Shown here: piece after piece, positions 1 through 64,000 of the stretch
Layout of the letters: every line of letters starts with the position of its first letter
How positions within the stretch are numbered: the stretch's first letter is position 1
From: Paraburkholderia sp. IMGN_8
GTDB taxonomy: Bacteria > Pseudomonadota > Gammaproteobacteria > Burkholderiales > Burkholderiaceae
Assembly (NCBI RefSeq): GCF_038050405.1
Contig: NZ_CP150900.1
Span: 868,001-932,000, forward strand
Reading direction: 5' to 3'
Length of the DNA: 64,000 nt
Notes under the pieces: generated by a model
Databases searched by the model: none
What the model was told of the DNA's origin: nothing
What the model saw: the letters and a program-made list of their open reading frames with translations, nothing else
Translations under genes and position numbers: made by a program

Positions 1-1
1 A

Positions 2-115
2 TGGCCGACGCTTACGCGCGTCGACGCCGTCACGTTGCGCTTTAGTGCGGCATCGGCGGAACATGCGGTCCGTATGTTGAACTGCCTGTCAGCGATGTCG
101 TTCATGCTGCGCTAG
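2..115 (+). CDS. possible 3' end of a gene cut by the window edge
   Basis: Frame 2 is open from the window start to a TAG at 113-115, giving about 37 residues rich in Ala, Arg, Leu and Met. No family can be recognised from so short a tail. It could equally be a chance open frame. The rest of 116-168 shows nothing further. Confidence 0.25.
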   Translation, partial: WPTLTRVDAVTLRFSAASAEHAVRMLNCLSAMSFMLR

Positions 116-168
116 CCGCATACCAAAGAACGATGCCGGGCAAAGCTCGCGCATACGCCCGAAGTTGC

Positions 169-1107
169 CTACTGCTGCCGGCTGAGTTCTCTCGCCGCCC
201 GATCGATCACATCGGCGATCGCGCCGGCGTGCGACACCGGCGCAAGATGGCTCGATGAGATCGGCACGACCTTCGCACGCATCCGGTCAGCCATGAACTT
301 TTCGACTTCAGGCGACACCGCGCGATCCTTCGTTGTCAGTACATACCAGGAGGGTTTTTCTTTCCATCCCACCTGGCTGACGGTTTCGCTGAACGCCTTC
401 GCGGCGATCGGCTGTTGCGCGGCGGAGAGCACGCGCGTCAGGTTTTCGGGGACGTCGGCGGCGAAGTCGGCGTGATACCTGGTGCGGTCGAACCAGAGAA
501 AGCCGGTCGGGTCGGCGGCGATGTTTTTGCCCGCGGGCATCGGCGCCGCGCGTTTCATCAGATCCATCGCCGATTCATGCAGGTCAGGCGCGATCGCCGC
601 CACGTAGACAAGGCCGGCGACGTTCGGCGCATTCGCGCTCGCTTCGGTGATCACCACGCCGCCCCAGGAATGCCCAACCAGCATGGTCGGGCCATCCTGA
701 CGCGCGAGCACGCGGCGGGTGGCGGCGACGTCGTCGGCGAGGGAGGTGAGCGGGTTCTGCACCGAACTTACGTGATAGCCCTTCTGCTGCAGCTTCGCGA
801 TAACGCCATTCCAGCTCGACCCATCGACGAAGGCACCGTGAACCAGCACGACGTTGCGCACGGGGCCAGTCATCGGCGCTGCGGGTAGCGGGGCGGCTGC
901 GGCCGGCGCAGCGGGTGCTGCTGGCGCTACTGGTGCGGGTGCTGCTGCTGGCGTTGCCGGCGTTTCGGGAGCCGGCGATTCCATGTCTGGCGCGGACGCC
1001 GGTTCGGCGGCGGATTCGGCAGTGGGTGCCGCGGTTTGCGCGACGGCGCTCGCCCCAGCGAACCAGAGACACAAAGCAGCAGCGCAAAGCAGACGTTTGG
1101 GCGACAT
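169..1107 (-). CDS. secreted alpha/beta hydrolase
   Basis: Predicted exported alpha/beta-hydrolase fold enzyme of 312 aa; the substrate is unknown (esterase or lactonase-like). The ATG at 1105-1107 begins a clear signal peptide (MSPKRLL then a hydrophobic stretch ending ASAVAQ). A linker rich in Ala, Pro and Glu of about 50 residues follows. The catalytic domain starts with the oxyanion-hole motif VLVHGAFVDGSSW and carries the nucleophile elbow GHSWGG. The C-terminal SSSHLAPVSH probably holds the catalytic His. A longer frame extends upstream of the chosen start, but the signal peptide fixes the start. It is a single gene, transcribed away from the divergent permease. Confidence 0.85.
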   Translation of the reverse strand: MSPKRLLCAAALCLWFAGASAVAQTAAPTAESAAEPASAPDMESPAPETPATPAAAPAPVAPAAPAAPAAAAPLPAAPMTGPVRNVVLVHGAFVDGSSWNGVIAKLQQKGYHVSSVQNPLTSLADDVAATRRVLARQDGPTMLVGHSWGGVVITEASANAPNVAGLVYVAAIAPDLHESAMDLMKRAAPMPAGKNIAADPTGFLWFDRTRYHADFAADVPENLTRVLSAAQQPIAAKAFSETVSQVGWKEKPSWYVLTTKDRAVSPEVEKFMADRMRAKVVPISSSHLAPVSHAGAIADVIDRAARELSRQQ

Positions 1108-1320
1108 GTTGAATCTCCGAAGGCTGAAACATCGACTAGGGCAACATACCGAAGCGGCACGCCTTGTCAATCGATATCGTCGCGGTTAGGTGCGGTGCAG
1201 AACCAAGGGCGGGTTGGTCCCAGTATTTAGGCAATATCGGCCGCGGTAAAATTTTTGGTTCTGCCCGGCCAGACCATAAGTCTGATCGGGTGATCGATAT
1301 CCATACTCTGGGGCGCAATT

Positions 1321-2703
1321 TTGAATAGTGCACAGCGGCAAGATGGCCTGAAGCGCGGGCTTAAGAATCGCCACATCCAGCTGATCGCGCTGGGCGGGGC
1401 GATCGGCACGGGCCTCTTTCTCGGCTCCGCCAGCGTGTTGCAGGCAGCCGGCCCGTCGATGATTCTCGGCTACGCGATCGGCGGCATCATCGCATTCATG
1501 ATCATGCGGCAGCTCGGCGAGATGGTGGCGCAGGAACCGGTCGCCGGTTCGTTCAGCCACTTCGCGTACAAATATTGGGGCGATTTTCCCGGCTTTCTGT
1601 CCGGCTGGAACTACTGGGTGCTGTATGTGCTCGTGAGCATGGCCGAGCTGACCGCAGTGGGCACCTACGTGCATTACTGGTGGCCGGGTGTGCCAACATG
1701 GGTGTCTGCGCTGGTGTGCTTCGCCGGCATCAACGCGATCAATCTCGCCAACGTCAAAGCCTACGGCGAAACCGAATTCTGGTTTGCGATTATCAAGGTG
1801 GTTGCGGTGATCGGCATGATCCTGTTCGGCGGCTATCTGCTGATCAGCGGTCACGGCGGTCCGCAGGCCTCGATCACCAATCTCTGGGCGAATGGCGGCT
1901 TTTTCCCGCACGGTTTCCACGGCCTGTTCATGATGCTCGCGGTCATCATGTTTTCGTTCGGCGGCCTCGAACTGATCGGTATCACGGCGGCTGAAGCCGA
2001 CGATCCGCAGCGAAGCATTCCGAAGGCCGTGAACCAGGTGATCTACCGGATCCTGATTTTCTACATCTGCTCGCTGACGGTGCTGCTCTCGTTGTATCCG
2101 TGGAATCAGGTGGCCGCCGGCGGCAGCCCGTTTGTGATGATCTTCTCGCAGATCGGTTCGACGCTGACGGCGAATGTCCTCAACGTGGTGGTGCTGACCG
2201 CGGCGCTGTCGGTGTACAACAGCGGCGTGTATGCGAACAGCCGGATGCTCTACGGTCTGGCGGAACAGGGCAACGCGCCGCGTGCGCTGATGAAGGTCGA
2301 CCGGCGCGGCGTGCCGTATATGGCGATCGGTCTGTCGGCGCTCGCCACCTTCACCTGCGTGATCGTTAACTACCTGATTCCTGCCGAAGCGCTCGGCCTG
2401 CTGATGGCGCTCGTCGTCGCCGCGCTGGTGCTGAACTGGGCGCTGATCAGCCTGACGCATCTGAAGTCGCGCAAGGCGATGGTTGCGGCGGGCGAGACGC
2501 TGGTGTTCAAGTCGTTCTGGTTTCCCGTGAGCAACTGGATCTGCCTCGCGTTCATGGCGCTGGTCCTCGTGATTCTCGCGATGACGCCGGGCTTGTCGGT
2601 ATCGGTGTGGCTCGTGCCGGCGTGGCTGGTCGTGATGTGGGTCGGCTATGCGTTCAAGCGTCGACGCGCGGCGGCGGGTGGCGGCGTGACGGTGGCGGAG
2701 TGA
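1321..2703 (+). CDS. amino acid permease, APC superfamily (AroP/PheP type)
   Basis: Inner-membrane amino acid:proton symporter of 460 aa, the usual length for this family, with about 12 hydrophobic segments. The N-terminal LKRGLKNRHIQLIALGGAIG and GTGLFLGS are the TM1 signature of the AroP/PheP/ProY group. TM3 onward also fits (EMVAQEPVAGSF, SGWNYW). The best start is TTG at 1321, directly before the conserved N-terminus. No strong ribosome-binding site is visible, so the exact start is uncertain. The precise substrate (aromatic amino acids versus GABA or proline) cannot be decided from sequence alone. It stands alone between the divergent hydrolase and tRNA-Leu. Confidence 0.88.
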   Translation: MNSAQRQDGLKRGLKNRHIQLIALGGAIGTGLFLGSASVLQAAGPSMILGYAIGGIIAFMIMRQLGEMVAQEPVAGSFSHFAYKYWGDFPGFLSGWNYWVLYVLVSMAELTAVGTYVHYWWPGVPTWVSALVCFAGINAINLANVKAYGETEFWFAIIKVVAVIGMILFGGYLLISGHGGPQASITNLWANGGFFPHGFHGLFMMLAVIMFSFGGLELIGITAAEADDPQRSIPKAVNQVIYRILIFYICSLTVLLSLYPWNQVAAGGSPFVMIFSQIGSTLTANVLNVVVLTAALSVYNSGVYANSRMLYGLAEQGNAPRALMKVDRRGVPYMAIGLSALATFTCVIVNYLIPAEALGLLMALVVAALVLNWALISLTHLKSRKAMVAAGETLVFKSFWFPVSNWICLAFMALVLVILAMTPGLSVSVWLVPAWLVVMWVGYAFKRRRAAAGGGVTVAE

Positions 2704-2831
2704 TAGGGGACGTTAGGCTGCGTGGCGTGCGGTCTTCCGTGCGCACGCCGCCTGACCGACGCGAGTGGCTGGTTGGCTGCGCTGTTTGCTGCAATACGCG
2801 TAGACTGCGGGCGAGATCGCCAGAAACGACA

Positions 2832-2862
2832 AACCCCGCAGGCAGAACGCGCTGGCGGGGTT
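2832..2862 (-). terminator. probable terminator of tRNA-Leu
   Basis: An 8-bp inverted repeat, AACCCCGC (2832-2839) and GCGGGGTT (2855-2862), lies about 50 bp past the tRNA 3' end. The minus-strand 3' arm runs into a short T-containing tract. It may also serve the convergent permease. Confidence 0.55.
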
Positions 2863-2909
2863 CGAGGAAAAGCTGAAGACTGTGTGTCTGTTGAACGCAG
2901 TCGAATTCT

Positions 2910-2995
2910 TGGTGCCCAGGGCCGGAATCGAACCGGCACGCCTTGCGGCGGGGGATTTTGAGTCCCCTGCGTCTACCAATTTCACCACCTGGGCA
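2910..2995 (-). tRNA. tRNA-Leu(CAA)
   Basis: The reverse complement folds as an 86-nt class II tRNA. The acceptor stem is TGCCCAG/CTGGGCA, the D-arm contains GGTAGACGC, and the anticodon stem is GGGGA/TCCCC with loop CTCAAAA giving anticodon CAA. A variable arm and the T-arm GGTTCGATTCC follow. CCA is encoded at 2910-2912. It decodes UUG. The gene lies just downstream of the hemN 3' end on the same strand. Confidence 0.97.
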
Positions 2996-3100
2996 GGTCT
3001 TGCAGCGCGAGCGTCAGGTTATGGCGCGCGGCGAAGACCGAGATTATGGCCGAAAATTCGACGGCGGGCAAGCCGGTCACGTCCAACGCCTCCACGGTCT

Positions 3101-4486
3101 TCAAACCGTGCGGGAAAACCGCTCGAGGGTCTGCTGGCCGAGGTAACGGTCGAACACCATCGCGATGTTGCGCACCAGCATGCGTCCGGCCATCTGCACT
3201 TCGAGCTTGCTGCCGTTCACCGACACCAGCCCGTCTTCCTCGAAGCCGCGCAAGCGTTCCAGTTCCGGCGCGAACGTATCGGTGAAACGAATCCCGTAAG
3301 CGGCTTCGAATTCGCCGAAGCGCAGCTCGAGATTGCACATCAGTTGCGTGATCACATCGCGACGCAGACGATCGTCCGCGGTGAGCCGCACACCGCGCGT
3401 GATCGCGAGCTGGCCAGCGTCGATTGCCGCGGCATAGCCGGGCAGATCCTTGACGTTCTGCGCGTACACATCGCCGACCTTGCCGATCGACGACGCGCCG
3501 AAGCCGATCAGATCGCATTCCGCACGCGTGCTGTAGCCCTGAAAATTCCGATGCAGCGTGCGCTGTGCCTGAGCGCGCGCGAGTTCGTCGGTGGGCAGCG
3601 CGAAGTGATCCATGCCGATGTAGACGTAGCCCGCGCTCGTCAGCCGCTCCACAACCCGTTGCAGGAGCGCGAGCCGCACCGCCGGCGAGGGCAGCGTGGC
3701 AGGGTCCATCTGACGCTGCATCTTGAAGAGCTGCGGCATGTGCGCATAAGCGAACACCGACAACCGATCCGGCGCGAGCTCGAGCATTGTGTCGAGCGTG
3801 CGGCTGAAGCTGTCGACGGTTTGATGCGGCAGGCCGTAAATCAGATCGACGCCGATCGAGTGGAAGTCCGTGTCACGCGCGGCCTGCATCACCGAAGCGG
3901 TCATATCCAGCGGCTGAATCCGGTTGATCGCCTGTTGAACCACTGGATCGAAGTCCTGCACGCCGAGGCTGAGCCGATTGAAGCCGAGCTTGCGCAAATG
4001 CGCGATAGTCTCGGGCGACGCCTCGCGCGGATCTACCTCGATCGAATATTCGCCCTCGGTATCGGGCCGCAACGTGAAGTGCTGGCGCGCCGCTGCCATC
4101 AGTTCGGCCATTTCGTCGTGCGACAAAAAGGTCGGCGTACCGCCGCCCCAATGCAGTTGCGACACCGGGCGCCGGGTGTCGAAATGCGCCGCCTGCAGGG
4201 CCATTTCACGCTTCAACCGTTCGACGTATGGACGCGCGTGCGCGCGGTTCTTCGTGGCGACCTTGTTGCAGCCGCAATAGAAGCACACGGTGTCGCAAAA
4301 CGGAATGTGGAAGTACAGCGAGAGATCCGTGGCGGATGCGCCTGGGTCGGCGGCGGCGCGTAAATAGTCGGCGGAATCGAACTCTTCGCGGAACTGCAGG
4401 GCGGTCGGATAGGACGTATAACGTGGACCGTTCGCGCTGTATTTGGCGAGCAGGTCGGGGCGGAATAGCGTGTTGGCGGTGGTCAT
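3101..4486 (-). CDS. hemN: oxygen-independent coproporphyrinogen III oxidase HemN
   Basis: Radical-SAM enzyme of 461 aa converting coproporphyrinogen III to protoporphyrinogen IX in the cytoplasm without oxygen. The N-terminus [17 protein letters not shown] is diagnostic of true HemN rather than HemW. The 4Fe-4S cluster motif is C64-x3-C68-x2-C71, followed by the extra Cys of CGC and by HWGGGTP. The ATG at 4486 matches the length of characterised HemN proteins; a GTG at 4540 would add 18 residues of low-complexity sequence. It is divergent from the YkgJ-like gene. Two other haem-related genes lie in this window (hemL, hemW). Confidence 0.95.
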
Positions 4487-4706
4487 GAGGGGCTCGGGTC
4501 TGACGGCCACCGTTGAAGAGGCAGGAGCCGGCGACGTCACACGACCGGATCGAACAGCGCGGGCGCCTCTTGAGCGTGGCCTTTCGTATCGGTCAAGTTT
4601 ACGTGAGCGATTGCATGCCGGATTGTGTAAAAAGGTCGCACGTGAGGCGATGGCACAATGCGAGTCTGGTGACGTGTTGCCGATGTTCGATTTCAGGAAA
4701 AATGCT

Positions 4707-5048
4707 GTGAGCGATTTAGCGACAAGCGGGGTAAAGAGCGCTGTGAAGCGCGAGTCCCCGTTTCATGTGGACGGTCACGCGTGCCGCCCCGATTGCGGCG
4801 CGTGCTGTATCGCGCCGTCGATTTCGAGCCCGATTCCAGACATGCCGCAGGGCAAGCCGGCGGGCGTGCGCTGCGTGCAGCTCGGCGACGATCTGCGCTG
4901 CGCTATCTTCGGTCAGCCGGAGCGGCCGGCTTGCTGTTCCGGTCTGCAACCACAGATGGAAATGTGCGGCACGAGCCGCGGCGAAGCGCTCGCCTGGCTC
5001 ATCGAACTTGAAACGCAAACTCAACCGCAACCGGCGCTGCGCCGATAG
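4707..5048 (+). CDS. YkgJ-family cysteine cluster protein
   Basis: Small cytosolic protein of 113 aa with the conserved cysteine pattern of the YkgJ/UPF0153 family: CRPDCGACC, then RCVQL, RCAIF, RPACC and MCG. These clusters are presumed to bind zinc or iron-sulfur; the role is not established. GTG at 4707 is preferred because CAGGAAAA sits 6-7 nt upstream. An in-frame ATG at 4683 would add 8 residues. The frame is open further upstream, but that part overlaps the hemN promoter and lacks family similarity. It is possibly co-transcribed with the lipoprotein gene 93 bp downstream. Confidence 0.82.
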
Positions 5049-5141
5049 CACGCGCGCCGAGCCGCCACGCAATCCAACACGGCAAACCAGCCCAACACAA
5101 CGCAACCGCATGCTCGAGAAGGCTTCCACAGGAGATTTCGC

Positions 5142-5735
5142 ATGACTCGACCCGCTGCGCCGACCCGGCGCCGCTTCTTGCTTGCAGCGCTAACAAGCTG
5201 CACGGCGTTTGGCATCACGGTGTCGCTGACAGCCTGCGCCGCGTCGATTTTTCCGTTCATCCCGTCGCATTACACGTTCTCGCAGCAGCAGGTGCAGGAC
5301 GCGGTGCAGCGTAAATTCCCGTATCAGCGCACGGTTTCGCAGGTGTTCGAGGTCGCGCTGACCAATCCAGTGGTGGGCTTGCTGCCGGACGCCAACCGGG
5401 TCTCTGTGAAGCTCGACGCGCGGCTCGCGAGCCCGTTCATGCCGCAGCCGGTCGACGGTGTATTCACGCTGTCGAGCGAACTCGCCTACGACTCCGCCAG
5501 CAAGTCGGTCGTGCTGAAGTCGCCGAACGTCGACAACGTGAGCGTGAGCGGTCAGGCGCAGGCTTACACGCAACAGATCAACGCCGCCGCCGCGCTGCTC
5601 GCCACGCAGTTGCTGACCAACTATCCGATCTACACCTTCAAGCCCGAACAGCTGCAATTTGCCGGTGTGAACTACGAACCCGGTACAATCACCATCCTTA
5701 CAAACGGCATACGCGTACAAATCGTCGAGAAGTGA
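5142..5735 (+). CDS. DUF1439 lipoprotein (YceB-like)
   Basis: Predicted lipoprotein of 197 aa. A twin-arginine-like, basic N-terminus (TRRRF) and hydrophobic core end in a lipobox LTAC at about residues 29-32. The mature part matches the YceB/DUF1439 family: HYTFSQQQVQDAVQRKFPY, alternating beta-strand character, and a C-terminal YTFKPEQLQFAGVNYEPG. The ATG is preceded by AGGAGATTT. The function of the family is unknown. Short spacing (93 bp) to the cysteine-cluster gene allows co-transcription. Confidence 0.88.
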   Translation: MTRPAAPTRRRFLLAALTSCTAFGITVSLTACAASIFPFIPSHYTFSQQQVQDAVQRKFPYQRTVSQVFEVALTNPVVGLLPDANRVSVKLDARLASPFMPQPVDGVFTLSSELAYDSASKSVVLKSPNVDNVSVSGQAQAYTQQINAAAALLATQLLTNYPIYTFKPEQLQFAGVNYEPGTITILTNGIRVQIVEK

Positions 5736-5811
5736 CGACGTGCGCGGCCGGCGGGGCCGCGCACTACCGTGCTGACCCTGTTCCGACTATCTACAGCGAT
5801 AAGGGTCACGG

Positions 5812-6648
5812 ATGGACTGGCTAATGGCTTGCAAGGCGCTGATTCTGGGCATTGTCGAAGGGTTGACGGAGTTTTTGCCGGTGTCGAGCACCGGCCATCT
5901 GATCGTCGTGGGCAGCCTGCTCGACTTCACTGACGAACACGTGAAAACTTTCGATGTCGTGATCCAGCTCGGCGCAATTCTGGCCGTCTGCTGGGAATTC
6001 CGCCGTCGTATCGGCAGCGTGGTGGCGGGTCTGCCGAGCCGGCCTGACGCCCGCCGTTTCACGCTGAACGTGATCATCGCGACGATTCCCGCAGTCGTGC
6101 TCGGCTTGCTGTTCGAAAAAGCCATCAAGGAGGCGTTGTTTTCGCCGGTGCCGGTTGCGTTCGCGCTGGTGGTGGGCGGCGTGGTGATCCTGTGGGCGGA
6201 GGCGCGCCAACGCGCGCGAGGCGACGCCGCGCCGCGCGTGCAGAGCGTCGACGATCTGACCCCGCTGGATGCGTTGAAAGTCGGCCTCGCCCAATGTTTC
6301 GCGCTGATCCCGGGCACGTCGCGCTCGGGTTCGACGATCATCGGCGGGATGCTGTTCGGTCTCGATCGGCGTGTCGCCACGGAGTTTTCATTCTTTCTCG
6401 CGATCCCGATCATTTTCGGCGCGACCGCGTACGAGCTCCACAAAGGCTGGGAAGTGCTGTCCGTCGACACGCTCGGCATATTAGCGCTGGGCTTCGTGGC
6501 CGCCTTCGTTAGCGCCTTCATATGCGTGCGTTGGCTGCTGCGCTATATCGCCGCGCACGACTTCACCGCGTTCGCGTGGTACCGCATCGGCTTCGGACTG
6601 TTGATCCTGCTGGTGGGCTACAGCGGGGCGTTGAGCTGGACGGAATGA
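5812..6648 (+). CDS. uppP: undecaprenyl-diphosphatase UppP (BacA)
   Basis: Polytopic inner-membrane enzyme of 278 aa that dephosphorylates undecaprenyl diphosphate to recycle the lipid carrier for peptidoglycan and other wall polymers; overproduction in this family gives bacitracin resistance. Both signature motifs are present: [15 protein letters not shown] near the N-terminus and [10 protein letters not shown] at about residue 165. Seven or eight hydrophobic segments are visible. The ATG at 5812 is near GGATGG with weak RBS character. The gene's own terminator has been displaced by the IS element that starts 7 bp after the stop codon. Confidence 0.96.
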
Positions 6649-6655
6649 GTTTTTA

Positions 6656-8137
6656 GTCCGCCCTGAATAACCCGGAGAGCCTCGTGCGACGGAGCTTTTA
6701 GGCCGAAATGGTGTTGTGAGATTTGCAGGAACCTGGCACATTAACGCGAGAATCCTGCATTTTTCGACGAGGTGCAGATGGGCCCGAAGACACCTATGCC
6801 GGAACAAGATTTCTTCCGGCATCCGCTGCGCGAACAGATCAACCTGAAGCATCCGCTGGTGCGGTTGGCCGAGCTGATCAACTGGGAGCGGCTGGGCGCG
6901 TTAATGAGCGAGAGCTTCGTGTCGGGCAAAGGTCGACCGGCGAGCTCGCCGCGCCTGATTGCGGGGCTGCTGTATTTGCAGCACACATTCGATCTGTCCG
7001 ACGAAGAGGTCGTCTGGCAATGGGTGGAGAACCCGTACTGGCAGGTGTTCACCGGTGAGACCTATTTGCAGACCGAACCGCCGATCGACCCGTCGAGCCT
7101 GACGCGCTGGCGCAAACGACTGGGCGAAGCCGGCGTTGAAGAGCTGCTGGCCGAGACGATCGAGGCGGCCAAACGTGCCGGTGTGATCAAGGCCGCGAGC
7201 GTGAAGCGGGTGATCGTCGACACCACGGTGATGGAAAAGGCGATCTCCCATCCAACCGATTCACGCCTGCTCGAGCGGTGTCGCGAACATCTGGTGAAGG
7301 CGGCCGCGCGGCATGGCCTGAAGCTGCGGCAGAACTACAACCGCGAGGCGCCGCGTCTGGGGCTGCAGATTGGCCGCTACGCTCACGCGAAGCAGTACAA
7401 GCGCATGAGGAAAGCACTGCGCACGCTGCGTTCACGCGTTGGACGGGTGATGCGCGATGTGGAGCGACAGGTCGCCCAGGTGGCAGACCCCGGCCGTGCT
7501 GCATTGATGGAGCTGATTGGCCGCACGAAGCGCATCCTGGCGCAGAAGCCGAAGGACAAGAACAAGCTGTACGCGCTGCATGCGCCGGAAGTCGAGTGTC
7601 TGGCCAAAGGCAAGGCGCGCAAGCCATACGAATTCGGCGTGAAGGTGTCGATCACGACGACTCACAGGGAAGGACTGGTAGTTGGCATGCGCTCGATGCC
7701 GGGCAATCCGTATGACGGTCATACGCTGGCTGAAGCGCTGGAGCAGGCGGCAATCCTGAGCGACGTCACGCCGGAAGTCGCCATCGTCGACCGTGGATAC
7801 AAGGGTGTCGCCGTCGACGGCGTGAAGATCTACCACCCGGGCCTGCGGCGGGGTATCACACGCGGACTACGCGCGATGATCAGACGGCGCAGCGCAATCG
7901 AGCCAGCCATCGGTCACATGAAGACAGACGGAAAACTCGATCGGAACTGGCTCAAAGGTGCGCTGGGCGACGCGATGCACGCGGTGCTGTGCGGCGCTGG
8001 CCACAACCTCCGGATGATCCTGAGGAAGCTACGGCTTCTTTGCGTCTTTATTCTGGCTGCCATGCTTAACCGCCGCAATGCTGCGGTCCCATCGCCGTAA
8101 CGCCGGTGGTCGGCAAAACGAATTGTTCAGGACGGAC
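6656..8137 (+). mobile_element. IS5-family insertion sequence, intact, 1482 bp
   Basis: Imperfect terminal inverted repeats read GTCCGCCCTGAATAA at the left and GTCCGTCCTGAACAA (reverse complement) at the right, 13 of 15 identical. Both ends are flanked by TTTTTA (6650-6655 and 8138-8143), the apparent target duplication. Microhomology allows a shorter duplication of 4 bp. A single transposase gene fills the element. It is inserted between the uppP stop codon and the bidirectional terminator at 8164. Both ends and the open frame look intact, suggesting recent insertion. Confidence 0.9.
6778..8100 (+). CDS. IS5-family transposase (DDE)
   Basis: DDE transposase of about 440 aa. The N-terminal domain (residues 1-120) contains the IS5-type DUF772-like region RPASSPRLIAGLLYLQ and DPSSLTRWRKRLG. 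Catalytic candidates are Asp in IVDTTVMEKAI, Asp in IVDRGYKG and Glu in SAIEPAIGHMKTDGKLDRNW. The ATG at 6778 has GAGG 5-8 nt upstream; a GTG 6 bp earlier is also possible. The frame is uninterrupted to TAA at 8100, 22 bp before the right inverted repeat. It would catalyse transposition of its own element. Confidence 0.93.
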   Translation: MGPKTPMPEQDFFRHPLREQINLKHPLVRLAELINWERLGALMSESFVSGKGRPASSPRLIAGLLYLQHTFDLSDEEVVWQWVENPYWQVFTGETYLQTEPPIDPSSLTRWRKRLGEAGVEELLAETIEAAKRAGVIKAASVKRVIVDTTVMEKAISHPTDSRLLERCREHLVKAAARHGLKLRQNYNREAPRLGLQIGRYAHAKQYKRMRKALRTLRSRVGRVMRDVERQVAQVADPGRAALMELIGRTKRILAQKPKDKNKLYALHAPEVECLAKGKARKPYEFGVKVSITTTHREGLVVGMRSMPGNPYDGHTLAEALEQAAILSDVTPEVAIVDRGYKGVAVDGVKIYHPGLRRGITRGLRAMIRRRSAIEPAIGHMKTDGKLDRNWLKGALGDAMHAVLCGAGHNLRMILRKLRLLCVFILAAMLNRRNAAVPSP

Positions 8138-8163
8138 TTTTTAGTCGCCGCTCGAAAGAAATG

Positions 8164-8195
8164 AAAAAGGTCCGCGAGAAATGCGGACCTTTTTT
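8164..8195. terminator. bidirectional terminator between uppP and trmB
   Basis: Stem GGTCCGC (8169-8175) and GCGGACC (8183-8189) with loop GAGAAAT is flanked by AAAAA on the left and TTTTTT on the right. It can terminate transcription in both directions. It lies 30 bp beyond the stop of trmB. It was presumably also the uppP terminator before the IS separated them by 1.5 kb. Confidence 0.88.
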
Positions 8196-8224
8196 GCTTT
8201 TGGTGAACGCGCTATGGAGCGGTT

Positions 8225-9007
8225 TTACGCAGCTTTGCGCTTCCTGAACACCAGATCCCACACGCCGTGTCCGAGCCGCAGCCCGCGGCGCTCGAACTTA
8301 GTCACCGGGCGATACTCGGGGCGCTGCGCGTAGCCGTCGGCGGTGTTTTCCAGCGCGGGTTCAGCGCCCAGCACTTCGAGCATTTGTTCAGCGTAGTTCT
8401 GCCAGTCGGTCGCGCAATGTAGATACGCGCCCGGCTTCAGACGCGAGACAAGCAGCGCGACGAACTTCGGCTGGATCAGCCGGCGCTTGTGATGACGCGC
8501 CTTGTGCCACGGGTCGGGGAAGAAGATATGCACGCCGTCGAGGCTGTCCGGCGCGATCATCTGTTCGAGCACTTCGACTGCGTCGTGTTGGATGATGCGG
8601 ATGTTCGACAACCCTTGCTCGCCCATCAGCTTGAGCAGCGCGCCGACGCCCGGTTCGTGCACTTCGACGCCGAGAAAATCGTCGTCCGGACGATGCGAGG
8701 CGATCTCCGCGGTGGTCGCGCCCATCCCGAAGCCGATCTCCAGCACGCGCGGCGCCTCGCGGCCGAATACGCTGTTCCAGTCGGGCTGCTGCGGCGTGAA
8801 CGGCACGACGAAACGCGGTCCGAGTTCATCCATCGCGCGGCGCTGGCCGGTCGATACGCGGCCGGCGCGTGTGACAAAGCTGCGGATGCGGCGTCGATGC
8901 AGTGCTGCTTCGGCGGGTGCGTCGTCTTCGATGGGTTCGTCTTCAGTTTCACCGGAATTCGGCGGGAGGTCGTCCGGCAAGCCGGCGTCGTTTGGATCGT
9001 GGATCAT
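8225..9007 (-). CDS. trmB: tRNA (guanine-N7)-methyltransferase TrmB
   Basis: SAM-dependent methyltransferase of 260 aa that makes m7G46 in the tRNA variable loop. SAM-binding motif I reads [12 protein letters not shown], followed by [12 protein letters not shown], and the family signature [21 protein letters not shown] is present. The ATG at 9007 gives the usual length with an acidic, poorly conserved N-terminus ([19 protein letters not shown]); the open frame extends 35 codons upstream but into an unconserved Ala/Thr/Arg-rich stretch. It is convergent with uppP/IS. A hairpin with a T-run lies about 125 nt upstream in its leader. Confidence 0.95.
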
Positions 9008-9130
9008 CGTCGGTGCTGCTACAAGGGTGAGGGCTTCGAGGCTGCGTGGCGTGCCGTAAGGCGCGGTCCGCGCGGTCGTGCGGCTCGGGCCGCCGCTCGC
9101 ACGGGTCGCCATGCCAAACCGCCGCCACTA

Positions 9131-9158
9131 CAAAAAAGCCGCCTTCATGGAGGCGGCT
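9131..9158 (-). terminator. intrinsic terminator-like hairpin upstream of trmB
   Basis: AGCCGCCT (9137-9144), loop TCATGG, AGGCGGCT (9151-9158). On the minus strand the hairpin is followed by TTTTTT, the layout of an intrinsic terminator. No minus-strand gene ends here, since the next gene to the right is on the plus strand. It is either a leftover from a lost gene or part of the trmB leader. Confidence 0.6.
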
Positions 9159-9367
9159 CGTGCTGGATTCCGCTGAAAGCTCAGCAGGAGGTGGAGCGGG
9201 CGTTGCAAGTGCGCGTAAGGTAGCACAACCGAAAAGGGTGCGTCCAGACGGCGGGTGGACTGAAATCGGGAGTGAGATTACATTCAGATTACCGAAATTT
9301 CGATTCGTATGATCTAATTGATCTGTAATCCATCCCGTTGCAACGATTATCAAAACGAAAATCAACC

Positions 9368-9751
9368 ATGGGCAAATACGCACACAATCATCGTCAGACA
9401 AAAGCGGCCAAAGAGAGTTGGGTCGCTATCGGTCCGACTGCCGTTCCGGCTACCTCTCAGAATGCGCTTCGTAAAGCGATGTCCATTGAAGGGGTGCCGC
9501 TGACTCAATTCAACGACTTGCTGTGGCTGATGGCGCAGGAGTCTGGCGGCGTAGTGGACTTGCTTAATCCGAAGTCCTCGGCGCGCGGGCTTTACCAATT
9601 ATTGCCGCCCCAATATGAGCTGAATCCGAATGGCGAAAAATCGTTCGGTAATGCGGTCGAAGAATGCCAGGGCGGAATTCGCTATATTCTCGGCCGGTAT
9701 TACACCGCCGCGTCCGCGCGCGTGGTATGGGAAACGAATCATTGGTGTTGA
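9368..9751 (+). CDS. small lysozyme-like / lytic transglycosylase-fold protein
   Basis: Protein of 127 aa. The C-terminal half (residues about 55-125) resembles the lysozyme-like domain of aggregation-promoting factor and SLT proteins: LLWLMAQESGG with the putative catalytic Glu, then NPKSSARGLYQLLPPQY, ECQGGIRYILGRYYTAASARVVWETNHWC. No signal peptide is visible, which suggests a phage- or contractile-system-type enzyme, or export by another route. The ATG at 9368 follows an AT-rich upstream region, and codon use is less GC-biased than in the neighbours, so horizontal origin is likely. The next gene starts 4 bp after the stop. Confidence 0.65.
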   Translation: MGKYAHNHRQTKAAKESWVAIGPTAVPATSQNALRKAMSIEGVPLTQFNDLLWLMAQESGGVVDLLNPKSSARGLYQLLPPQYELNPNGEKSFGNAVEECQGGIRYILGRYYTAASARVVWETNHWC

Positions 9752-9755
9752 AGCA

Positions 9756-10235
9756 ATGAGAAGGCTTCTGTTGATGGGCTTTGTTTCCGCCATTTGCTGT
9801 GTCGGTGCGGCGCGAGCCGCTGACGTCAACGTGCCGCGCTTTGAAGATTTTGCCGTCAGCGACACGTTTACCGGTAAAGCGGCGAAAGTGCGGCTCGTAT
9901 CCGCGGACGATAAGGAATATGCCACGCGTATACGCGAAGCCAGCCATCAGAGGCCGAATTTCGCCGGGCACTATGTGCTGGCAAGCTGGGGATGCGGGGC
10001 GTCCTGTGTATCGAGCGTCGCGATCGATGCGAAGACCGGTCACGTCGCCTGGCTGCCTTTCACTGTGTGTTGCTGGGATGTGGATGTGAAGGAGCCGATC
10101 GAGTCCCGGCGCGATAGCCGCTTGATCGTGGTTCACGGTAGCAGGAACGAAACGGGCAGCGGGACTTACTACTACGTGTTGGACAAAGGCGGCTTCAAGC
10201 TGGTCAAGGCCGTTGAGAAGACCGCGAAGAAGTAG
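9756..10235 (+). CDS. secreted protein of unknown function
   Basis: 159 aa, starting MRRLLLMG with a signal peptide cleaved near ARAAD. The mature part has cysteine-rich patches (SWGCGASC, FTVCCWD), the segment RPNFAGHYVLASWG and a C-terminal DSRLIVVHGSRNETGSGTYYY, a pattern I associate with small periplasmic hypothetical proteins of proteobacteria. The paired cysteines suggest periplasmic disulfides. It begins 4 bp after the lysozyme-like gene, so the two are probably co-transcribed. An inhibitor or partner role is possible but only inferred from position. Confidence 0.75.
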   Translation: MRRLLLMGFVSAICCVGAARAADVNVPRFEDFAVSDTFTGKAAKVRLVSADDKEYATRIREASHQRPNFAGHYVLASWGCGASCVSSVAIDAKTGHVAWLPFTVCCWDVDVKEPIESRRDSRLIVVHGSRNETGSGTYYYVLDKGGFKLVKAVEKTAKK

Positions 10236-10275
10236 GCTCGAGCTGGCAAGTCGCCAAGGCAGGCTGGAAAAGCAT

Positions 10276-10349
10276 TGGAGCGGGCGATGGGAATCGAACC
10301 CACGGCTCTAGCTTGGGAAGCTAGGGTATTACCATTATACGACGCCCGC
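10276..10349 (-). tRNA. tRNA-Gly(CCC), island integration site
   Basis: The reverse complement is a 74-nt tRNA with acceptor stem GCGGGCG/CGCCCGC, D-arm AATGGTAATAC, anticodon stem CTAGC/GCTAG with loop TTCCCAA (anticodon CCC), T-arm GTGGGTTCGATTCCCAT, and encoded CCA at 10276-10278. It decodes GGG. Its first 40 nt and 7 bp of 5' flank are duplicated at 33315-33361. The present 5' half and promoter side therefore come from the island. Confidence 0.97.
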
Positions 10350-10356
10350 AGAGCGC
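10310..10356 (+). repeat. attL: 47-bp direct repeat, left copy
   Basis: Identical to 33315-33361. It covers the tRNA-Gly anticodon stem-loop back to the 5' end plus GAGCGC. The core holds the palindrome AGCTTgggAAGCT, a typical crossover site for a tyrosine recombinase. After 3 mismatches the match resumes for ATTTTAC. Confidence 0.92.
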
Positions 10357-10537
10357 GCTATTTTACAGGGGTTTCGGCGCTTTGGGGAGTCGGGATCGTG
10401 TTCAGTGGCGTGAAAAGTGTATGCACTTCGGGATTTTTCGCTGGCATCGCTCGGAGAGCGATCTGTCGCCCGCGGTGAAGGGGCCAGTTCAGAGTTCGGC
10501 GTATGATCACACCTTCTATTGCTACAGGCGACTGGCG

Positions 10538-12010
10538 ATGACGCCAACTAGCGTTCCATTCCAAATATCAACCCACGCACAGTCCGAAATCGATCGATTT
10601 AGGGCTCTCGCGGAGCATTGGACGAGTGCCGCGCAGCATGTCATCGTGTCGTACTTGGCTATCGAGGCCGCAGGTACAAAGTGGCTCCACTGGGCGATAG
10701 TTCGATACGTCTATGAGACAGTCCAGCCGATTTTGCTCGAACCTTCCGTTGTACGGCTCGACGGTGTCGTAGTAGGGCGAGTGCCGATCGATTTGGCGAA
10801 CGCGAACTTCGATCTTGATCTAATCCTCTGCGCAGGGCAGCTCAAGATCAATGGGGAGGTCTACACCCTGCCACAAACTGACGGGAATTCACTGAGTGCA
10901 ACGTTTTTTGCGGACAATCATCCTCAGGCTCAACCAAGCCAGGCGAGATCCCCAGCGCTGATGCTGTCGGCCGGCCGGGCGCTGAATGTGGATCCGCGAT
11001 TTCTCGGAGATATTGAGCATCGGGTGCGATGTCTCGATACTCCCTACGATGGCTTGGCCGACTTGTTGAGTGAGCATCTGTTGCCCATTGCAGTCATGCA
11101 ACGTACAGAAACGGCCATAGAAATCTTGCTCGAAAAGCCTGCAGAGACGAAGTTGGCCGATTCGACGATCAGCGATGGCAAGCTTTCAGCTAAGATCGTC
11201 GCTAGCCCGCGTGTCGATCCGACCTTGCTCAAGATCGGCGTGAAAATTGTCCCTGACAAGCAGAACGCTACGCGGTTGTCGATACCTGGGGCAAGGCTTG
11301 CGTGGTCCGCTCAAGAGGATGGGCTAATTGCCGCACGAGTCGAGCAAGATGTTGGCGATACCCCGGTCTGCCAAGTCTTTCTCAGCTATGGTGGACATCA
11401 TATTTCGCGTTGGTGGGTGGGTGATTCCACAAGACTGCCAAGTCAGCGCGCGGCATTCCTTGCTCAATTCGACAAGGATCTTACAAAGCTGCGCGAAGAA
11501 CTACTGTCCCGCGAGTCGCGAGGCCACCCTTTCGAACGAGTCTTTGCTCTTGTTCTGGAAGAGCTTGGCTTCGACTGCATGTATCTTGGAGATGTGTCTC
11601 ACTTGCAGGACGCGCCGGACATCTATTGCGAGACTCCAACGCGAAGGATCGCGGTGGTTGAGTGCGCGGCAGTTGTTTCTAACGCATCCGAAAAGCTTTC
11701 GAAGCTACATCAACGTGTTCTGCGAATAAGAGATAGTTTTGTCGCACAGCGACTCGGGAATGTTCAGGTAAATGGTGTCCTCGTCACGAAGCATGGAGAT
11801 GCAGAAATCGCGCCATTTGCCGAGGAGGCAGAGCGGTTTGGACTGGGCATTGTCGGACTCTCTGCGTTAACGCGTCTTGCGGATGGATTGCGCTTACGGG
11901 TTCAGCCTGACGCCCTATACGACGCAATATTCAGTCCCGTCCAACGCTCTGCCGATCTATTCGATCAAGTTGGTGCAGGTACAGGAACCACTCCGTCGTC
12001 AATCATATAG
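10538..12010 (+). CDS. unknown protein with C-terminal PD-(D/E)XK-like region
   Basis: 490 aa, not recognised as a named family. The N-terminal 320 residues are mixed alpha/beta without clear motifs. At about residue 329 GHPFERVFALVLEELGF resembles the first helix of Mrr/restriction-endonuclease folds. APDIY (about 359) and RIAVVECA (about 368-375) follow, giving D-x(n)-E-C-A, where the usual catalytic Lys is Ala. It may be a degenerate or variant nuclease domain. ATG 10538 is chosen because AGGCGA precedes it; the frame is open further upstream but without a good start. First of three same-strand genes with nuclease-like motifs. Confidence 0.7.
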   Translation: MTPTSVPFQISTHAQSEIDRFRALAEHWTSAAQHVIVSYLAIEAAGTKWLHWAIVRYVYETVQPILLEPSVVRLDGVVVGRVPIDLANANFDLDLILCAGQLKINGEVYTLPQTDGNSLSATFFADNHPQAQPSQARSPALMLSAGRALNVDPRFLGDIEHRVRCLDTPYDGLADLLSEHLLPIAVMQRTETAIEILLEKPAETKLADSTISDGKLSAKIVASPRVDPTLLKIGVKIVPDKQNATRLSIPGARLAWSAQEDGLIAARVEQDVGDTPVCQVFLSYGGHHISRWWVGDSTRLPSQRAAFLAQFDKDLTKLREELLSRESRGHPFERVFALVLEELGFDCMYLGDVSHLQDAPDIYCETPTRRIAVVECAAVVSNASEKLSKLHQRVLRIRDSFVAQRLGNVQVNGVLVTKHGDAEIAPFAEEAERFGLGIVGLSALTRLADGLRLRVQPDALYDAIFSPVQRSADLFDQVGAGTGTTPSSII

Positions 12011-12054
12011 TTAGCTCTTCTAGGCGAAGATCTTGGAGGGCGTTCCTCAAGAAC

Positions 12055-13107
12055 ATGCAACGAATCCATAGAGATCCAGAACGTTTTGGTCCACTGGAAC
12101 TGGCTGATTGTATCGGGACAGCAAGAAACATCGACCTTGCTCAAGTCGATAGTGCCATCTCCTTCACAGAATTGCTTGGCGCGGCCCGGACTGACGAACG
12201 TTTGCTTCACGGGAAACGAGTGGAGAATATGTTCGAGTATGTTGTCGCCTCACTCGGGAAATCGTTGATCATCAAGCGGGAAGATGCGGGAGAAATAACT
12301 TCCCTCGATCCGCGGGTTCAACCGCCGGACTATCGGGTTGTATTGAAGGACGGATCAGAGTATTTGATCGAAGTTAAGAATTGCCATGTACACGGCTTTG
12401 ATCAGGCGTTTTCGATGTCTAGAAAATATCTGGAGCGACTGAGTGCGTACGCCAATTTGTTCAAAAGGCCCTTACTACTCGCGATTTATTGGTCCAGCCT
12501 GCGTATGTGGACGGTTGTAAAACCAGAGGAGGTTTTGACGCGTAGGGGTGCGATTCAACTGAAGTTCGCGGACGCAATGATGCATAACTGGTCCGTCCTT
12601 CTCGGAGATATGATGCTGTCAACGATCCCGCCGTTGACTTGCAGAATTTGGGCAGATAAAAGTAAGCCTCGGGCGCTGCAGCCTGACAACACTTTACGCT
12701 TCATCATATCAGCCATTACGTTCTATGCAGCGGGGTATGAGATCCTCACCGAGGAGGAGAAGGTGTGGGCTTTGTATTTCATGCTGCATTCGCGATGGAC
12801 AGAGACAAAAGCCGAGCCCGTGTTGAATGGTGATCAGCTCGAATACATCGAATACGAGTCAGCTCCGCGCGACGATACGCTGGAACACGACTTCCAGCAT
12901 CTCGGAACGCTAAGTGGGATGGTGTCAAGCTACTACAACTATTTAACGGTCTCAGAAGACGGGAAAGTGACTCGACTGACCCCTTCCATTGGGCCCGCTG
13001 CCTTAAGCTTAAGTCTGCGCGAAGGATTCTATGGTGACGTGTTAAAGCTTTGGATGTTCGAAGTGTGGCCGAGGTCAAAGCCGGAAGGTAAGCTGATCGA
13101 AGCTTAA
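12055..13107 (+). CDS. putative PD-(D/E)XK nuclease
   Basis: 350 aa. Residues about 53-108 show a restriction-endonuclease-like core: GKRVENMFEYVVASLG (helix with conserved Glu), PPDYRVVLKDGSEYLIEVKN with Asp about 94 and the IEVKN strand supplying Glu and Lys. The remaining 240 residues are of unknown fold and may recognise a target. It begins 44 bp after the 490-aa gene; GGAGGG lies 14 nt upstream of the ATG, a long spacing. No methyltransferase is adjacent, so it is not a classical restriction enzyme. Function as a defence or repair nuclease is inferred. Confidence 0.7.
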   Translation: MQRIHRDPERFGPLELADCIGTARNIDLAQVDSAISFTELLGAARTDERLLHGKRVENMFEYVVASLGKSLIIKREDAGEITSLDPRVQPPDYRVVLKDGSEYLIEVKNCHVHGFDQAFSMSRKYLERLSAYANLFKRPLLLAIYWSSLRMWTVVKPEEVLTRRGAIQLKFADAMMHNWSVLLGDMMLSTIPPLTCRIWADKSKPRALQPDNTLRFIISAITFYAAGYEILTEEEKVWALYFMLHSRWTETKAEPVLNGDQLEYIEYESAPRDDTLEHDFQHLGTLSGMVSSYYNYLTVSEDGKVTRLTPSIGPAALSLSLREGFYGDVLKLWMFEVWPRSKPEGKLIEA

Positions 13108-13223
13108 GGGAACGACACACGCTCGACGTAGGGAGCCATCGCTATTTCACTACCTTTCGATTTGAGCAGTAGCTTTGACGATGAATGTTGCTCTGCACCT
13201 TTTACGGAAGCTGGAGACACCTC

Positions 13224-13712
13224 ATGGAACACGAGATGTTGATAAGAAACTTCCGCGATGCTCTTTCCTCAATAGCCGAGCCACGACTTTTCGAAACAGA
13301 ACGTGGCTTTCAAGGGGCACTTCTCGCGGAACTGCATCGACTTGTCCCACTGCCTGTTGGTACCGTGATCGAGCAGGAATACCAAAAGCGCTTGCAGGTG
13401 CACGGCTTGTCGCAGCGACCCGATATCATCATTCACGAACCGTTTGACCCGACCCGACATCGAACCCCGGCCGAAGGTAATCATGCCGTGGTTGAACTCA
13501 AATTACAGGCTACGCGCGCGCAAGCGATTGTTGACTTCGGCAAGCTCTGCGTCATTATGGACGTGCTCGAATATCCGCTTGCGATATTCGTTAATGTCGG
13601 ATCACCGGTCAATCATGTCGAGGCTTCCCCACCTGCATTGCGCGGCCGTCTTGTCTGCTTCGCTGTTTGGAAGGAGGGAGCAAGCGTCAAGGTGATTGAG
13701 GATCGGACATAG
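13224..13712 (+). CDS. putative small PD-(D/E)XK nuclease
   Basis: 162 aa. Core motif: QRPDIIIHEPFD (Asp about 67) and NHAVVELKLQ (Glu about 91, Lys about 93), followed by a helix (AIVDFGKLCVIMDVLEY) that contacts the fold in this superfamily. ATG 13224 has GGAG 8 nt upstream; an in-frame ATG at 13185 lacks an RBS. It is the last of three consecutive plus-strand genes with nuclease-like motifs, 116 bp after the second. It is small enough to be a catalytic subunit, with the larger proteins giving specificity, but this is only inference. Confidence 0.7.
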   Translation: MEHEMLIRNFRDALSSIAEPRLFETERGFQGALLAELHRLVPLPVGTVIEQEYQKRLQVHGLSQRPDIIIHEPFDPTRHRTPAEGNHAVVELKLQATRAQAIVDFGKLCVIMDVLEYPLAIFVNVGSPVNHVEASPPALRGRLVCFAVWKEGASVKVIEDRT

Positions 13713-13771
13713 TTGGTCGCGTATCGCCGGCCAGATTTGCAGACCGGCGATGGCCATTCAGGACGATTTTG

Positions 13772-13936
13772 GCCGAGGGCCTACCGCGTACCGAATTCTG
13801 CGACAAGCTGGTACACACGCTCGAAGAAGTGTCGGGCTACGAGTCGGGCGACGTTGGGTCGGCGCTGATCGAATCGGCGTGGGCTCAGTACACCCAACCT
13901 CACCGTGGCGTCACTCACCGGCGTGTCAGCACTTGA
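13772..13936 (+). pseudogene. remnant of a paralogue of the 74-aa gene at 15956
   Basis: Reading in the frame ending at TGA 13934, the segment LPRTEFCDKLVHTLEEVSGY followed by ESGDVGSALIESAWAQY aligns with the C-terminal two thirds of the 74-aa protein at 15956-16180 (LSRAQFTDRLLMFLEDVPGY, then ESAWAMY). No start codon or N-terminal part is present. It is a decayed duplicate, overlapping the 3' end of the minus-strand gene that follows. Confidence 0.6.
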
Positions 13937-14433
13937 AGCACCAGTCCGACGATCTTGAGTACGGTATCGGTAAGCCATGGGAAATTGCTTCGCCACCACG
14001 GTGCGCTTTGCTCGGCCCCGGCACCAACAGCGTCGTCCGACTCGGCCATTACATATTCCGAGCATTCGGAAAAATGACCGGTATCCAAGACCCTGTATTG
14101 TACTTCCCAATATTTGTCGTACTCTCCCTCGGTAGTCGGAGCACCTGTTAGCCCCGGGATTGCACGCGAGGATTCGAATAGCTGGACCTCGGGACAGAGA
14201 CCTCGCGCAATGAAGTTGTCCCGTCCGCCCGCGCTGCATGGCCCTTCGCCAACCACACGGACAATAGGCACTCGAAGTTCGGCGAGTTTAATGGAGTCTT
14301 CGAAGGGCCAATCGTTAGCAATGGCCAGAGTGTGCGCGCGGCGTTCGCAACGATTGAGGATAGGGCAGCGCGCGGGTAACTTTTGCGTTCGCGAGAACTC
14401 GAAGTACTCGGATTTATTGTTTAAGTTGGGCAT
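13915..14433 (-). CDS. unknown protein with C-terminal membrane segment
   Basis: 172 aa, family not recognised. An N-terminal Cys-containing segment (ARCPILNRCERRAHT) and two further Cys pairs lie in a soluble part, and the last about 20 residues (WLTDTVLKIVGLVLQVLTRR) form a hydrophobic helix with a basic end that could anchor the protein in the membrane. It starts 18 bp after the stop of the 283-aa gene on the same strand, so the two form an operon. The arrangement of a soluble domain plus a tail anchor is seen in abortive-infection effectors, but nothing specific supports that here. Confidence 0.6.
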   Translation of the reverse strand: MPNLNNKSEYFEFSRTQKLPARCPILNRCERRAHTLAIANDWPFEDSIKLAELRVPIVRVVGEGPCSAGGRDNFIARGLCPEVQLFESSRAIPGLTGAPTTEGEYDKYWEVQYRVLDTGHFSECSEYVMAESDDAVGAGAEQSAPWWRSNFPWLTDTVLKIVGLVLQVLTRR

Positions 14434-14451
14434 CAGCAGGTCAGTTGGGGT

Positions 14452-15303
14452 TCAATTTTGGGAGACACGCTGCACCACTTCGTTCATCGAATAGTGCACG
14501 AACTGCTTGCCCAGTTCAGTAAGGACGTATTGCTTGTTGCCGTCGAACGCTGACTCGACGGTGGTATTGGCTGGGCTTGGTGGTTTACGCACCGCTTGCT
14601 TGCGCAGAAATTGCCCATCGGCGTTTGTGTCACGCGCTTGTCGAATGACACCGCCGGTACTGAGATCGCGGATCAGCAGCTTGTATAGGTCAGCTTCCGC
14701 CGAGTCCTCCCGAACTAGGTTGCCGTAAATCTCGGTCCAGATATCAAATCGTGTCGAGCCCGGATTGCTGAAGATTTCGCGGATTACCGCCAGATGGGAT
14801 TCGTGATAAGTGTCCAGCCAGTCGATGAAGAGGCGAACCACGTCATCGGAGCATAGCCGGGTCCCAGCGGCGTTCGTCACGAGGTTCGCCACGTAGCGGC
14901 GCTTTTCTTCAGTGTCGGCCTTGTCCCAAGTGCGAAAGGCCTTCCGCACGATGTCCAGATATTCGCCGCTCGCTAGCCGCTCATCGATCTCATCGCCGAT
15001 TGCCTCGAATCGCCGACCGATATCTTGCATGGTCCCACTGAGGGTTTCCATCTTGGCTTGATGTTCTTCGAGCCATTGCGTCTGGAGGGATGATGCATGC
15101 AGACTGGGCTCTTCGGTCTTCATGCTCGCTAGCGCGCTGATGAAACCGCCGACCCATGGAATACTACCGAGCGCCGCTAAAGCAAACTTTTCAAGGATGC
15201 GGCGTTTCGTGCTCGGGTTAAGTTTTTCGAGCTGAATCCTAATTTGATCGACGGCCGAATCCGTTGGAACGATCGGGTTATCTGTGCTGTCATCCGAATT
15301 CAT
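14452..15303 (-). CDS. unknown helical protein, first gene of a two-gene cassette
   Basis: 283 aa, family not recognised. Residues about 40-62 (KFALAALGSIPWVGGFISALAS) form a glycine-rich hydrophobic stretch that could insert into a membrane. The rest is charged and helical (EHQAKMETLSGTMQDIG; RKAFRTWDKADTEEKRRYV), with a C-terminal part resembling a winged-helix tail (YVLTELGKQFVHYS). ATG at 15303. It is upstream of the membrane-anchored 172-aa gene. Nothing in its sequence shows an enzymatic motif. Confidence 0.65.
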   Translation of the reverse strand: MNSDDSTDNPIVPTDSAVDQIRIQLEKLNPSTKRRILEKFALAALGSIPWVGGFISALASMKTEEPSLHASSLQTQWLEEHQAKMETLSGTMQDIGRRFEAIGDEIDERLASGEYLDIVRKAFRTWDKADTEEKRRYVANLVTNAAGTRLCSDDVVRLFIDWLDTYHESHLAVIREIFSNPGSTRFDIWTEIYGNLVREDSAEADLYKLLIRDLSTGGVIRQARDTNADGQFLRKQAVRKPPSPANTTVESAFDGNKQYVLTELGKQFVHYSMNEVVQRVSQN

Positions 15304-15552
15304 CCAGCCTCCACGCGTTGCGCTTTAGGGCACGGACAATTCTACAGCACAGGTTCTTGGATTCTTGCGTGGACGAGCGATAGGGGGTGTCAGCAATCGC
15401 CCGTAGTCAGCGCGTTGACGGTCTCGGACCGTGCGAAAATCTACCGGAGCTCAGTGGGGGCACGCCGGCGACTCGGGTTTTGGCGTCACTCGGTTTATGC
15501 TTCACAGACCGAGCGAGCCAATCTGAATTGATGTGCTCGTGCAGCGTACCAT

Positions 15553-15759
15553 CTAGTCAGAGCACAGTTCGATCACCGTCTGCTTAAACGTCGCGTTGAC
15601 CAGTTTGCCGCCATCAAAATACTGCACGGTGACGTCGCCGTCGTCAAAACCTTGCATCTTCAGCATTCGCAATGGGGAATCAGGTCCAATAATTCCACTA
15701 ACCGTCATTTGCGGACCGCCAGACTTCAACCGCACTACATCGCCCTCGTTATAACTCAT
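15553..15759 (-). CDS. YodC-family (DUF2158) small protein
   Basis: 68 aa. The start MSYNEGDVVRLKSGGPQMTV is the hallmark of the DUF2158/YodC family, followed by VTVQYFDGGKLVNATF as a small beta-barrel-like domain. The function is unknown; such genes are frequent on mobile elements and plasmids. ATG 15759 is chosen to match the family N-terminus, excluding 12 upstream codons. Single gene. Confidence 0.8.
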   Translation of the reverse strand: MSYNEGDVVRLKSGGPQMTVSGIIGPDSPLRMLKMQGFDDGDVTVQYFDGGKLVNATFKQTVIELCSD

Positions 15760-15955
15760 CAATGTCTTCCTAAGGTGGATTGTTGGATGACGCATTCGCT
15801 AGTCTACATGGGAAATTTCACGGATTCGAGCTTGGAAAACGTTCCGAGAAAAATTCTTAAGAGGCGGAATGCAGTCAGTTAAAACTTTCCGTTTGCCGTC
15901 TTAGGGGAAGGCGGTTTCGTTGTGTTGAGCCCGGGACTGCGAGGATAGTCTGCGC

Positions 15956-16180
15956 ATGAACGATACCCGATGCCAAAGCAATCTCCAGCCGCTGACCATC
16001 GACCAGATTCGCGATCTCGCCGTTGCCGCTCGCGAAGTATTCGGAAGCAACCTCTCTCGGGCGCAGTTTACCGACAGGCTGCTGATGTTTCTTGAGGACG
16101 TGCCGGGATATGAATCTGACGATGCGTCGTCATCGCTGATCGAGTCGGCATGGGCCATGTATGCCGCTCATCGACCGTGA
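15956..16180 (+). CDS. small hypothetical protein
   Basis: 74 aa, mostly helical and acidic (LTIDQIRDLAVAAREVFG; FTDRLLMFLEDVPGY; ESAWAMYAA). It is not recognised, but a decayed homologue sits at 13772-13936, so the family has been duplicated within the island. It is convergent with the XRE gene, with 4 bp between the stops. An adaptor or regulatory role is possible; no evidence decides it. Confidence 0.6.
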   Translation: MNDTRCQSNLQPLTIDQIRDLAVAAREVFGSNLSRAQFTDRLLMFLEDVPGYESDDASSSLIESAWAMYAAHRP

Positions 16181-16184
16181 CGGG

Positions 16185-16430
16185 TTACTTGCGGCGGTGC
16201 GACTTGGCTGGCACGGAATCGAACATAAGCATCTCGCTCGGCACGACTTCCAAGGTCGAGGCCAGCACACAGATGTTGTATAGCGCGATATTCCGTTGCC
16301 CGCGCTCGATGCCGCCGACGTAAGACCGCGCCAATCCGGATTCGAGCGCGAGTTTCTCCTGCGACCAGCCCTTTGCCTTCCGCAGTTCCACCACTCGTTT
16401 TCCGAACAACTCTAGCGGGTCGTAATCCAT
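16185..16430 (-). CDS. XRE-family transcriptional regulator
   Basis: 81 aa single-domain HTH_XRE protein. The fold is GKRVVELRKAKGWSQEKLALESGL (helices 1-2), ARSYVGGIERGQRNIALYNI (recognition helix) and VLASTLEVVPSEML. ATG 16430 follows the family start; 8 more codons are open upstream. Divergent from the 16592-17347 operon, with a strong promoter and direct-repeat operator candidate between them, so it probably represses that operon and itself. Confidence 0.88.
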   Translation of the reverse strand: MDYDPLELFGKRVVELRKAKGWSQEKLALESGLARSYVGGIERGQRNIALYNICVLASTLEVVPSEMLMFDSVPAKSHRRK

Positions 16431-16468
16431 CGTTGGGCGTCCAAAAACAACCAACGAAGGGTATGGAT

Positions 16469-16517
16469 TTGACCTCTATGAATCCACGCTCTATAGTGAC
16501 ACGCACTATAAGTGACA
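16469..16517 (+). promoter_or_regulatory. promoter with operator-like repeats upstream of 16592
   Basis: TTGACC (16469-16474), 17-bp spacer, TATAGT (16492-16497). Two copies of the sequence CTATA(A)GTGACA (16491-16501 and about 16506-16517) overlap and follow the -10. The second contains the palindrome CACTataAGTG. This is the expected layout for repression by the divergent XRE protein. Confidence 0.65.
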
Positions 16518-16591
16518 ATTCAGTGTGGCTGCTGTTGCTATGGCCATTGGTGGTCGCTAGAAAATTGCAGAAGCCAAACGGGGTGACGTGA

Positions 16592-16969
16592 ATGATCAAG
16601 CTGGAAATCAGCCTTACAGGGGCTGGCCAGGACGAAGTACGTCGGCTGGAAGATCTGATGCAGAAGATATTGACGTCACTGGAACCTCATATGACGGGCA
16701 TTGAGGCGACTGTCAAACAGTCGGTGCCAGTTGATCCATACGCCAAGACAAAAGCAAAGATTCTCAGCGTAATTGAAAGAGCGGGGGTAAGCGACCGTTG
16801 TATGGATGAGGAATTTTGGCTGGTATATATCCAGGACTGGCTGAATCCAAAAGATAAAGACAATCTGCGTGCAGCCCTCGATTCACTATGTGAAGAAGGG
16901 ATGCTGGAAGAGGGTATTGAGCCGTGGGAATACTACTTGACCAGAAAAGGGTTTCATTTGATCTATTAG
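16592..16969 (+). CDS. hypothetical protein
   Basis: 125 aa, not recognised. An N-terminal beta-helix unit (MIKLEISLTGAGQDEVRRLE) is followed by a predicted winged-helix-like C-terminal region (AKILSVIERAGVSD; LRAALDSLCEEGMLEEG; YYLTRKGFHLIY), which suggests a nucleic-acid or protein-binding domain. GGGGTGA precedes the ATG. First gene behind the TTGACC/TATAGT promoter, 18 bp before the next gene. Confidence 0.65.
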   Translation: MIKLEISLTGAGQDEVRRLEDLMQKILTSLEPHMTGIEATVKQSVPVDPYAKTKAKILSVIERAGVSDRCMDEEFWLVYIQDWLNPKDKDNLRAALDSLCEEGMLEEGIEPWEYYLTRKGFHLIY

Positions 16970-16987
16970 CGTGTAGGAGGGGTTGTC

Positions 16988-17347
16988 ATGCTGTTTCCGA
17001 CACGGAAGAGCTTCGAGCGTTACAGTTCAGATGGGCTGACGTACTTCAGCACGGGTCTTCATCCCAATCCACGGCTTTTCAAATATCTGTGGCAAATATG
17101 GACGCCAGATTCTCCATTGGAAGGAGAGGAGTTTCTGCGCTCGGGGCCACTGCTATCGACAGGGAAGTTCGTAGAGATTGAGCAGCAGATGCTGCAAGCC
17201 AGAAAATCCGGCTTTGTCTATAACCGATGCCGGGTGAGAATGGGACTGGGATCACCATTTAATCTGGACCATCCGCGATGGAAAGTCACCGAGTGGGCGC
17301 CTTCATGGGACGACGATCCAGACCCCGTTTGGAACGGATACAAGTAA
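16988..17347 (+). CDS. hypothetical protein
   Basis: 119 aa, not recognised; rich in aromatic residues and Pro (HPNPRLFKYLWQIWTPDSPL; WEPTWDDD-type tail). A perfect AGGAGG lies 7 nt upstream of the ATG. It follows the 125-aa gene by 18 bp and is very probably translated from the same message. No signal peptide or membrane segment is visible. Confidence 0.65.
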   Translation: MLFPTRKSFERYSSDGLTYFSTGLHPNPRLFKYLWQIWTPDSPLEGEEFLRSGPLLSTGKFVEIEQQMLQARKSGFVYNRCRVRMGLGSPFNLDHPRWKVTEWAPSWDDDPDPVWNGYK

Positions 17348-17473
17348 GTTGGAAGGTATCGACGTTCAAGGGTTGCGACATGATCGGCAAAACATAGGTA
17401 TGAATCGTTGTGCTCATCTGGTCAAGTTGCAAGTTGTCGCTGCCACCGACCCAATCGATAACAAAAGCTTGAA

Positions 17474-18295
17474 ATGATCAACTCACATCTTGTAGAGCGT
17501 GCCGCCAATCTGATTCACGACGCAGATGCGCTGATTATAGCGGTAGGCGCTGGGATGAGCGTCGATTCAGGGTTGCCGGATTTCCGTGGATCAAATGGTC
17601 TGTGGACAACTCTTCTCCCCAATGGTATGCGAGAACGCGATATCCAGTCATTGACGCAGGGAGACTGCTTTGCGAGGGATCCGGTAGCCGCGTGGCGTTT
17701 CTATGGGCGAGCACTGCAGGTTTGTAGCCAAACAGTGCCGCACGAAGGATACGGGATACTCCTTCGCTGGGCGGAACGGGCGACGCATGGTGCATTTGTC
17801 TATACGAGTAATGTCGATGGTCACTTCCACGCTGCGGGATTTGACGAGGAACGCGTGGTCGAGTGCCACGGATCGATCAACTTTATGCAATGCACAAAGC
17901 CGTGCTGTCCCTCGATCTGGGCGGCGGGGAGCATGGCGGATGCGTTGGGAGATATTAATCGTCTCACTTCCGAAAATCTACCGCGATGTTCGTACTGCGG
18001 TGGGGTTGCGCGACCGAATTTCCTGCTATTTTCTGACCCGGCTTGGCTGGCATCACGAACGTCTAAGCAGCAAATGAATTTTCAGCAGTGGCAGAAGGAA
18101 GCGCGGAAGGCAGTCGTAATCGAGATTGGCGCCGGACTTGCTTTGCCTAGTATCCGTATGTTTTCTGAAAGTCTTGGCATCCCGCTGATTCGAATCAACC
18201 CGGAGGATGCGGGCATTGGGGACCTTGAAGGAGTCGCCTTTCGGGGTTCGGCATTAGCAATGCTTCGGTGTATCGATCGGGAAATGGTCAATTAA
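17474..18295 (+). CDS. Sir2-family NAD+-dependent protein
   Basis: 273 aa with the Sir2 fold. Visible motifs: NAD-binding GAGMSVDSGLPDFRG (residues 25-39), TSNVDGHF (111-118), catalytic His132 in ECHGS, and a zinc-ribbon pair C140/C144 and C172/C175. Length and motifs fit a single-domain sirtuin (lysine deacylase, ADP-ribosylase or NADase). Stand-alone Sir2 domains also act in anti-phage systems, and the island setting makes this plausible, but no fused sensor domain is present. The start has only a weak RBS. Neighbours are a small operon upstream and a membrane protein gene 150 bp downstream. Confidence 0.88.
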   Translation: MINSHLVERAANLIHDADALIIAVGAGMSVDSGLPDFRGSNGLWTTLLPNGMRERDIQSLTQGDCFARDPVAAWRFYGRALQVCSQTVPHEGYGILLRWAERATHGAFVYTSNVDGHFHAAGFDEERVVECHGSINFMQCTKPCCPSIWAAGSMADALGDINRLTSENLPRCSYCGGVARPNFLLFSDPAWLASRTSKQQMNFQQWQKEARKAVVIEIGAGLALPSIRMFSESLGIPLIRINPEDAGIGDLEGVAFRGSALAMLRCIDREMVN

Positions 18296-18445
18296 AAAAT
18301 CGGATGATAGCAGATGATGGATTTGTGGTGGTTTTTTGGGGAGCTAATCGGATCGAGTAACTATGTGAAAAATGGTGGTGATCATCGGCGGTAAGGTCTT
18401 ATTGTGCCTCTGGGGTGAGGTACGAGTGACGGTGAAAATAAAACC

Positions 18446-19135
18446 ATGGATAATCCGTTCTTAGCTTTTCTACGCCGGGTTGTGAATTTGTTTTGGGTTG
18501 TGGTTTGGATAGCAGCTCCCTTAGTAGCCTTGTCGTTATTGGTAATATCGTACTGCAAACGACGACAGACGAAAGACAGGGACGAGATCAAGTTTTGGAA
18601 AGATCAGGGAAGGTTGGGATGGACGGGACTGTATGTTTGTGTTTTCGGCTATGTTTGGATGTTTCAAGACATTCTCGTGTATCCGTTTAACGACATTGAA
18701 GCAGCTCGGCACTGGATACAACTAGCCTTCAGCGTTCCTGGTTATTTTTGGTTCGTATTGTTTCATGGCGGTGAAGTCGATCTTATTTCATGTGATATTG
18801 CTTCGTTCATCATTATGTTTCTCATGATGGTGTATTACATGATCAAGGATTGGTTGAAAGTGAATGGGGATCATGATGCAAACCTAAACTGGAATCCAAC
18901 AGCTCGAATCAACAAGAGGCGTCGTGAGCAGTGGGAGAAAGATGAAGCGCCATTTAGGGTTTTGTCACGACAGTATCAAGAGATGCAACGCAGGCATCCT
19001 AAAAATCTGGAAGGATGGAAAGGGATGTCGAAAGCGAAGCAAGACCTTCTTGTTGAAGAATGGGAAGAAGAGGAAGCTGCCCTAAGAGCAGAAATGGATC
19101 GTTGTCCACGGTCACAAGTGTTTAATCGAAAATAA
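18446..19135 (+). CDS. membrane protein with cytoplasmic acidic/basic tail
   Basis: 229 aa with about four hydrophobic segments (residues about 14-36, 59-77, 88-108, 118-138), then a highly charged soluble tail (RINKRRREQWEKDEAPF to EEWEEEEAALRAEM). Base composition is clearly lower in GC than the core genome, pointing to transfer. Family unknown. It lies downstream of the Sir2 gene on the same strand with a 150-bp gap, so co-transcription is possible but not shown. Confidence 0.65.
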   Translation: MDNPFLAFLRRVVNLFWVVVWIAAPLVALSLLVISYCKRRQTKDRDEIKFWKDQGRLGWTGLYVCVFGYVWMFQDILVYPFNDIEAARHWIQLAFSVPGYFWFVLFHGGEVDLISCDIASFIIMFLMMVYYMIKDWLKVNGDHDANLNWNPTARINKRRREQWEKDEAPFRVLSRQYQEMQRRHPKNLEGWKGMSKAKQDLLVEEWEEEEAALRAEMDRCPRSQVFNRK

Positions 19136-19281
19136 TCGAATGGCCGGTCGTTGGGGTTAATGCTATACCGGTCCGGGGAATAAATTTTCGGTGAAATCTG
19201 TGGTTAATCGCGCGGGATGCCCGATCAGTGTGCGCTGTCGTGGGGTACGGCGTCACCCAGATGTGATTATTGAGGCTTGAT

Positions 19282-19614
19282 ATGGGATTCGAGAATTTGT
19301 TTGAAGGGAAGTCGTGGCCGGAGGTGCAGGAGCGGATCGGCGTCATGTCGGTCGATACGCTCAATCGGATCTGGCAATTCGTTCTTGAAGAGGACGGTTA
19401 CCTCATCGCCATTGCGAAGGACGGCAATGACGCATTGCTCGGGCGCATGGGCAAACGCAACGACGGGAAGTTCTGCATTGAGATCGTAGTTCGTGCCGAA
19501 ATCGAAAACAACGAGCTACATCACTACGAGTTCTGGTACGTCGATAAGGTCGATAAGCCACGATATGCTCGGCGGCTCCTTGAGGTGATACAGGAGCACC
19601 TCAATCAGTCGTAG
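19282..19614 (+). CDS. hypothetical protein
   Basis: 110 aa, not recognised. Alpha/beta composition (DTLNRIWQFVLEEDGYLIAIA; KFCIEIVVRAEIENNELHHYEFW), no membrane segment or catalytic motif visible. ATG 19282 is preferred over the TTG 12 bp upstream. Single gene; the 264 bp downstream hold only short unrecognised fragments. Confidence 0.6.
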   Translation: MGFENLFEGKSWPEVQERIGVMSVDTLNRIWQFVLEEDGYLIAIAKDGNDALLGRMGKRNDGKFCIEIVVRAEIENNELHHYEFWYVDKVDKPRYARRLLEVIQEHLNQS

Positions 19615-19878
19615 ATAGACTTCGCCGCGTACCATGAACTGGAGGCATGATTGGCAATTCGTGGTTGGCCGAGGCGACTACGCGGTGCCGGGTTCCGGAA
19701 CCCGATGTTCGACGTGGCCATGCAGAAGCCCGAGCATGATAAGCACGGTTAATGCGGGGGGCAGACTGAGACCAAGTCCCGATATGTTTTCGCTCCCGAA
19801 GAATCCCGGATTTATACGCGCTGCATCAGACGAAAATCGCGCCCTATTTTCAGGCTAGAGCGGAAGCGGAAACGGCGC

Positions 19879-20367
19879 CTAATCTCGCAGGTGCTCCAGT
19901 ATCTGTAACAAGCGAAATACCGGGTTGCGGGCATCATGTGTCGTCTCGGCGGCAAGTGCCTGAAGTTCGCCGATGCGGCGCTTGTAATCGCCATTGATCA
20001 CGCACTGCAGACCATCGATTTCGGAAAAGGCTTGGGTCAAGAATCCCGTGGGCACGACAGGCGACCAGAGCATGTGCTGGCACGAAAAATCGCTGAGATA
20101 CTTTGCGCCGTATTGCTGCTGCCGCTGGAACTTCTTCCTGATTCGCGCGATGGTCGTGCTGTGATCGCCATACTGAAGGCCCCGAATGTGCGTCGTGACC
20201 TCGCAGAGGTACGCGGTCCGCGTCTTCAAGTTCAATCCGATGACATCCAATTCCTCAAGGCCCTGAAGTCCGCCGCCAGGCGGGCGCACGTTGTAGTCGA
20301 CCACGTCGCAGTCGAGCTTCAATTGTAGGTACGCCCCGACGATGTATTCGCCAATGTCAGTCAACAT
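19879..20367 (-). CDS. PD-(D/E)XK-like protein beside the integrase
   Basis: 162 aa. The segment IGEYIVGAYL (helix), then LEELDVIGLNLKTRTAYLCEVTTH, fits the restriction-endonuclease-like core with Asp41 and Glu56, but the position of the usual Lys is Thr58, so activity is uncertain. The C-terminal part is helical (RIRKKFQRQQQYGAKY). ATG 20367 (MLTDIGEYI) is chosen because the 41 upstream codons overlap the integrase 3' end and lack such structure. It is transcribed in the same direction as the integrase, 70 bp downstream of it. Confidence 0.65.
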   Translation of the reverse strand: MLTDIGEYIVGAYLQLKLDCDVVDYNVRPPGGGLQGLEELDVIGLNLKTRTAYLCEVTTHIRGLQYGDHSTTIARIRKKFQRQQQYGAKYLSDFSCQHMLWSPVVPTGFLTQAFSEIDGLQCVINGDYKRRIGELQALAAETTHDARNPVFRLLQILEHLRD

Positions 20368-20437
20368 GCGTGGTCCCCGTTGCTCGGCGTAATGTGTTTG
20401 CCGATTTATACACCGGGGACGATCCCGTATCAATGAA

Positions 20438-21583
20438 TTAGGCCGGTTGCAACAGCGAATCGATGACCCTGACGGCCTTCCGGCTCGCATCGTTCGGGCT
20501 CAGATGCGCATATCGCTGCGTCATCTTCGGGTCGCTGTGGCCGAGCAATACCGATACCTCGTACAAACTTACGCCGGCTCTGACTAACTTGCTCGCGAAC
20601 GTGTGTCGCAGCGTGTGAAGGGTGACGCGTCCGCCGCGTTCCTTGACGACTGCCGGATCATTTAGCCCCGCGCGCTCGATCGCCTTCTTGATCGATTTCG
20701 TGCTGTAGCCGCGTTCATTGCCGGTGCGATCTTCAAAGACGTACCGCTGACCGGGTCTGCGTTCTTCCCACCGGCGACGAAGAATCGCTTCGAGTCGCGA
20801 GGTCATGTGCAAGACATCCTCGTTTCGTACTTTGCTCCGGTACAGACTGATTGTGCATGCATCGAGGCTGATCGCCGACCACGGAATGTTTGCGACCTCG
20901 GAATAGCGACACCCCGTATCTAGCAGGAAAACTGTGATGTCGTAGTTGTCCTGCACATTCCGCGTCATCTCAGGTGTTCGCGTTTCTAACGGCTTTAAAC
21001 CGTTTCTAAGCCGCTCCGGATCGAGTTCGAGCAATAACGCCGACTCTTCGCTGGAATCCAGATATCGAAGCCTATAAGAAGTCTTAAGCGCTGGAAATAC
21101 GATTTCGCGATTAACTTTGAAGCCGAGCTTTGTCATCTCGTTGATGGTTGCGCGCAGCAAGCCAATCTCGTGCTTGATGGTCGCTGGCTTGTCGCCTTCG
21201 GCCTTGCGTTTGGCGACGAGGACTTCGAAATCACGCGTTGTCAGTTCGTGCAGCAGCATGTCGGGCGAAAATCCATAACAGGGAAGCTTCGCCTTCGTCT
21301 TCGAATGAAGCTTGTACCCCATCGCTTTCCGGATGCCTGACCACATGCCGCTGTAATAGGCGGTGCCCTTGCGGGACTCAACGTATTGCTCCAGCGCGTC
21401 CTTGACGGTGATCTCTGGGGCATCGCCAAGATACCGCTCGCTGTGCGCGCGATTGCGGACTTCGCGTTCGACCTGCGCGGCTTTCGTCTTGTTCGGCGTC
21501 CCGGTCGAACCGAAGAACTTCTTTCCCTGAATCTGGAACTGGTAGTACCAGTTCTTGCTGTTGTTTCGACGGATGAGCGTCAT
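20438..21583 (-). CDS. int: tyrosine recombinase / site-specific integrase
   Basis: 381 aa. The C-terminal catalytic domain has the full set Arg226 (DTGCRYSEV), His323-x2-Arg326 (HTLRHTFASK), His349 (LLGHSD) and Tyr358 (QRYAHL). The N-terminal arm- and core-binding region covers residues 1-170. It is the only recombinase in the island and the natural candidate for integration into tRNA-Gly(CCC). The start ATG at 21583 has AAGGAG 6-7 nt upstream, and both lie in the 3' arm of a 12-bp hairpin. It sits mid-island rather than adjacent to an att site. Confidence 0.93.
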   Translation of the reverse strand: MTLIRRNNSKNWYYQFQIQGKKFFGSTGTPNKTKAAQVEREVRNRAHSERYLGDAPEITVKDALEQYVESRKGTAYYSGMWSGIRKAMGYKLHSKTKAKLPCYGFSPDMLLHELTTRDFEVLVAKRKAEGDKPATIKHEIGLLRATINEMTKLGFKVNREIVFPALKTSYRLRYLDSSEESALLLELDPERLRNGLKPLETRTPEMTRNVQDNYDITVFLLDTGCRYSEVANIPWSAISLDACTISLYRSKVRNEDVLHMTSRLEAILRRRWEERRPGQRYVFEDRTGNERGYSTKSIKKAIERAGLNDPAVVKERGGRVTLHTLRHTFASKLVRAGVSLYEVSVLLGHSDPKMTQRYAHLSPNDASRKAVRVIDSLLQPA

Positions 21584-21624
21584 GGTGTTGCTCCTTGCAA
21601 AAAGTAATTAATGAGCAACACCAT
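21582..21624 (-). promoter_or_regulatory. hairpin covering the integrase RBS and start codon
   Basis: ATGGTGTTGCTC (21582-21593) and GAGCAACACCAT (21613-21624) are a perfect 12-bp inverted repeat separated by 19 nt. In the minus-strand message the 3' arm contains GGAG and the AUG of the integrase, so the hairpin would hide the translation start. It could alternatively be a protein-binding palindrome. Confidence 0.7.
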
Positions 21625-21786
21625 CCGGGCTGACACGGGGTATGACAACAGCTTTCGCCCATGCCAGGGGTAAGAGAACCGATCGAGCACAGGGCGTTTA
21701 GCGCGCGCTCTGGCGGGTTACAAATGGCTGTTGGGGGGTATGTGCCACGGGCGACTTGTAAGCCGCCTAACGGGCGACGTCGTGGC

Positions 21787-21821
21787 CGAAAAAAAACGGA
21801 CCGTGCACTGCACGGTCCGTT
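21787..21821 (-). terminator. terminator of the primase transcript
   Basis: A 13-bp perfect palindrome, AACGGACCGTGCA (21795-21807) with single-base centre C and TGCACGGTCCGTT (21809-21821). On the minus strand it is followed by a run of eight T (21789-21796 complement). Strong intrinsic terminator 22 bp beyond the primase stop codon. Confidence 0.88.
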
Positions 21822-21842
21822 CTAAAGGGACATTACGATAAA

Positions 21843-24083
21843 TTAAGCCGAGACACGATCGTCGTCGCCGGACATCCGGTCAAGAAGCGTCTCCTGCCAG
21901 TCCTTCCGCCGTTGCTGGACCTCGTCGTGTATGAACCGATGGCCGACATAGGCACCCGTGTTCTCGTTGAATTCGAGGTCCACGACCAGCCTCAGGCCCT
22001 TGTAGACCCGATGGGGCCTAGATGCCGGCTTGTACCCCTTGTCCTGCAATATCATGCCGAACCGCTTGCCGGAATACGCGAAGTTGTACTGCGACTCGCT
22101 CCATGCCTTGAAGAACTTATAAGTGTCGCCGAAGTGGATTTCGCCTTCCGGGTCGTTGCGGGTGAACTCTGAGAGCCAACTGCTCACGATGTCCATTTCG
22201 CCGCGGTACTCGGCGACCTCGTTCGTGATGACCTGGGGTTCATTGAGCTTATACCCGTTCTCCCGCCAGTGCTGGCAGCCGACCAGGGCCCAGTTCAAGA
22301 TGCCGGGCAGTTCCGCGCACAGCTTACGCTCAAGGTCCGGGTCGCGCTCTTCAGGCGGAATCGTGACCGTGAAAGGGATCAACTTCATACGACGCCAGAT
22401 GCCGTGGTCGGAGCCCTTGACCGTCGGCTTGTAGTTACCAGCGAGCCAGAGCTTGAACCGGGGCTTGAACTCGAATGCGTTCTGGTACAGCATGCGCGCC
22501 GTGATGACTTCGCCGCCGGTATACCACTTCACGGTCTTCTCGCTAAAGTGCCGTCCGTCTTCGACTTCGCTCATGGCGACGAGGCGTTTTCCCATCAGGC
22601 GGGCGACTTCGCTGCTCGCTGCGTTCTGGCTCATGCCCGCTGCGCCATTTTTTTCGAGGAGCATGTCGCCGTTGGCCTGCGCGCCGAGATCGCCGAACAG
22701 AGCACGCAGCACATTGAGAAAGGTTGATTTCCCGTTCGCACCACTGCCGTACGCGAAGAACAAGGCGTGTTCCGATGTCTGGCTGGTCAACGTGTAGCCG
22801 ATGGCGCGACGCAGGTACTCCACCAGTTCGACATTGCCGCTCATGATCTGCAGCAGGAAGGCTTCCCATATCGGGCAGGTGGCATCCGGATCGTAGTCCA
22901 CTGCTGCAGTATACGTGATATGCAGGTCTGGCCGCATCGGCATGAAGGTGCCGGTCTGCAAATCAATGAGTCCATTCCGGACGGGGAGCAGCCAATCGCC
23001 CTGATCAAGGTCGATTGCCGAAACCGCGATACCGGACTCCGACCGGAACAGATCGACGGCGTTCTTCAGGCCAGTGTTGCTCTCGGTATATTGTGCGTGC
23101 AAAGCCATTGACTGGCGATTGCCGGGTGACAGCCGAAACATCTCCTCGTAGATCAGGGCGATCAGTTTCCGGGCGAGGAAGAGCACATGCAGTTCATCGA
23201 CGCGCCGCCAGACCCCCGAGCTCTGTTTTTCCAGCCACTGTTTGGTTTCACTCACGTAACGAAGCGACTCACGGTACAGTTCGGACATACGCTTCGCGTT
23301 GCCGAGGTCGGTCGTGTGCATGACACTGCCGACGTTTTCCTGATGCGACCTGATGACGTTCACGGCGGTTTGCGCGACCTCGGACTCGGGGAGCGGCGGG
23401 TTGCAGCAATCTGCGTTGTACTCAAGTAACTCCTCTTCCAGCCGATCGGGGTCGAGACCGCCGTTGAGCAGGGAGAACGCATAGAGCATGATCGACTGGT
23501 TGCGATTGCCTGCAGGGACAGGCTTGGCCTTGGCAAACTTGCGTTTATGGCTAGTAGTGCCATGCTTGGCGAGTTCTTCCAGCAGCTTCGCAGGTGCGGG
23601 TTCAATCGGGGTGCTCCGATCGACCCAATCGTATTCTTCACCGTTGATGGAAGAGGGCGGAGCAACGCAATAGGCGCCGTCACCCCGGACGTCGATGCCC
23701 TCGCGGAATCCAACCTTGCTCCGAATTTTCATACCTTCGGGGTATGTGTACAACTTGTGAAATCCCCCTGACGGCGTCAGCACCGTCCGGGTTTCGGGGA
23801 AAGGGCCAAGCTCTTTTTCGAGGGCGATGTATGACTTCGCGCCGGATTTCTTGTTTTTTACATCGACGTCGATCACGAGCAGGCGTCCGGACGGAGTCCC
23901 AGTAGCGTATGCAATGTTCGAGTTGGGGAATTGCTTTGCCCACGCCCGATGTTGCTCGGGGTCCAGGCTCGCGTCCTTAAATCCGTTTGACGTGAGGGGG
24001 CGTTTTTCGTTCGGAACAATCGGGAAGCAGGCGAAACCCTCGGCGGCAAGGACGGAGTATTTTTTGACTGGATCGATATTCAT
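21843..24083 (-). CDS. P4-type primase-helicase (PrimPol-D5-SF3)
   Basis: 746 aa replication protein of phage-satellite and plasmid type. Residues 1-190: bifunctional primase-polymerase domain with the metal-binding pair in LLVIDVDVK (D72, D74), SGGFHK (H109) and DVRGDGAYCVAPPS. A PriCT-like middle region follows. The C-terminal helicase has Walker A GSGANGKST (about residue 445), Walker B-like VAMSEVEDG, and FKLWLAGNYKP with GIWRRMKLIPF as in P4 and D5 proteins. It probably unwinds and primes the excised element. No RBS stands out before ATG 24083. A strong terminator follows. Confidence 0.93.
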   Translation of the reverse strand: MNIDPVKKYSVLAAEGFACFPIVPNEKRPLTSNGFKDASLDPEQHRAWAKQFPNSNIAYATGTPSGRLLVIDVDVKNKKSGAKSYIALEKELGPFPETRTVLTPSGGFHKLYTYPEGMKIRSKVGFREGIDVRGDGAYCVAPPSSINGEEYDWVDRSTPIEPAPAKLLEELAKHGTTSHKRKFAKAKPVPAGNRNQSIMLYAFSLLNGGLDPDRLEEELLEYNADCCNPPLPESEVAQTAVNVIRSHQENVGSVMHTTDLGNAKRMSELYRESLRYVSETKQWLEKQSSGVWRRVDELHVLFLARKLIALIYEEMFRLSPGNRQSMALHAQYTESNTGLKNAVDLFRSESGIAVSAIDLDQGDWLLPVRNGLIDLQTGTFMPMRPDLHITYTAAVDYDPDATCPIWEAFLLQIMSGNVELVEYLRRAIGYTLTSQTSEHALFFAYGSGANGKSTFLNVLRALFGDLGAQANGDMLLEKNGAAGMSQNAASSEVARLMGKRLVAMSEVEDGRHFSEKTVKWYTGGEVITARMLYQNAFEFKPRFKLWLAGNYKPTVKGSDHGIWRRMKLIPFTVTIPPEERDPDLERKLCAELPGILNWALVGCQHWRENGYKLNEPQVITNEVAEYRGEMDIVSSWLSEFTRNDPEGEIHFGDTYKFFKAWSESQYNFAYSGKRFGMILQDKGYKPASRPHRVYKGLRLVVDLEFNENTGAYVGHRFIHDEVQQRRKDWQETLLDRMSGDDDRVSA

Positions 24084-24172
24084 AAGTTAGGAATGCATAG
24101 TATCTGGACGGAGGGTAGCGGATGCCGCCTCCGGGTATAGTTCAGTACGGAATTTGGGGTGTCAGCGGTTGG

Positions 24173-24526
24173 TTATGGAATCGTCAGTTCGCTGTCGCGA
24201 GGATTACAGGCGCCCCATACAAAGTACTCGTTCGGGGGGAGTTCCCTAGCTGCATAGATGGTATTGCAGTCGTTGCAGACGATGCCGCAGGCTTCGCCAT
24301 CCATTCCAATTGTGCGGGCAGGATTGTGCCGGGTCAGGTAATTGGGACAGCGGACGCAATCCCAGATCCGGAAGCAATAAACGGGGTACGGTCCGTCACC
24401 ATCGTTGGCTGGCCAAATGGGGTGATCGGGGGGGAGATGAGCGATCTGATAGTCAGGGGCGGACTGACGGATGTCGCCCTTCCGGAGGAATACGTTGAGA
24501 TAAGGCGTGATGCTACGGTTTGCCAT
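24173..24526 (-). CDS. hypothetical protein with cysteine pairs
   Basis: 117 aa. Cysteines are arranged as CVRCPNY and CGIVCNDC about 30 residues apart, suggesting a zinc ribbon or similar metal site; the family is not recognised. ATG 24526 has GAGG about 9 nt upstream. It is upstream of and in the same direction as the primase gene (89 bp gap), so it may be an accessory of the replication module. Confidence 0.6.
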   Translation of the reverse strand: MANRSITPYLNVFLRKGDIRQSAPDYQIAHLPPDHPIWPANDGDGPYPVYCFRIWDCVRCPNYLTRHNPARTIGMDGEACGIVCNDCNTIYAARELPPNEYFVWGACNPRDSELTIP

Positions 24527-25284
24527 GAATTGGCCTCGCTGTGAATTAGCGGCCGATGGCGAGCTGCATGAGGATAGAGGCTGATGCAGTGGACGTCATC
24601 GACCAAAGTCCGTTCGTCATGAACGGGGCTTTGATCGAAAGTCGTACCACTGCAACCCAGGTGACTGGGCAGGGATCGCTCAGAACGCGATTTCCCGGGG
24701 CGCTCACACTACCTTATGGCCCCTGCGGAGTGAGTAACTACGACCTCATCGAATGATGTCATCCGAGGAAATCTGTGCATAACTTCCGACAGGCGAACTG
24801 TACCGAGGCCGGATGGCTGGAGCAAGGGCCTGAGCGAAACTAGTATACGTTGCATGTCCCAGGCTGGCGCCACCGCGGCGAGCAGGTTTTCCGAATACGT
24901 GGGCGAGAAGGGCTGTTACAAATCCTCGCGGAAGGTTTGTCGTGCAGCGGTCATTGTGAGACGCACCGCAGGTCCATAGATTCGCCCAGCGCACCTTTTC
25001 GGCGTCCGGATACCCTCCCGGTTCGCGGCTCCGCTCATCCCGACCTCACTCGTTGCATGTGCGCAACACCATTAAACAATTCAACGATTTCATCGATTTT
25101 CAAAAAGTTCTCCACTCATCTTCTTCTATATAAAAACTTTTAAAAAACAAGAGAAATTGTTTAATCGTTTAAAAACCGCGCTCTTCGATCAGAATGATGT
25201 GATGTGTCCCACCCCCTCCACCTGCGCGGTCGGCGACGGCACGAGCATGCGGACCGGACAGGGATGGTTCTACGGCAGAATCTA
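24527..25284. other. intergenic region, no convincing gene
   Basis: About 760 bp. Short open frames occur on both strands (24556-24756 plus, 24746-24994 minus), but neither has an RBS, recognisable motif or consistent codon use. The main visible structure is the AT-rich inverted-repeat segment at 25071-25165, listed separately. Confidence 0.5.
25071..25165. repeat. AT-rich segment bounded by 11-bp inverted repeats
   Basis: ATTAAACAATT (25071-25081) and AATTGTTTAAT (25155-25165) flank about 73 bp that are strongly AT-rich in a GC-rich context, with runs such as TATATAAAAACTTTTAAAAAA and repeated CGATTT. Such a segment could be a replication origin for the primase-carrying element or a regulatory region. 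No gene overlaps it. Confidence 0.55.
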
Positions 25285-25395
25285 GTTAAGCTAATGATCT
25301 GGCTCAAAAATCCCTGTTGGATCAAGAGGATATAGCGCTGGCGCGTAAGGATGGCGTGAAAACTGTCACTGTTGCTCGTCGGACTTCGCTGTGGT
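25285..25395 (+). repeat. dispersed repeat, copy 1 of 3
   Basis: Shares with 26584-26697 and 29153-29261 the order TTAAGCTAATGATCTGGCTC, then GGATCAAG, then GTGAAAACTGTCACTGTTGC. Copies 1 and 3 stay similar downstream for about 230 bp, into a gene that is intact only in copy 3. Confidence 0.75.
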
Positions 25396-25487
25396 CGCCG
25401 TCGCGTAGGTCGTGTTTGCTTGTTCACCATTGCATTGAAGGGAGGTCTGCTAGACCTAGATGCACTTTCACCGAATGGGATGAGACC

Positions 25488-25628
25488 GAGGTTGATCGAA
25501 AGCAAGGTCAACGAGCAGGGACGAGAAGGTGGCCAGGCCGGCTACTGCGGCAACCATTTCGAAGGGAAATAGTCCTGCAGCGAAGGCGGCACCGGCTACG
25601 CCGACCAAAATGAAACTGGCGACGGAGA
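25488..25628 (+). pseudogene. decayed copy of the 100-aa gene at 29357
   Basis: The start codon is altered (ATG to AGG at the aligned position) and the frame is broken, but GCAGCGAAGGC, CACCGGCTACGCCGAC and GAAACTGGCGACGG match the coding sequence at 29460-29510 closely. The 3' part of the gene is missing. It is a degenerate duplicate carried with dispersed repeat copy 1. Confidence 0.65.
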
Positions 25629-25683
25629 GTCGGCGTCGTGGCCAGTGGCGGTGAACGTGCAGGCGTGAGTCGTGCTACGGTCG

Positions 25684-26325
25684 TCAGGCTGCTTTGCGAC
25701 CGGCGTTGTCTGCGGCTTCTTTGAACGCCTGTTTCCAAGTTTTGCTGCCCGTGAGTGTTGAACGTACGACGGTGATCTTCTGACAGTCTTCGATGTTATT
25801 TATGATGTTTCGCGTCGTCGAAACAATAGACTCTGGTAACCAAGGACTGAGAAGGACGCGTGAAATGGTATCTAACGGGATTTCGACATCGAAATACGTG
25901 TGTTTCTTGTCTGCGCTTTCATAGATTGCACGAAACTCGTTCTCGTGCCGGTAGCCCCAACGCTTCGTGAACGGCAAGTCGTCGAGCTTCAGTTTCCCTT
26001 CCTCCAGGTCCGCCAGCTTCTTGTAGGTGACCTTCTTGTGACGCACTTTCTTTTCATCAAAGGTCGCCAGCAACTTGTCTTTGTCAAATACGATACATGC
26101 ACCACCGGCGCCGCCCGCGAACACGTGCCAATGATGATATGTCTCATCGCCCCAAGCGAAGCAAAGCGCAACAACAGACGTCAATTCCTTTCGTTTGCGA
26201 TACAACTCCATGCCCGATGAGTCGTTACTGTCATCCCACTTTTTGGGGTCAAGCAATGTGAGCTTTCCGTTTTGAAGCATGTGTAGCAGCGACGGTAGAT
26301 TCGTGTAGCGACGGAGTATTGTCAT
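25684..26325 (-). CDS. DUF2971 domain protein
   Basis: 213 aa. The N-terminal LRRYTNLPSLLHMLQNGKLTLLDPKKWDDSND and a central ALCFAWGDETYHHWHVFAGGAGGACIVFDKDKL, followed by YRHENEFRAIYE, are characteristic of DUF2971 proteins. The biochemical role is unknown; members are common in defence islands. ATG 26325 is used, though its AGGA is unusually close; a GTG at 26355 would add 10 residues. Flanked by dispersed repeat copies 1 and 2, so it may have been mobilised with them. Confidence 0.8.
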   Translation of the reverse strand: MTILRRYTNLPSLLHMLQNGKLTLLDPKKWDDSNDSSGMELYRKRKELTSVVALCFAWGDETYHHWHVFAGGAGGACIVFDKDKLLATFDEKKVRHKKVTYKKLADLEEGKLKLDDLPFTKRWGYRHENEFRAIYESADKKHTYFDVEIPLDTISRVLLSPWLPESIVSTTRNIINNIEDCQKITVVRSTLTGSKTWKQAFKEAADNAGRKAA

Positions 26326-26830
26326 TTCCTGATTCCCGTTATTTTTTAATTGCACATGCGCCAGTGGTCAACCAACAGCCTATCTTATCGTCAAGTTGTA
26401 GCTCAACTTGAGTGCTTGTGCTGTAATCGAGCCTGTCCACAGCGAGCACGGCGCCCGGAGTGTTCGGAAAACCGACTCTTCAACCCCAGCTTCTCGACTT
26501 TGCAATCACCATTCGTTCTCTAATGCTAAAGGCGGTGTGTCATCTGCGAATGAAACAGGGCCAACCGGAGGTTCGTCCTACTGTTAATAAGCTCATGACG
26601 TGGCTCGAAAATTCCGGTCAGATCAAGGGGATGGCACAGGTTCGAGTGAGGGTGACGTGAAATCTGTCACTGTTGCGCGCTGAATTTTTGAAGTGGCAGC
26701 TATCGTATTGATACGATGTGGGCACGAATCGACGTTGCTGCCGACTGGGCAGCAATCCGATCCATGTGCGCCAATTCATTTAGCATGTAGAGGCGTGCAT
26801 AGAAAACGCTTCGATCTGCGGGGAACACTC
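26326..26830. other. intergenic region with dispersed repeat copy 2
   Basis: About 500 bp between divergent genes. It contains an open frame at 26523-26660 (MLKAVCHLRMKQGQPEV then NKLMTWLENSGQIKG) that runs into repeat copy 2 at 26584-26697. In copies 1 and 3 the aligned frame carries stop codons. The frame may be the surviving C-terminal end of a lost gene. No other feature is seen. Confidence 0.5.
26584..26697 (+). repeat. dispersed repeat, copy 2 of 3
   Basis: Matches copies 1 and 3 across TTAATAAGCTCATGACGTGG, CTCGAAAATTC, GATCAAGG and GGGTGACGTGAAATCTGTCA. The conserved GTGACgtgaaaNctGTCAC part is a 5-bp inverted repeat. Ends 133 bp before the 268-aa gene. Confidence 0.72.
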
Positions 26831-27637
26831 ATGAGGGTTTCGGATCCAGAGTATCAAAAGCACGTCCTCTTCGACGAGCTGGAACGGTATGCCCGATTTT
26901 ACGAGAGCCTCGCCGATGGCGTTTTCCAGTTCGTCTCTGTGGGAACGACTGCAATCTGCAATATCGATACTTACGTTTACTCCGCGATTGCGGGCACGAT
27001 CGCATCCATCAGCATGGTTCTACGAGATGGTCGGATCAACGATGCCTATGCCCTGTTGAGAAAATACTACGATTCGGCCGTGATCAACGTCTATTCGGAC
27101 CTGTACCTTCGAGAGCACCGCAAGGGATGGGATTTCACCGCGAAGACGCTACTGGCTGAGCAGATCAACGGTTGGCTGCATGGTCGAGTGAAGTTGCCCG
27201 AGTACCGCGTGATGTCTAATTACATACGGTCTAGTGAAACGCTTCGTACGATCAACAGCGTTCTCCATGCGGACGATAACTACAAGAAGATCCGAAACCG
27301 ATGCAACGATAACACTCACTATAATTTCTTCGAAAACGTCATGCTGAACAATCGGGAAGTGTACAACCGCAACCGAGGTACCGCTCTCGAACAGATCCGG
27401 TTGGACGCGATTGCGATCTTCGTTCTCCACTTCTCCTATGTGGTCTCGGTAAACGAACATTACGTGATGTCGGGTGACTACATGGATCATATGGAGTGCG
27501 GATCAACCCCTCCTGACGGATGTGAGTATTGGGTCGCACCCTACGCACGAGAGACGTTCGACTCGATCCTGCGGGTCCACAGGCCGGATCTGGCAGAAGC
27601 CATTCAAAAAAATAGCGCAATGCAATTTGATAGCTGA
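26831..27637 (+). CDS. unknown protein with a HEPN-like R-x5-H motif
   Basis: 268 aa, largely helical, family not recognised. Residues 152-168 read KKIRNRCNDNTHYNFFE, where R157-x5-H163 in a helical, Asn-rich context fits the Rx4-6H active site of HEPN ribonucleases. The N-terminal half (LERYARFYESLADGVFQFV; NDAYALLRKYYDSAVINVYSD) could supply the other helices of such a fold. ATG 26831 is chosen because the 46 upstream codons overlap the repeat-derived leader. It ends 70 bp before the HEPN/Toprim gene. RNase activity is an inference. Confidence 0.65.
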   Translation: MRVSDPEYQKHVLFDELERYARFYESLADGVFQFVSVGTTAICNIDTYVYSAIAGTIASISMVLRDGRINDAYALLRKYYDSAVINVYSDLYLREHRKGWDFTAKTLLAEQINGWLHGRVKLPEYRVMSNYIRSSETLRTINSVLHADDNYKKIRNRCNDNTHYNFFENVMLNNREVYNRNRGTALEQIRLDAIAIFVLHFSYVVSVNEHYVMSGDYMDHMECGSTPPDGCEYWVAPYARETFDSILRVHRPDLAEAIQKNSAMQFDS

Positions 27638-27707
27638 CGATAGGTCGATTGCTTTAAGCACGCAATTCCTTCACCACCGTTATCAGAGCAACGACGACAG
27701 AGCTACC

Positions 27708-29021
27708 ATGAGCACTGAAATTTCTCTTGAAGTCGGCGGGATGACCGTTGATTGGAGTCAAAATGTAAGGGGTAAAGATCACGGTCCTCTCTACCAGGAG
27801 CAGGACCGCAAACGCCTTGAGTGCGATGGAATCGACTACGGATACTTCGAAAGGGAAGGGCAAAGCCCCGCTGGGTTTGAAATGTCGTTCAGTCGGTCGC
27901 TTGACGCCATCGTTCCTCGTCTGGAATTGCTGGGTTTTCGTCTGGATACAGTTCGTCACTTCTATGAAGTGGCCACGAAGCAGTGGCGGGAGGATCGACT
28001 TGCCCTATTGGAAGCTTTCGATACCAACGGAGCCGAGGCGGAGGCGGTCCCCGAACCGATGAGTTTCGATGAATATTTGGACTTCATTAAAGCCTATCCG
28101 ATCGAAGCCCTGAGCGGCGAAGTTATCGAGGATATAAATGATGAAGGTGAGCGAATATTCCGGGATCGGTTCGGCGGTAAAAAACAACTTGCGCGTATTC
28201 CCGGTGATTCAGACGGCAAGAGTTGGGCGTATTCGGAAAGGTCATTTTTTGGAGCTTTGATCGATTTTCTCGGCCCGTACTCGATGTTGCGGCTACTTGC
28301 CGAATGCCCGGCCAACCGACGCCTAACCGTGGATTGGAGATACGGTCCATTAGTTGAAGAAGGGCGAGCAAGCGTAGATGAGTTCACTCCTTGCGCGCGG
28401 CGGAGGCAAACTTTCCTAATCGTCACTGAAGGATCATCGGATGTCCATATCCTGACGCATGCGATTCAGTTACTGCGGCCCGAGGTGGTCGATTTCTTCC
28501 GTTTCATCGATGTCAGCGAACGACATCCTTTCTCGGGCACAGGAGGGTTGGTTAGGTTCGCTGAGGGGTTGGCAAAGATCGACGTCCAGAACAAGATCGT
28601 ATTCGTGTTCGACAATGATGCTGAAGGCGTTGATGCTTTAAAAACGGTGCGCCGGTTTAAGTTGCCTCTTAATATGGGAACACTGGTCTTGCCTGACATG
28701 CAGGAGTTCCGGCAGTTTCCCTCGCAGGGGCCCGATGGCGTTAGAAATTCGGATATCAATGGGCGAGCAGCCGCAATCGAGTGCTACCTTGACCTGAACC
28801 TCCCGCAGTACGGACCGGCCAAAGTCGTGTGGACAAACTACAAGAGGGACAGCGGTGTCTACCACGGCGCCTTGGAATACAAAGAATCGTATGCCAATGA
28901 GTTCTTCGATCAGAAACGAGAGACGATCCGGGACGGCCGCTACGACGTGAGTAAGATTGAGCGCGTGCTGGATGCGTTGGTGGAAGAATGCAGTTGGTTA
29001 GCTGTTGCGGAGTTTTGCTGA
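27708..29021 (+). CDS. HEPN/Toprim-domain protein
   Basis: 437 aa. The N-terminus STEISLEVGGMTVDWSQNVRG resembles the family annotated as HEPN/Toprim N-terminal domain. The C-terminal half has a Toprim-like core: IVTEGSSDVHIL with Glu241 and Asp245, then VFVFDNDAEGVDAL with Asp302 and Asp304, i.e. the Glu plus DxD metal-binding pattern of OLD-type nucleases and primases. Such proteins are predicted conflict-system effectors or sensors. ATG 27708 is taken at the family start; the upstream open frame overlaps the preceding gene. Probably co-transcribed with the 268-aa gene 70 bp upstream. Confidence 0.8.
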   Translation: MSTEISLEVGGMTVDWSQNVRGKDHGPLYQEQDRKRLECDGIDYGYFEREGQSPAGFEMSFSRSLDAIVPRLELLGFRLDTVRHFYEVATKQWREDRLALLEAFDTNGAEAEAVPEPMSFDEYLDFIKAYPIEALSGEVIEDINDEGERIFRDRFGGKKQLARIPGDSDGKSWAYSERSFFGALIDFLGPYSMLRLLAECPANRRLTVDWRYGPLVEEGRASVDEFTPCARRRQTFLIVTEGSSDVHILTHAIQLLRPEVVDFFRFIDVSERHPFSGTGGLVRFAEGLAKIDVQNKIVFVFDNDAEGVDALKTVRRFKLPLNMGTLVLPDMQEFRQFPSQGPDGVRNSDINGRAAAIECYLDLNLPQYGPAKVVWTNYKRDSGVYHGALEYKESYANEFFDQKRETIRDGRYDVSKIERVLDALVEECSWLAVAEFC

Positions 29022-29356
29022 CAGCGAACATTGCTCAATTAATTATTCTCGCCACCCCTGTAAATTTGCCCGCACGTGGCCGGTTGCGATCCGCGGCGTA
29101 GCGGCGGATTGTGCGTCGAGTCGAATGACGAATGGTAGCGCAGCTTAACCCCTTTAAGCTAATAATCTGGCTCGAAATTCTCCGTTGGATCAAGGAGATA
29201 TAGAGCCGGTGCATGAGGGTGACGTGAAAACTGTCACTGTTGCTCGATGAATTTCGAGGTGGTCGGCGTTGTGTTTGTCGTAGTCGTTCGCTTGCCGTTG
29301 CCTTGAAGGTGGATCTCCTGGACCCTGGACGCACTTTCAACGAATGGAGTGCGATC
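29022..29356. other. intergenic leader with dispersed repeat copy 3
   Basis: 335 bp between the HEPN/Toprim gene and the 100-aa gene. It holds repeat copy 3 at 29153-29261 and, after it, a segment similar to 25396-25487. No open frame of interest. It probably contains the promoter of the 100-aa gene, but no clear -35/-10 pair was fixed. Confidence 0.5.
29153..29261 (+). repeat. dispersed repeat, copy 3 of 3
   Basis: TTTAAGCTAATAATCTGGCT, CGTTGGATCAAGG, GAGGGTGACGTGAAAACTGT and CACTGTTGCTCG match the other copies. Only here is the downstream gene intact. Confidence 0.75.
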
Positions 29357-29659
29357 ATGGTCGATCAGAAGCAAGGCGTGGCGGGTAAAGACGAGAAAGC
29401 AGGTAAGCCTGTTGGCGCCGACGTGAAGGCAAATGTCGGTACTGCGACGACGAACGATACCGCAGCGAAGGCTGAACCGGCTACGCCGACGAAGATGGAA
29501 CTGGCGACGGAAATCTACAAGCGGATGCGTTCCGTCAAGGACGTGACGCGGAAAGACATCATCGAGAAGTTCATCTCCGAAGTGAAGCTGACGAAGGCGG
29601 GAGCGAGCACTTACTACCAGATGATCAAAGACAAGCACGAGCCGATGGGTAAGAAGTGA
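29357..29659 (+). CDS. small basic protein, possible DNA-binding regulator
   Basis: 100 aa. The N-terminal 45 residues are low-complexity (Lys, Ala, Thr, Gly). The C-terminal half (MELATEIYKRMRSVKDVTRK, then DIIEKFISEVKLTKAGASTY, YQMIKDK) is helical and reads like a small winged or HTH domain known from many Burkholderia hypothetical proteins. ATG at 29357. A UUCG-loop terminator follows 24 bp after the stop. A decayed copy lies at 25488. It sits between the HEPN/Toprim pair and the retron-like locus. Confidence 0.72.
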   Translation: MVDQKQGVAGKDEKAGKPVGADVKANVGTATTNDTAAKAEPATPTKMELATEIYKRMRSVKDVTRKDIIEKFISEVKLTKAGASTYYQMIKDKHEPMGKK

Positions 29660-29682
29660 CGGCCGGATTGCGGGAACAGAGG

Positions 29683-29704
29683 GCTCCTTCGGGAGCTTTT
29701 TTTT
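29683..29704 (+). terminator. intrinsic terminator (TTCG tetraloop)
   Basis: GCTCC (29683-29687), loop TTCG, GGAGC (29692-29696), then eight T. Ends the transcript of the 100-aa gene and isolates the retron-like unit downstream. Confidence 0.9.
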
Positions 29705-29726
29705 CGTTCCGACGAAAAGGGCAGTT

Positions 29727-29796
29727 AGTGAACTCGTCGAAATATTCACACACAGTGAACATTTGCCTTGCACGTGTTGATTTTTCGTGGTCTACT
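29727..29796 (+). promoter_or_regulatory. promoter of the retron-like locus with repeated half-sites
   Basis: TTGCAC (29768-29773), 17-bp spacer, TCTACT (29791-29796), predicting a start near 29803. Just upstream, GTGAAC occurs twice on the plus strand, with TTCAC between them, as three possible half-sites (29727-29760) for the XRE protein of the same locus. Confidence 0.55.
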
Positions 29797-29802
29797 GCTT
29801 CT

Positions 29803-30094
29803 CGCAGGCTAGGCGTATCGCCTAGGTGAGCAGTGGCATTTTCCCATCACGTCGAGGAATCAGTTGTGCATTTGCCCGTCCGGCAGAACGCGGAACGGGC
29901 GGCTCTAGCGTCCAGGGTTAGAGAGGTATCGGTGCGCGGGTCGGGTACGGCCGCGTCGAGGAAGCCGGATCGTCGTTCCGTTGTGGGACGACCGATGGGA
30001 CTTCCTCCAGCCGAAGGGACTGGTGTTGGGCTTGCGCGTCGGTTGGCTCCTTTCGATTCATTCGCCGTGAGGAACGTTGGGCTACGCCGATACG
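29803..30094 (+). ncRNA. candidate retron msr-msd non-coding RNA
   Basis: The 290-nt segment after the promoter has no supported gene and folds strongly. Hairpin 1: CTAGGCG-TAT-CGCCTAG (29809-29825). Hairpin 2: GCCCGTCCG, 8-nt loop, CGGAACGGGC (29874-29900). A long hairpin: GAGGAAG (29958-29964) with CTTCCTC (30001-30007) enclosing ATCGTCGTTCC-GTTGT-GGGACGACCGAT (29969-29996), which looks like an msd stem. CGTATCG (29814-29820) is complementary to CGATACG (30088-30094) and could be the a1/a2 pair. Short msr hairpins, then one long stem, bracketed by complementary ends and upstream of a reverse transcriptase, is retron architecture. Exact ends are guesses. Confidence 0.6.
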
Positions 30095-30132
30095 GGACAG
30101 CGGCGGTGGCGCCGCGTTCTGGGAGCTGCGAA

Positions 30133-30375
30133 ATGCAGAGAGATGCTTTAACAGTAGCAATCGCGACGCTGCAAAAGCTGCGCGAGATCTATCACAGCCA
30201 ACTCGACGCTAGTGTACTGGCGGAACTCGATGATGTACTCGAATTGCTGAAACAGCAGTCCGAACGCCTCGAAGTTGTTCGGCGTGGAGAACTCGAAGGC
30301 CGAGTTTTTCGCATCTTCGCAATGGTCTTGAGGATCGTGACTAACATCACGGATCTGATGGATCGTTGGCAGTAA
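30133..30375 (+). CDS. small helical protein of the retron-like locus
   Basis: 80 aa, entirely helical: a leucine-rich coiled-coil-like segment (AIATLQKLREIYHSQLDASV; LDDVLELLKQQSERLEVV) and a hydrophobic C-terminus (RVFRIFAMVLRIVTNITDLM) that could touch a membrane. GGGAG lies 7 nt before ATG 30133. Open frame upstream of this start belongs to the structured RNA region and is not conserved-looking. As I recall, one class of retron (type VI) carries a short unknown protein plus an HTH protein, which this order matches. It may be the toxic effector. Confidence 0.68.
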   Translation: MQRDALTVAIATLQKLREIYHSQLDASVLAELDDVLELLKQQSERLEVVRRGELEGRVFRIFAMVLRIVTNITDLMDRWQ

Positions 30376-30417
30376 AGCCAAGTCACGGCAAGCCCCACAG
30401 TTGATTGGGTGAGTACT

Positions 30418-30720
30418 ATGAACATGGGTCAGGCTATCAAGATGTGTCGGACTCGTAGGTCGTTGTCACAGGCTGAATTAGCGGGACTTGCGGGTTGTTC
30501 GATTTCTTACCTTTCCATGTTGGAAAGCAATCAAAGGGATCCGTCGCTATCCACTTTGAAGAGCATTGCTGGAGCGTTACGCATCCCAACGGAGATTCTG
30601 TTCTTTCTGGGATCAGATCGAGAAGAGCTTGCAGGTATGGATAAAGAACTCTCCGGTCAGCTCGCCCGCGCGGCGTTGGAGATATTGAGTGATACACATG
30701 AACCGGTCAGGGGTTCCTAG
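30418..30720 (+). CDS. XRE-family regulator of the retron-like locus
   Basis: 100 aa HTH_XRE protein: GQAIKMCRTRRSLSQAELAG (helices 1-2), CSISYLSMLESNQRDPSLST (recognition helix) and LKSIAGALRIPTEILFF, then a short acidic tail. GGGTGAG precedes; ATG 30418 or 30424 are both possible. It starts 42 bp after the 80-aa gene and its 3' end overlaps the reverse transcriptase start by 32 bp, so the three are translationally linked. It may repress the locus or act as part of a toxin-antitoxin-like unit. Confidence 0.85.
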   Translation: MNMGQAIKMCRTRRSLSQAELAGLAGCSISYLSMLESNQRDPSLSTLKSIAGALRIPTEILFFLGSDREELAGMDKELSGQLARAALEILSDTHEPVRGS

Positions 30721-31729
30721 GTACACGGCTACTCCCATAGAAAGTATGGCGGCATTGTCGCGAGCGCTGGGTGTAACAGCCGAGCAACTCGCTGCAGTCG
30801 CCGCCAAAGCTTCCTCTCTTTACCGAGTCGCGGACAAGATCGAAAAAGCGGACGGTACGCTCCGCGAAACGTTTGATGCGAAGCCGGTGTTGAAGGACAT
30901 TCATCGGCGGATCAAGCTGGCCATTCTCGATCGAGTAAGGTTTCCCAACTACCTGACTGGCAGTGTGAAAGGGCAGGACTATCGCACGAACGCGCTGCTG
31001 CATCGCAATTCAAAGATCCTGATTAGCGAAGACATACAGGGGTTCTTTCCCTCGACTACGCAGCATCTCGTGGAGGAAGTCTGGTCCCAGTTCTTCGGTT
31101 TTTCTGCCGACGTGGCACAGTGCCTAGCAGCTCTTTGCACCAAAGATGGCGCTCTCCCGCAAGGGGCCATCACAAGTCCGCATGTCGCGAATCTCGTCTT
31201 TTGGCGTGTCGAACCAGCGATACATGCGGAGATGGCGTCTCGAGGAATACGATATTCGCGATATGTTGACGATGTTTGTATTTCTTCCAGCACTGGCATT
31301 GCTCATATCGATAAGCAGTCAGTGATCGCAGTCGTGTACGCAATGCTGGCACGACACGGCTATTCTGCCAAACGATCGAAACACAAAATCCTGACGGCGA
31401 GCGGCCGCATCACAGCAACCAAGCTTGGCGTCAACGGGGATCCCAGCCTGTCAGGTCAGCAGCGAGGACAGATTCGCGCTGCCGTACACAAGCTCGAACT
31501 GACATTCGCGACTGGCGCTTTCTCGGAGGCGCGAGCGCTTTTACCCTCCGTCATAGGTCGGGTCAGCATGCTTGCGCGTTTTCATTCTACTGAGGGACAA
31601 GCGTTGAAGCGACGCATCGCTTTCATACGAGAGCAATTGCAGCTCGTCCCAATGGTGACAAAAAGAAAGAACTCGATTGACGTCGTAGTGCCCGTTGGGG
31701 TTGACGGCATGTCAACTGTTCCTTGGTGA
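30689..31729 (+). CDS. retron-type reverse transcriptase
   Basis: 346 aa. The order of RT motifs is clear: N101-A-L-L-H105 (the NAxxH signature of retron RTs), D115 in SEDIQGFFPST (palm Asp), PQGAITSP (157-164), YVDD (192-195) with the catalytic Asp pair, then KRSKHKILTASG. The retron VTG position reads ATKLGVN, a variant. No maturase or endonuclease domain, which argues against a group II intron. GTG 30689 has GGAG 7 nt upstream; ATG 30698 is the alternative. It would reverse-transcribe the adjacent structured RNA into msDNA. Confidence 0.9.
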   Translation: MIHMNRSGVPRYTATPIESMAALSRALGVTAEQLAAVAAKASSLYRVADKIEKADGTLRETFDAKPVLKDIHRRIKLAILDRVRFPNYLTGSVKGQDYRTNALLHRNSKILISEDIQGFFPSTTQHLVEEVWSQFFGFSADVAQCLAALCTKDGALPQGAITSPHVANLVFWRVEPAIHAEMASRGIRYSRYVDDVCISSSTGIAHIDKQSVIAVVYAMLARHGYSAKRSKHKILTASGRITATKLGVNGDPSLSGQQRGQIRAAVHKLELTFATGAFSEARALLPSVIGRVSMLARFHSTEGQALKRRIAFIREQLQLVPMVTKRKNSIDVVVPVGVDGMSTVPW

Positions 31730-31777
31730 TCTGCGCGGCAGCGACGCACGGCCGATTGGACATTGGTGAACTTAACT

Positions 31778-33061
31778 ATGAAGCGCAGCGAGTTATACGA
31801 AAGGGTCTGGTCGGCACCGATGACTAGGCTAGCCAAGCAGTTGGGAATATCGGACGTGGGTCTAGCCAAAGCTTGCCGTCGTCATGACGTGCCTGCCCCG
31901 CCCCGGGGTTACTGGGCCAAACTCGCCGCTGGGCACAAGCCCCCGCGAACTCCGCTGCCAAACCCGAAACTTGATGTCGAGGTGCATTTCACAACCCTTG
32001 ATCCCAACCAACTGGCGCGCAGAAGAGCCAATGAGAGTCGGCGCGCGGAGTTGCGACCGATATCGGATGCATCGGAGAAAGAACGAGCACCGATTGTATT
32101 CGCAACTGACCTCGAAAGCGCACATCCGTTAGTTAGGGCTACACACAGGTACTGCGACCGCCTTCCGCGCTTGATCGAGCGCGCCATGCGCAACCGGGGC
32201 AAGGGCTGGATAGATACAAAGCCGGAGGATCGCCCACCTCCTGAGCAGCATGGCCGGTACCATTTAATCCGGGAAGGATGCCTCGACATCAACGCATCAC
32301 TTGTATCCATGGACTGGATTCTGCTGTTCCACGCCACGCTTTTGCGCGGCCTGTCAGACGGCGGTATGAAGATCGTGAGGCTGGAGAAAACCGAAGCAAC
32401 GTACGCTCGGCGTCGTAGTGAAGCGGTAATTGAAATGAGACTGGGAGATGAGACTTTCTCGCTCAAGTTTTCCGAGGGGTACCGCCGTATTCGGCTTTCC
32501 CCGGCCGAGGTAGCGGAGAAACGGAAGGAATCGTCATGGGCGAGCGATTATGAGACGAAGCCGTCCGGAAATTTCACCTTCAGCATTCAGGGAACAGAGT
32601 ATCGGGCCAGTAAAACCTGGCAGGGCACGCAGGAAAAACTGCAAGGGCTTCTCGATGAGATCGTGCGAACAGCATTGCTGTTGCCCGCGCTGCAGATGCG
32701 GTTGCGAACAGAGCGAAAAGCTACCGAGGCCGATCAACAACGCGCAGCGGAGGCGCGAGCGCGAGAGCAGCGACGAAGCGATGCCCAAGCGGAACAGCTG
32801 AAGCAGGCTTTCCTCATGATGGAGGCGGACGCACGTGTTCAGCAGTTAAAGAGCTTTCTGGATCGGCTAGAACAGAGAGCCGACGATTTTCAGCCTCCCT
32901 ATGACGACCGGGTGAAGATATGGCTGAAGGTTGTCAGGAATGAACTCGCTGCTCGAAATCCGGCAGACGAGATTTTGTCCCGATGCGTTACTGTTCCATC
33001 GTGGACGACCTGGCCCCCTGCGTGGTGGCCGACCGATACCAAGCTAGATATCGTCGATTGA
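31778..33061 (+). CDS. unknown island protein with N-terminal HTH-like segment
   Basis: 427 aa. The N-terminus MKRSELYERVWSAPMTRLAK, then QLGISDVGLAKACRRHDVPA and PPRGYWAKLAAG, is a conserved block I know from many uncharacterised island proteins and has HTH character. A charged coiled-coil follows (about residues 305-365, rich in Arg, Glu, Ala and Gln). The C-terminus WPPAWWPTDTKLD is Trp-rich. It starts 48 bp after the RT stop, with no terminator between, so it may belong to the same transcript. ATG 31778 was chosen; GTG 31766 is possible. Confidence 0.72.
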   Translation: MKRSELYERVWSAPMTRLAKQLGISDVGLAKACRRHDVPAPPRGYWAKLAAGHKPPRTPLPNPKLDVEVHFTTLDPNQLARRRANESRRAELRPISDASEKERAPIVFATDLESAHPLVRATHRYCDRLPRLIERAMRNRGKGWIDTKPEDRPPPEQHGRYHLIREGCLDINASLVSMDWILLFHATLLRGLSDGGMKIVRLEKTEATYARRRSEAVIEMRLGDETFSLKFSEGYRRIRLSPAEVAEKRKESSWASDYETKPSGNFTFSIQGTEYRASKTWQGTQEKLQGLLDEIVRTALLLPALQMRLRTERKATEADQQRAAEARAREQRRSDAQAEQLKQAFLMMEADARVQQLKSFLDRLEQRADDFQPPYDDRVKIWLKVVRNELAARNPADEILSRCVTVPSWTTWPPAWWPTDTKLDIVD

Positions 33062-33314
33062 CTTGGTGCAAGCGGAAACTCGATATGAGTTCGAGAAATG
33101 TATTCATGGCCGCACGGAGCCGCTCAGCGCTATTAGGCCGATGCGAAACAGGATGGCCGACAATATGCCATCCAGATTATTAGCTTTTAACTTGATGTGC
33201 TGGGATGAAAACTGGCGTCGCCGTCAAACCCGCATGACACGTGGTTTCTAATGGTGCCCGCTGGAAAACCACGTCTTAAACCCGCATGAATAGTGGGTTT
33301 GCTCAAGCCGTTGC
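33062..33314. other. island end region with repeats
   Basis: About 250 bp without a supported gene. AAACCCGCATGA occurs twice (33226-33237 and 33278-33289). Between them lies the inverted repeat ACGTGGTTT (33239-33247) / AAACCACGT (33266-33274). AAACCC...GGGTTT (33278-33300) can also form a hairpin. Candidate arm-type integrase sites or a terminator of the preceding gene. Confidence 0.5.
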
Positions 33315-33361
33315 AGCTTGGGAAGCTAGGGTATTACCATTATACGACGCCCGCAGAGCGC
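33315..33361 (+). repeat. attR: 47-bp direct repeat with tRNA-Gly 5' half
   Basis: Identical to 10310-10356. It holds tRNA-Gly nucleotides 1-40 in reverse orientation plus 7 bp of 5' flank, and no 3' half, so it is a displaced fragment and not a functional tRNA. It marks the right end of the island. Confidence 0.92.
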
Positions 33362-33364
33362 ATG

Positions 33365-33394
33365 ATTTTACTCGAAAAAGGGTAGTTTGCGCAA
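33365..33394 (-). promoter_or_regulatory. original tRNA-Gly promoter, now orphaned
   Basis: On the minus strand TTGCGC (33389-33394) and TAAAAT (33365-33370) are separated by 18 bp and point at the tRNA 5'-half fragment. In the uninterrupted chromosome this would have driven tRNA-Gly(CCC). Confidence 0.55.
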
Positions 33395-33439
33395 ATCGCG
33401 CTACTACCACCCTTTCCCATACGGCGCATCGAGCGCCGT

Positions 33440-34003
33440 TCAGATCACGAAGTAAGTCAGCTGAACAGCCGCGCGCGTCACCACCATCAACAGCACCTGC
33501 ACGATTACGAACAGCAGAATCGGCGACAGGTCGATGCCGCCGAGCTGCGGCACCACACGGCGCAGCGGATTCAAAAACGGCGCTGTCAGCTGATACAGGA
33601 TCGGCATGGCAGGCGAGCGCGGATTGAGCCACGACAGCAGCGCCATGAGGATCGTCAGCCAGATGATCAGATTGAGCGCCCATTTGACGAGGGTCAGCAC
33701 CGCAACGATCAGCAGGGTCGGCAAGAGCGTGAGCGGATCGGCGCCGGTGAGCAACACCATCAGCACCACGTAGACGATCGCGGCGATCAGGGCCGCGACG
33801 ATGCTCGCCCAGTCGATATTGCGCGTACTCGGCAGGATGTGCCGCAGCGGCAGCACGAGCCAGTTGGTGGCTTGCAGTACCGCGTTCGTGACCGGGTTGT
33901 ACGGCGGCATGCGCACGACCTGCAGCCAGGCGCGCAGCAGCAGTGCGGCGCCAAACAGCGTAAAGACGGTATTGAGCAGAAAACGGGCGATATCGCCAAA
34001 CAT
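33440..34003 (-). CDS. YggT-family membrane protein
   Basis: 187 aa integral inner-membrane protein with two YggT repeats. Each has hydrophobic segments followed by an amphipathic stretch with PLRHILPSTRNIDW (first) and PFLNPLRRVVPQLGGIDLSP (second), the family signature. The role is unclear; members are linked to osmotic tolerance, division or respiratory cofactor assembly. Chromosomal core gene just outside the island's right end. ATG at 34003. Confidence 0.93.
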   Translation of the reverse strand: MFGDIARFLLNTVFTLFGAALLLRAWLQVVRMPPYNPVTNAVLQATNWLVLPLRHILPSTRNIDWASIVAALIAAIVYVVLMVLLTGADPLTLLPTLLIVAVLTLVKWALNLIIWLTILMALLSWLNPRSPAMPILYQLTAPFLNPLRRVVPQLGGIDLSPILLFVIVQVLLMVVTRAAVQLTYFVI

Positions 34004-34215
34004 CTCGTGTCCTTATCCTTCGAATGACGGCCGTCGATCGGCCGCAGGGCGCTGACGCTGATCAATCGGTGCGCCAGCAGGTTCATTTGGATTCCATGCG
34101 CCGTGCCCGCGGGACTGCGTGTCTCAAGCGGTGGCGCTGTGATTCAATACCACGGTATTCGGGCAAGCCGAATCGGCGAGTCCGACACCGCCGAGCCGTC
34201 CTGGCTCACCACAAA

Positions 34216-34536
34216 TCACTGCGAAATCTTGATCTCACTGATCAGAATCGTACCGTTGCCGCCGTCGGTGTAATTGGGGATGTCGGCGACCAACTGCTCC
34301 GAAGCTGGCTTGAAGACCTTGTAGAAGTCGTCCGCGCTGTCGAACAGGAAGTGTCCTGCTGCAACATACGGCGGTGGCGTGCCCGGCGGCCCGGCGTTGA
34401 TGCCGACGTCGACCGACCAGCCCTTGAGCGACGGCCCGAACAGCTTGGCCGCAAGCGGCATGTGCGTGACGCAGTAATACTCCACGTCGAAGTGGCCGTT
34501 TTCCCGGTATGGATAAAGGATGCTGACCTTGATCAT
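34216..34536 (-). CDS. EthD-domain protein
   Basis: 106 aa dimeric alpha/beta-barrel-type protein. MIKVSILYPYRENGHFDVEY, then YCVTHMPLA and a C-terminal DGGNGTILISEIKI fit the EthD/DUF family. Exact function unknown. ATG 34536 is chosen over an open extension of 22 codons because the fold starts there. Single gene between YggT and the DUF2520 gene. Confidence 0.88.
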   Translation of the reverse strand: MIKVSILYPYRENGHFDVEYYCVTHMPLAAKLFGPSLKGWSVDVGINAGPPGTPPPYVAAGHFLFDSADDFYKVFKPASEQLVADIPNYTDGGNGTILISEIKISQ

Positions 34537-34613
34537 TGTGCGTTCTCGTCTGTTGGTCCCGAAGCGCGGCGCTGGCGGATTGCGCGCGGCGCCGGTCGTC
34601 ACATTATCACGGC

Positions 34614-35552
34614 TTACTTGACGCTTGCACCTGCTGCCGCCTGATTCAGCGAACGGTTAAGCGATTCTTCGACGGCCTCGGCGATCGCGTCGATCGCAGC
34701 GGGTGGCTTGTCGCGGCGCTCGGCCAGCCCCACTGCGCGCCGCGACAGCAAACCGTACAGCGCGGCATGATCGCCGCCCAGACCTTCCAGCAGCGCCAAC
34801 TGCTTCTCCACGACGCCAGTGTCGCCGCGTGACACCGGGCCGGCCAGCGCATTGGGCAAGCCTTTGTCGCGGGCGGTTTCGATGGTGCCGGCCAGCATCG
34901 GCAGCAGCGCGCGCAGCGCGTCGTCTTCGGCAAAGCCCAGCGTGCGCCACAGCGCGACGCATTCGGCGAGGCTGCACAGCGCGAAACTGGCGGCGTAGTG
35001 CGCGGCAGCGTGATACAGCATGCGGCCGCCCGCCGGGATCGACAGCGGATGGCAGCGCAACGCGACGGCCAGCGCCGTCAGCGCCTCTTTAAGCGCGCCG
35101 TCGGCCTCGATCGTGACCGAGCAGCCGGCGATCCGTTCGATGTCGGCGGGATCGCCGCTAAACAGGTAAAGTGGATGAAAACCGCCGATCGATGCGCCCT
35201 GGTCGCGCGCCGGTGCCAGCAATTCGACCGGCGAGGCGCCGCTGCAATGCACGAGCGCCTTGGCGTGCGGACCGCCCGCAGCGTCCGGGGCGAAGCGCAG
35301 TGTGTGTGCTGTCGTACCGATACTGTCATCGGGAACGGCTAAAAAGACGATATCGGCGGCGTCGACGGCCTGTTGTGGATCGTCGAATGCCGCGCAATGC
35401 TGGATTTGACTGGCGAGCCGGTTGGCCGAGGTTGCCGTGCGGCTCGCCACCGCCGTGACCGGATAGCCGGCGCGAGAGAAGCCGTGCGCGAGACACCGCG
35501 CGAGCCGGCCCGCACCGATGAAACCGAGACGCGGCAGAGAGGGCTGGGACAT
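34614..35552 (-). CDS. Rossmann-like and DUF2520 domain reductase-like protein
   Basis: 312 aa. The N-terminal Rossmann NAD(P)-binding motif LGFIGAGRLARCLAHGFSRA is followed by ADIVFLAVPDDSIG and by VHCSGASPVELL. The C-terminal DUF2520 helical domain contains RMLYHAAAHYAASFALC. It resembles F420-dependent or pyrroline-carboxylate-reductase-like dehydrogenases; the substrate is unknown. ATG 35552, single gene. Confidence 0.9.
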   Translation of the reverse strand: MSQPSLPRLGFIGAGRLARCLAHGFSRAGYPVTAVASRTATSANRLASQIQHCAAFDDPQQAVDAADIVFLAVPDDSIGTTAHTLRFAPDAAGGPHAKALVHCSGASPVELLAPARDQGASIGGFHPLYLFSGDPADIERIAGCSVTIEADGALKEALTALAVALRCHPLSIPAGGRMLYHAAAHYAASFALCSLAECVALWRTLGFAEDDALRALLPMLAGTIETARDKGLPNALAGPVSRGDTGVVEKQLALLEGLGGDHAALYGLLSRRAVGLAERRDKPPAAIDAIAEAVEESLNRSLNQAAAGASVK

Positions 35553-35795
35553 GGTTGCCTGCTCCAGACGGGACAGTTGAACGGGAAAGCAGAAGTATCG
35601 CGCATCCGCCCGCCGGTGGCGCGGCCTTGACGCCCGCTTTCCTCAGGTCGATGTGCGCGCGATATGGCGCGCCCGGCCGGTCATCCGGCGGCGCGCGTCC
35701 AGTGGGCTCAAAAATTGCCCACAATTTTCTGATGAGCCGGTTTGGCAGTTGCAGTTCTGGGTTGTTCGTCTCGCAGTCAGATTCGGGAGGTAACA

Positions 35796-35957
35796 ATGAA
35801 TATTTTTTCTTACCGAAAACACTTGCGGTTCTTGACGCATTCGCAGCGCCGTCGCTGGTGGGATCAGAGGAAGCGCTTGACCCCTCGCGTGCGCATCAGT
35901 GGCGCATACGTTCCACCTAACGTCTCCAGAGAATTCACCTATGTGAAAGTAGGTTGA
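35796..35957 (+). CDS. small basic protein, 53 aa
   Basis: 53 aa, strongly basic and aromatic (SYRKHLRFL; HSQRRRWWDQRKR; ISGAYVPPNVSREFTYVKVG). A very good ribosome-binding site (GGGAGGTAAC) precedes the ATG and a strong terminator lies 25 bp past the stop, so this is a genuine independent small gene. Family not recognised; nucleic-acid binding is possible from its charge. Confidence 0.72.
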   Translation: MNIFSYRKHLRFLTHSQRRRWWDQRKRLTPRVRISGAYVPPNVSREFTYVKVG

Positions 35958-35982
35958 AAGCTTCGCCTGCCTGAGGGTAAGA

Positions 35983-36013
35983 AATGCCCGGCGCGTTTGT
36001 GCCGGGCATTTTT
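35983..36013 (+). terminator. intrinsic terminator
   Basis: AATGCCCGGC (35983-35992), loop GCGTTTGT, GCCGGGCATT (36001-36010), then T-rich. Ends the 53-aa gene transcript. Confidence 0.9.
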
Positions 36014-36318
36014 CGTTTGGGCCGTCAGGATTGAAGCTAATTTGTAATTAAAGATTACTGACAAGTCAGCGCATTGCGCGCCGGGATCGGTGAGGCGGCC
36101 TATTCTCGACTCTCGGACTCGCTTAACCCCTTGGTTTTCAGCGCGCTACGCCACCGGACCGCGGCGCGCCATACGAACGCCGCTTGCGACTCATTGCCAC
36201 CGATTGCAATTTGCAACAAATGTGAACAGATATGCGATGGCTTTTTCGATACATTGATTTTGTAGCATGCAAAGCATGCAAGTCGGCGACCTTAGTGGGC
36301 CGCGCCAGGAGAACAAAA
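36014..36318. other. promoter region of the secreted repeat protein
   Basis: 305 bp without a gene. It holds two tandem copies of AGCATGCAA (36264-36272, 36273-36281), each containing the palindrome GCATGC, 38 bp before the next start codon. No clear -35/-10 pair was fixed. Confidence 0.5.
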
Positions 36319-36618
36319 GTGAAAAAGGTCATTCCGTTTGTTGTTGCCGCTGCGCTCGGCGTGGGGCTCGCGACTGCTGCGCAGGCGCACGTTTCTGTCG
36401 GTATCGGTATAGGGATTCCGTTCGCGCCGGCGTATCCGGTTTATGCCGCGCCGCCGCCGGTCTATTACGCACCGCCACCGCCGGTCTACTATGCACCGCC
36501 GCCGGTCTACTATGCACCGCCCGTCGTGGTGGGTGGTTATTACGGTTACGGCGGTCCTTACTACCACCATGGCTATTACGGTCGCGGTTATTACGGGCGC
36601 GGTTACTATCGCCGCTAA
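36319..36618 (+). CDS. secreted Pro/Tyr/Gly-rich protein
   Basis: 99 aa. GTG start 36319 with AGGAG 7 nt upstream. The signal peptide (VKKVIPFVVAAALGVGLATAAQA) is cut before HVSVG. The mature protein is low-complexity: three PPPVYYAPP-type repeats (36453-36523) and a tail of YYGRGYY units. It is probably a surface or periplasmic structural protein of the type common in Burkholderia; no enzymatic role. Confidence 0.82.
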   Translation: MKKVIPFVVAAALGVGLATAAQAHVSVGIGIGIPFAPAYPVYAAPPPVYYAPPPPVYYAPPPVYYAPPVVVGGYYGYGGPYYHHGYYGRGYYGRGYYRR

Positions 36619-36807
36619 TCACGGCAGAGCGAATGCTCGATGAGTTGTTGACGGCGTAACGCCGGCTTGATCGCCGGGTTACGCCGTTGGTGTTTTGCGA
36701 GGCCGCGTTCGTCCTGAGGGCAGAGGGCCATCGCACGGGTAACATTCCAAAGCATTGTCGAAGCTGGGAGAATGGCTGTTTAGCCACCGCTCTGGAGAGT
36801 TTCGCCG

Positions 36808-37773
36808 ATGCAAGTGCTTCCCGCCCCCACTTTCGACGATGTACTCGACGCCGCTGCGCGTCTTGCAGGCGTCGCGCACCGCACCCCCGTTCTGACGTCG
36901 AGCACATTCAATGAGCGCACGGGCGCGTCAGTGTTCTTCAAGTGTGAAAATTTTCAGCGCATGGGCGCGTTCAAGTTTCGCGGCGCCTACAACGCGATCT
37001 CGCACTTCGATGCGACGCAGCGCGCGGCGGGTGTGCTGACGTATTCGTCGGGCAATCATGCGCAGGCGATTGCGTTGTCGGCGCGCCTTGCAGGCATCCG
37101 CGCGACGATTATCATGCCGCACGACGCGCCCGCTGCCAAAGTCGCGGCGACCAAGGGCTACGGCGGCGAAGTGATCAGCTACAACCGCTACACGGAAAAT
37201 CGCGAAGAGATCGGCCGGCGGCTCGCCGAAGAGCGCGGTATGACGTTGATTCCACCGTACGACCATCCGCATGTGATCGCGGGGCAGGGCACGGCGGTCA
37301 AGGAATTGATCGAAGAAACCGGGCCGCTCGACATGCTGTTCGTTTGCCTCGGCGGCGGCGGCCTGATTGGCGGCAGCGCATTATCGGCGGCGGCATTGAG
37401 CCCGGCGTGCACGGTGATCGGCGTCGAGCCCGAAGCGGGTAACGACGGCCAGCAGTCGCTCGCGCGCGGCGAGGTTGTGCATATCGACGCGCCGCGTACG
37501 ATCGCGGACGGCGCTGCTTCCACCCATCTCGGCGACTATACGTTCGCGATCATCCGGAAGCTGGTCGCGCAAATCGAAACGGTCAGCGACGAGCAGTTGA
37601 TCGAGACGATGCGCTTTTTCGCGCAGCGCATGAAGATCGTGGTCGAGCCGACGGGCTGCCTTGCCGCGGCCGCGGTGCTCAACGGCATCGTGCCGGTGAA
37701 GGGCAAGCGCGTAGGCGTGGTGGTCAGCGGCGGCAACGTCGATCTGGCGAAGCTGGCGCAGTATCTCGCCTGA
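36808..37773 (+). CDS. threonine/serine dehydratase-like PLP enzyme
   Basis: 321 aa fold-type II PLP enzyme. The Schiff-base Lys is K56 in MGAFKFRGAYN; the phosphate-binding loop is GGGGLIGGSA. The length lacks the C-terminal ACT-like regulatory domain of biosynthetic IlvA, so this is a catabolic dehydratase, serine racemase or threo-3-hydroxyaspartate ammonia-lyase type. It would deaminate a hydroxy-amino acid to a keto acid. ATG 36808. A terminator lies 70 bp downstream. Confidence 0.9.
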   Translation: MQVLPAPTFDDVLDAAARLAGVAHRTPVLTSSTFNERTGASVFFKCENFQRMGAFKFRGAYNAISHFDATQRAAGVLTYSSGNHAQAIALSARLAGIRATIIMPHDAPAAKVAATKGYGGEVISYNRYTENREEIGRRLAEERGMTLIPPYDHPHVIAGQGTAVKELIEETGPLDMLFVCLGGGGLIGGSALSAAALSPACTVIGVEPEAGNDGQQSLARGEVVHIDAPRTIADGAASTHLGDYTFAIIRKLVAQIETVSDEQLIETMRFFAQRMKIVVEPTGCLAAAAVLNGIVPVKGKRVGVVVSGGNVDLAKLAQYLA

Positions 37774-37841
37774 TACGTCGCTTGGTACGTGCTTGCTACG
37801 TGCTTGTTACGTATTACGCTGCGATTTTGGAATGACGGAAG

Positions 37842-37869
37842 ACGGCTCGTCGACGCGAGCCGTTTTTTT
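37842..37869 (+). terminator. intrinsic terminator
   Basis: ACGGCTCG (37842-37849), loop TCGACG, CGAGCCGT (37856-37863), then seven T. It ends the dehydratase transcript; the T-run abuts the stop of the convergent LysE gene. Confidence 0.9.
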
Positions 37870-38545
37870 AGCTCGCTGCGTGCGCGGTCTGCACGATCAG
37901 ATCGCGATACCCGTTGACGATCACGCTATACGAGAAGTACGCGAACAGCAGCGCCGACAGCACGTGACAGGCGCGCAGCAGACCGGTGCCGGCGCGTTTG
38001 CGTCCGTGGCTGCCGAGTCCGCAGATAAAGATCGTCCAGCACAGGCCGCCGAGAAAGAAGCCGCCGAGGAACACCGGCGCAGTGCTCACGCTGGCCGCAC
38101 CCGCTTTCGCGATCAGCGCACCGCCGACTGCCGCGAACCACAGAATCGCGGACGGCGACGACACCGCCAGCAACACGCCGCGCAGAAAACCGCGCCAAGC
38201 GGACAGATGCGGCGCATTCGGGTCCGCTTCGCCTGCAACCGGCGGCGCCGATGCCGGGAACATCGCTTCGCGCGCCATCTTCCAGGTGAGAAACAGCAGA
38301 ATCGCCGCACCGCCGATCCACACGACCCAGCGGACCGATTCGAACTGCAACAGCGCCGCCATGCCCGCGAGCGCGAGTGCTGCGTAAATCAGATCGCCGA
38401 TGCAGGAACCGAGACCCAGCCAGAAGCCTGGTTTGAAGCCATGCGAGAGCGTCAGCGAAATCATCGCGACGTTGACGAGACCGATATCCAGGCACAACGA
38501 CAACGACAGAAAAAAGCCATCCGACATCATTGAAAAGGCATGCAT
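37868..38545 (-). CDS. LysE-family exporter
   Basis: 225 aa with about six hydrophobic segments. GLVNVAMISLTLSHGFKPGFWLG and GSCIGDLIYAALALAG correspond to the conserved first two helices of the LysE/RhtB family (amino acid or homoserine-lactone efflux). SSPSAILWFAAVGG is the typical third-helix region. Substrate unknown. Starts ATG 38545; single gene. Confidence 0.9.
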   Translation of the reverse strand: MHAFSMMSDGFFLSLSLCLDIGLVNVAMISLTLSHGFKPGFWLGLGSCIGDLIYAALALAGMAALLQFESVRWVVWIGGAAILLFLTWKMAREAMFPASAPPVAGEADPNAPHLSAWRGFLRGVLLAVSSPSAILWFAAVGGALIAKAGAASVSTAPVFLGGFFLGGLCWTIFICGLGSHGRKRAGTGLLRACHVLSALLFAYFSYSVIVNGYRDLIVQTAHAAS

Positions 38546-38603
38546 CCGCGCAACTGCTCCATCAGTTTTGTTATTCAGACTTGTTCTGTTTTGCAGGCTC
38601 GCG

Positions 38604-40172
38604 TTACAGACCCAACTCGTTCCAAAGCGTGTCGATGCGCTGTTTGACCGCGTCGTCCATCACAATCGGGCGGCCCCATTCGCGATCGGTCTCGCCGGGC
38701 CATTTGTTGGTCGCGTCGAGTCCCATCTTCGAACCGAGCCCCGCCACCGGCGACGCGAAATCCAGATAGTCGATCGGCGTGCGGTCGACCAGCACGGTGT
38801 CGCGCGCCGGATCGATGCGCGTGGTGATCGCCCAGATCACTTCCTTCCAGTCGCGAATGTTCACGTCCTCGTCAACCACGACGATGAACTTCGTGTACAT
38901 GAATTGCCGCAGGAAGCTCCACACGCCAAACATCACCCGTTTGGCGTGGCCTGGGTAGCTCTTCTTCATCTGCACGATCGCCATCCGGTAGCTGCATCCT
39001 TCAGGCGGCAGGTAAAAATCGGTGATCTCGGTGAACTGCTTCTGCAACAGTGGCACGAACACTTCGTTGAGCGCGACGCCGAGCACGGCGGGTTCATCGG
39101 GCGGCTTGCCGGTATAGGTGGAGTGATAGATCGCGTCGCGCCGCATCGTGATGCGCTCGACCGTGAAGACGGGGAACCACTCCTGCTCGTTGTAATACCC
39201 GGTGTGGTCGCCATACGGACCTTCCAGCGCGTGTTCGTACCCGGCCGAGGCACCCTTGGACGGACGCGGCGGCGCGCCGGACGGGACAGGCGAGGGCGCG
39301 CCTTCCTGAGGATAGATGAAGCCTTCGAGCACGATCTCGGCGCGCGCCGGCACCTGCAAAGTGTCGACACCCGGCGTAATGCACCTGGCGAGCTCGGTGC
39401 GCCCGCCGCGCAGCAGTCCGGCGAACTGGTATTCGGACAGCGTGTCGGGCACCGGTGTGACCGCGCCGAGGATGGTTGCCGGATCGGCGCCGAGCACCAC
39501 GGCCACGGGATACGGTTTGCCCGGATTCTGCAGCGCGAATTCGCGGAAATCGAGCGCGCCGCCGCGATGGGCGAGCCACCGCATGATCAATTTGTTACGG
39601 CCGATCAGTTGCTGGCGGTAGATGCCTAAGTTTTGGCGGCTCTTATTTGGACCCTTTGTGACGGTCAGACCCCATGTGATCAGCGGTCCCGCATCGCCCG
39701 GCCAGCAGGTCTGAATCGGCAGCTTCGCGAGGTCGACATTGTTGCCCTCCCAGACGATTTCCTGGCAGGGCGGCGCGCTCACTGTTTTCGGCGCCATGTC
39801 CCAAACAGCCTTCGCAAGCGAAAACAGTTTGCCGGCGTCCTTGAGCCCCTTGGGCGGCTCCGGTTCCTTGAGTGCCGACAGCAGGCGTCCGACGTCGCGC
39901 AACGACTCCAGCGCGGCGCCATCCCCTTCACCGGCTTGTGCGTCGACACCCATGCCGAGCGCGACGCGGCGCGGCGTGCCGAACAGGTTGCCGAGCACCG
40001 GGAACGCATGCTCCCGCTTGCTCTCAAACAGCAAAGCTGGACCGCCGGCGCGTAGCACGCGATCGCACAGCTCGGTCATTTCCAGGATTGGCGAGACGTT
40101 TTGCGGGATACGGCGCAGTTCCCCGATCGTTTCGAGACGGCCGACGAAGTCGCGCAGGTCTTTGTATTTCAT
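38604..40172 (-). CDS. ubiD: 3-octaprenyl-4-hydroxybenzoate decarboxylase UbiD
   Basis: 522 aa prenylated-FMN-dependent decarboxylase of ubiquinone synthesis; needs UbiX for its cofactor. [14 protein letters not shown] starts the protein, with [20 protein letters not shown] and the catalytic-region [14 protein letters not shown] and [13 protein letters not shown]. It is slightly longer than E. coli UbiD because of a Pro/Ala/Ser insert ([14 protein letters not shown]) around residue 320. ATG 40172 is chosen at the conserved N-terminus; 65 codons upstream are open but unconserved. Confidence 0.95.
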
Positions 40173-40403
40173 CTGGTCCGGTTCAGTGCCGCGCGAGCGG
40201 CTGGAATGAAGGGCGCAGCAGGTCTTTGCAACGCCAAAACGATTGTCGATTTTACCTGTGTTGACTGGGGCACGTAGATCAGCCAAATGATCCAACTTGC
40301 GGGCACTAATCGAGATAGCCGAAGAGGCGCGCACGGCGCGGTTTTCCGCGCGCTGAACACTGTTCATTATTACAATTAGTTATACATTTGCATATCTATA
40401 GTG

Positions 40404-40432
40404 TTGACGATCTATAAAACCCTGCATAGAAT
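40404..40432 (+). promoter_or_regulatory. sigma70-type promoter
   Basis: TTGACG (40404-40409), 17-bp spacer, TAGAAT (40427-40432). Predicted start near 40439, about 340 nt before the lytic transglycosylase gene; the long leader is listed separately. Confidence 0.65.
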
Positions 40433-40440
40433 CCGTCCAC

Positions 40441-40577
40441 ATTGGTTGCAGGGCGTGAACCTTTTTACCACCGCCCCCGGTCCCTTCAGACGCAACGCGT
40501 CACCGTTTACCGCCCCCCTGCACGGTATTTGACGGTCTTATTGAAGTCCTCGCCAGCGCCTGTTGACGCTGGTTTTT
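40441..40577 (+). ncRNA. structured leader or small RNA ending in a terminator
   Basis: Closing stem TGCAGGG (40447-40453) with CCCTGCA (40516-40522). Inside it are CGGT/ACCG (40478-40481, 40502-40505) stacked on GACGC-AAC-GCGTC (40489-40501). Downstream CCAGCG (40553-40558), loop, CGCTGG (40567-40572) and TTTTT form an intrinsic terminator. This aptamer-then-terminator order is that of a cis-regulatory leader, or of a 140-nt small RNA. No known riboswitch class is recognised. A second hairpin AACGG/CCGTT with T-run follows at about 40636-40653. Confidence 0.45.
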
Positions 40578-40779
40578 CGCGTGGGAGCCTCCGCCTGCAT
40601 GTTTTTTTGGCATGCCGCGGTCTCTTTGCAAGATGGCTCCCCACAAACGGTATTTGCCGTTTTCCCGACGTCGCAGCTGCCCTAACCAGACAGAGCGCGC
40701 GACGTCTTGACTCTGCGAATGTGCGTTACCGCCTGTTCAACTGGCGGAGTTCGCGGATCATGCAACATGGGAGATCTGA

Positions 40780-41961
40780 ATGAACGCCTGGTTATCGTGG
40801 CGTCCCGATGAGCGTATCGCGCAAGTTGTGCGTGGTGCGTTGCGTCGAGGGACGCGAATGAGTCATCACCTGTTCAGCATCGTCGGCGGTTTCGCTGTCG
40901 TGCTGGCACTCGCGCTGTGGCTGATGCCGGCCTGGCGCGGAACACTCGCCGCCAAGTTGATGCCGGTCATTTCGGCCGCTGTGCAAGCCGGTCCCGCCCG
41001 CCTGCTGCAGGGCAACCCGCTGCCGGCGTTCGGGCCGCCCGGCGGCGCGTCCTCTGAAGACTCGCTGTCCGCGAATTCGACCAGCAACGACGCCGCTAGC
41101 GGCTCGAACAACGGCAACAATGGCGTGACCGCCAGCAACACCAGCTTCGACGGCGCTTTCGACGGTAACGGCACGGCCGGTATGGGCGTGGCGGCGCTGA
41201 ACGGGCTCGACCCGCGTACCATGCACAGCGTCAGCGCGCTGGCGCGGCTGATTCCGCAGCAACGCGTCTCGGCCGACGCACGCGACGATCGCGCGCTGGT
41301 TTCGACCCGCGAGCAGGATCTGGTCTCGTCGTACTTGGCGCGGCGCTATCGCGTCGCTCAGGAACCGGTCGGCGAGCTCGTGAAAGCGGCGTTCGACACT
41401 GGCCGCGAAGTCGGTCTCGATCCGCTCCTGCTGCTCTCCGTGATGGCGATCGAATCGGGCTTCAACCCGTACGCCGAGAGCGGCGTGGGCGCGCAGGGCC
41501 TGATGCAGGTGATGTCCAAGGTGCATTCGGACAAATTCCAGTATTTCGGTGGCCAGCGTGCGGCGCTCGAACCGGTCGCGAACATCAAGGTGGGCGCGCT
41601 GGTGCTGAAGGATTGCATCGCACGCGGCGGTTCGCTGCCTGGCGGCTTGCGTCTGTACGTCGGTTCGACCTCGCCGGACGACGGCGGTTACGGCGCCAAG
41701 GTCATGGCCGAGCGTGGCCGTCTGCGCGATGTGGCGCGTGGCCGCAAAGTGCCGGTCAACGCTCCGCAGGCGCCGGCTCTGACCGCGTCGACCACGACCA
41801 CGGCTACCGCAGCGGGTAACGGCAAGCGCGTGCAGGTAACGCTCGATAATAGTCATCCGTTGAGCGCGGCAGCACCGGTGAAGGCGCCAGTTCCGGAGCA
41901 GGACGACGCTAGCTCCAACGCTGCCAAGCATGTGGCGTCGGCTTCGGAGTTGGGCGCCTGA
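40780..41961 (+). CDS. membrane-anchored lytic transglycosylase (SLT domain)
   Basis: 393 aa. An N-terminal membrane anchor (about residues 30-50, FSIVGGFAVVLALALWLMP) is followed by a Ser/Asn/Gly-rich linker (residues 85-145). The SLT domain spans about residues 195-310: LLLLSVMAIESGFNPYAESG with the catalytic Glu, then GVGAQGLMQVMSKVH and NIKVGALVLKDC. It cleaves peptidoglycan between MurNAc and GlcNAc in the periplasm. The C-terminal tail is unstructured. GGGAG lies 7 nt before the ATG. Behind a 340-nt leader. Confidence 0.92.
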   Translation: MNAWLSWRPDERIAQVVRGALRRGTRMSHHLFSIVGGFAVVLALALWLMPAWRGTLAAKLMPVISAAVQAGPARLLQGNPLPAFGPPGGASSEDSLSANSTSNDAASGSNNGNNGVTASNTSFDGAFDGNGTAGMGVAALNGLDPRTMHSVSALARLIPQQRVSADARDDRALVSTREQDLVSSYLARRYRVAQEPVGELVKAAFDTGREVGLDPLLLLSVMAIESGFNPYAESGVGAQGLMQVMSKVHSDKFQYFGGQRAALEPVANIKVGALVLKDCIARGGSLPGGLRLYVGSTSPDDGGYGAKVMAERGRLRDVARGRKVPVNAPQAPALTASTTTTATAAGNGKRVQVTLDNSHPLSAAAPVKAPVPEQDDASSNAAKHVASASELGA

Positions 41962-42007
41962 GGTTGCCGGCCCCGGTTGGCGTGGCGCGAGAGGCGGCTC
42001 CAATAAG

Positions 42008-42038
42008 AAAAAGGACACCCGAGATGGTGTCCTTTTTT
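42008..42038. terminator. intrinsic terminator
   Basis: AAAAGGACACC, loop CGAGAT, GGTGTCC and six T (GGACACC 42013-42019; GGTGTCC 42026-42032). A-run on one side and T-run on the other allow use by both convergent genes. Confidence 0.9.
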
Positions 42039-42104
42039 CGTTTGGCGCTGCGCCGCGCGGCAGTCAGTCTCATCAGACCTTGCTGTGCCGTTCCATGCCT
42101 TCGA

Positions 42105-43301
42105 TCAATGCCGCCCGAACAGCTTTGCCAATCGCTCGACCGCTTCTTCCAGCTTCGGATAGGCGGTCGCATACGAGAGCCGGATGTACTCCTTCGGCGC
42201 ATGCGTGCCGAAGTCCATACCCGGGACCAGCACCACGCCCGCATCGTGCAACATTGCCTTGGTCAGCGCTGCGCTGTCGCCGGCTGCCGGATGCGCGACC
42301 GTGCCGCAATCGGCGTACACGTAGAACGCGCCGTCAGGCATGACCGGCACCGAGAAGCCCAGCGATTCCAGCGCCGGTGCAATGAAGTCACGGCGGCGTT
42401 TGAATTCGAGGCGGCGCGCTTCGTAGATCGCGATCGTTTCCGGTTCAAAGCAGGCCAGCGCCGCGTGCTGCGCGAGCGCCGACGCGCAGATGAACAGATT
42501 CTGCGCGAGCTTTTCGAATGCGCCGACCATCGCCGGCGGCACCACCAGCCAGCCCAAACGCCAGCCAGTCATGTTGAAGTACTTCGAGAAGCTGTTGACG
42601 GTGATGACGTCGTCGCCGAAGGAGAGCGCCGAGACGGGTTTTGCGTCGTAGCTCAGGCCCTGGTAGATTTCATCGACGATCGTAAAACCGCCGCGTGCGC
42701 GTACGGCCTTGACGATGCGCTCGAGTTCGGCCGGTTCGATCGACGTGCCGGTGGGGTTCGACGGCGACGCCAGTAGCACGCCGCGCGTGCGTTCGTTCCA
42801 CAGACGCTCGACATCGGCGGCGGTCAGTTGGAAACGTTCGGCCGGGCCGCTCGGCACCATGACCGGCTTGCCTTCGGCGGCGATCACGAAATGCCGGTTG
42901 CACGGATAGCACGGGTCGGGCATCAGCACTTCGTCGTCGCGGTCGACCAGTGCCGCGCACGCTAACAGCAACGCAGCGGACGCGCCCGCCGTGACGACGA
43001 TCCGCGCCGGATCGACGCTGACGCCGTAGGCCTCGGCGTAATGCGCCGAAATCGCCTCGCGCAGCGCGTGCAGGCCGAGTGCATTGGTGTATTGCGTGAC
43101 GCCGCGGCGCAGCGCGCTGGCGGCGGCCTCGATGACCGGCTCAGGGGCGGTGAAATCGGGTTCGCCGATTCCCATGTGAATGATGTCGCGCCCATCGCGC
43201 TCCAGCAGCGCGGCTTCCTTGGCCAGTTCCATCACGTAGAAAGGCTGGATGGCGTCGACGCGGGCAGCAAGCCGCACCAAGGGTTCGGTCACGGAGTTCA
43301 T
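42105..43301 (-). CDS. class I/II pyridoxal-phosphate aminotransferase
   Basis: 398 aa fold-type I aminotransferase. Visible: substrate-binding IIHMGIGEPDF, PLP-contact NPTG (SPSNPTGTSI), VDEIYQGL, and the Schiff-base Lys in NSFSKYFNMTGWRLGW. Closest in style to AspB/AlaA-like enzymes; the exact amino donor is not determined. ATG 43301; a TTG nine bases upstream is possible. It follows nusB in the conserved Burkholderia order. Confidence 0.92.
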   Translation of the reverse strand: MNSVTEPLVRLAARVDAIQPFYVMELAKEAALLERDGRDIIHMGIGEPDFTAPEPVIEAAASALRRGVTQYTNALGLHALREAISAHYAEAYGVSVDPARIVVTAGASAALLLACAALVDRDDEVLMPDPCYPCNRHFVIAAEGKPVMVPSGPAERFQLTAADVERLWNERTRGVLLASPSNPTGTSIEPAELERIVKAVRARGGFTIVDEIYQGLSYDAKPVSALSFGDDVITVNSFSKYFNMTGWRLGWLVVPPAMVGAFEKLAQNLFICASALAQHAALACFEPETIAIYEARRLEFKRRRDFIAPALESLGFSVPVMPDGAFYVYADCGTVAHPAAGDSAALTKAMLHDAGVVLVPGMDFGTHAPKEYIRLSYATAYPKLEEAVERLAKLFGRH

Positions 43302-43447
43302 ACGATCCAATCCAATTCAGAAGCTAAGGCGGGACGGCGCCGCGCGCATGCGTTCATGCGCGCAGCGGCGTCCTTGCGAACGGTCGAGCGGTTCAGTTGC
43401 CGGCGGTCCGGCGTTTCCAGCGAGGCGCATGGCTCGCGGCATCACGC

Positions 43448-43882
43448 TCAATGCTTGCGAGCCGCCTGTGTTTCAGCGGCGCGCAGTTGCGCCGACAGCT
43501 TGTCCAGTACGCCGTTCACGTATTTGTAGCCGTCCGCGCCGCCAAACGTCTTGGCCAGCTCGACCGCCTCGTTGATGACCACGCGATAGGGGATATCGAC
43601 GTGATTCTTCAGCTCGAATGCGGCGACCAGCAGCACCGCGCGTTCGACCGGCGAGAGCTGGTCGATCGGACGGTCGAGGCACGGCGCGATAGCGGCGGAG
43701 AGCGCTTCCGAGTCACGGATCACGCCGTGCAGGATGGCGTCCAGATGTTCGTGGTCGGCCTTGTCGAAGCCCTGCGCGCCGCGCAGTTGCGCGTCGATTT
43801 CACCGCCGGGCGCGCCCGACAGCAGCCACTGGTAAAGCCCCTGCGTGGCCAGTTCGCGGGAGCGTCGGCGTGCGCTCTTCAT
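43448..43882 (-). CDS. nusB: transcription antitermination factor NusB
   Basis: 144 aa all-helical RNA-binding protein; with NusE it binds boxA to support rRNA transcription antitermination. [21 protein letters not shown] and [15 protein letters not shown], then [18 protein letters not shown] are the family landmarks. ATG overlaps the ribH stop by 4 bp, so translation is coupled in a ribBA-ribH-nusB operon. Confidence 0.96.
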
Positions 43883-44385
43883 GCCTCTTCCTCTTCTTCA
43901 TCTTCTTCTTCGTCATCGCCGCCGAGTTGCTCGAGCGCGACAGCGAGATTTGCCATTTCGACGGCCACGCGCGCCGCGTCACGACCCTTTTCTGTCATGC
44001 GTGCGACAGCTTGCTCGTCGGTTTCGGTGGTCAGCACGGCGTTGGCGACCGGAATGCCAAAATCGAGGCCGATGCGCGTGATGCCCGCGCCGCTCTCGTT
44101 CGACACCAGTTCGAAGTGGTACGTCTCGCCGCGAATCACGGCGCCCAGCGCGATCAGCGCGTCGAATTGCGCGCTTTCGGCGAGCTTTTGCAGCGCCAGC
44201 GGGATTTCCAGCGCGCCCGGCACGGTGACCAGCAGCACGTCTTCGCCGGTGACGCCAAGGCGTTCGAGTTCTTCGATGCAAGAATCGGCGAGGCCGTTGC
44301 AGACGGGTTCGTTAAAGCGCGCCTGCACGATGCCGATGCGCAGTCCGTCGCCGTCGAGATTCGGTTGGTATTGTCCGATTTCCAT
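43879..44385 (-). CDS. ribH: 6,7-dimethyl-8-ribityllumazine synthase RibH
   Basis: 168 aa. It condenses ribulose-derived dihydroxybutanone phosphate with the ribitylaminopyrimidine, the penultimate step of riboflavin synthesis. Landmarks: [27 protein letters not shown] and [17 protein letters not shown] with the catalytic His. The acidic tail ([12 protein letters not shown]) is unusual in length but common in Burkholderiaceae. It lies 49 bp after ribBA and overlaps nusB by 4 bp. Confidence 0.96.
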
Positions 44386-44434
44386 GTGAATTCCGTAGTG
44401 TTTTGAGTGAGCGCTAAGCGCGTGAATGGTCGGA

Positions 44435-45571
44435 TCAGCCTTGATGCGGAACCGGCGCGGTGCTGCCCGGCATTGGCACGAAGCCGGTGACTTCGAGGCC
44501 GTAGCCCGACATGCTGCCCAGCTTGCGCGGGTTTGACAGCACCTGCATCTTGCCGACCCCGAGTTCGCGCAGAATCTGCGCGCCGATACCGTAAGTCTTG
44601 AAGTCGACCGGCCGGCGTTTGAGCGCCTCGGCTTTTTCTTTCGAGTCGAACGCCTTGAAAACGTCGATCAGGTGGTCTTTCGAATCGCCGCAGTTCAGCA
44701 GCACGATCACGCCGAGGTCGCGCTGGGCGATCTCTTTCATCGCCGCATCCAGCGTCCACGAGTGGGTCGATTCGCCGACTTCGAGCAGGTCCAGCACCGA
44801 CAGCGGCTCATGCACCCGCACCGGCGTGTCCTGCTCCGGGGTCGGCGTGCCGCGCACCAGTGCGATATGCGGCTGGCCGCTTGGCTGGTCGAGATACATC
44901 ACCGCGCGAAACGCGCCGTGCGCGGTCTGCATGGTGCGTTCGCAAATGCGCTCGACGATCGATTCGGTGCGGCTGCGATAGTGAATCAGATCCGCGATCG
45001 TGCCGATCTTCAGATCGTGCTCTTTGGCGAATTCCATCAGGTCCGGCAGGCGCGCCATCGTGCCGTCGTCCTTGATGACTTCGCAGATTACCGCGGCCGG
45101 TGTGAGGCCTGCCAGCGCGGTGAAGTCGCAGCCGGCCTCGGTGTGGCCGGCGCGCACCAGCACGCCGCCGGGCTGCGCCATGATCGGGAACACGTGACCC
45201 GGTTGCACGATGTGCTCGGCTTTCGCGTCCGGCGCGACCGCGGTGGCGATCGTGCGGGCGCGGTCGGCCGCCGAAATGCCGGTGGTCACACCTTCGGCTG
45301 CTTCGATGCTGACGGTGAACGCAGTGCCGTACTGCGTGCCGTTGCGGTAGGTCATCAACGGCAGGTTCAGCAGCTTGCAGCGTTCCTGCGTGAGCGTGAG
45401 GCAGATCAAGCCGCGGCCGTAACGGGCCATGAAGTTGATCGCTTCCGGTGTGACGAATTCGGCGGCGATCACGAGGTCGCCCTCGTTTTCGCGGTCTTCT
45501 TCGTCGACGAGGATCACCATCCGGCCTGCTTTCAGTTCGGCAATGATCTCTGGAGTGGAGGCGAGCGTCAT
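44435..45571 (-). CDS. ribBA: RibBA: DHBP synthase with degenerate GTP cyclohydrolase II domain
   Basis: 378 aa. Residues 1-200 are an intact 3,4-dihydroxy-2-butanone-4-phosphate synthase ([12 protein letters not shown] metal site, [14 protein letters not shown]). Residues about 205-378 align with GTP cyclohydrolase II, but the zinc-binding cysteines (normally C-x10-C-x-C) are absent: the region reads [20 protein letters not shown]. The second activity is therefore probably lost, and a separate RibA is expected elsewhere. ATG 45571. First gene of ribBA-ribH-nusB; no FMN riboswitch is seen upstream. Confidence 0.93.
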
Positions 45572-46013
45572 GTTGGCGAGATTTTCGAAGAAAGCGCGTA
45601 TTTTACGCCACGCGCGCCTCCAAGTCGCCTGTGCCGGATGGCATAGGCCGTTCGGCTGACTAGCGGGCGCTTGATTCTCGATGTACGCCGCCGGCGAGGG
45701 CGCTCGCCGCGGTCGATAGGGCGGTTTAATCCAGCGCCGTTACTTACTGCGCAAGTCGACCATTACCCCGCATTCTGCAGCGTCGACAGCATGCGCTCCG
45801 CGCAATTACATTGAATCGATCGGAACGACCTTGTCCCGCAAGGCGATGGTATCAAAGAGTCGCCGGTATACCGTCAAAAATACCGTCACGCGGCGGTGTC
45901 TGTATCGAGACGTCAGTGGACGGCTGCGAGCGGGAGAAAGTCGCAGCCGCAGTGTCGTACCGACAGGCAGATGTCGACCCTCTAGAGAGGTTCGTCACCC
46001 CCTGAATGAGGAT
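45572..46013. other. intergenic region at the left edge of the accessory block
   Basis: 442 bp between ribBA and the SDR gene. No open frame with family similarity. It should hold the ribBA promoter, but no clear pair of boxes was fixed. The conserved sequence blocks of the FMN riboswitch were looked for and not found. Confidence 0.5.
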
Positions 46014-46763
46014 TCACACCTGTGCGAGGCCACCGTCGACGAACAGATCGATACCTGTGACGAAGCTGCTGTCCTCGGATGCAAGGAACAATACAGCGGC
46101 CGCGATTTCTTCGGGGCGACCGACGCGTCCCAACGGCGTTGCGGCGGCGAACTGGGCGCGCAACTCGTCCGCTTCGGCGGCGGTGGAAACCTGACTTTCG
46201 ATAATCGGCGTGTCGATGGCGCCCGGGCTGACGGCATTGACGCGGATGCCACGGTCCTTCAATTCGATGGTCCATGTGCGAGCGAGTGAGCGAACGGCTG
46301 CTTTTGCCGCGCTGTAGGTGTCGTGGGCTGGTAGGCCTTTGACTCCTGCGATGGAACTGGTCAGGATGATGCTGCTTCCGGCGGACATCAGCGGTAACGC
46401 CTTCTGCACGGTGAAAATGAGTCCACGCACGTTGACGTTGAAGGTTGCGTCGTAGTGTTCGGGCGAGATCTCGTCAAGCGTCCGGTGTTCAATCGAACCT
46501 GAATTGGCGAAAAGCACGTCGATCTTGCCACGCTCCTGCCTGACGACGGAGAACAGGCGATCAAGGTCGTCAAGCTTGGTCACGTCGGCCTGCACGGCCG
46601 TCACATTGCGGCCGATCTGCTGCACCGCCTTGTCGAGTTCCGATTGCCGCCTGCCAACGATGAACACATAAGCGCCCTCGTCGACAAACCGTTGCGCGGT
46701 GGCAAGGCCGATGCCGCTGCTACCGCCCGTAATGACGGCCGTCTTGTTCGTGAGTCGATCCAT
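46014..46763 (-). CDS. short-chain dehydrogenase/reductase (SDR)
   Basis: 249 aa classical SDR. NAD(P)-binding TGGSSGIGLAT, NSG in FANSGSIEH, catalytic Ser in LTSSIAGVKG, and YSAAKAAV with Tyr and Lys. GRR after the second strand suggests NADPH preference. The substrate is unknown. ATG 46763 with GGAGAGC upstream. It lies 105 bp after the ene-reductase on the same strand, possibly one operon. Confidence 0.92.
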   Translation of the reverse strand: MDRLTNKTAVITGGSSGIGLATAQRFVDEGAYVFIVGRRQSELDKAVQQIGRNVTAVQADVTKLDDLDRLFSVVRQERGKIDVLFANSGSIEHRTLDEISPEHYDATFNVNVRGLIFTVQKALPLMSAGSSIILTSSIAGVKGLPAHDTYSAAKAAVRSLARTWTIELKDRGIRVNAVSPGAIDTPIIESQVSTAAEADELRAQFAAATPLGRVGRPEEIAAAVLFLASEDSSFVTGIDLFVDGGLAQV

Positions 46764-46868
46764 GATGCTCTCCAACGAGTGTTTGGCAAAGAGATGAGCG
46801 TGATGTGAAAGGCCAGTCGGCCAAGACGGCGCTTGAGCCCGTTTTGGCCTGCACTTTTCGAAGCGCGG

Positions 46869-47984
46869 TTACGCAGCAACGACCTCGGAATGAGAGGCGT
46901 AGTCCGTATAGCCATGTGCATCGCCGCCGTAGAACGTTGAGCGATCATAGTGAGTGAGTGGCTTGCCGGCGCGCAGACGTTCGGGCAGGTCGGGGTTCGA
47001 AATAAACATGCGCCCAAACGCGACGAGGTCCGCATGGCCGTCGACAACGATCTGTTCGGCGCTTTCCCCCGTAAAGCCACCCGCGGCGATAATCGTGCCT
47101 TGGTAAATGCGGCGCATGTCCTTGGACGTCACGTCCGATGCGCTCGTCTCCTGCTCGACGATGCCGCGAATGCGTGGCTCAATCACATGCAGATACGCGA
47201 GGTCATAGCTGTTCAAATGCTCGGCCACATAACCAAACGTGGCATGCGGATCGCTGTCGGACATCGTGCCGTATGTGCCACTGGGTGACAGGCGAAGGGC
47301 GACACGACCGCGGCCCCACACTGAGACGACTGCGTCGAGCGTTTCGAACAGGAATCGCGCACGGTTTTCGATCGGACCGCCGTACGCGTCAGTGCGGTGG
47401 TTCGTTCCATCCAGCAGGAACTGTTCGAAGAGATATCCGTTTGCGCCGTGCAGCTCGACACCGTCGAAGCCCGCTTCGTTCGCAAGCACGGCACTGCGGC
47501 GGAACTGCTCGACGATGCCCGCAATTTCGTTCAGCTCGAGCGCGCGCGGCACGACCAGTTCAGCTTCGGTGACGTTGCCGTCCCCGTCGCGAATGGCTGC
47601 GTGTTCGAGCGAGCGCAACGCGGAAGGGGCAACGGGCGTCATTCCTCCCGTGTTGGCCGGGTGCGCCTGGCGTCCGGCGTGCCACATCTGAAGGAAAATG
47701 CGGGCGCCCTTCGCATGGACGGCATCGATCACGCGTTTCCAACCCTTCACCTGAGCGTCCGTGTAAATGCCGGGCGCGTCGACGTATGCAATGCCAAGCG
47801 GCGAGACGGCGGTTGCATCGGTAATCAGCAGGCCGCCTTCGGAAGCGCGCTGCGCATAGTAGTCGACCATCAGGTCGCCGGGGACATTGCCTTCCTCGGT
47901 ACGCATCCGCGTGAGCGGGGCGAGCACGACGCGGTGATTGAGTTCGAATGGTCCGACATGGGTACGGCTGAAGAGCTTGTTCAT
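46869..47984 (-). CDS. Old Yellow Enzyme-family alkene reductase
   Basis: 371 aa FMN-dependent ene-reductase (NemA type) reducing activated C=C bonds or nitro compounds with NAD(P)H. NHRVVLAPLTRMR, FLQMWHAGRQAHP, GVELHGANGYLFEQFLLDGT and DLVAFGRMFISNPDL are family landmarks, with His-Asn-type substrate-binding residues in the HGAN segment. ATG 47984 with AGGG upstream. Divergent from the beta-propeller gene. Confidence 0.93.
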   Translation of the reverse strand: MNKLFSRTHVGPFELNHRVVLAPLTRMRTEEGNVPGDLMVDYYAQRASEGGLLITDATAVSPLGIAYVDAPGIYTDAQVKGWKRVIDAVHAKGARIFLQMWHAGRQAHPANTGGMTPVAPSALRSLEHAAIRDGDGNVTEAELVVPRALELNEIAGIVEQFRRSAVLANEAGFDGVELHGANGYLFEQFLLDGTNHRTDAYGGPIENRARFLFETLDAVVSVWGRGRVALRLSPSGTYGTMSDSDPHATFGYVAEHLNSYDLAYLHVIEPRIRGIVEQETSASDVTSKDMRRIYQGTIIAAGGFTGESAEQIVVDGHADLVAFGRMFISNPDLPERLRAGKPLTHYDRSTFYGGDAHGYTDYASHSEVVAA

Positions 47985-48278
47985 TCGTTCATCCCTCTGG
48001 GGCGCGTTGACGATGAGCGAATCATGGCCGCCATAGCGGCGGTGCAGAAGAGGGCTGCCAGCGATAACTGTCATTCCGTGCGGGCATGTCGCGAACCGCG
48101 ACCAGACCACCATGCCTGAGCGGAATGTCAGCTATGCCCGATACGCGTCTGTTGCAAAGCGGGATATGCAGACATGATCGGCACGTCGGGTCATCGAACG
48201 GAACAGGGGCCGGATGTCCGCAATCGACGCTGAACCTCCATCGCGTCTCGACGGCCAATCAGCAAAGGGGACGGCGAC

Positions 48279-49115
48279 ATGAAGATACTGGTGACGAGCG
48301 CCAGCGGGGCGAACGGCGATGGATACGGCCAGCTACTGGCGTTCTCGATGGATGGGACGGCGCAAGGCGCTTTCAGCAACGACTTGCGTATCGTCGATCC
48401 GCGCGGACTTCGCGTGAGCGCGAACCAGCAGTTGCTCTACGTCAACAGCGGCGACGACCGCATTCTCGCGCTCGACTCGCGGGGCGAAGTTCAATACGAC
48501 ACGTGCCATATCCCGGGCCTGAATGCCGGCGGCGGCAACCTCGGACCGGACGGACGCTACTACGTGGGATTGCGGACGGAAAGGACCATCGCCGCATTCC
48601 CGCCCGATCTCGATGGCATCGGCACGCCCATACTGCAGCGCGGCATCGCCCCGTTTCCGCGCGGCTTCGCGTTCGCCGATGATGGCGGGCTGTTTCTCGC
48701 GTCAGGCGTCGGACCGGATGGGCGGGGCGAAAATGCGATTCTGCAGTTCACGTTGAGCGGCGTACTCAGGAACAGCACGTTCGCAGCCGACGACACAATG
48801 AGTCCGCTGGATCTCGCTATCGCGCCCGGGGGCAATGTGCTGGTGTCGAGCGAGTTTCCGTTCGGTTCACCCGCAGCCGCGACATCGGTTAGAGAATACG
48901 ACGCAAGCAGCGGGACGCTGGTGCGCGTCTTCTCTCCTCCGGACGGCGTGCCGTTTCGCCGTCCGCGCGGATTGCGGTTTGGACCGGACGGCCATCTGTA
49001 CTGCACGGCGCAGGATGGCGTGATCGCATTCGACTATGAAAGCGGGCGCTGCCTCGGTGTGGTCGTCGATCATCCTCGGCTGAACGGGCAGGCGATCGAG
49101 TTTTTCGGCGACTGA
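48279..49115 (+). CDS. SMP-30/gluconolactonase-like beta-propeller protein
   Basis: 278 aa. Repeated four-strand blade units (GLRVSANQQLLYVNSGDDRI; FAFADDGGLFLASG; DLAIAPGGNVLVSSEFPF; GLRFGPDGHLYCTAQDGVIAF) indicate a six-bladed propeller of SMP-30/NHL type. No signal peptide. Possible lactonase or ligand-binding protein; metal ligands were not pinned down. ATG 48279; the gene precedes the broken LysR gene. Confidence 0.78.
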   Translation: MKILVTSASGANGDGYGQLLAFSMDGTAQGAFSNDLRIVDPRGLRVSANQQLLYVNSGDDRILALDSRGEVQYDTCHIPGLNAGGGNLGPDGRYYVGLRTERTIAAFPPDLDGIGTPILQRGIAPFPRGFAFADDGGLFLASGVGPDGRGENAILQFTLSGVLRNSTFAADDTMSPLDLAIAPGGNVLVSSEFPFGSPAAATSVREYDASSGTLVRVFSPPDGVPFRRPRGLRFGPDGHLYCTAQDGVIAFDYESGRCLGVVVDHPRLNGQAIEFFGD

Positions 49116-49179
49116 ATCGTCGTTGCGCATGCCGGCGACCGCGAAATGACTACCTCGAACAAAGCGGGAGACGCGCAGT

Positions 49180-49680
49180 ATGGATCGAGTGGCTGCAATG
49201 GAAATTTTCGTCAGCGTCGCCGAGGCGGGTTCGTTTTCGGCAGCCGCGAAGCGGATGAATGTCGGGCAGCCCGCCATTTCGAAATCCGTTGCGCAGCTCG
49301 AAGAGCGCCTTGGTGCGCGGCTCATCTTGCGTTCGACGCGAGGTCTGACGCTGACGGACGCCGGTCAGCGTTTCTACGAACATGCGAAGCTCGCGATCAG
49401 GGAGGCCGACGAGGCCGAGCAGGTCGTCCCCTGTCCGGCAAGCTGCGCGTGAGCGCGGCCGAAGGAATGCGGACGGCGGTCCTCAGCGGGATGGGGCTCG
49501 CCGTTGCGTCGCGCTGGATGTTTTCTCCCGAACTGGCGTCGGGCAAGATCAAGGCTGTGTTGACCGACTGGACTTTGCCCGCGCTCGATCTGTGGGCCGT
49601 CTTTCCATCAGGGCGGTCTGGTAACGGCGAGAGCGCGCGCATTCGTCGAATTCGTCGAAGAGGCACTCGCTCGGGCGTAA
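49180..49680 (+). pseudogene. LysR-type regulator, internally deleted and frameshifted
   Basis: The N-terminal HTH is intact (MDRVAAMEIFVSVAEAGSFS, then AAAKRMNVGQPAISKSVAQL, EERLGARLI), open from 49180 to a frameshift near 49435. The text resumes in another frame as LSGKLRVSA, fused directly to AEGMRTAVLSGMGLAVASRW, so about 110-130 codons of the effector domain are missing. A second shift near 49610 leads to LVTARARAFVEFVEEALARA and TAA at 49678. A dead regulator of the neighbouring oxidoreductase genes. Confidence 0.85.
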
Positions 49681-49875
49681 TAGCGAGTCGTATCGGCCGA
49701 ACCCATTACTCAATGGAATAACCGGAATTCCGCGCCATCTACTACTGCCAACTCCTGTTAGAGACTAAATTTCGTTCAACCGACTGGGACGTCGGAAGGT
49801 CACTCAAATATATCGCGCGATATGCGGCGCGAAAGCTTTGAGCTGGTACAGAAATAATCGAATTGGAGAAATGGA

Positions 49876-50970
49876 ATGGGCAAGAGCAGCAAGGTTCTGG
49901 TGGCGGGTGCGAGCGGACTCATTGGCGTAGCCGCTATCGAAGGCTTTCTCTCAGCAGGTTGGGATGTTGTCGGCATTTCCAGGCGCAAGCCGAAGCTGCC
50001 GAGCGGCCGCGACTTCGAATTTATCCCGGTGGACTTGCGCAACGAGAACGCCGCCCGTGAAGCGCTGTCTGCGCTTGACGGCATCACGCATGTTGCGTAT
50101 GCAGCAATCTACGAGAACGCGGATGATCTGGTGAGCGGCTGGTCGAACGCCGATCAGATCGAGATCAACAATGCGATGCTGCGTAACGTCATCGAGCCTC
50201 TCGTCTCAGGGAAGTCGACACTTAAGCACGTGTCCATCCTGCAGGGGACGAAGGCATACGGCGTCCACCTTCACCCTATCGCTATCCCTGCACGCGAGAG
50301 CGATCCCCGCGACAATCACGCGAACTTCTTCTTCGACCAACAGGATTACGTCCACGACGCGGGTGAAAAGCACGGCTTCACCTACACCGTGCTGCGCCCG
50401 CAACTCGTCACCGGGAAGACAGCTGGCGCGCTTAACGTGCTGCCGGCCATTGGCGTCTACGCAGCTATCCGCCGCGAAAAGGGCGAAGCATTCGGCTTTC
50501 CAGGCGGCCCATCGTTCGTGTGGGAAATGGCCGACGCCGATCTCGTCGGCCAGGTGATGGTTTGGGCGGCGCAATCTCCACAAGCGGCGAACGAGATCTT
50601 CAACGTCACCAACGGCGATGTCTTCGAATGGCGGAGCGTGTGGCCGGCGATGGCGAAGACGCTGGGCGTGAACGTCGGAGCAGATGAGCCTGTCAGTATC
50701 GCGCAGTACATTCGCGACAACGCCGACGTGTGGGCGAAGATCGTCGACAAGTACGGCCTTGCGAGTGGCGATCTCCATGCGTTCGTCGGACAGGGCGATC
50801 AGCATGCGGACTTTGCGTTTGCATACGGCGCACCGGCGGGCCCGGTTGCTTTCGTCAGCACCATCAAGCTTCGCAAAGCGGGATTCAATGCGGCCGTCGA
50901 CACCCGGGATGCATTTTGCGACGCGCTCCAGTCTTTCATAGACCGGAAGCTCCTGCCGCCCGCACTGTAA
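49876..50970 (+). CDS. PRISE-like SDR oxidoreductase
   Basis: 364 aa extended SDR. N-terminal VLVAGASGLIGVAAIEGFL and GISRRKP (NADPH-type). HVSILQGTKAYGVHL and FFFDQQDYVHDAGEKHGFTY resemble progesterone 5-beta-reductase/iridoid synthase (PRISE) proteins, which reduce 1,4-enones. ATG 49876 follows GGAG. Together with the ene-reductase it gives the block a theme of enone reduction. Substrate unknown. Confidence 0.88.
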   Translation: MGKSSKVLVAGASGLIGVAAIEGFLSAGWDVVGISRRKPKLPSGRDFEFIPVDLRNENAAREALSALDGITHVAYAAIYENADDLVSGWSNADQIEINNAMLRNVIEPLVSGKSTLKHVSILQGTKAYGVHLHPIAIPARESDPRDNHANFFFDQQDYVHDAGEKHGFTYTVLRPQLVTGKTAGALNVLPAIGVYAAIRREKGEAFGFPGGPSFVWEMADADLVGQVMVWAAQSPQAANEIFNVTNGDVFEWRSVWPAMAKTLGVNVGADEPVSIAQYIRDNADVWAKIVDKYGLASGDLHAFVGQGDQHADFAFAYGAPAGPVAFVSTIKLRKAGFNAAVDTRDAFCDALQSFIDRKLLPPAL

Positions 50971-51068
50971 AGTGGAAGCCACCGATTGCCTGGCACGGAT
51001 GTGCAAGTACGCGACGGCGCGCATCTTTGAGCAGTAGTTCCTCTGCGGGCTTGTCCGAGACCTGGCAA

Positions 51069-51364
51069 CTATCCGAAATGCTCGATCAGCAGTTCAGTGA
51101 GGACTCGAACCTTTCGCGCAGGATGCGATCCTGGCGGCCAGACGACAAACATGCCGGCCGTCGGTGGAGGATAGCGTGTCATCAAAGAAACAAGGGCGCC
51201 GGACGCCAAATAGGGCTCGACGAGGCTCGCCGGAAGCCAGGCGATGCCTAGTCCCGCGACGGCGGCGGCGGCGAGAGCTATGCCGCTGTCGGCCTTGAAG
51301 CGCCCCTGCGGATGAACAGAGATCGTTTTGTCAGGTATACCGTCACCAAAGCGTAGATTCAGCT
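51069..51364 (-). pseudogene. 3' fragment of a second LysR-type regulator
   Basis: On the minus strand a frame ending at TAG 51069 encodes the C-terminal about 98 residues of a LysR effector domain (GRFKADSGIALAAAAVAGLG; IAWLPASLVEPYLASGAL; VRVLTELLIEHFG). The HTH and first half are missing; similarity stops at about 51364, next to the ribE 3' end. It marks a breakpoint of the accessory block. Confidence 0.8.
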
Positions 51365-51410
51365 GGTTTTGGTGAAAATACGGTAGACAGTCGATTCGCC
51401 AAAAACTGGA

Positions 51411-52058
51411 TTACTTCAACGGCTTGTAGCCGTCCTGAGACGCGCTGAGCATCCGCTCCACGTACCGCGCAATCAGATCGATCTCCAGATTTACCTGCGA
51501 ACCTTCGTGCAGATTTTTCAGCGAGGTCACCTGAACCGTGTGAGGAATCAGATTGATCGAAAACTCGCAACCGTCGTCGCGATCTTTAACCGAGTTGACG
51601 GTCAGGCTCACGCCGTTGACGGTAATCGAGCCTTTGTACGCCAGATAGCGACCGATCTCACGCGGTGCCAAAACGCGCAGTTCATGCGACTCTCCGACCG
51701 GCGCGAAATGCGTGACTGTGCCGAGGCCGTCCACGTGCCCGGACACGATATGGCCACCGAGCCGGTCATGCGCGCGCAGCGCCTTCTCGAGATTCACCTC
51801 GCCGGGCTCGCCCAAGCCGACCGTGCAGTTCAGGCTTTCGCGCGAGACGTCGACTTCGAACGAATGCGCGGTTTTTGCAACGACCGTCATGCAGGCGCCC
51901 TGGATCGTGATGCTGTCGCCCAGTTGCACGTCGTCGAGATCGAGGCCGCCGGCTTCGACGTTCAGGCGCACGCCCGCGTCGCCGTCCGTCTTGCCGTCGT
52001 CAGCGAGGGGTTTGACTGATGCGATGCGGCCGACCGCCGCGACGATTCCTGTAAACAT
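51411..52058 (-). CDS. ribE: riboflavin synthase alpha subunit
   Basis: 215 aa. Dismutates two 6,7-dimethyl-8-ribityllumazines into riboflavin. Two tandem lumazine-binding repeats: MFTGIVAAVGRIASV ... QGACMTVV and GHIVSGHVDGLGTV ... VNGVSLTVNSV. ATG 52058 at the invariant MFTGI; the upstream open frame belongs to the ribD tail in another frame. 16 bp after ribD, so co-transcribed. Also known as ribC in some naming schemes. Confidence 0.96.
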   Translation of the reverse strand: MFTGIVAAVGRIASVKPLADDGKTDGDAGVRLNVEAGGLDLDDVQLGDSITIQGACMTVVAKTAHSFEVDVSRESLNCTVGLGEPGEVNLEKALRAHDRLGGHIVSGHVDGLGTVTHFAPVGESHELRVLAPREIGRYLAYKGSITVNGVSLTVNSVKDRDDGCEFSINLIPHTVQVTSLKNLHEGSQVNLEIDLIARYVERMLSASQDGYKPLK

Positions 52059-52074
52059 CGTGCTGGTTCCTTGA

Positions 52075-53232
52075 TCAATTCGAAGTAGGTTGAGGTGCGG
52101 GTCCGGGCTCGGCTTCGGGGGCGGGACGAGGCACGAAGCGCGCGAGAATCCGCAGATCTTCGCCGATCCGGTCGACCGCATGGAAGTTCAGTTGCACGCG
52201 GCCCTCGAGCGTGTCGGGCGCGAGCAGATTGAACATGCTCATCGAGTCCGCGCCGAGCAGACTTGGGGCGAGATAAACCAGCAGTTCGTCGACACAGCCT
52301 TCGCGCAACAGCGAGCCGTTCAGCTTGTAGCCCGCCTCGACATGCAGTTCGTTGACGCTGCGTTCGCCGAGTACTTTCAGCATCGCGGGCAGGTCGACCT
52401 TGCCGGCCGCATTTGCCAGTTGCACGATCTCCGCGCCGCGATCGCGCAGCGCGTTAGCGCGTTCGGTATGACGCTGATCGAGATTGCCGCAGAAGATCAA
52501 GGTCGGCGCGCCCGCCAGAATCTGCGCTTCAGGCGGCACGTCGAGCTGGCTGTCGATCAGGATGCGTTGCGGCTGGCGCGGCGTGTCGACGGCGCGCACG
52601 GTCATGCGCGGATCGTCTCCCCTGACGGTGCCGATTCCGGTCAGAATCGCCGACGCACGGGCGCGCCACGCGTGACCGTCGGCGCGCGCCGCTTCGCCGG
52701 TAATCCATTGACTGGCGCCCGACGGCAAACCGGTGCGGCCGTCCAGCGACGCCGCCACTTTCATGCGTACCCACGGGCGGCCGCGCGTCATGCGCGACAC
52801 GAAGCCGATGTTCAGTTCGTGCGCTTCGTTGGCGAGCAGCCCGCAACGCACTTCGATGCCGACGTCACGCAGCATGGCGAGACCGCGCCCGGAGACCTGC
52901 GGATTCGGGTCTTCCATCGCCGCGACCACGCGCTCGACCTGCGCGTCGATCAACGCATTCGCGCACGGCGGCGTGCGGCCGAAGTGGCTGCACGGCTCGA
53001 GCGTCACGTAGGCCGTCGCGCCGCGCAGGTCATGGCCGCGCGAACGCGCGTCTTTCAACGCGCGAACCTCGGCGTGGTCCTGGCCGGCCGGTTGCGTAAA
53101 GCCTTCGCCGATCACTTCGCCGTTCTTGACCAGCACGCAACCGACGCGCGGATTCGGGTCGGTCGTGTACATACCGCGCTTGGCCAACGCGAGCGCGCGT
53201 TCCATATGGACGAAATCGGTTTGCGAAAACAT
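52075..53232 (-). CDS. ribD: bifunctional pyrimidine deaminase/reductase RibD
   Basis: 385 aa. The N-terminal deaminase has HAEV (in QDHAEVRALKDA) and PCSHFGRTPPCANALI zinc ligands. The C-terminal reductase begins at RPWVRMKVAASLDGRTGLPSG. Converts the product of GTP cyclohydrolase II in two steps. Slightly longer than usual because of a Pro-rich tail. Between hemL and ribE. Confidence 0.96.
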   Translation of the reverse strand: MFSQTDFVHMERALALAKRGMYTTDPNPRVGCVLVKNGEVIGEGFTQPAGQDHAEVRALKDARSRGHDLRGATAYVTLEPCSHFGRTPPCANALIDAQVERVVAAMEDPNPQVSGRGLAMLRDVGIEVRCGLLANEAHELNIGFVSRMTRGRPWVRMKVAASLDGRTGLPSGASQWITGEAARADGHAWRARASAILTGIGTVRGDDPRMTVRAVDTPRQPQRILIDSQLDVPPEAQILAGAPTLIFCGNLDQRHTERANALRDRGAEIVQLANAAGKVDLPAMLKVLGERSVNELHVEAGYKLNGSLLREGCVDELLVYLAPSLLGADSMSMFNLLAPDTLEGRVQLNFHAVDRIGEDLRILARFVPRPAPEAEPGPAPQPTSN

Positions 53233-53304
53233 CGGAGTCCGGTCGGGTATGGTGGCTAGGCTGCGTCGTTGAGTGTCGGGTTCGCGTTCGTGTTGTCGCC
53301 GGTC

Positions 53305-54588
53305 TCAGGCCGCAAGCGCGGCGAACGCGCCACGCGCTGCGTCGATCGTGGCGTCGACGATCGCGTCGTCGTGCGCGATCGACACGAAGCCGGCTTCATA
53401 TGCCGACGGCGCGAAGTACACGCCAGCGTCGAGCATCTTGTGGAAGAACGCATTGAAGCGCGGCACGTCGCTCTTCGTGACTTCGGCGAAGCTGGTCGGG
53501 ATCGACTCGGTGAAGTACAGGCCGAACATGCCGCCGAGCGAATCAGCCGCGAACGGCACCTTCGCCTCGCGCGCGACATTCGCCAGACCTTGCACGAGAC
53601 GCGTGGTGCGCGCGGCGAGCGTGTCATAGAAGCCCGGCGCCTGAATCAGTTGCAGCGTTTTCAGGCCCGCGGCCACCGCGATCGGATTACCCGATAGCGT
53701 GCCCGCCTGGTAGACGCCACCGAGCGGCGCAAGGTGAGCCATGATGTCGCGCCGTCCGCCGAAGGCTGCCGCCGGCATGCCGCCGCCGATTACCTTGCCG
53801 AGACACGTGAGATCAGGCGTGATGCCGTAGACCTCTTGCGCGCCACCCAGGGCGACGCGGAAACCGCACATCACTTCGTCGAAAATCAGCACCGAGCCGT
53901 ACTGGGTGCACAGACGCCGCAATGCTTGCAGGAATTCGGGCGTGGCGCGCACAAGGTTCATGTTGCCCGCGACCGGTTCGACGATCACCGACGCGATCTC
54001 GTTGCCGAACGCCTTGAACGCTTCTTCGAGTTCGGCGACGTTGTTGTATTCGAGCACCGTGGTGTGCCTGGCGATATCGGCCGGCACGCCGGCTGACGTC
54101 GGATTGCCGAACGTGAGCAGGCCCGAGCCGGCTTTGACGAGCAAACTATCCGCGTGGCCGTGATAGCAGCCTTCGAACTTGACGATGCGGCTGCGGTTCG
54201 TGAAGCCGCGCGCGAGACGCAGCGCGCTCATGGTCGCTTCAGTGCCGCTCGATACCATGCGGACCTGCTCGATCGACGGCACCAGTTTGCAGATTTCTTC
54301 GGCGATTTCCACTTCCGATTCGGTCGGGGCGCCGAAGGAGAAGCCGTTCACCAGCGCACGCTGGACCGCTTCGAGTACTTCCGGGTGGACGTGGCCGAGG
54401 ATCATCGGGCCCCACGAGCCGATGTAGTCGATATAGCGGGTTTTGTCGGCGTCCCAGAAGTAGGGGCCTTCGGCGCGTTCGATGAAGCGGGGGGTGCCGC
54501 CTACTGAGCGGAATGCTCTTACCGGCGAGTTCACGCCGCCTGGGATGGTGCGCTGCGCGCGGTCGAAGAGGGTCTGGTTTTTGGACAT
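53305..54588 (-). CDS. hemL: glutamate-1-semialdehyde 2,1-aminomutase
   Basis: 427 aa PLP enzyme making 5-aminolevulinate from glutamate-1-semialdehyde (C5 haem pathway). Landmarks: [56 protein letters not shown] and the Schiff-base Lys in [21 protein letters not shown] 54588 ([11 protein letters not shown]); the upstream open frame is low-complexity. First gene of a probable hemL-ribD-ribE run. Confidence 0.96.
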
Positions 54589-55085
54589 GGGTGGTGGCGA
54601 TGCCTTTGGACTCGGGATAGCGCAGCGGCGCGGGAGGATGGGGCTTTTCGCTTCGCGCAGGGCTGGGGTTGGTGGGGAAATTGTACCGGAGTCAGCGTGA
54701 AGAGGTTTTGTGTTTGCCCCTCCGGGGTGGGGGGCTGTTTCCTGTGCTTTTTCTTGATTTTCTCTGCCTTCGCAGCGCTTTATCTCTGTTTGCCTGCGGC
54801 GTTGCCTTTCCTTGCTTTGATATTGGTTTATTAGTGTTGCCCCTGTGCGGGGCGGCACCTACTTTTCTTTGCCTGCCGCAAAGAAAAGTAGGCAAAAGAA
54901 AGCGGCTCAAACCGCTAATGCTAAGCGGGTTCCTCGCGCAGTCACGGTAGTGGAACATCTGGAATCCGTGCCCTCGCACACTCCGCGCTGGTGACAAGGC
55001 AGTCATACTTCCGGCGGCGCTGCGCGCGCCGCAGCGGTACTTCATAAACCATCGGTCGGCTGGCCTTGCTGCCGCTTGCCGTCGA
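54589..55085. other. hemL upstream region with Burkholderia-type repeat
   Basis: 497 bp without a supported gene. It contains a long palindrome at 54858-54892 (listed separately), followed by a segment to about 55050 that looks like a dispersed repeat body (AAGAAAGCGGCTCAAACCGC; GGTGACAAGGCAGTCATAC). The hemL promoter must lie here but was not fixed. Confidence 0.5.
54858..54892. repeat. dispersed palindromic repeat
   Basis: CCTACTTTTCTTT (54858-54870), loop GCCTGCCGC, AAAGAAAAGTAGG (54880-54892): 13-bp perfect arms. I recall closely similar palindromes occurring in many copies between genes of Burkholderia and Paraburkholderia. Confidence 0.7.
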
Positions 55086-55670
55086 TCAGGTCTTGCGCGT
55101 TTGTTTCGTCGCCGGCGCTTTGAGCCTTGGCTCGGTGTGGCTTTTCGCCGCGGTCTTCTCGGCCGCTGCCGCGTGGGCCGTTGCCTTGCTTGAGCGCGTG
55201 GGTCCCGTCGGGGCGTCGAGCTTCGGTGGTTTGCGCTTGCCGGTTAGCTCGGCCCAGCGCTTTTCCAGCGCACCTTCAGCGATTGGCTTGATGACCGTGC
55301 CTGAGCTCTGTGCGTCCCACGTCTGTACCGAAAACGGATGCGTGCGCAACATCTCGCGCGGGATTACAACCCCCTCGTGTGCGTCGACAAGCCAGTCGTA
55401 CACGAAGTCGATGCATAAGCGGTAGCCACGTCTGGTCGCCGGGTCGGGGACCTCGTACGGGGCTCGCGTCACATAGCCGGAGCCGAAGACGCCCTTGGGT
55501 TCCTGGGCGACGCGGTGCAGGAACACGCGGTCGCCAGGCAGGATGCCGCGCGCAAACCCGCAACCCCACACGTCCGCTACCGCTACGCCCGCGGCGACAC
55601 GCTTCGCCACGTCAGGTAACTCGGGCCACGGCCATTTCTTGGGGCTCCAGATCAGCAGGAATGCAGTCAT
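55086..55670 (-). CDS. EVE-like (PUA-superfamily) domain protein
   Basis: 194 aa. The N-terminal 150 residues, FLLIWSPKKWPWPELPDVAK then DVWGCGFARGILPGDRVFLH, HRVAQEPKGVFGSGYV and FSVQTWDAQSSG, look like an EVE/PUA-type domain that reads modified bases in DNA or RNA. The C-terminal about 45 residues are a Lys/Ala/Thr-rich basic tail. ATG 55670; the upstream open frame overlaps the divergent MFS gene promoter. Domain call by eye. Confidence 0.7.
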   Translation of the reverse strand: MTAFLLIWSPKKWPWPELPDVAKRVAAGVAVADVWGCGFARGILPGDRVFLHRVAQEPKGVFGSGYVTRAPYEVPDPATRRGYRLCIDFVYDWLVDAHEGVVIPREMLRTHPFSVQTWDAQSSGTVIKPIAEGALEKRWAELTGKRKPPKLDAPTGPTRSSKATAHAAAAEKTAAKSHTEPRLKAPATKQTRKT

Positions 55671-55917
55671 GACAAGGTCGGGAGAAAGCGATGAGGAAGG
55701 CGCAACGGCGCACGTTTGCATTGCGCAAGAATCGTTCAGGCGGCAGCTTAACCAATCGGCGCCGTGCTTGTCGCAGCGCTCGGACGTCCCGCTCGATGGC
55801 GCCGGGACAAGGTGAACGTTGTATCCGTCGCGTACAATTGACGCCGTCAAGCTGCTGTTTTCCCCGTTTCATCGTGTTTCGCTGCCAATGACGGCGGAGC
55901 GCTTCATCTGGATTCCC

Positions 55918-57138
55918 ATGTCTCACGTCACCAGACGCCGGCCCGATGGCCGGCTGATTCTGTTGCTCGGCGCGCTTGCCGCGTGCGGGCCGATTTCCAT
56001 CGACATGTATCTGCCCAGTCTGCCGACCATTGCACAGGCCTTCGCGGTGGGCACCGGTACCGCGCAGACGACGCTCACCAGTTTCATGTTCGGTTTTTCG
56101 ATCGGCATGCTGCTGTACGGTCCGCTGTCGGATACGTACGGTCGACGCCCCGTGCTGCTCGGCGGCATCGTCATGTATGCATTGGCGAGCGTCGCGTGCG
56201 CGCTGTCGTTCTCGATCGGGTCGCTAGTGATGTTCCGTTTCGTGCAGGCGCTGGGCGCGGGCGCGGCCTCGGTGCTGGCGCGTGCGATTGCCCGCGATGC
56301 GCACGGGCCGTCCGACGCCGCGCGCGTGCTGTCGATGCTCGCCATCGTGACGTCGATCGGGCCGTTACTCGCGCCGCTGATCGGCGGGCAGTTGCTGCTG
56401 CTCGGCGGCTGGCGCGTGGTCTTTGCCGTCCTGACACTGTTCGGTGCGGTGTGCGCCGTCACCGCGTTCCTCAAGGTGCCGGAAACGTGGCCGCGCGAAA
56501 AGCGTGCACAGTCGGCGTTGCTGCAATCGTTCGGCGCCTACGGCAAGTTACTGCGCGATCCGGTCGCGTGGGGGCATATGCTGTGCGGCGGAATGGCGTT
56601 CGCATCGATGTTCGCCTACATCACGGCGACGCCGTTCGTGTACATCGAGTACTTCCATGTGTCGGCACAGCATTACGGATTTCTGTTCGCGCTGAATATC
56701 GTCGGCATCATGTTCGGCAACTTGATGAATACCCGTCTGGTCGGCCGGCTCGGCTCGCTGCCGATCATTTCGTTTGCGGCTACCGTCAGTTGCGTCGGCT
56801 CGTTGTTTGTCTGTCTCGTGTCGTTGACCGGCTGGGGCGGCTTGTGGTCGATCGTGTTCGGCCTGTTCTTTGTGGTCGGCGTGGTGGGGCTGCTGTCCGC
56901 CAATTGCACCACCGATCTGATGCATCGCTATCCGATGAATGCCGGTGCAGCGGCCGCCGTGTTCGGCGCGGTGCAGTTGGCGCTTGGCGCGCTGTCGAGT
57001 CTGGCCGTTGGGCTCTGGCAGGACGGCTCGCCCAAGGGGATGGGCATCGTGATCGGCGTCGCGGGCACGCTGTGTTACGTCGGCCGGATTCTGGTGGTCA
57101 AGTGGCACGGAAAGAAAGTGCCCGTGGTTGCTGCTTGA
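55918..57138 (+). CDS. Bcr/CflA-family multidrug efflux MFS transporter
   Basis: 406 aa with 12 hydrophobic segments. GALAACGPISIDMYLPSLPTI is diagnostic of the Bcr/CflA subfamily; GPLSDTYGRRPVLLGG is MFS motif A and RFVQALGAGAASVLARAIARD is motif C-like. Exports drugs or metabolites by proton antiport. ATG 55918 is preferred; an in-frame ATG at 55888 would add 10 residues. Confidence 0.92.
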   Translation: MSHVTRRRPDGRLILLLGALAACGPISIDMYLPSLPTIAQAFAVGTGTAQTTLTSFMFGFSIGMLLYGPLSDTYGRRPVLLGGIVMYALASVACALSFSIGSLVMFRFVQALGAGAASVLARAIARDAHGPSDAARVLSMLAIVTSIGPLLAPLIGGQLLLLGGWRVVFAVLTLFGAVCAVTAFLKVPETWPREKRAQSALLQSFGAYGKLLRDPVAWGHMLCGGMAFASMFAYITATPFVYIEYFHVSAQHYGFLFALNIVGIMFGNLMNTRLVGRLGSLPIISFAATVSCVGSLFVCLVSLTGWGGLWSIVFGLFFVVGVVGLLSANCTTDLMHRYPMNAGAAAAVFGAVQLALGALSSLAVGLWQDGSPKGMGIVIGVAGTLCYVGRILVVKWHGKKVPVVAA

Positions 57139-57331
57139 TGGCGCCCTACTCGGCGGCGGCGATCTCGTTTGCCTGAATGGAACCGCGCAACGGCTGCTGA
57201 ACCTGCACGCAGCGAGCTGCTGCCAGCCCGCCCTGCGTGTACTACGGAAAACACCAGGTGTTGCGTGCGCGCGACCGTGCGGTTCAATTTGCGTTGCTAT
57301 GATGGAGACACTGTTCCTCGGAGCGGCAATC

Positions 57332-57562
57332 ATGGCGATCAGAGATTTGATGAACGGCGAACGGCAACATGCTGCCTTCGCCGAAGCGCAGAAGCTGGCA
57401 GACAGCGGCGCATATCACGATTACACGGACATCGAATATGTCTTGCGCTTTGATTACGGTTTGTCTGATGTATCGACACTGCTCGATAGTCAATTGATGC
57501 ACCGTGACCTGAATCGCCGTTGCGCGGACGCGCGCGAAAAGCTGGATCTGCTTAGCGTTTGA
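57332..57562 (+). CDS. small hypothetical protein
   Basis: 76 aa, helical (MAIRDLMNGERQHAAFAEAQ; YHDYTDIEYVLRFDYGLSDV). GGAG lies 8 nt before ATG 57332; in-frame ATGs at 57299 and 57302 lack such a site. Not recognised. Single gene between the MFS pump and ridA. Confidence 0.65.
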   Translation: MAIRDLMNGERQHAAFAEAQKLADSGAYHDYTDIEYVLRFDYGLSDVSTLLDSQLMHRDLNRRCADAREKLDLLSV

Positions 57563-57743
57563 CGCGTGCGGCGCGTGGTTTGGACGGGTTTGTTCGGTGA
57601 CTCGCGCGAGGCGCTGCATTGTCCGCAGCGGTAAAGTCTCGCCTGACGCCTTCATTGCTTTTGCGAAAGATGCGCGGCCGCGTCGGTAAGTCGCGTGGAG
57701 CGACATGCGCATAGCCACGCGCTGTCACCTTTGGAGCTGTTTC

Positions 57744-58157
57744 ATGGCTGGTACCCAGCACGGCACGCATCTGCCGCACACGGATAACCCCGCTGGTCTC
57801 GCGAAGCCGGGCGGCCACTATAGCCACGTCGCGATCGCAAATGGATTTGTGTTCGTCTCAGGACAGTTGCCGATCGACGCGCAGGGTGAGAAGCTCTCCG
57901 GTGCTACGTTCGAGGTCCAGGCCGAACAGGTGCTGGCTAATGTGCAGGCTGCGCTCGAAGGAGCGGGCAGCAGCATCGCGCAACTGGTGCAGGTGCGGGT
58001 CTATATCGTCGATGTCGAGCACTGGGCGAGCTTCAATCAGATCTACGCGCGCTGGGCAGGCGAAGCACGGCCGGCGCGTGCGGTCGTGCCGGTCCCCCAA
58101 TTGCATTACGGCTTGAAGATCGAGGTCGAGGCGACTGCGCTGGCAGGAAGCCGATGA
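57744..58157 (+). CDS. RidA/YjgF-family enamine/imine deaminase
   Basis: 137 aa. AIANGFVFVSGQLPIDAQGE, QAEQVLANVQAALEGAGSSI, VQVRVYIVDVEHWASFN and the C-terminal RAVVPVPQLHYGLKIEVEAT with the substrate-binding Arg. It hydrolyses reactive enamines/imines produced by PLP enzymes. GGAG upstream of ATG 57744. Overlaps the next gene by 4 bp. Confidence 0.92.
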   Translation: MAGTQHGTHLPHTDNPAGLAKPGGHYSHVAIANGFVFVSGQLPIDAQGEKLSGATFEVQAEQVLANVQAALEGAGSSIAQLVQVRVYIVDVEHWASFNQIYARWAGEARPARAVVPVPQLHYGLKIEVEATALAGSR

Positions 58158-58486
58158 GGCGACTGCTCGCATGGTTTGCTGCCCAACGCTGGCGGCTCTC
58201 GCTGTCTCACTGCGTTGAAGGGCTGCTGATTCAAATCCCGCTCGGCCTGCTGTTCGATTTCCGCGTCGGCGCGCTGGCCGTGGTCGTTTGGTACTGGTCA
58301 CGCAAGAAGTTAGAGATGGAAAGCGCGACCAAGGCGCCAGGCGCATCCGACACTACGGTCTGGGCGGTCGGATGGTTTCCGTGGCAGTGGGATAGGTATA
58401 AGGTGCTCGACGTAGTGCTGCCGGCGTTGTCCTCGAGCGCGATTGCGTACGTGGCGGTGACCTATCGTGGCATCGCAGGGCGCTGA
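58154..58486 (+). CDS. small membrane protein
   Basis: 110 aa with two or three hydrophobic segments (IQIPLGLLFDFRVGALAVVVWYW; VLDVVLPALSSSAIAYVAVTY) and two Trp-rich loops. Family unknown. The start overlaps the ridA-like stop (ATGA), so it is translationally coupled to it. Confidence 0.72.
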   Translation: MRRLLAWFAAQRWRLSLSHCVEGLLIQIPLGLLFDFRVGALAVVVWYWSRKKLEMESATKAPGASDTTVWAVGWFPWQWDRYKVLDVVLPALSSSAIAYVAVTYRGIAGR

Positions 58487-58575
58487 CCAGGACTGTCAAC
58501 CGTGATCGTGCAACGGAGGTGCCCGCGGCAGATGCCGATGACTCGGTATTGGCGGGTTCTTTGCCGGGCACAAAT

Positions 58576-58599
58576 GAAAAACGGGCCGAAAGGCCCGTC
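58576..58599 (-). terminator. terminator of tRNA-Ser
   Basis: ACGGGCC (58581-58587), loop GAAA, GGCCCGT (58592-58598). On the minus strand a T-run (complement of AAAAA) follows. It lies just past the tRNA-Ser 3' end and may also serve the converging gene. Confidence 0.85.
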
Positions 58600-58612
58600 T
58601 TCACTGATTGTC

Positions 58613-58702
58613 TGGCGGAGGCGGTGAGATTCGAACTCACGGAAGGATCACTCCTTCGCCGGTTTTCAAGACCGGTGCCTTAAACCACTCGGCCACACCT
58701 CC
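58613..58702 (-). tRNA. tRNA-Ser(UGA)
   Basis: 90-nt class II tRNA on the minus strand. Acceptor stem GGAGGTG/CGCCTCC, anticodon stem CCGGT/ACCGG with loop CTTGAAA (anticodon TGA), long variable arm (GAAGGAGTGATCCTTC), T-arm GAGTTCGAATCTC, encoded CCA at 58613-58615. Decodes UCA and UCG. Confidence 0.97.
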
Positions 58703-58757
58703 AAGCCGGAAATTGTAACCTGAAAAATCCCCGCTGCGTCGTTTGGAAGATCCGCAA

Positions 58758-59987
58758 TCACTGCGGATCTTTCAGAAACAACGCCTGCAGATCGTTCAGA
58801 AAGGCCTGACCGAGCGGCGTCGGTGCGATCTTTTCGTGATCGCGCGTAATCAGCTTGCGCCGTTCCGCCTCCTGCAAAGCCGGCTCGATCGACGTCATCG
58901 GCAGCCCCGTGCGCTCGATAAACCGATGCACCGGAAACCCTTCCACCAGCCGCAGCGCGTTCAGCATGAACTCGAACGGCAGATCGCGCGGCCCGACCTC
59001 GTGTTCTTCCTGCACCGCCGTGCCGGCCTTGGCCTGCTCGATGAAGGTGGTCGGATGCTTGTAGCGCGCCTGACGCAGCACGCGGTTCGGAAACGACAGT
59101 TTGGTATGCGCGCCAGCCCCAATGCCGAGATAGTCGCCGAAGCGCCAGTAGTTCAGATTGTGCCTGCTTTGCCGGTGCGGCTGCGCATACGCCGATACCT
59201 CGTAGCGGGTGTAACCGGCCGCCGTCGTACGCTCGTGAATCCAGTCCTGCATGTCGGCGGAGGCGTCGTCGTCGGGCAGCGCGGGCGGGAATTTCGCAAA
59301 CAGCGTGTTCGGCTCGAGCGTCAGGTGATACAGCGACAAGTGCGGCGGCGCGAACGACAACGCCGTTTCAACGTCGGCCTGACATTCGGCAAGCGTCTGC
59401 TGCGGCAGCGCGAACATCAGGTCGAGATTGAAGTTGTCGAAAGTGGTCGCTGCCACTTCGACTGCATGGCTTGCTTGCGTCGCGTCGTGAATCCGGCCGA
59501 GCGCTTTCAGGTGCGCCTCGTTGAAACTCTGGATGCCCACCGACAATCGATTCACACCGCTCGCGCGAAACTGCGCGAACTTCGCCGCTTCGAAGGTGCC
59601 GGGATTGGCCTCGAGCGTGATTTCCGCGTCGGCATCGAGCGGCAACAGCGCGCGCACGTCGGACAGCATCCGGTCGAGCCCGGCCGCCGACAGCAAGCTG
59701 GGCGTGCCGCCGCCGATGAACACCGTATGCACCTGACGGCCCCACACGAGCGGCAAGGCCATCTCGAGATCGGCGCGCAACGCATCGAGGTATTCGGTCT
59801 CGGGAAACGTGTCGCCTTTCCACTCGTGCGAATTGAAATCGCAATACGGGCACTTGCGCACACACCACGGAAAATGCACGTACAGCGCCAATGGAGGCAG
59901 CGACGTCAGACGAATGCTGCCCGGCGACGTAAATGCCTTGATGACGCCATTGCCGATATCGGCAGGGGCCGGTTTGATCGGAATCAC
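58758..59987 (-). CDS. hemW: radical SAM haem chaperone HemW
   Basis: 409 aa. C42-x3-C46-x2-C49 (WCVRKCPYCDF) holds the 4Fe-4S cluster; GGGTPSLL and SVGIQSFNEAHLK follow. It lacks the N-terminal YTSYPTA region of HemN, which places it in HemW: haem binding and insertion into respiratory proteins. ATG 59987 overlaps the rdgB stop by 4 bp (operon rph-rdgB-hemW). Confidence 0.94.
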   Translation of the reverse strand: MIPIKPAPADIGNGVIKAFTSPGSIRLTSLPPLALYVHFPWCVRKCPYCDFNSHEWKGDTFPETEYLDALRADLEMALPLVWGRQVHTVFIGGGTPSLLSAAGLDRMLSDVRALLPLDADAEITLEANPGTFEAAKFAQFRASGVNRLSVGIQSFNEAHLKALGRIHDATQASHAVEVAATTFDNFNLDLMFALPQQTLAECQADVETALSFAPPHLSLYHLTLEPNTLFAKFPPALPDDDASADMQDWIHERTTAAGYTRYEVSAYAQPHRQSRHNLNYWRFGDYLGIGAGAHTKLSFPNRVLRQARYKHPTTFIEQAKAGTAVQEEHEVGPRDLPFEFMLNALRLVEGFPVHRFIERTGLPMTSIEPALQEAERRKLITRDHEKIAPTPLGQAFLNDLQALFLKDPQ

Positions 59988-60631
59988 GCTTCCTCCGTCA
60001 AACGCGCGAGCAGATGCCGCAAAGCAATCGCGCGATGGCTGCTGGCGTTTTTCACTGAGGGTTCGAGCTCAGCGGCGCTCGCGTTCAGCGACGGCAAGAA
60101 AAAGTGCGGGTCGTAGCCGAAGCCGTTGGCGCCACGCGGCGTATCGAGAATCTCGCCTTGCCAGCGGCCTTCGGCGATCAACGGTTCGGGATCGTCCGCA
60201 TGACGCACCAGCGCCAGCACGCAGTAGTAGTAGGCGCGGCGATCGGCCTCGCCTTGCAGCGCCGAGACGAGGCGCGCGTTATTCGCCGCGTCGCTTTTCT
60301 CGCCGCCGGCAAGCTGTGCGTAACGCGCCGAATAAACGCCCGGCGCGCCGCGCAGCGCGTGCACGCACAGGCCGGAATCGTCGGCAAGTGCGGGCAGGCC
60401 GGTGAGCTTCGCCGCATGACGCGCCTTGGCCAGCGCGTTTTCGACGAAGGTTGGATGCGGCTCGTCCGCCTCGGGCACGTTCAACACGCCTTGCGGAATC
60501 AGCTCGATGCTGGCCGCGCCGAGCAGCGCCGCGAACTCGCGCAGCTTGCCCGCGTTGTTCGACGCCAGCACGACTTTCCGCAACGGTGAGCCTGAAGCAA
60601 CGCCGCCGTTGGTTTGATGAACCTCACTCAC
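59984..60631 (-). CDS. rdgB: XTP/dITP diphosphatase RdgB
   Basis: 215 aa house-cleaning nucleotidase removing ITP, dITP and [17 protein letters not shown] at the N-terminus, [31 protein letters not shown] and [11 protein letters not shown] are the family landmarks. Overlaps rph by 8 bp and hemW by 4 bp. Confidence 0.95.
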
Positions 60632-61364
60632 CCTTGTGCTCCAACGCTGCCTTCTGCTTCGCGATCAGCGTGTTGATGCCGTCGCTCGCGAGATCGAGCA
60701 GCGAATTCATTTCGTCGCGCGAGAACGGCACGCCTTCGGCGGTGCCCTGAATTTCGACAAAACCGCCGGCGCCTGTCATCACGACGTTCATGTCGGTGTC
60801 GCATTGCGAGTCTTCGTCGTAGTCGAGATCGAGCACCGGCAGACCGTCGTACACGCCGACCGAAATCGCCGCGACGTAATCGCTGATCGGCGAACTCTCG
60901 ATGCGGCCGGCCGCCAGCAGTTTCGACACGGCGTCATGCGCGGCGACGAACGCGCCGGTGATGGCGGCGGTGCGTGTGCCGCCATCGGCCTGGATTACGT
61001 CGCAGTCGATATGCAGCGTGCGCGCACCGAGCTTCTCGAGATCGAACACCGAGCGCAACGCGCGGCCGATCAAGCGCTGGATTTCCTGCGTGCGACCGGT
61101 CTGTTTGCCGCGCGCCGCTTCGCGGTCGCTGCGCGTGTGAGTGGCGCGCGGCAGCATGCCGTATTCGGCGGTCAGCCAGCCCTGACCGCGATCGCGCAGG
61201 AACGACGGCACCGTTTCAGCGATGCTGGCCGTGCAGATGACCTTGGTGTCGCCGAATTCGACCAGCACCGAGCCCTCCGCATGCTTCGTGTAGTGGCGCG
61301 TGATGCGCACGTCGCGCAGCTGATCGGCCTGGCGGCCGCTGGGGCGTTGAGTGTCGTTGGTCAT
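60624..61364 (-). CDS. rph: ribonuclease PH
   Basis: 246 aa phosphorolytic 3'-5' exoribonuclease trimming tRNA 3' ends. [36 protein letters not shown], and [20 protein letters not shown] carry the phosphate- and metal-binding residues. ATG 61364; the 41-codon open extension lacks similarity. Divergent from yicC. Confidence 0.96.
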
Positions 61365-61588
61365 GTTGGGAATGGTCTGGAACAAAAGCGGGAGGGAAAA
61401 CACAATTTTACCGCCGATCGCGGGGGCGGCCATCCGCCGGGCAACTGCCCGCATGTGCCGGGGCTCCCCAAGGGGTCTTACCGTCAAAAATGGGATAATG
61501 CCGATTCTCCGCCCCGCGTCTCGTACACGCCGGGCGATTCAACTCTACGGCCATCGTCAAACGCGTGGCCACAATCGCGAGAAATACG

Positions 61589-62512
61589 ATGATATACAGC
61601 ATGACTGGCTATGCGAGCGCCACGCGCGAACTCGTTGCGGCCTCAGGCACAGGTGGCGTGAGCGTATCGGTCGAACTGCGCACGGTGAACTCGCGCTTTC
61701 TCGATCTGAACTTCCGCATGCCGGAAGACGTGCGCGTCTGCGAACCGACGCTGCGCGAAATGCTGATGAACAAGCTTTCGCGCGGCAAGGTCGATATCCG
61801 TATCAACCTGCAACGCAGCGAGCAGTCGGCCAACGCCGGCTCGGTCAATCGCGATGCGCTGACGCAACTCGCGTTGCTTGAGCGCACCGTACTGTCGATG
61901 TTCCCGGAAGCAGGGCGTCTGCGCACAGGCGAAATTCTGCGCTGGCCGGGCGTGCTGGCCGAAACCGGCGTTGCGCCGGAAGTGCTGCGCGATGCGGTGC
62001 TGGCGTGCGGCAAGCAGGCGATTACCGATCTGATCGACGTGCGTGCCCGCGAAGGTGCGCAACTCGCGACGATGCTGCTCGCCAACGTCACCGAAATGGA
62101 AGCGATCGTCACGAAGATCACGCCGCTCGTGCCGGAGTTGATCGCGAGGCATCAGCAGAAGATCGTCGAACGCTTGCAGGAAGCGCTCGGTATCGCCGCG
62201 CCTGATACGGCCGCGACAACGGTCTCGCGCGAAGAAATCAACGAACGGATTCGCCAAGAAGTCACGATGTACGGCATCCGCATCGACATCGCCGAGGAAC
62301 TGTCGCGCCTTACGGCTCACCTGAACGAAACGCGTCACGTGATCGAGAAGGGCGGCAAGGTCGGCAAGCGCCTGGACTTCATGATGCAGGAGCTGAATCG
62401 CGAAGCGAACACGCTCGGCTCGAAGGCGGCCGCGAAGGAACTGGCGGATTCGTCGATGACCTTGAAGCTGCTCATCGAACAGATGCGCGAGCAGGTACAA
62501 AATCTGGAGTAA
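61589..62512 (+). CDS. yicC: YicC-family endoribonuclease
   Basis: 307 aa. MIYSMTGYASATREL, SVELRTVNSRFLDLNFRMPE and the C-terminal EKGGKVGKRLDFMMQELNRE then ANTLGSK are diagnostic. E. coli YicC has RNase activity and affects small-RNA stability. ATG 61589 at the conserved start. First gene before gmk (18-bp gap), as in many proteobacteria. Confidence 0.95.
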   Translation: MIYSMTGYASATRELVAASGTGGVSVSVELRTVNSRFLDLNFRMPEDVRVCEPTLREMLMNKLSRGKVDIRINLQRSEQSANAGSVNRDALTQLALLERTVLSMFPEAGRLRTGEILRWPGVLAETGVAPEVLRDAVLACGKQAITDLIDVRAREGAQLATMLLANVTEMEAIVTKITPLVPELIARHQQKIVERLQEALGIAAPDTAATTVSREEINERIRQEVTMYGIRIDIAEELSRLTAHLNETRHVIEKGGKVGKRLDFMMQELNREANTLGSKAAAKELADSSMTLKLLIEQMREQVQNLE

Positions 62513-62530
62513 GGCTGGAGCACCGACAAT

Positions 62531-63211
62531 ATGACCGACCACACACGCGAAACCAGCGCACCGCGCAATCCTTACGCCGGTGCCTATCCCGGCAACCTGT
62601 TCATGGTGGTCGCGCCTTCGGGCGCGGGCAAGTCGACGCTCGTGAACGCGCTGCTCGCCGGCGACCAGGCGATCCGTCTGTCGATCTCGTACACGACGCG
62701 CCCGCCGCGTCCGAAGGAGCAGGATGGCGAGCACTATCACTTCACGACCGTCGACGATTTTCTGACGCGTCATGCCGCCGGCGAGTTTCTGGAAAGCGCG
62801 GAAGTGCACGGCAACTACTACGCGACCTCGCGCGTGTGGATCGAAGAGCAGATGAAAAGCGGCCACGACGTGCTGCTCGAAATCGACTGGCAGGGCGCGC
62901 AGCAGGTGAAGAAGCAGTTTCACAACGCGGTCGAAATCTTCATCTTGCCGCCGTCGCTCGACGCGCTCGAAGAGCGTTTGAAAAAGCGCGGCCAGGACGA
63001 GCCGAATGTGATTACGCGGCGTCTGCTTGCCGCCGGTAGCGAGATGGCGCACGCGGCCGAAGCGGAGTATGTCGTGATCAACGACACCTTCGATCGCGCG
63101 CTCGCTGAACTGCGGTGCCTCGTGGCCGCGACGCGTTCGCGCTTCGCCTCGCAATACGCGCGCCACACGCAGCTTTTCGTGCAGCTCGGCATTCACTTGC
63201 CGCACGCGTGA
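62531..63211 (+). CDS. gmk: guanylate kinase
   Basis: 226 aa. Walker [16 protein letters not shown], then [20 protein letters not shown] and [13 protein letters not shown]. Phosphorylates GMP to GDP. N-terminal extension of about 18 residues before the kinase domain. In the yicC-gmk-rpoZ-spoT cluster. Confidence 0.96.
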
Positions 63212-63271
63212 GCGCGGCGGTGTACCGAGCACATAAGGTAGAATAAGCAACATACTGAGAAGGAACCCAAC

Positions 63272-63475
63272 ATGGCCCGCATTACCGTCGAAGACTGTCT
63301 CAAACAGATCCCGAATCGTTTCGAACTCGCGCTTGCCGCAACCTATCGCGCGCGTCAGCTCGCTCAAGGCCACACGCCGAAGATCGAAAGCCGCGACAAG
63401 CCCACGGTCGTCGCATTGCGTGAAATCGCAGCTGGCCAGGTCGGCGTCGAAATGCTGAAGAAGGTGCCTGTTTAA
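63272..63475 (+). CDS. rpoZ: RNA polymerase omega subunit
   Basis: 67 aa. [31 protein letters not shown] and [16 protein letters not shown] are the RpoZ signature. It stabilises the beta' subunit and forms part of a ppGpp site. AGGA precedes the ATG. Followed by the (p)ppGpp synthetase gene. Confidence 0.96.
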
Positions 63476-63558
63476 GGCGCACTGTTCCGTTTTCGATTGC
63501 CATGTAATTGCATCAACGTGCAGACCGGCGTCTAACCCTAACCGCTACGGAGGCGAAA

Positions 63559-64000
63559 ATGAGTGCTACCCCGCCCGCCGCCACGGAAGTGGAACACGAC
63601 GCCGACTCGCCCTCGTCTGCACGGAAGTACATCGAGGCGGTCCTCGAACAGTCGTTTCGCCATCTGTTCGGTCCGACCGCCACGCCGGAGCAACCGCGCC
63701 GGCATGATGTCGTTTCGATCGCCAAGCTGACCTCCGTCCTGTCCGGCTACCTCCAGCCGGAAGAGATCAAAGAGATCAAGGCGGCGTTCCATTTCAGCGA
63801 CGAAGCCCACCTCGGCCAGTATCGCCAGAGCGGCGAACCCTACATCACGCATCCTGTCGCCGTCGCGGAAATTTGCGCCGGCTGGAATCTCGACGCCCAG
63901 GCGATCATGGCGGCGCTGCTGCATGACGTGATGGAAGACCAGGGCGTGACCAAAGCCGAACTCGCCGAGCGATTCGGCGCGAAGGTCGCGGAGCTGGTCG
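63559..64000 (+). CDS. spoT: bifunctional (p)ppGpp synthetase/hydrolase, 5' part
   Basis: Open to the window end (147 codons visible). ATG 63559 with GGAG 7-8 nt upstream. The N-terminal hydrolase (HD) domain begins: EPYITHPVAVAEICAGWNLD and IMAALLHDVMED carry the metal-binding His and His-Asp. Position after rpoZ identifies SpoT rather than RelA. The synthetase, TGS and ACT domains lie outside the window. Confidence 0.93.
   Translation, partial: MSATPPAATEVEHDADSPSSARKYIEAVLEQSFRHLFGPTATPEQPRRHDVVSIAKLTSVLSGYLQPEEIKEIKAAFHFSDEAHLGQYRQSGEPYITHPVAVAEICAGWNLDAQAIMAALLHDVMEDQGVTKAELAERFGAKVAELV

Follow-up and report, generated by a model that had tools for sequence, protein, structure and literature searches.

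The window, a 64,000-nucleotide stretch of DNA from Paraburkholderia sp. IMGN_8, contains a locus that is very probably a type VI retron. The retron system itself, which copies an RNA template into a small DNA of its own, is already known, and its RNA is mapped here. Three genes encoding an 80-aa protein, an XRE/HTH protein, and a reverse transcriptase (RT) lie head to tail at positions 30133-31729, with the start of the RT gene (30698) overlapping the end of the HTH gene (30720). Covariation among related loci supports an msr-msd RNA with a1/a2 inverted repeats adjoining this operon, and an anti-phage function of the locus is probable. The unexpected part was a boxA leader found in relatives of the locus and absent from the window's own copy. 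Coordinates of all features are collected in Table 1.

Table 1 Features of the retron locus and its surroundings in the window.
Feature	Position	Strand	Basis or remark
SIR2 protein	17474-18292	+	
Phage-type integrase	20441-21583	-	
Prim-Pol/D5 protein	21846-24083	-	
DUF2971 protein	25687-26325	-	PADLOC score as PDC-S31
HEPN/Toprim protein	27474-29021	+	
Probable promoter, TTGCAC-17 bp-TCTACT, TG before -10	29768-29796	+	read from sequence; weak
5' hairpin, CTAGGCG-TAT-CGCCTAG, 7 bp	29809-29825	+	covariation, alignment A5 and nine-locus set
a1, 5' strand of a1/a2 helix, msr start	29848-29861	+	29854-29861 alignment-tested; 29848-29853 from window fold only
Candidate branching G, in AG after a1	29863	+	AG right after a1 in 8 of 9 loci (not L020)
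msr hairpin 2	29874-29900	+	nine-locus covariation
msr hairpin 3, TCCAG in loop	29903-29923	+	nine-locus counts
msd template region, long hairpin	29924-30054	+	fold; lies after the msr hairpins and before a2, inferred limits
Pyrimidine tract just before a2	30044-30051	+	complementary to small-protein ribosome site; 8 pairs with 30121-30128, G-U allowed
a2, 3' strand of a1/a2 helix	30055-30069	+	30055-30062 alignment-tested
3' hairpin ahead of small-protein gene	30100-30115	+	nine-locus counts
Shine-Dalgarno region of small-protein gene	30121-30128	+	sequence and pairing analyses
SP_VI small protein, 80 aa, probable effector	30133-30375	+	ATG start; PADLOC SP_VI 9.5e-29; three predicted helices
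HTH_VI XRE-type DNA-binding protein, 100 aa	30418-30720	+	ATG start; PADLOC HTH_VI 3.2e-27; Pfam HTH_3 1.7e-13
Type VI retron RT, 343 aa	30698-31729	+	ATG start; PADLOC RT_VI 4.2e-73; Pfam RVT_1 2.7e-13; NALLH, YVDD

The best PADLOC-DB match of each of the three proteins was a type VI profile, and the second-best profile for the RT was RT_V (1.2e-58). Retron models also ranked first for the RT in NCBIfam, where the St85 model matched at 4e-37, a value below its cut-off, and the group II intron and Drt2 models at 2.1e-9 and 8.1e-5. The solved chains nearest to the RT were retron RTs (Ec86, 4.7e-38). Profile matching places the RT in the retron clade, and the earlier note's description of a type VI-like retron is borne out by the fit of all three proteins to type VI profiles and by the lead of the NCBIfam retron model over those for group II introns and Drt2. 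The genes that it had listed, including the overlap of the HTH and RT genes and the NALLH and YVDD motifs, are present as described. Its suggestion that the RT may be divergent, made because ATKLG stands in place of VTG, did not survive comparison with related proteins. In an alignment of 13 RT sequences (A2), all had the catalytic DD and the NAxxH histidine, and the complete NAxxH motif was present in 10. VTG was intact in one sequence and altered in the other 12, including the window, which has ATK. Because departure from VTG is the norm in these sequences, ATK is ordinary for the window's clade.

Direct tblastn showed the order small protein-HTH-RT in L005-L008, L015-L018, L020, and L021. 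The same order was read in L024 and L025 from the annotation plus an SP-like ORF, and in L028 from an HTH match plus an SP-like ORF. L010, L011, L012, and L014 have HTH and RT genes with an SP-like ORF upstream. An HTH match lay beside the RT in 16 of 16 checked relatives with an SP-like gene, not counting L082, which encodes a small protein and an RT and in which no HTH gene was found next to the RT. The closest RT relatives in named genomes belonged to Paraburkholderia species, and the three-gene set was present in three named Paraburkholderia and one Burkholderia. Identity in L015-L017 was 99-100% for the HTH protein, 80-95% for the small protein, and 88-89% for the RT. Matches to SP_VI were found in 9 of 398 sampled genomes of the family, 5 of 369 of the class, and 8 of 144 of the genus, samples that overlap and each count the window's own genome. 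A search of that genome (9.1 Mb, two contigs) with the RT_VI profile returned the window RT plus three weak RT matches. No relative was found in viral contigs searched with the RT of L021.

The retron is located at one end of an island of about 23 kb bounded by a 57-bp tRNA-Gly repeat. Part of tRNA-Gly(ccc) at 10310-10366 is repeated at 33315-33371, with 94.7% identity over the 57 bp. The genes between these repeats include those for the integrase, Prim-Pol/D5, SIR2, HEPN/Toprim, and DUF2971 proteins. Two tRNA pieces flank the retron in L015, where they are 4.5 kb apart, and in L016, where they are 6.8 kb apart. One tRNA piece only was found within the stretch covered in L017 and L018, and in L019 only the 3' part of the RT is left of this retron. 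We propose that the retron travels as cargo of the tRNA-Gly island.

A single transcript probably carries the msr-msd RNA and, after it, the genes for small protein, XRE protein, and RT. The end of the presumed -10 element (29796) is separated from the small-protein ATG at 30133 by about 335 nt. The small-protein frame stays open upstream as far as a GTG at 29833. The SP_VI profile match begins at ATG 30133, and the equivalent ATG in L005, L006, L020, and L028 is the sole listed start of the small-protein frame with a ribosome-site-like sequence. The sigma70-like promoter claimed in the earlier note needs a correction. A strict sigma70 scan of 29640-31850 returned no promoters and left the TTGCAC-17-TCTACT site unreported; this weak, TG-bearing site can be read from the sequence, and all five sequences of alignment A1 (window counted) keep its TTG and TCTACT with unchanged spacing. 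A terminator-like site at 29678-29701 lies between the retron and the preceding upstream gene.

To map the RNA, we aligned the region from the window with those of L015, L016, L018, L005, L024, L028, L020, and L006 (MAFFT localpair) and analyzed the alignment with RNAalifold. L017 was aligned too and then left out of the counts as near-identical. Control values are the numbers of shuffles reaching the observed count of paired cells. The 5' hairpin was paired in 63 of 63 cells with 8 both-side changes, the a1/a2 helix (29854-29861 with 30055-30062) in 52 of 54 with 8, and hairpin 2 in 46 of 46 with 9, and in each case 0 of 500 shuffles were as high. Hairpin 3 (41 of 44 paired, 4 both-side changes) was equalled by 14 of 500 shuffles and the 3' hairpin (51 of 52 paired, 4 both-side changes) by 3 of 500. 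Four more predicted helices were weak or invariant, with 11, 207, 45, and 500 of 500 shuffles as high. The nine loci are related, and kinship can inflate such covariation counts. The 5' hairpin was also tested in A5, an alignment of 12 mostly more distant loci, where 84 of 84 cells were paired and the covariation score was 0.736 compared with 0.263 in shuffled alignments, both values reached in none of 500 shuffles. Neither the count of pairs changed on both sides in A5 (5 versus 3.3 shuffled; 39 of 500) nor that of further pair types (9 versus 8.6; 264 of 500) was unusual. The support for a1/a2 and hairpin 2 depends on the local-pair alignment, since both are missing from the consensus of a default MAFFT alignment of the same loci (A6).

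The window's own fold contains the same a1/a2 helix plus its extension, hairpins 2 and 3, and the msd stem, in which 29958-29964 pairs with 30001-30007 around an inner stem. The fold energy of the window RNA is unremarkable (z -1.6) and unconvincing by itself; the support for the RNA comes from covariation. A search of the region against Rfam returned no match at the gathering score and three sub-threshold matches, all non-retron. The earlier note had seen three clear hairpins in this region; those present are the 7-bp 5' hairpin, msr hairpins 2 and 3, and a long hairpin of the msd located at 29958-30007. The covariation check that the note had asked for found covariation across related loci in a1/a2, hairpin 2, and both the 5' and the 3' hairpin. 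The note's complementary ends, CGTATCG at 29814-29820 and CGATACG at 30088-30094, are unsupported and were dropped: the first copy sits inside the 5' hairpin, and the second differs in L015, L016, and L018 (it is the same in L017). Lengthening the 5' hairpin outward by ACTGCT/AGCAGT was also dropped, since this stem would run into the -10 element and is not kept in L015, L016, or L018.

The ribosome site of the small-protein gene may pair with the msd template end, which we treat as a lead only. The pairing score of each locus's own sequences exceeded that of permuted combinations in 22 loci (15.95 versus 13.73; 5 of 50000 permutations as good) and in 17 divergent loci (15.41 versus 13.33; 73 of 50000), and was not significant in the nine core loci (6418 of 50000). 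The short tracts used here were picked by eye once the pairings had been seen, so this choice was not blind. A blind test with long windows and duplex energies gave an own mean of -23.7 and a permuted mean of -24.2 in 21 loci (15185 of 20000 permutations as good), and 12428 of 20000 permutations were as good in the 17 divergent loci. When the loci were folded locally, 6 of 22 were equalled by at most 5 of 60 controls; in the window, 28 of 60 controls were as high. The pairing is therefore treated as a lead, because the tracts were eye-picked, the blind test was negative, and the local folds beat their controls in few loci, the window not among them. In known retrons, the RT begins next to a2. 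If it does so here too, the tract at 30044-30051 would be copied first.

In many type V and VI relatives, TGYTCTTTAAMA or a sequence close to it comes within a few bases after the 5' hairpin. We scored a leader where YTCTTTRA followed the end of a stem of 6 or more pairs by no more than about 8 nt, a rule set after the motif had been noticed and then fixed, and scanned up to 1100 nt upstream of the RT in one representative per cluster. The leader was found in 18 of 33 RT locus clusters in the sense direction, in 0 of 33 antisense, and in 4 of 3300 shuffles. It was present in 12 of 17 type VI clusters, those that combine an RT with an SP-like gene and an HTH match (counting L045 and L076, in which RT_V slightly outscores RT_VI), in 5 of 6 clusters with an RT_V RT (the RTs of L078 and L032 score RT_V), and in 0 of 9 other clusters. 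It was also present in L082, counted apart from types V and VI. No leader was found in L047 and L027, and L083, L023, and L032 had near-matches only. The second HTH_VI group, L039-L043, also had none (L041, the one scored, matches RT_VI at 1.5e-90), and neither did phage KS5 (L080, RT_VI 4.6e-78). Among RTs found with the II-A profile, which were chosen by profile match and not by assigned type, 0 of 16 had the leader, the stretches of L098 and L116 including part of the RT since their contigs start close by; 2 of 3 known V/VI-like loci run beside this set had it. The window has the 5' hairpin and no boxA within 2 mismatches at 29700-30135, and five other places of the window's clade have no boxA core motif within 60 nt after the hairpin. 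The window's retron thus lacks an rrn-type antitermination leader of hairpin and boxA.

By sequence, the leader motif is the rrn boxA of this lineage. In the window's own genome, CGTTCTTTAACA occurs about 390-405 nt beyond the end of 16S at each of the six rrn places, a match found by combining GYTCTTTAA with the 16S places, and the one printed rrn leader carries CGATCTTTAAAA. In two relatives, TGTTCTTTAACA lies in putative rrn spacers, judged by the 2.05-kb distance to a second boxA. The exact TGYTCTTTAACA occurs in the window's genome at one place only, far from the 16S places, and GYTCTTTAAAAAT had no match there. BoxA is a NusB/S10 antitermination site that blocks Rho termination, and it has also been described in front of CRISPR arrays.

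The predicted model of the small protein has three helices (residues 2-20, 26-49, and 54-79) at middling confidence (mean pLDDT 71; pTM 0.45). The protein had no Pfam match above cut-off, and a Foldseek search with the model found nothing below E 2.7. In a profile search of solved sequences, the top match was a designed repeat protein (1.3e-13), which we read as helical composition and not kinship. We infer from its position and family that the 80-aa protein is the effector; these are the grounds for the role because neither Pfam nor Foldseek gave a confident match and the model is middling.

Drawing on general knowledge of retrons, we somewhat favor a three-part defence unit of the toxin-antitoxin kind. 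In retrons, the branching G comes after a1. The RT would prime on the 2'-OH of the G just after a1 (candidate 29863) and copy msd from beside a2 into msDNA. The RT-msDNA, with the HTH protein, would keep the 80-aa helical protein inactive or repress the operon. Damage by a phage to the msDNA, RT, or HTH protein would free the small protein, which could then stop the host via its C-terminal, partly hydrophobic helix.

The roles of the proteins could also be distributed differently within a type VI retron. The HTH protein would then act as effector or sensor, for instance by repressing phage genes that msDNA addresses, and the small protein would take the part of an assembly partner or antitoxin. 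We consider this unlikely, with some weight still to be given to the HTH protein being the best conserved of the three among the close loci L015-L017 and to the small protein having no toxin family match in Pfam. A protein that is short, changes faster, and ends in a partly hydrophobic helix would, however, be more effector-like than an XRE protein. It is far less probable that the locus is what remains of a retron, degraded and inactive, on an island in decay. A remnant of this kind is known in L019, and the window's clade is without the boxA that many relatives carry, but the three frames are intact in the window, the RT retains both YVDD and NALLH, the RNA helices have been kept through compensatory changes, and the three-gene set recurs in the named Paraburkholderia and Burkholderia genomes.

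We give almost no weight to the idea that the RT belongs to a system other than a retron, such as DRT/Abi, DGR, or a group II intron, and that the structured leader is unrelated to it. The RT does match RVT_1, a family common to DRT/Abi, DGR, group II intron, and retron RTs. Its match to RT_VI, the higher-ranking St85 model, and the supported msr-msd RNA largely contradict such a system.

A joint reading of the leader and the pairing is tentative, and we hold it to be improbable as a whole. In this reading, an rrn-like antitermination leader would stand at the start of type V and VI transcripts, an msd tract would mask the type VI effector's ribosome site, and the window's clade would have lost boxA and retained both hairpin and mask. 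Hairpin and boxA, read by NusB/S10, would let the polymerase pass the long untranslated msr-msd without Rho termination. The msd template stretch beside a2, which would be copied first, would mask the effector ribosome site until reverse transcription with RNase H unmasked it, and effector synthesis would be tied to msDNA synthesis.

With msr-msd now mapped in this type VI retron, a1, a2, and the candidate branch point are open to direct testing. If functional, the hairpin-boxA leader would be a host antitermination signal heading a defence RNA. Escape from Rho by an untranslated RNA that is long and structured would then have an explanation, and the leader would matter for expressing type V and VI retrons outside their host.

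Among known systems, the rrn operons share boxA with many type V and VI leaders, which carry TGYTCTTTAAMA or a sequence near it after the hairpin; the window's own retron is without a recognisable boxA. The window shares with the type VI retrons of PADLOC all three protein families, the SP-HTH-RT order, and a structured RNA upstream, and its clade (the window, L015-L018, and L071) differs in keeping the 5' hairpin without boxA. Type V retrons are next in likeness, RT_V being the second-best profile for the window RT. In six type V clusters no HTH match was found, unlike in the window. The type V locus L077, on a small E. coli plasmid, has a neighbour annotated as 'retron Se72 family effector protein' and carries CSD_V, which, going by the profile name, is presumably a cold-shock domain. 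In L026 and L030-L033, also type V, the ORF upstream is short and looks unrelated. The window RT is homologous to the RT of retron Ec86 (Eco1) and to further retron RTs of solved structure, and Ec86 is classed as type II-A, with other partners.

At a number of RT loci of relatives, the type V/VI retron RNA begins with a hairpin followed by an rrn-type boxA. This leader was observed in L010, L012, L014, L021, L025, L028, L031, L077, L078, L082, and L083, all with at most one mismatch in the boxA, and in others. Contig G164:C2, from a single genome, carries two different type VI retrons, L008 and L014; the boxA was present in L014 and absent from L008.

The retron of the window is located in a 23-kb island, the ends of which are formed by a repeat of tRNA-Gly(ccc) sequence. 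The other cargo comprises an integrase, a satellite-like Prim-Pol/D5 protein, SIR2, and a HEPN/Toprim protein (N-terminal domain, Pfam 3.6e-48), whose gene adjoins the retron and is probably a further defence gene. We also observed a block of ~100-220 bp in three copies in the island (identity 77-79%), and a match to this block is present in L017, another relative. Elsewhere in the window's genome, two adjacent RT reading frames, 357 and 456 aa long, were both weak matches to the PADLOC type VI retron RT profile, RT_VI. Perhaps these paired frames constitute a two-RT defence system.

Coordinates of the features described
Feature	Sequence	Position
Island ends (57-bp repeat)	window	10310-10366; 33315-33371
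HEPN/Toprim gene	window	27474-29021
Repeated block	window	25286-25507; 26588-26687; 29154-29376
Paired RT frames	G000:C2	510819-512909
RT and regulator genes	L080	794-2093

A second type VI-like group lacks the boxA leader and includes L080 of Burkholderia phage KS5 (Peduoviridae). Its RT scored 4.6e-78 against RT_VI, the same region holds a gene annotated as a transcriptional regulator, and the leader was not found at this locus. At L082 (G500:C131), the hairpin-boxA leader, small protein, and RT were all present, and no HTH gene was found beside the latter two. This locus may sit between types V and VI.
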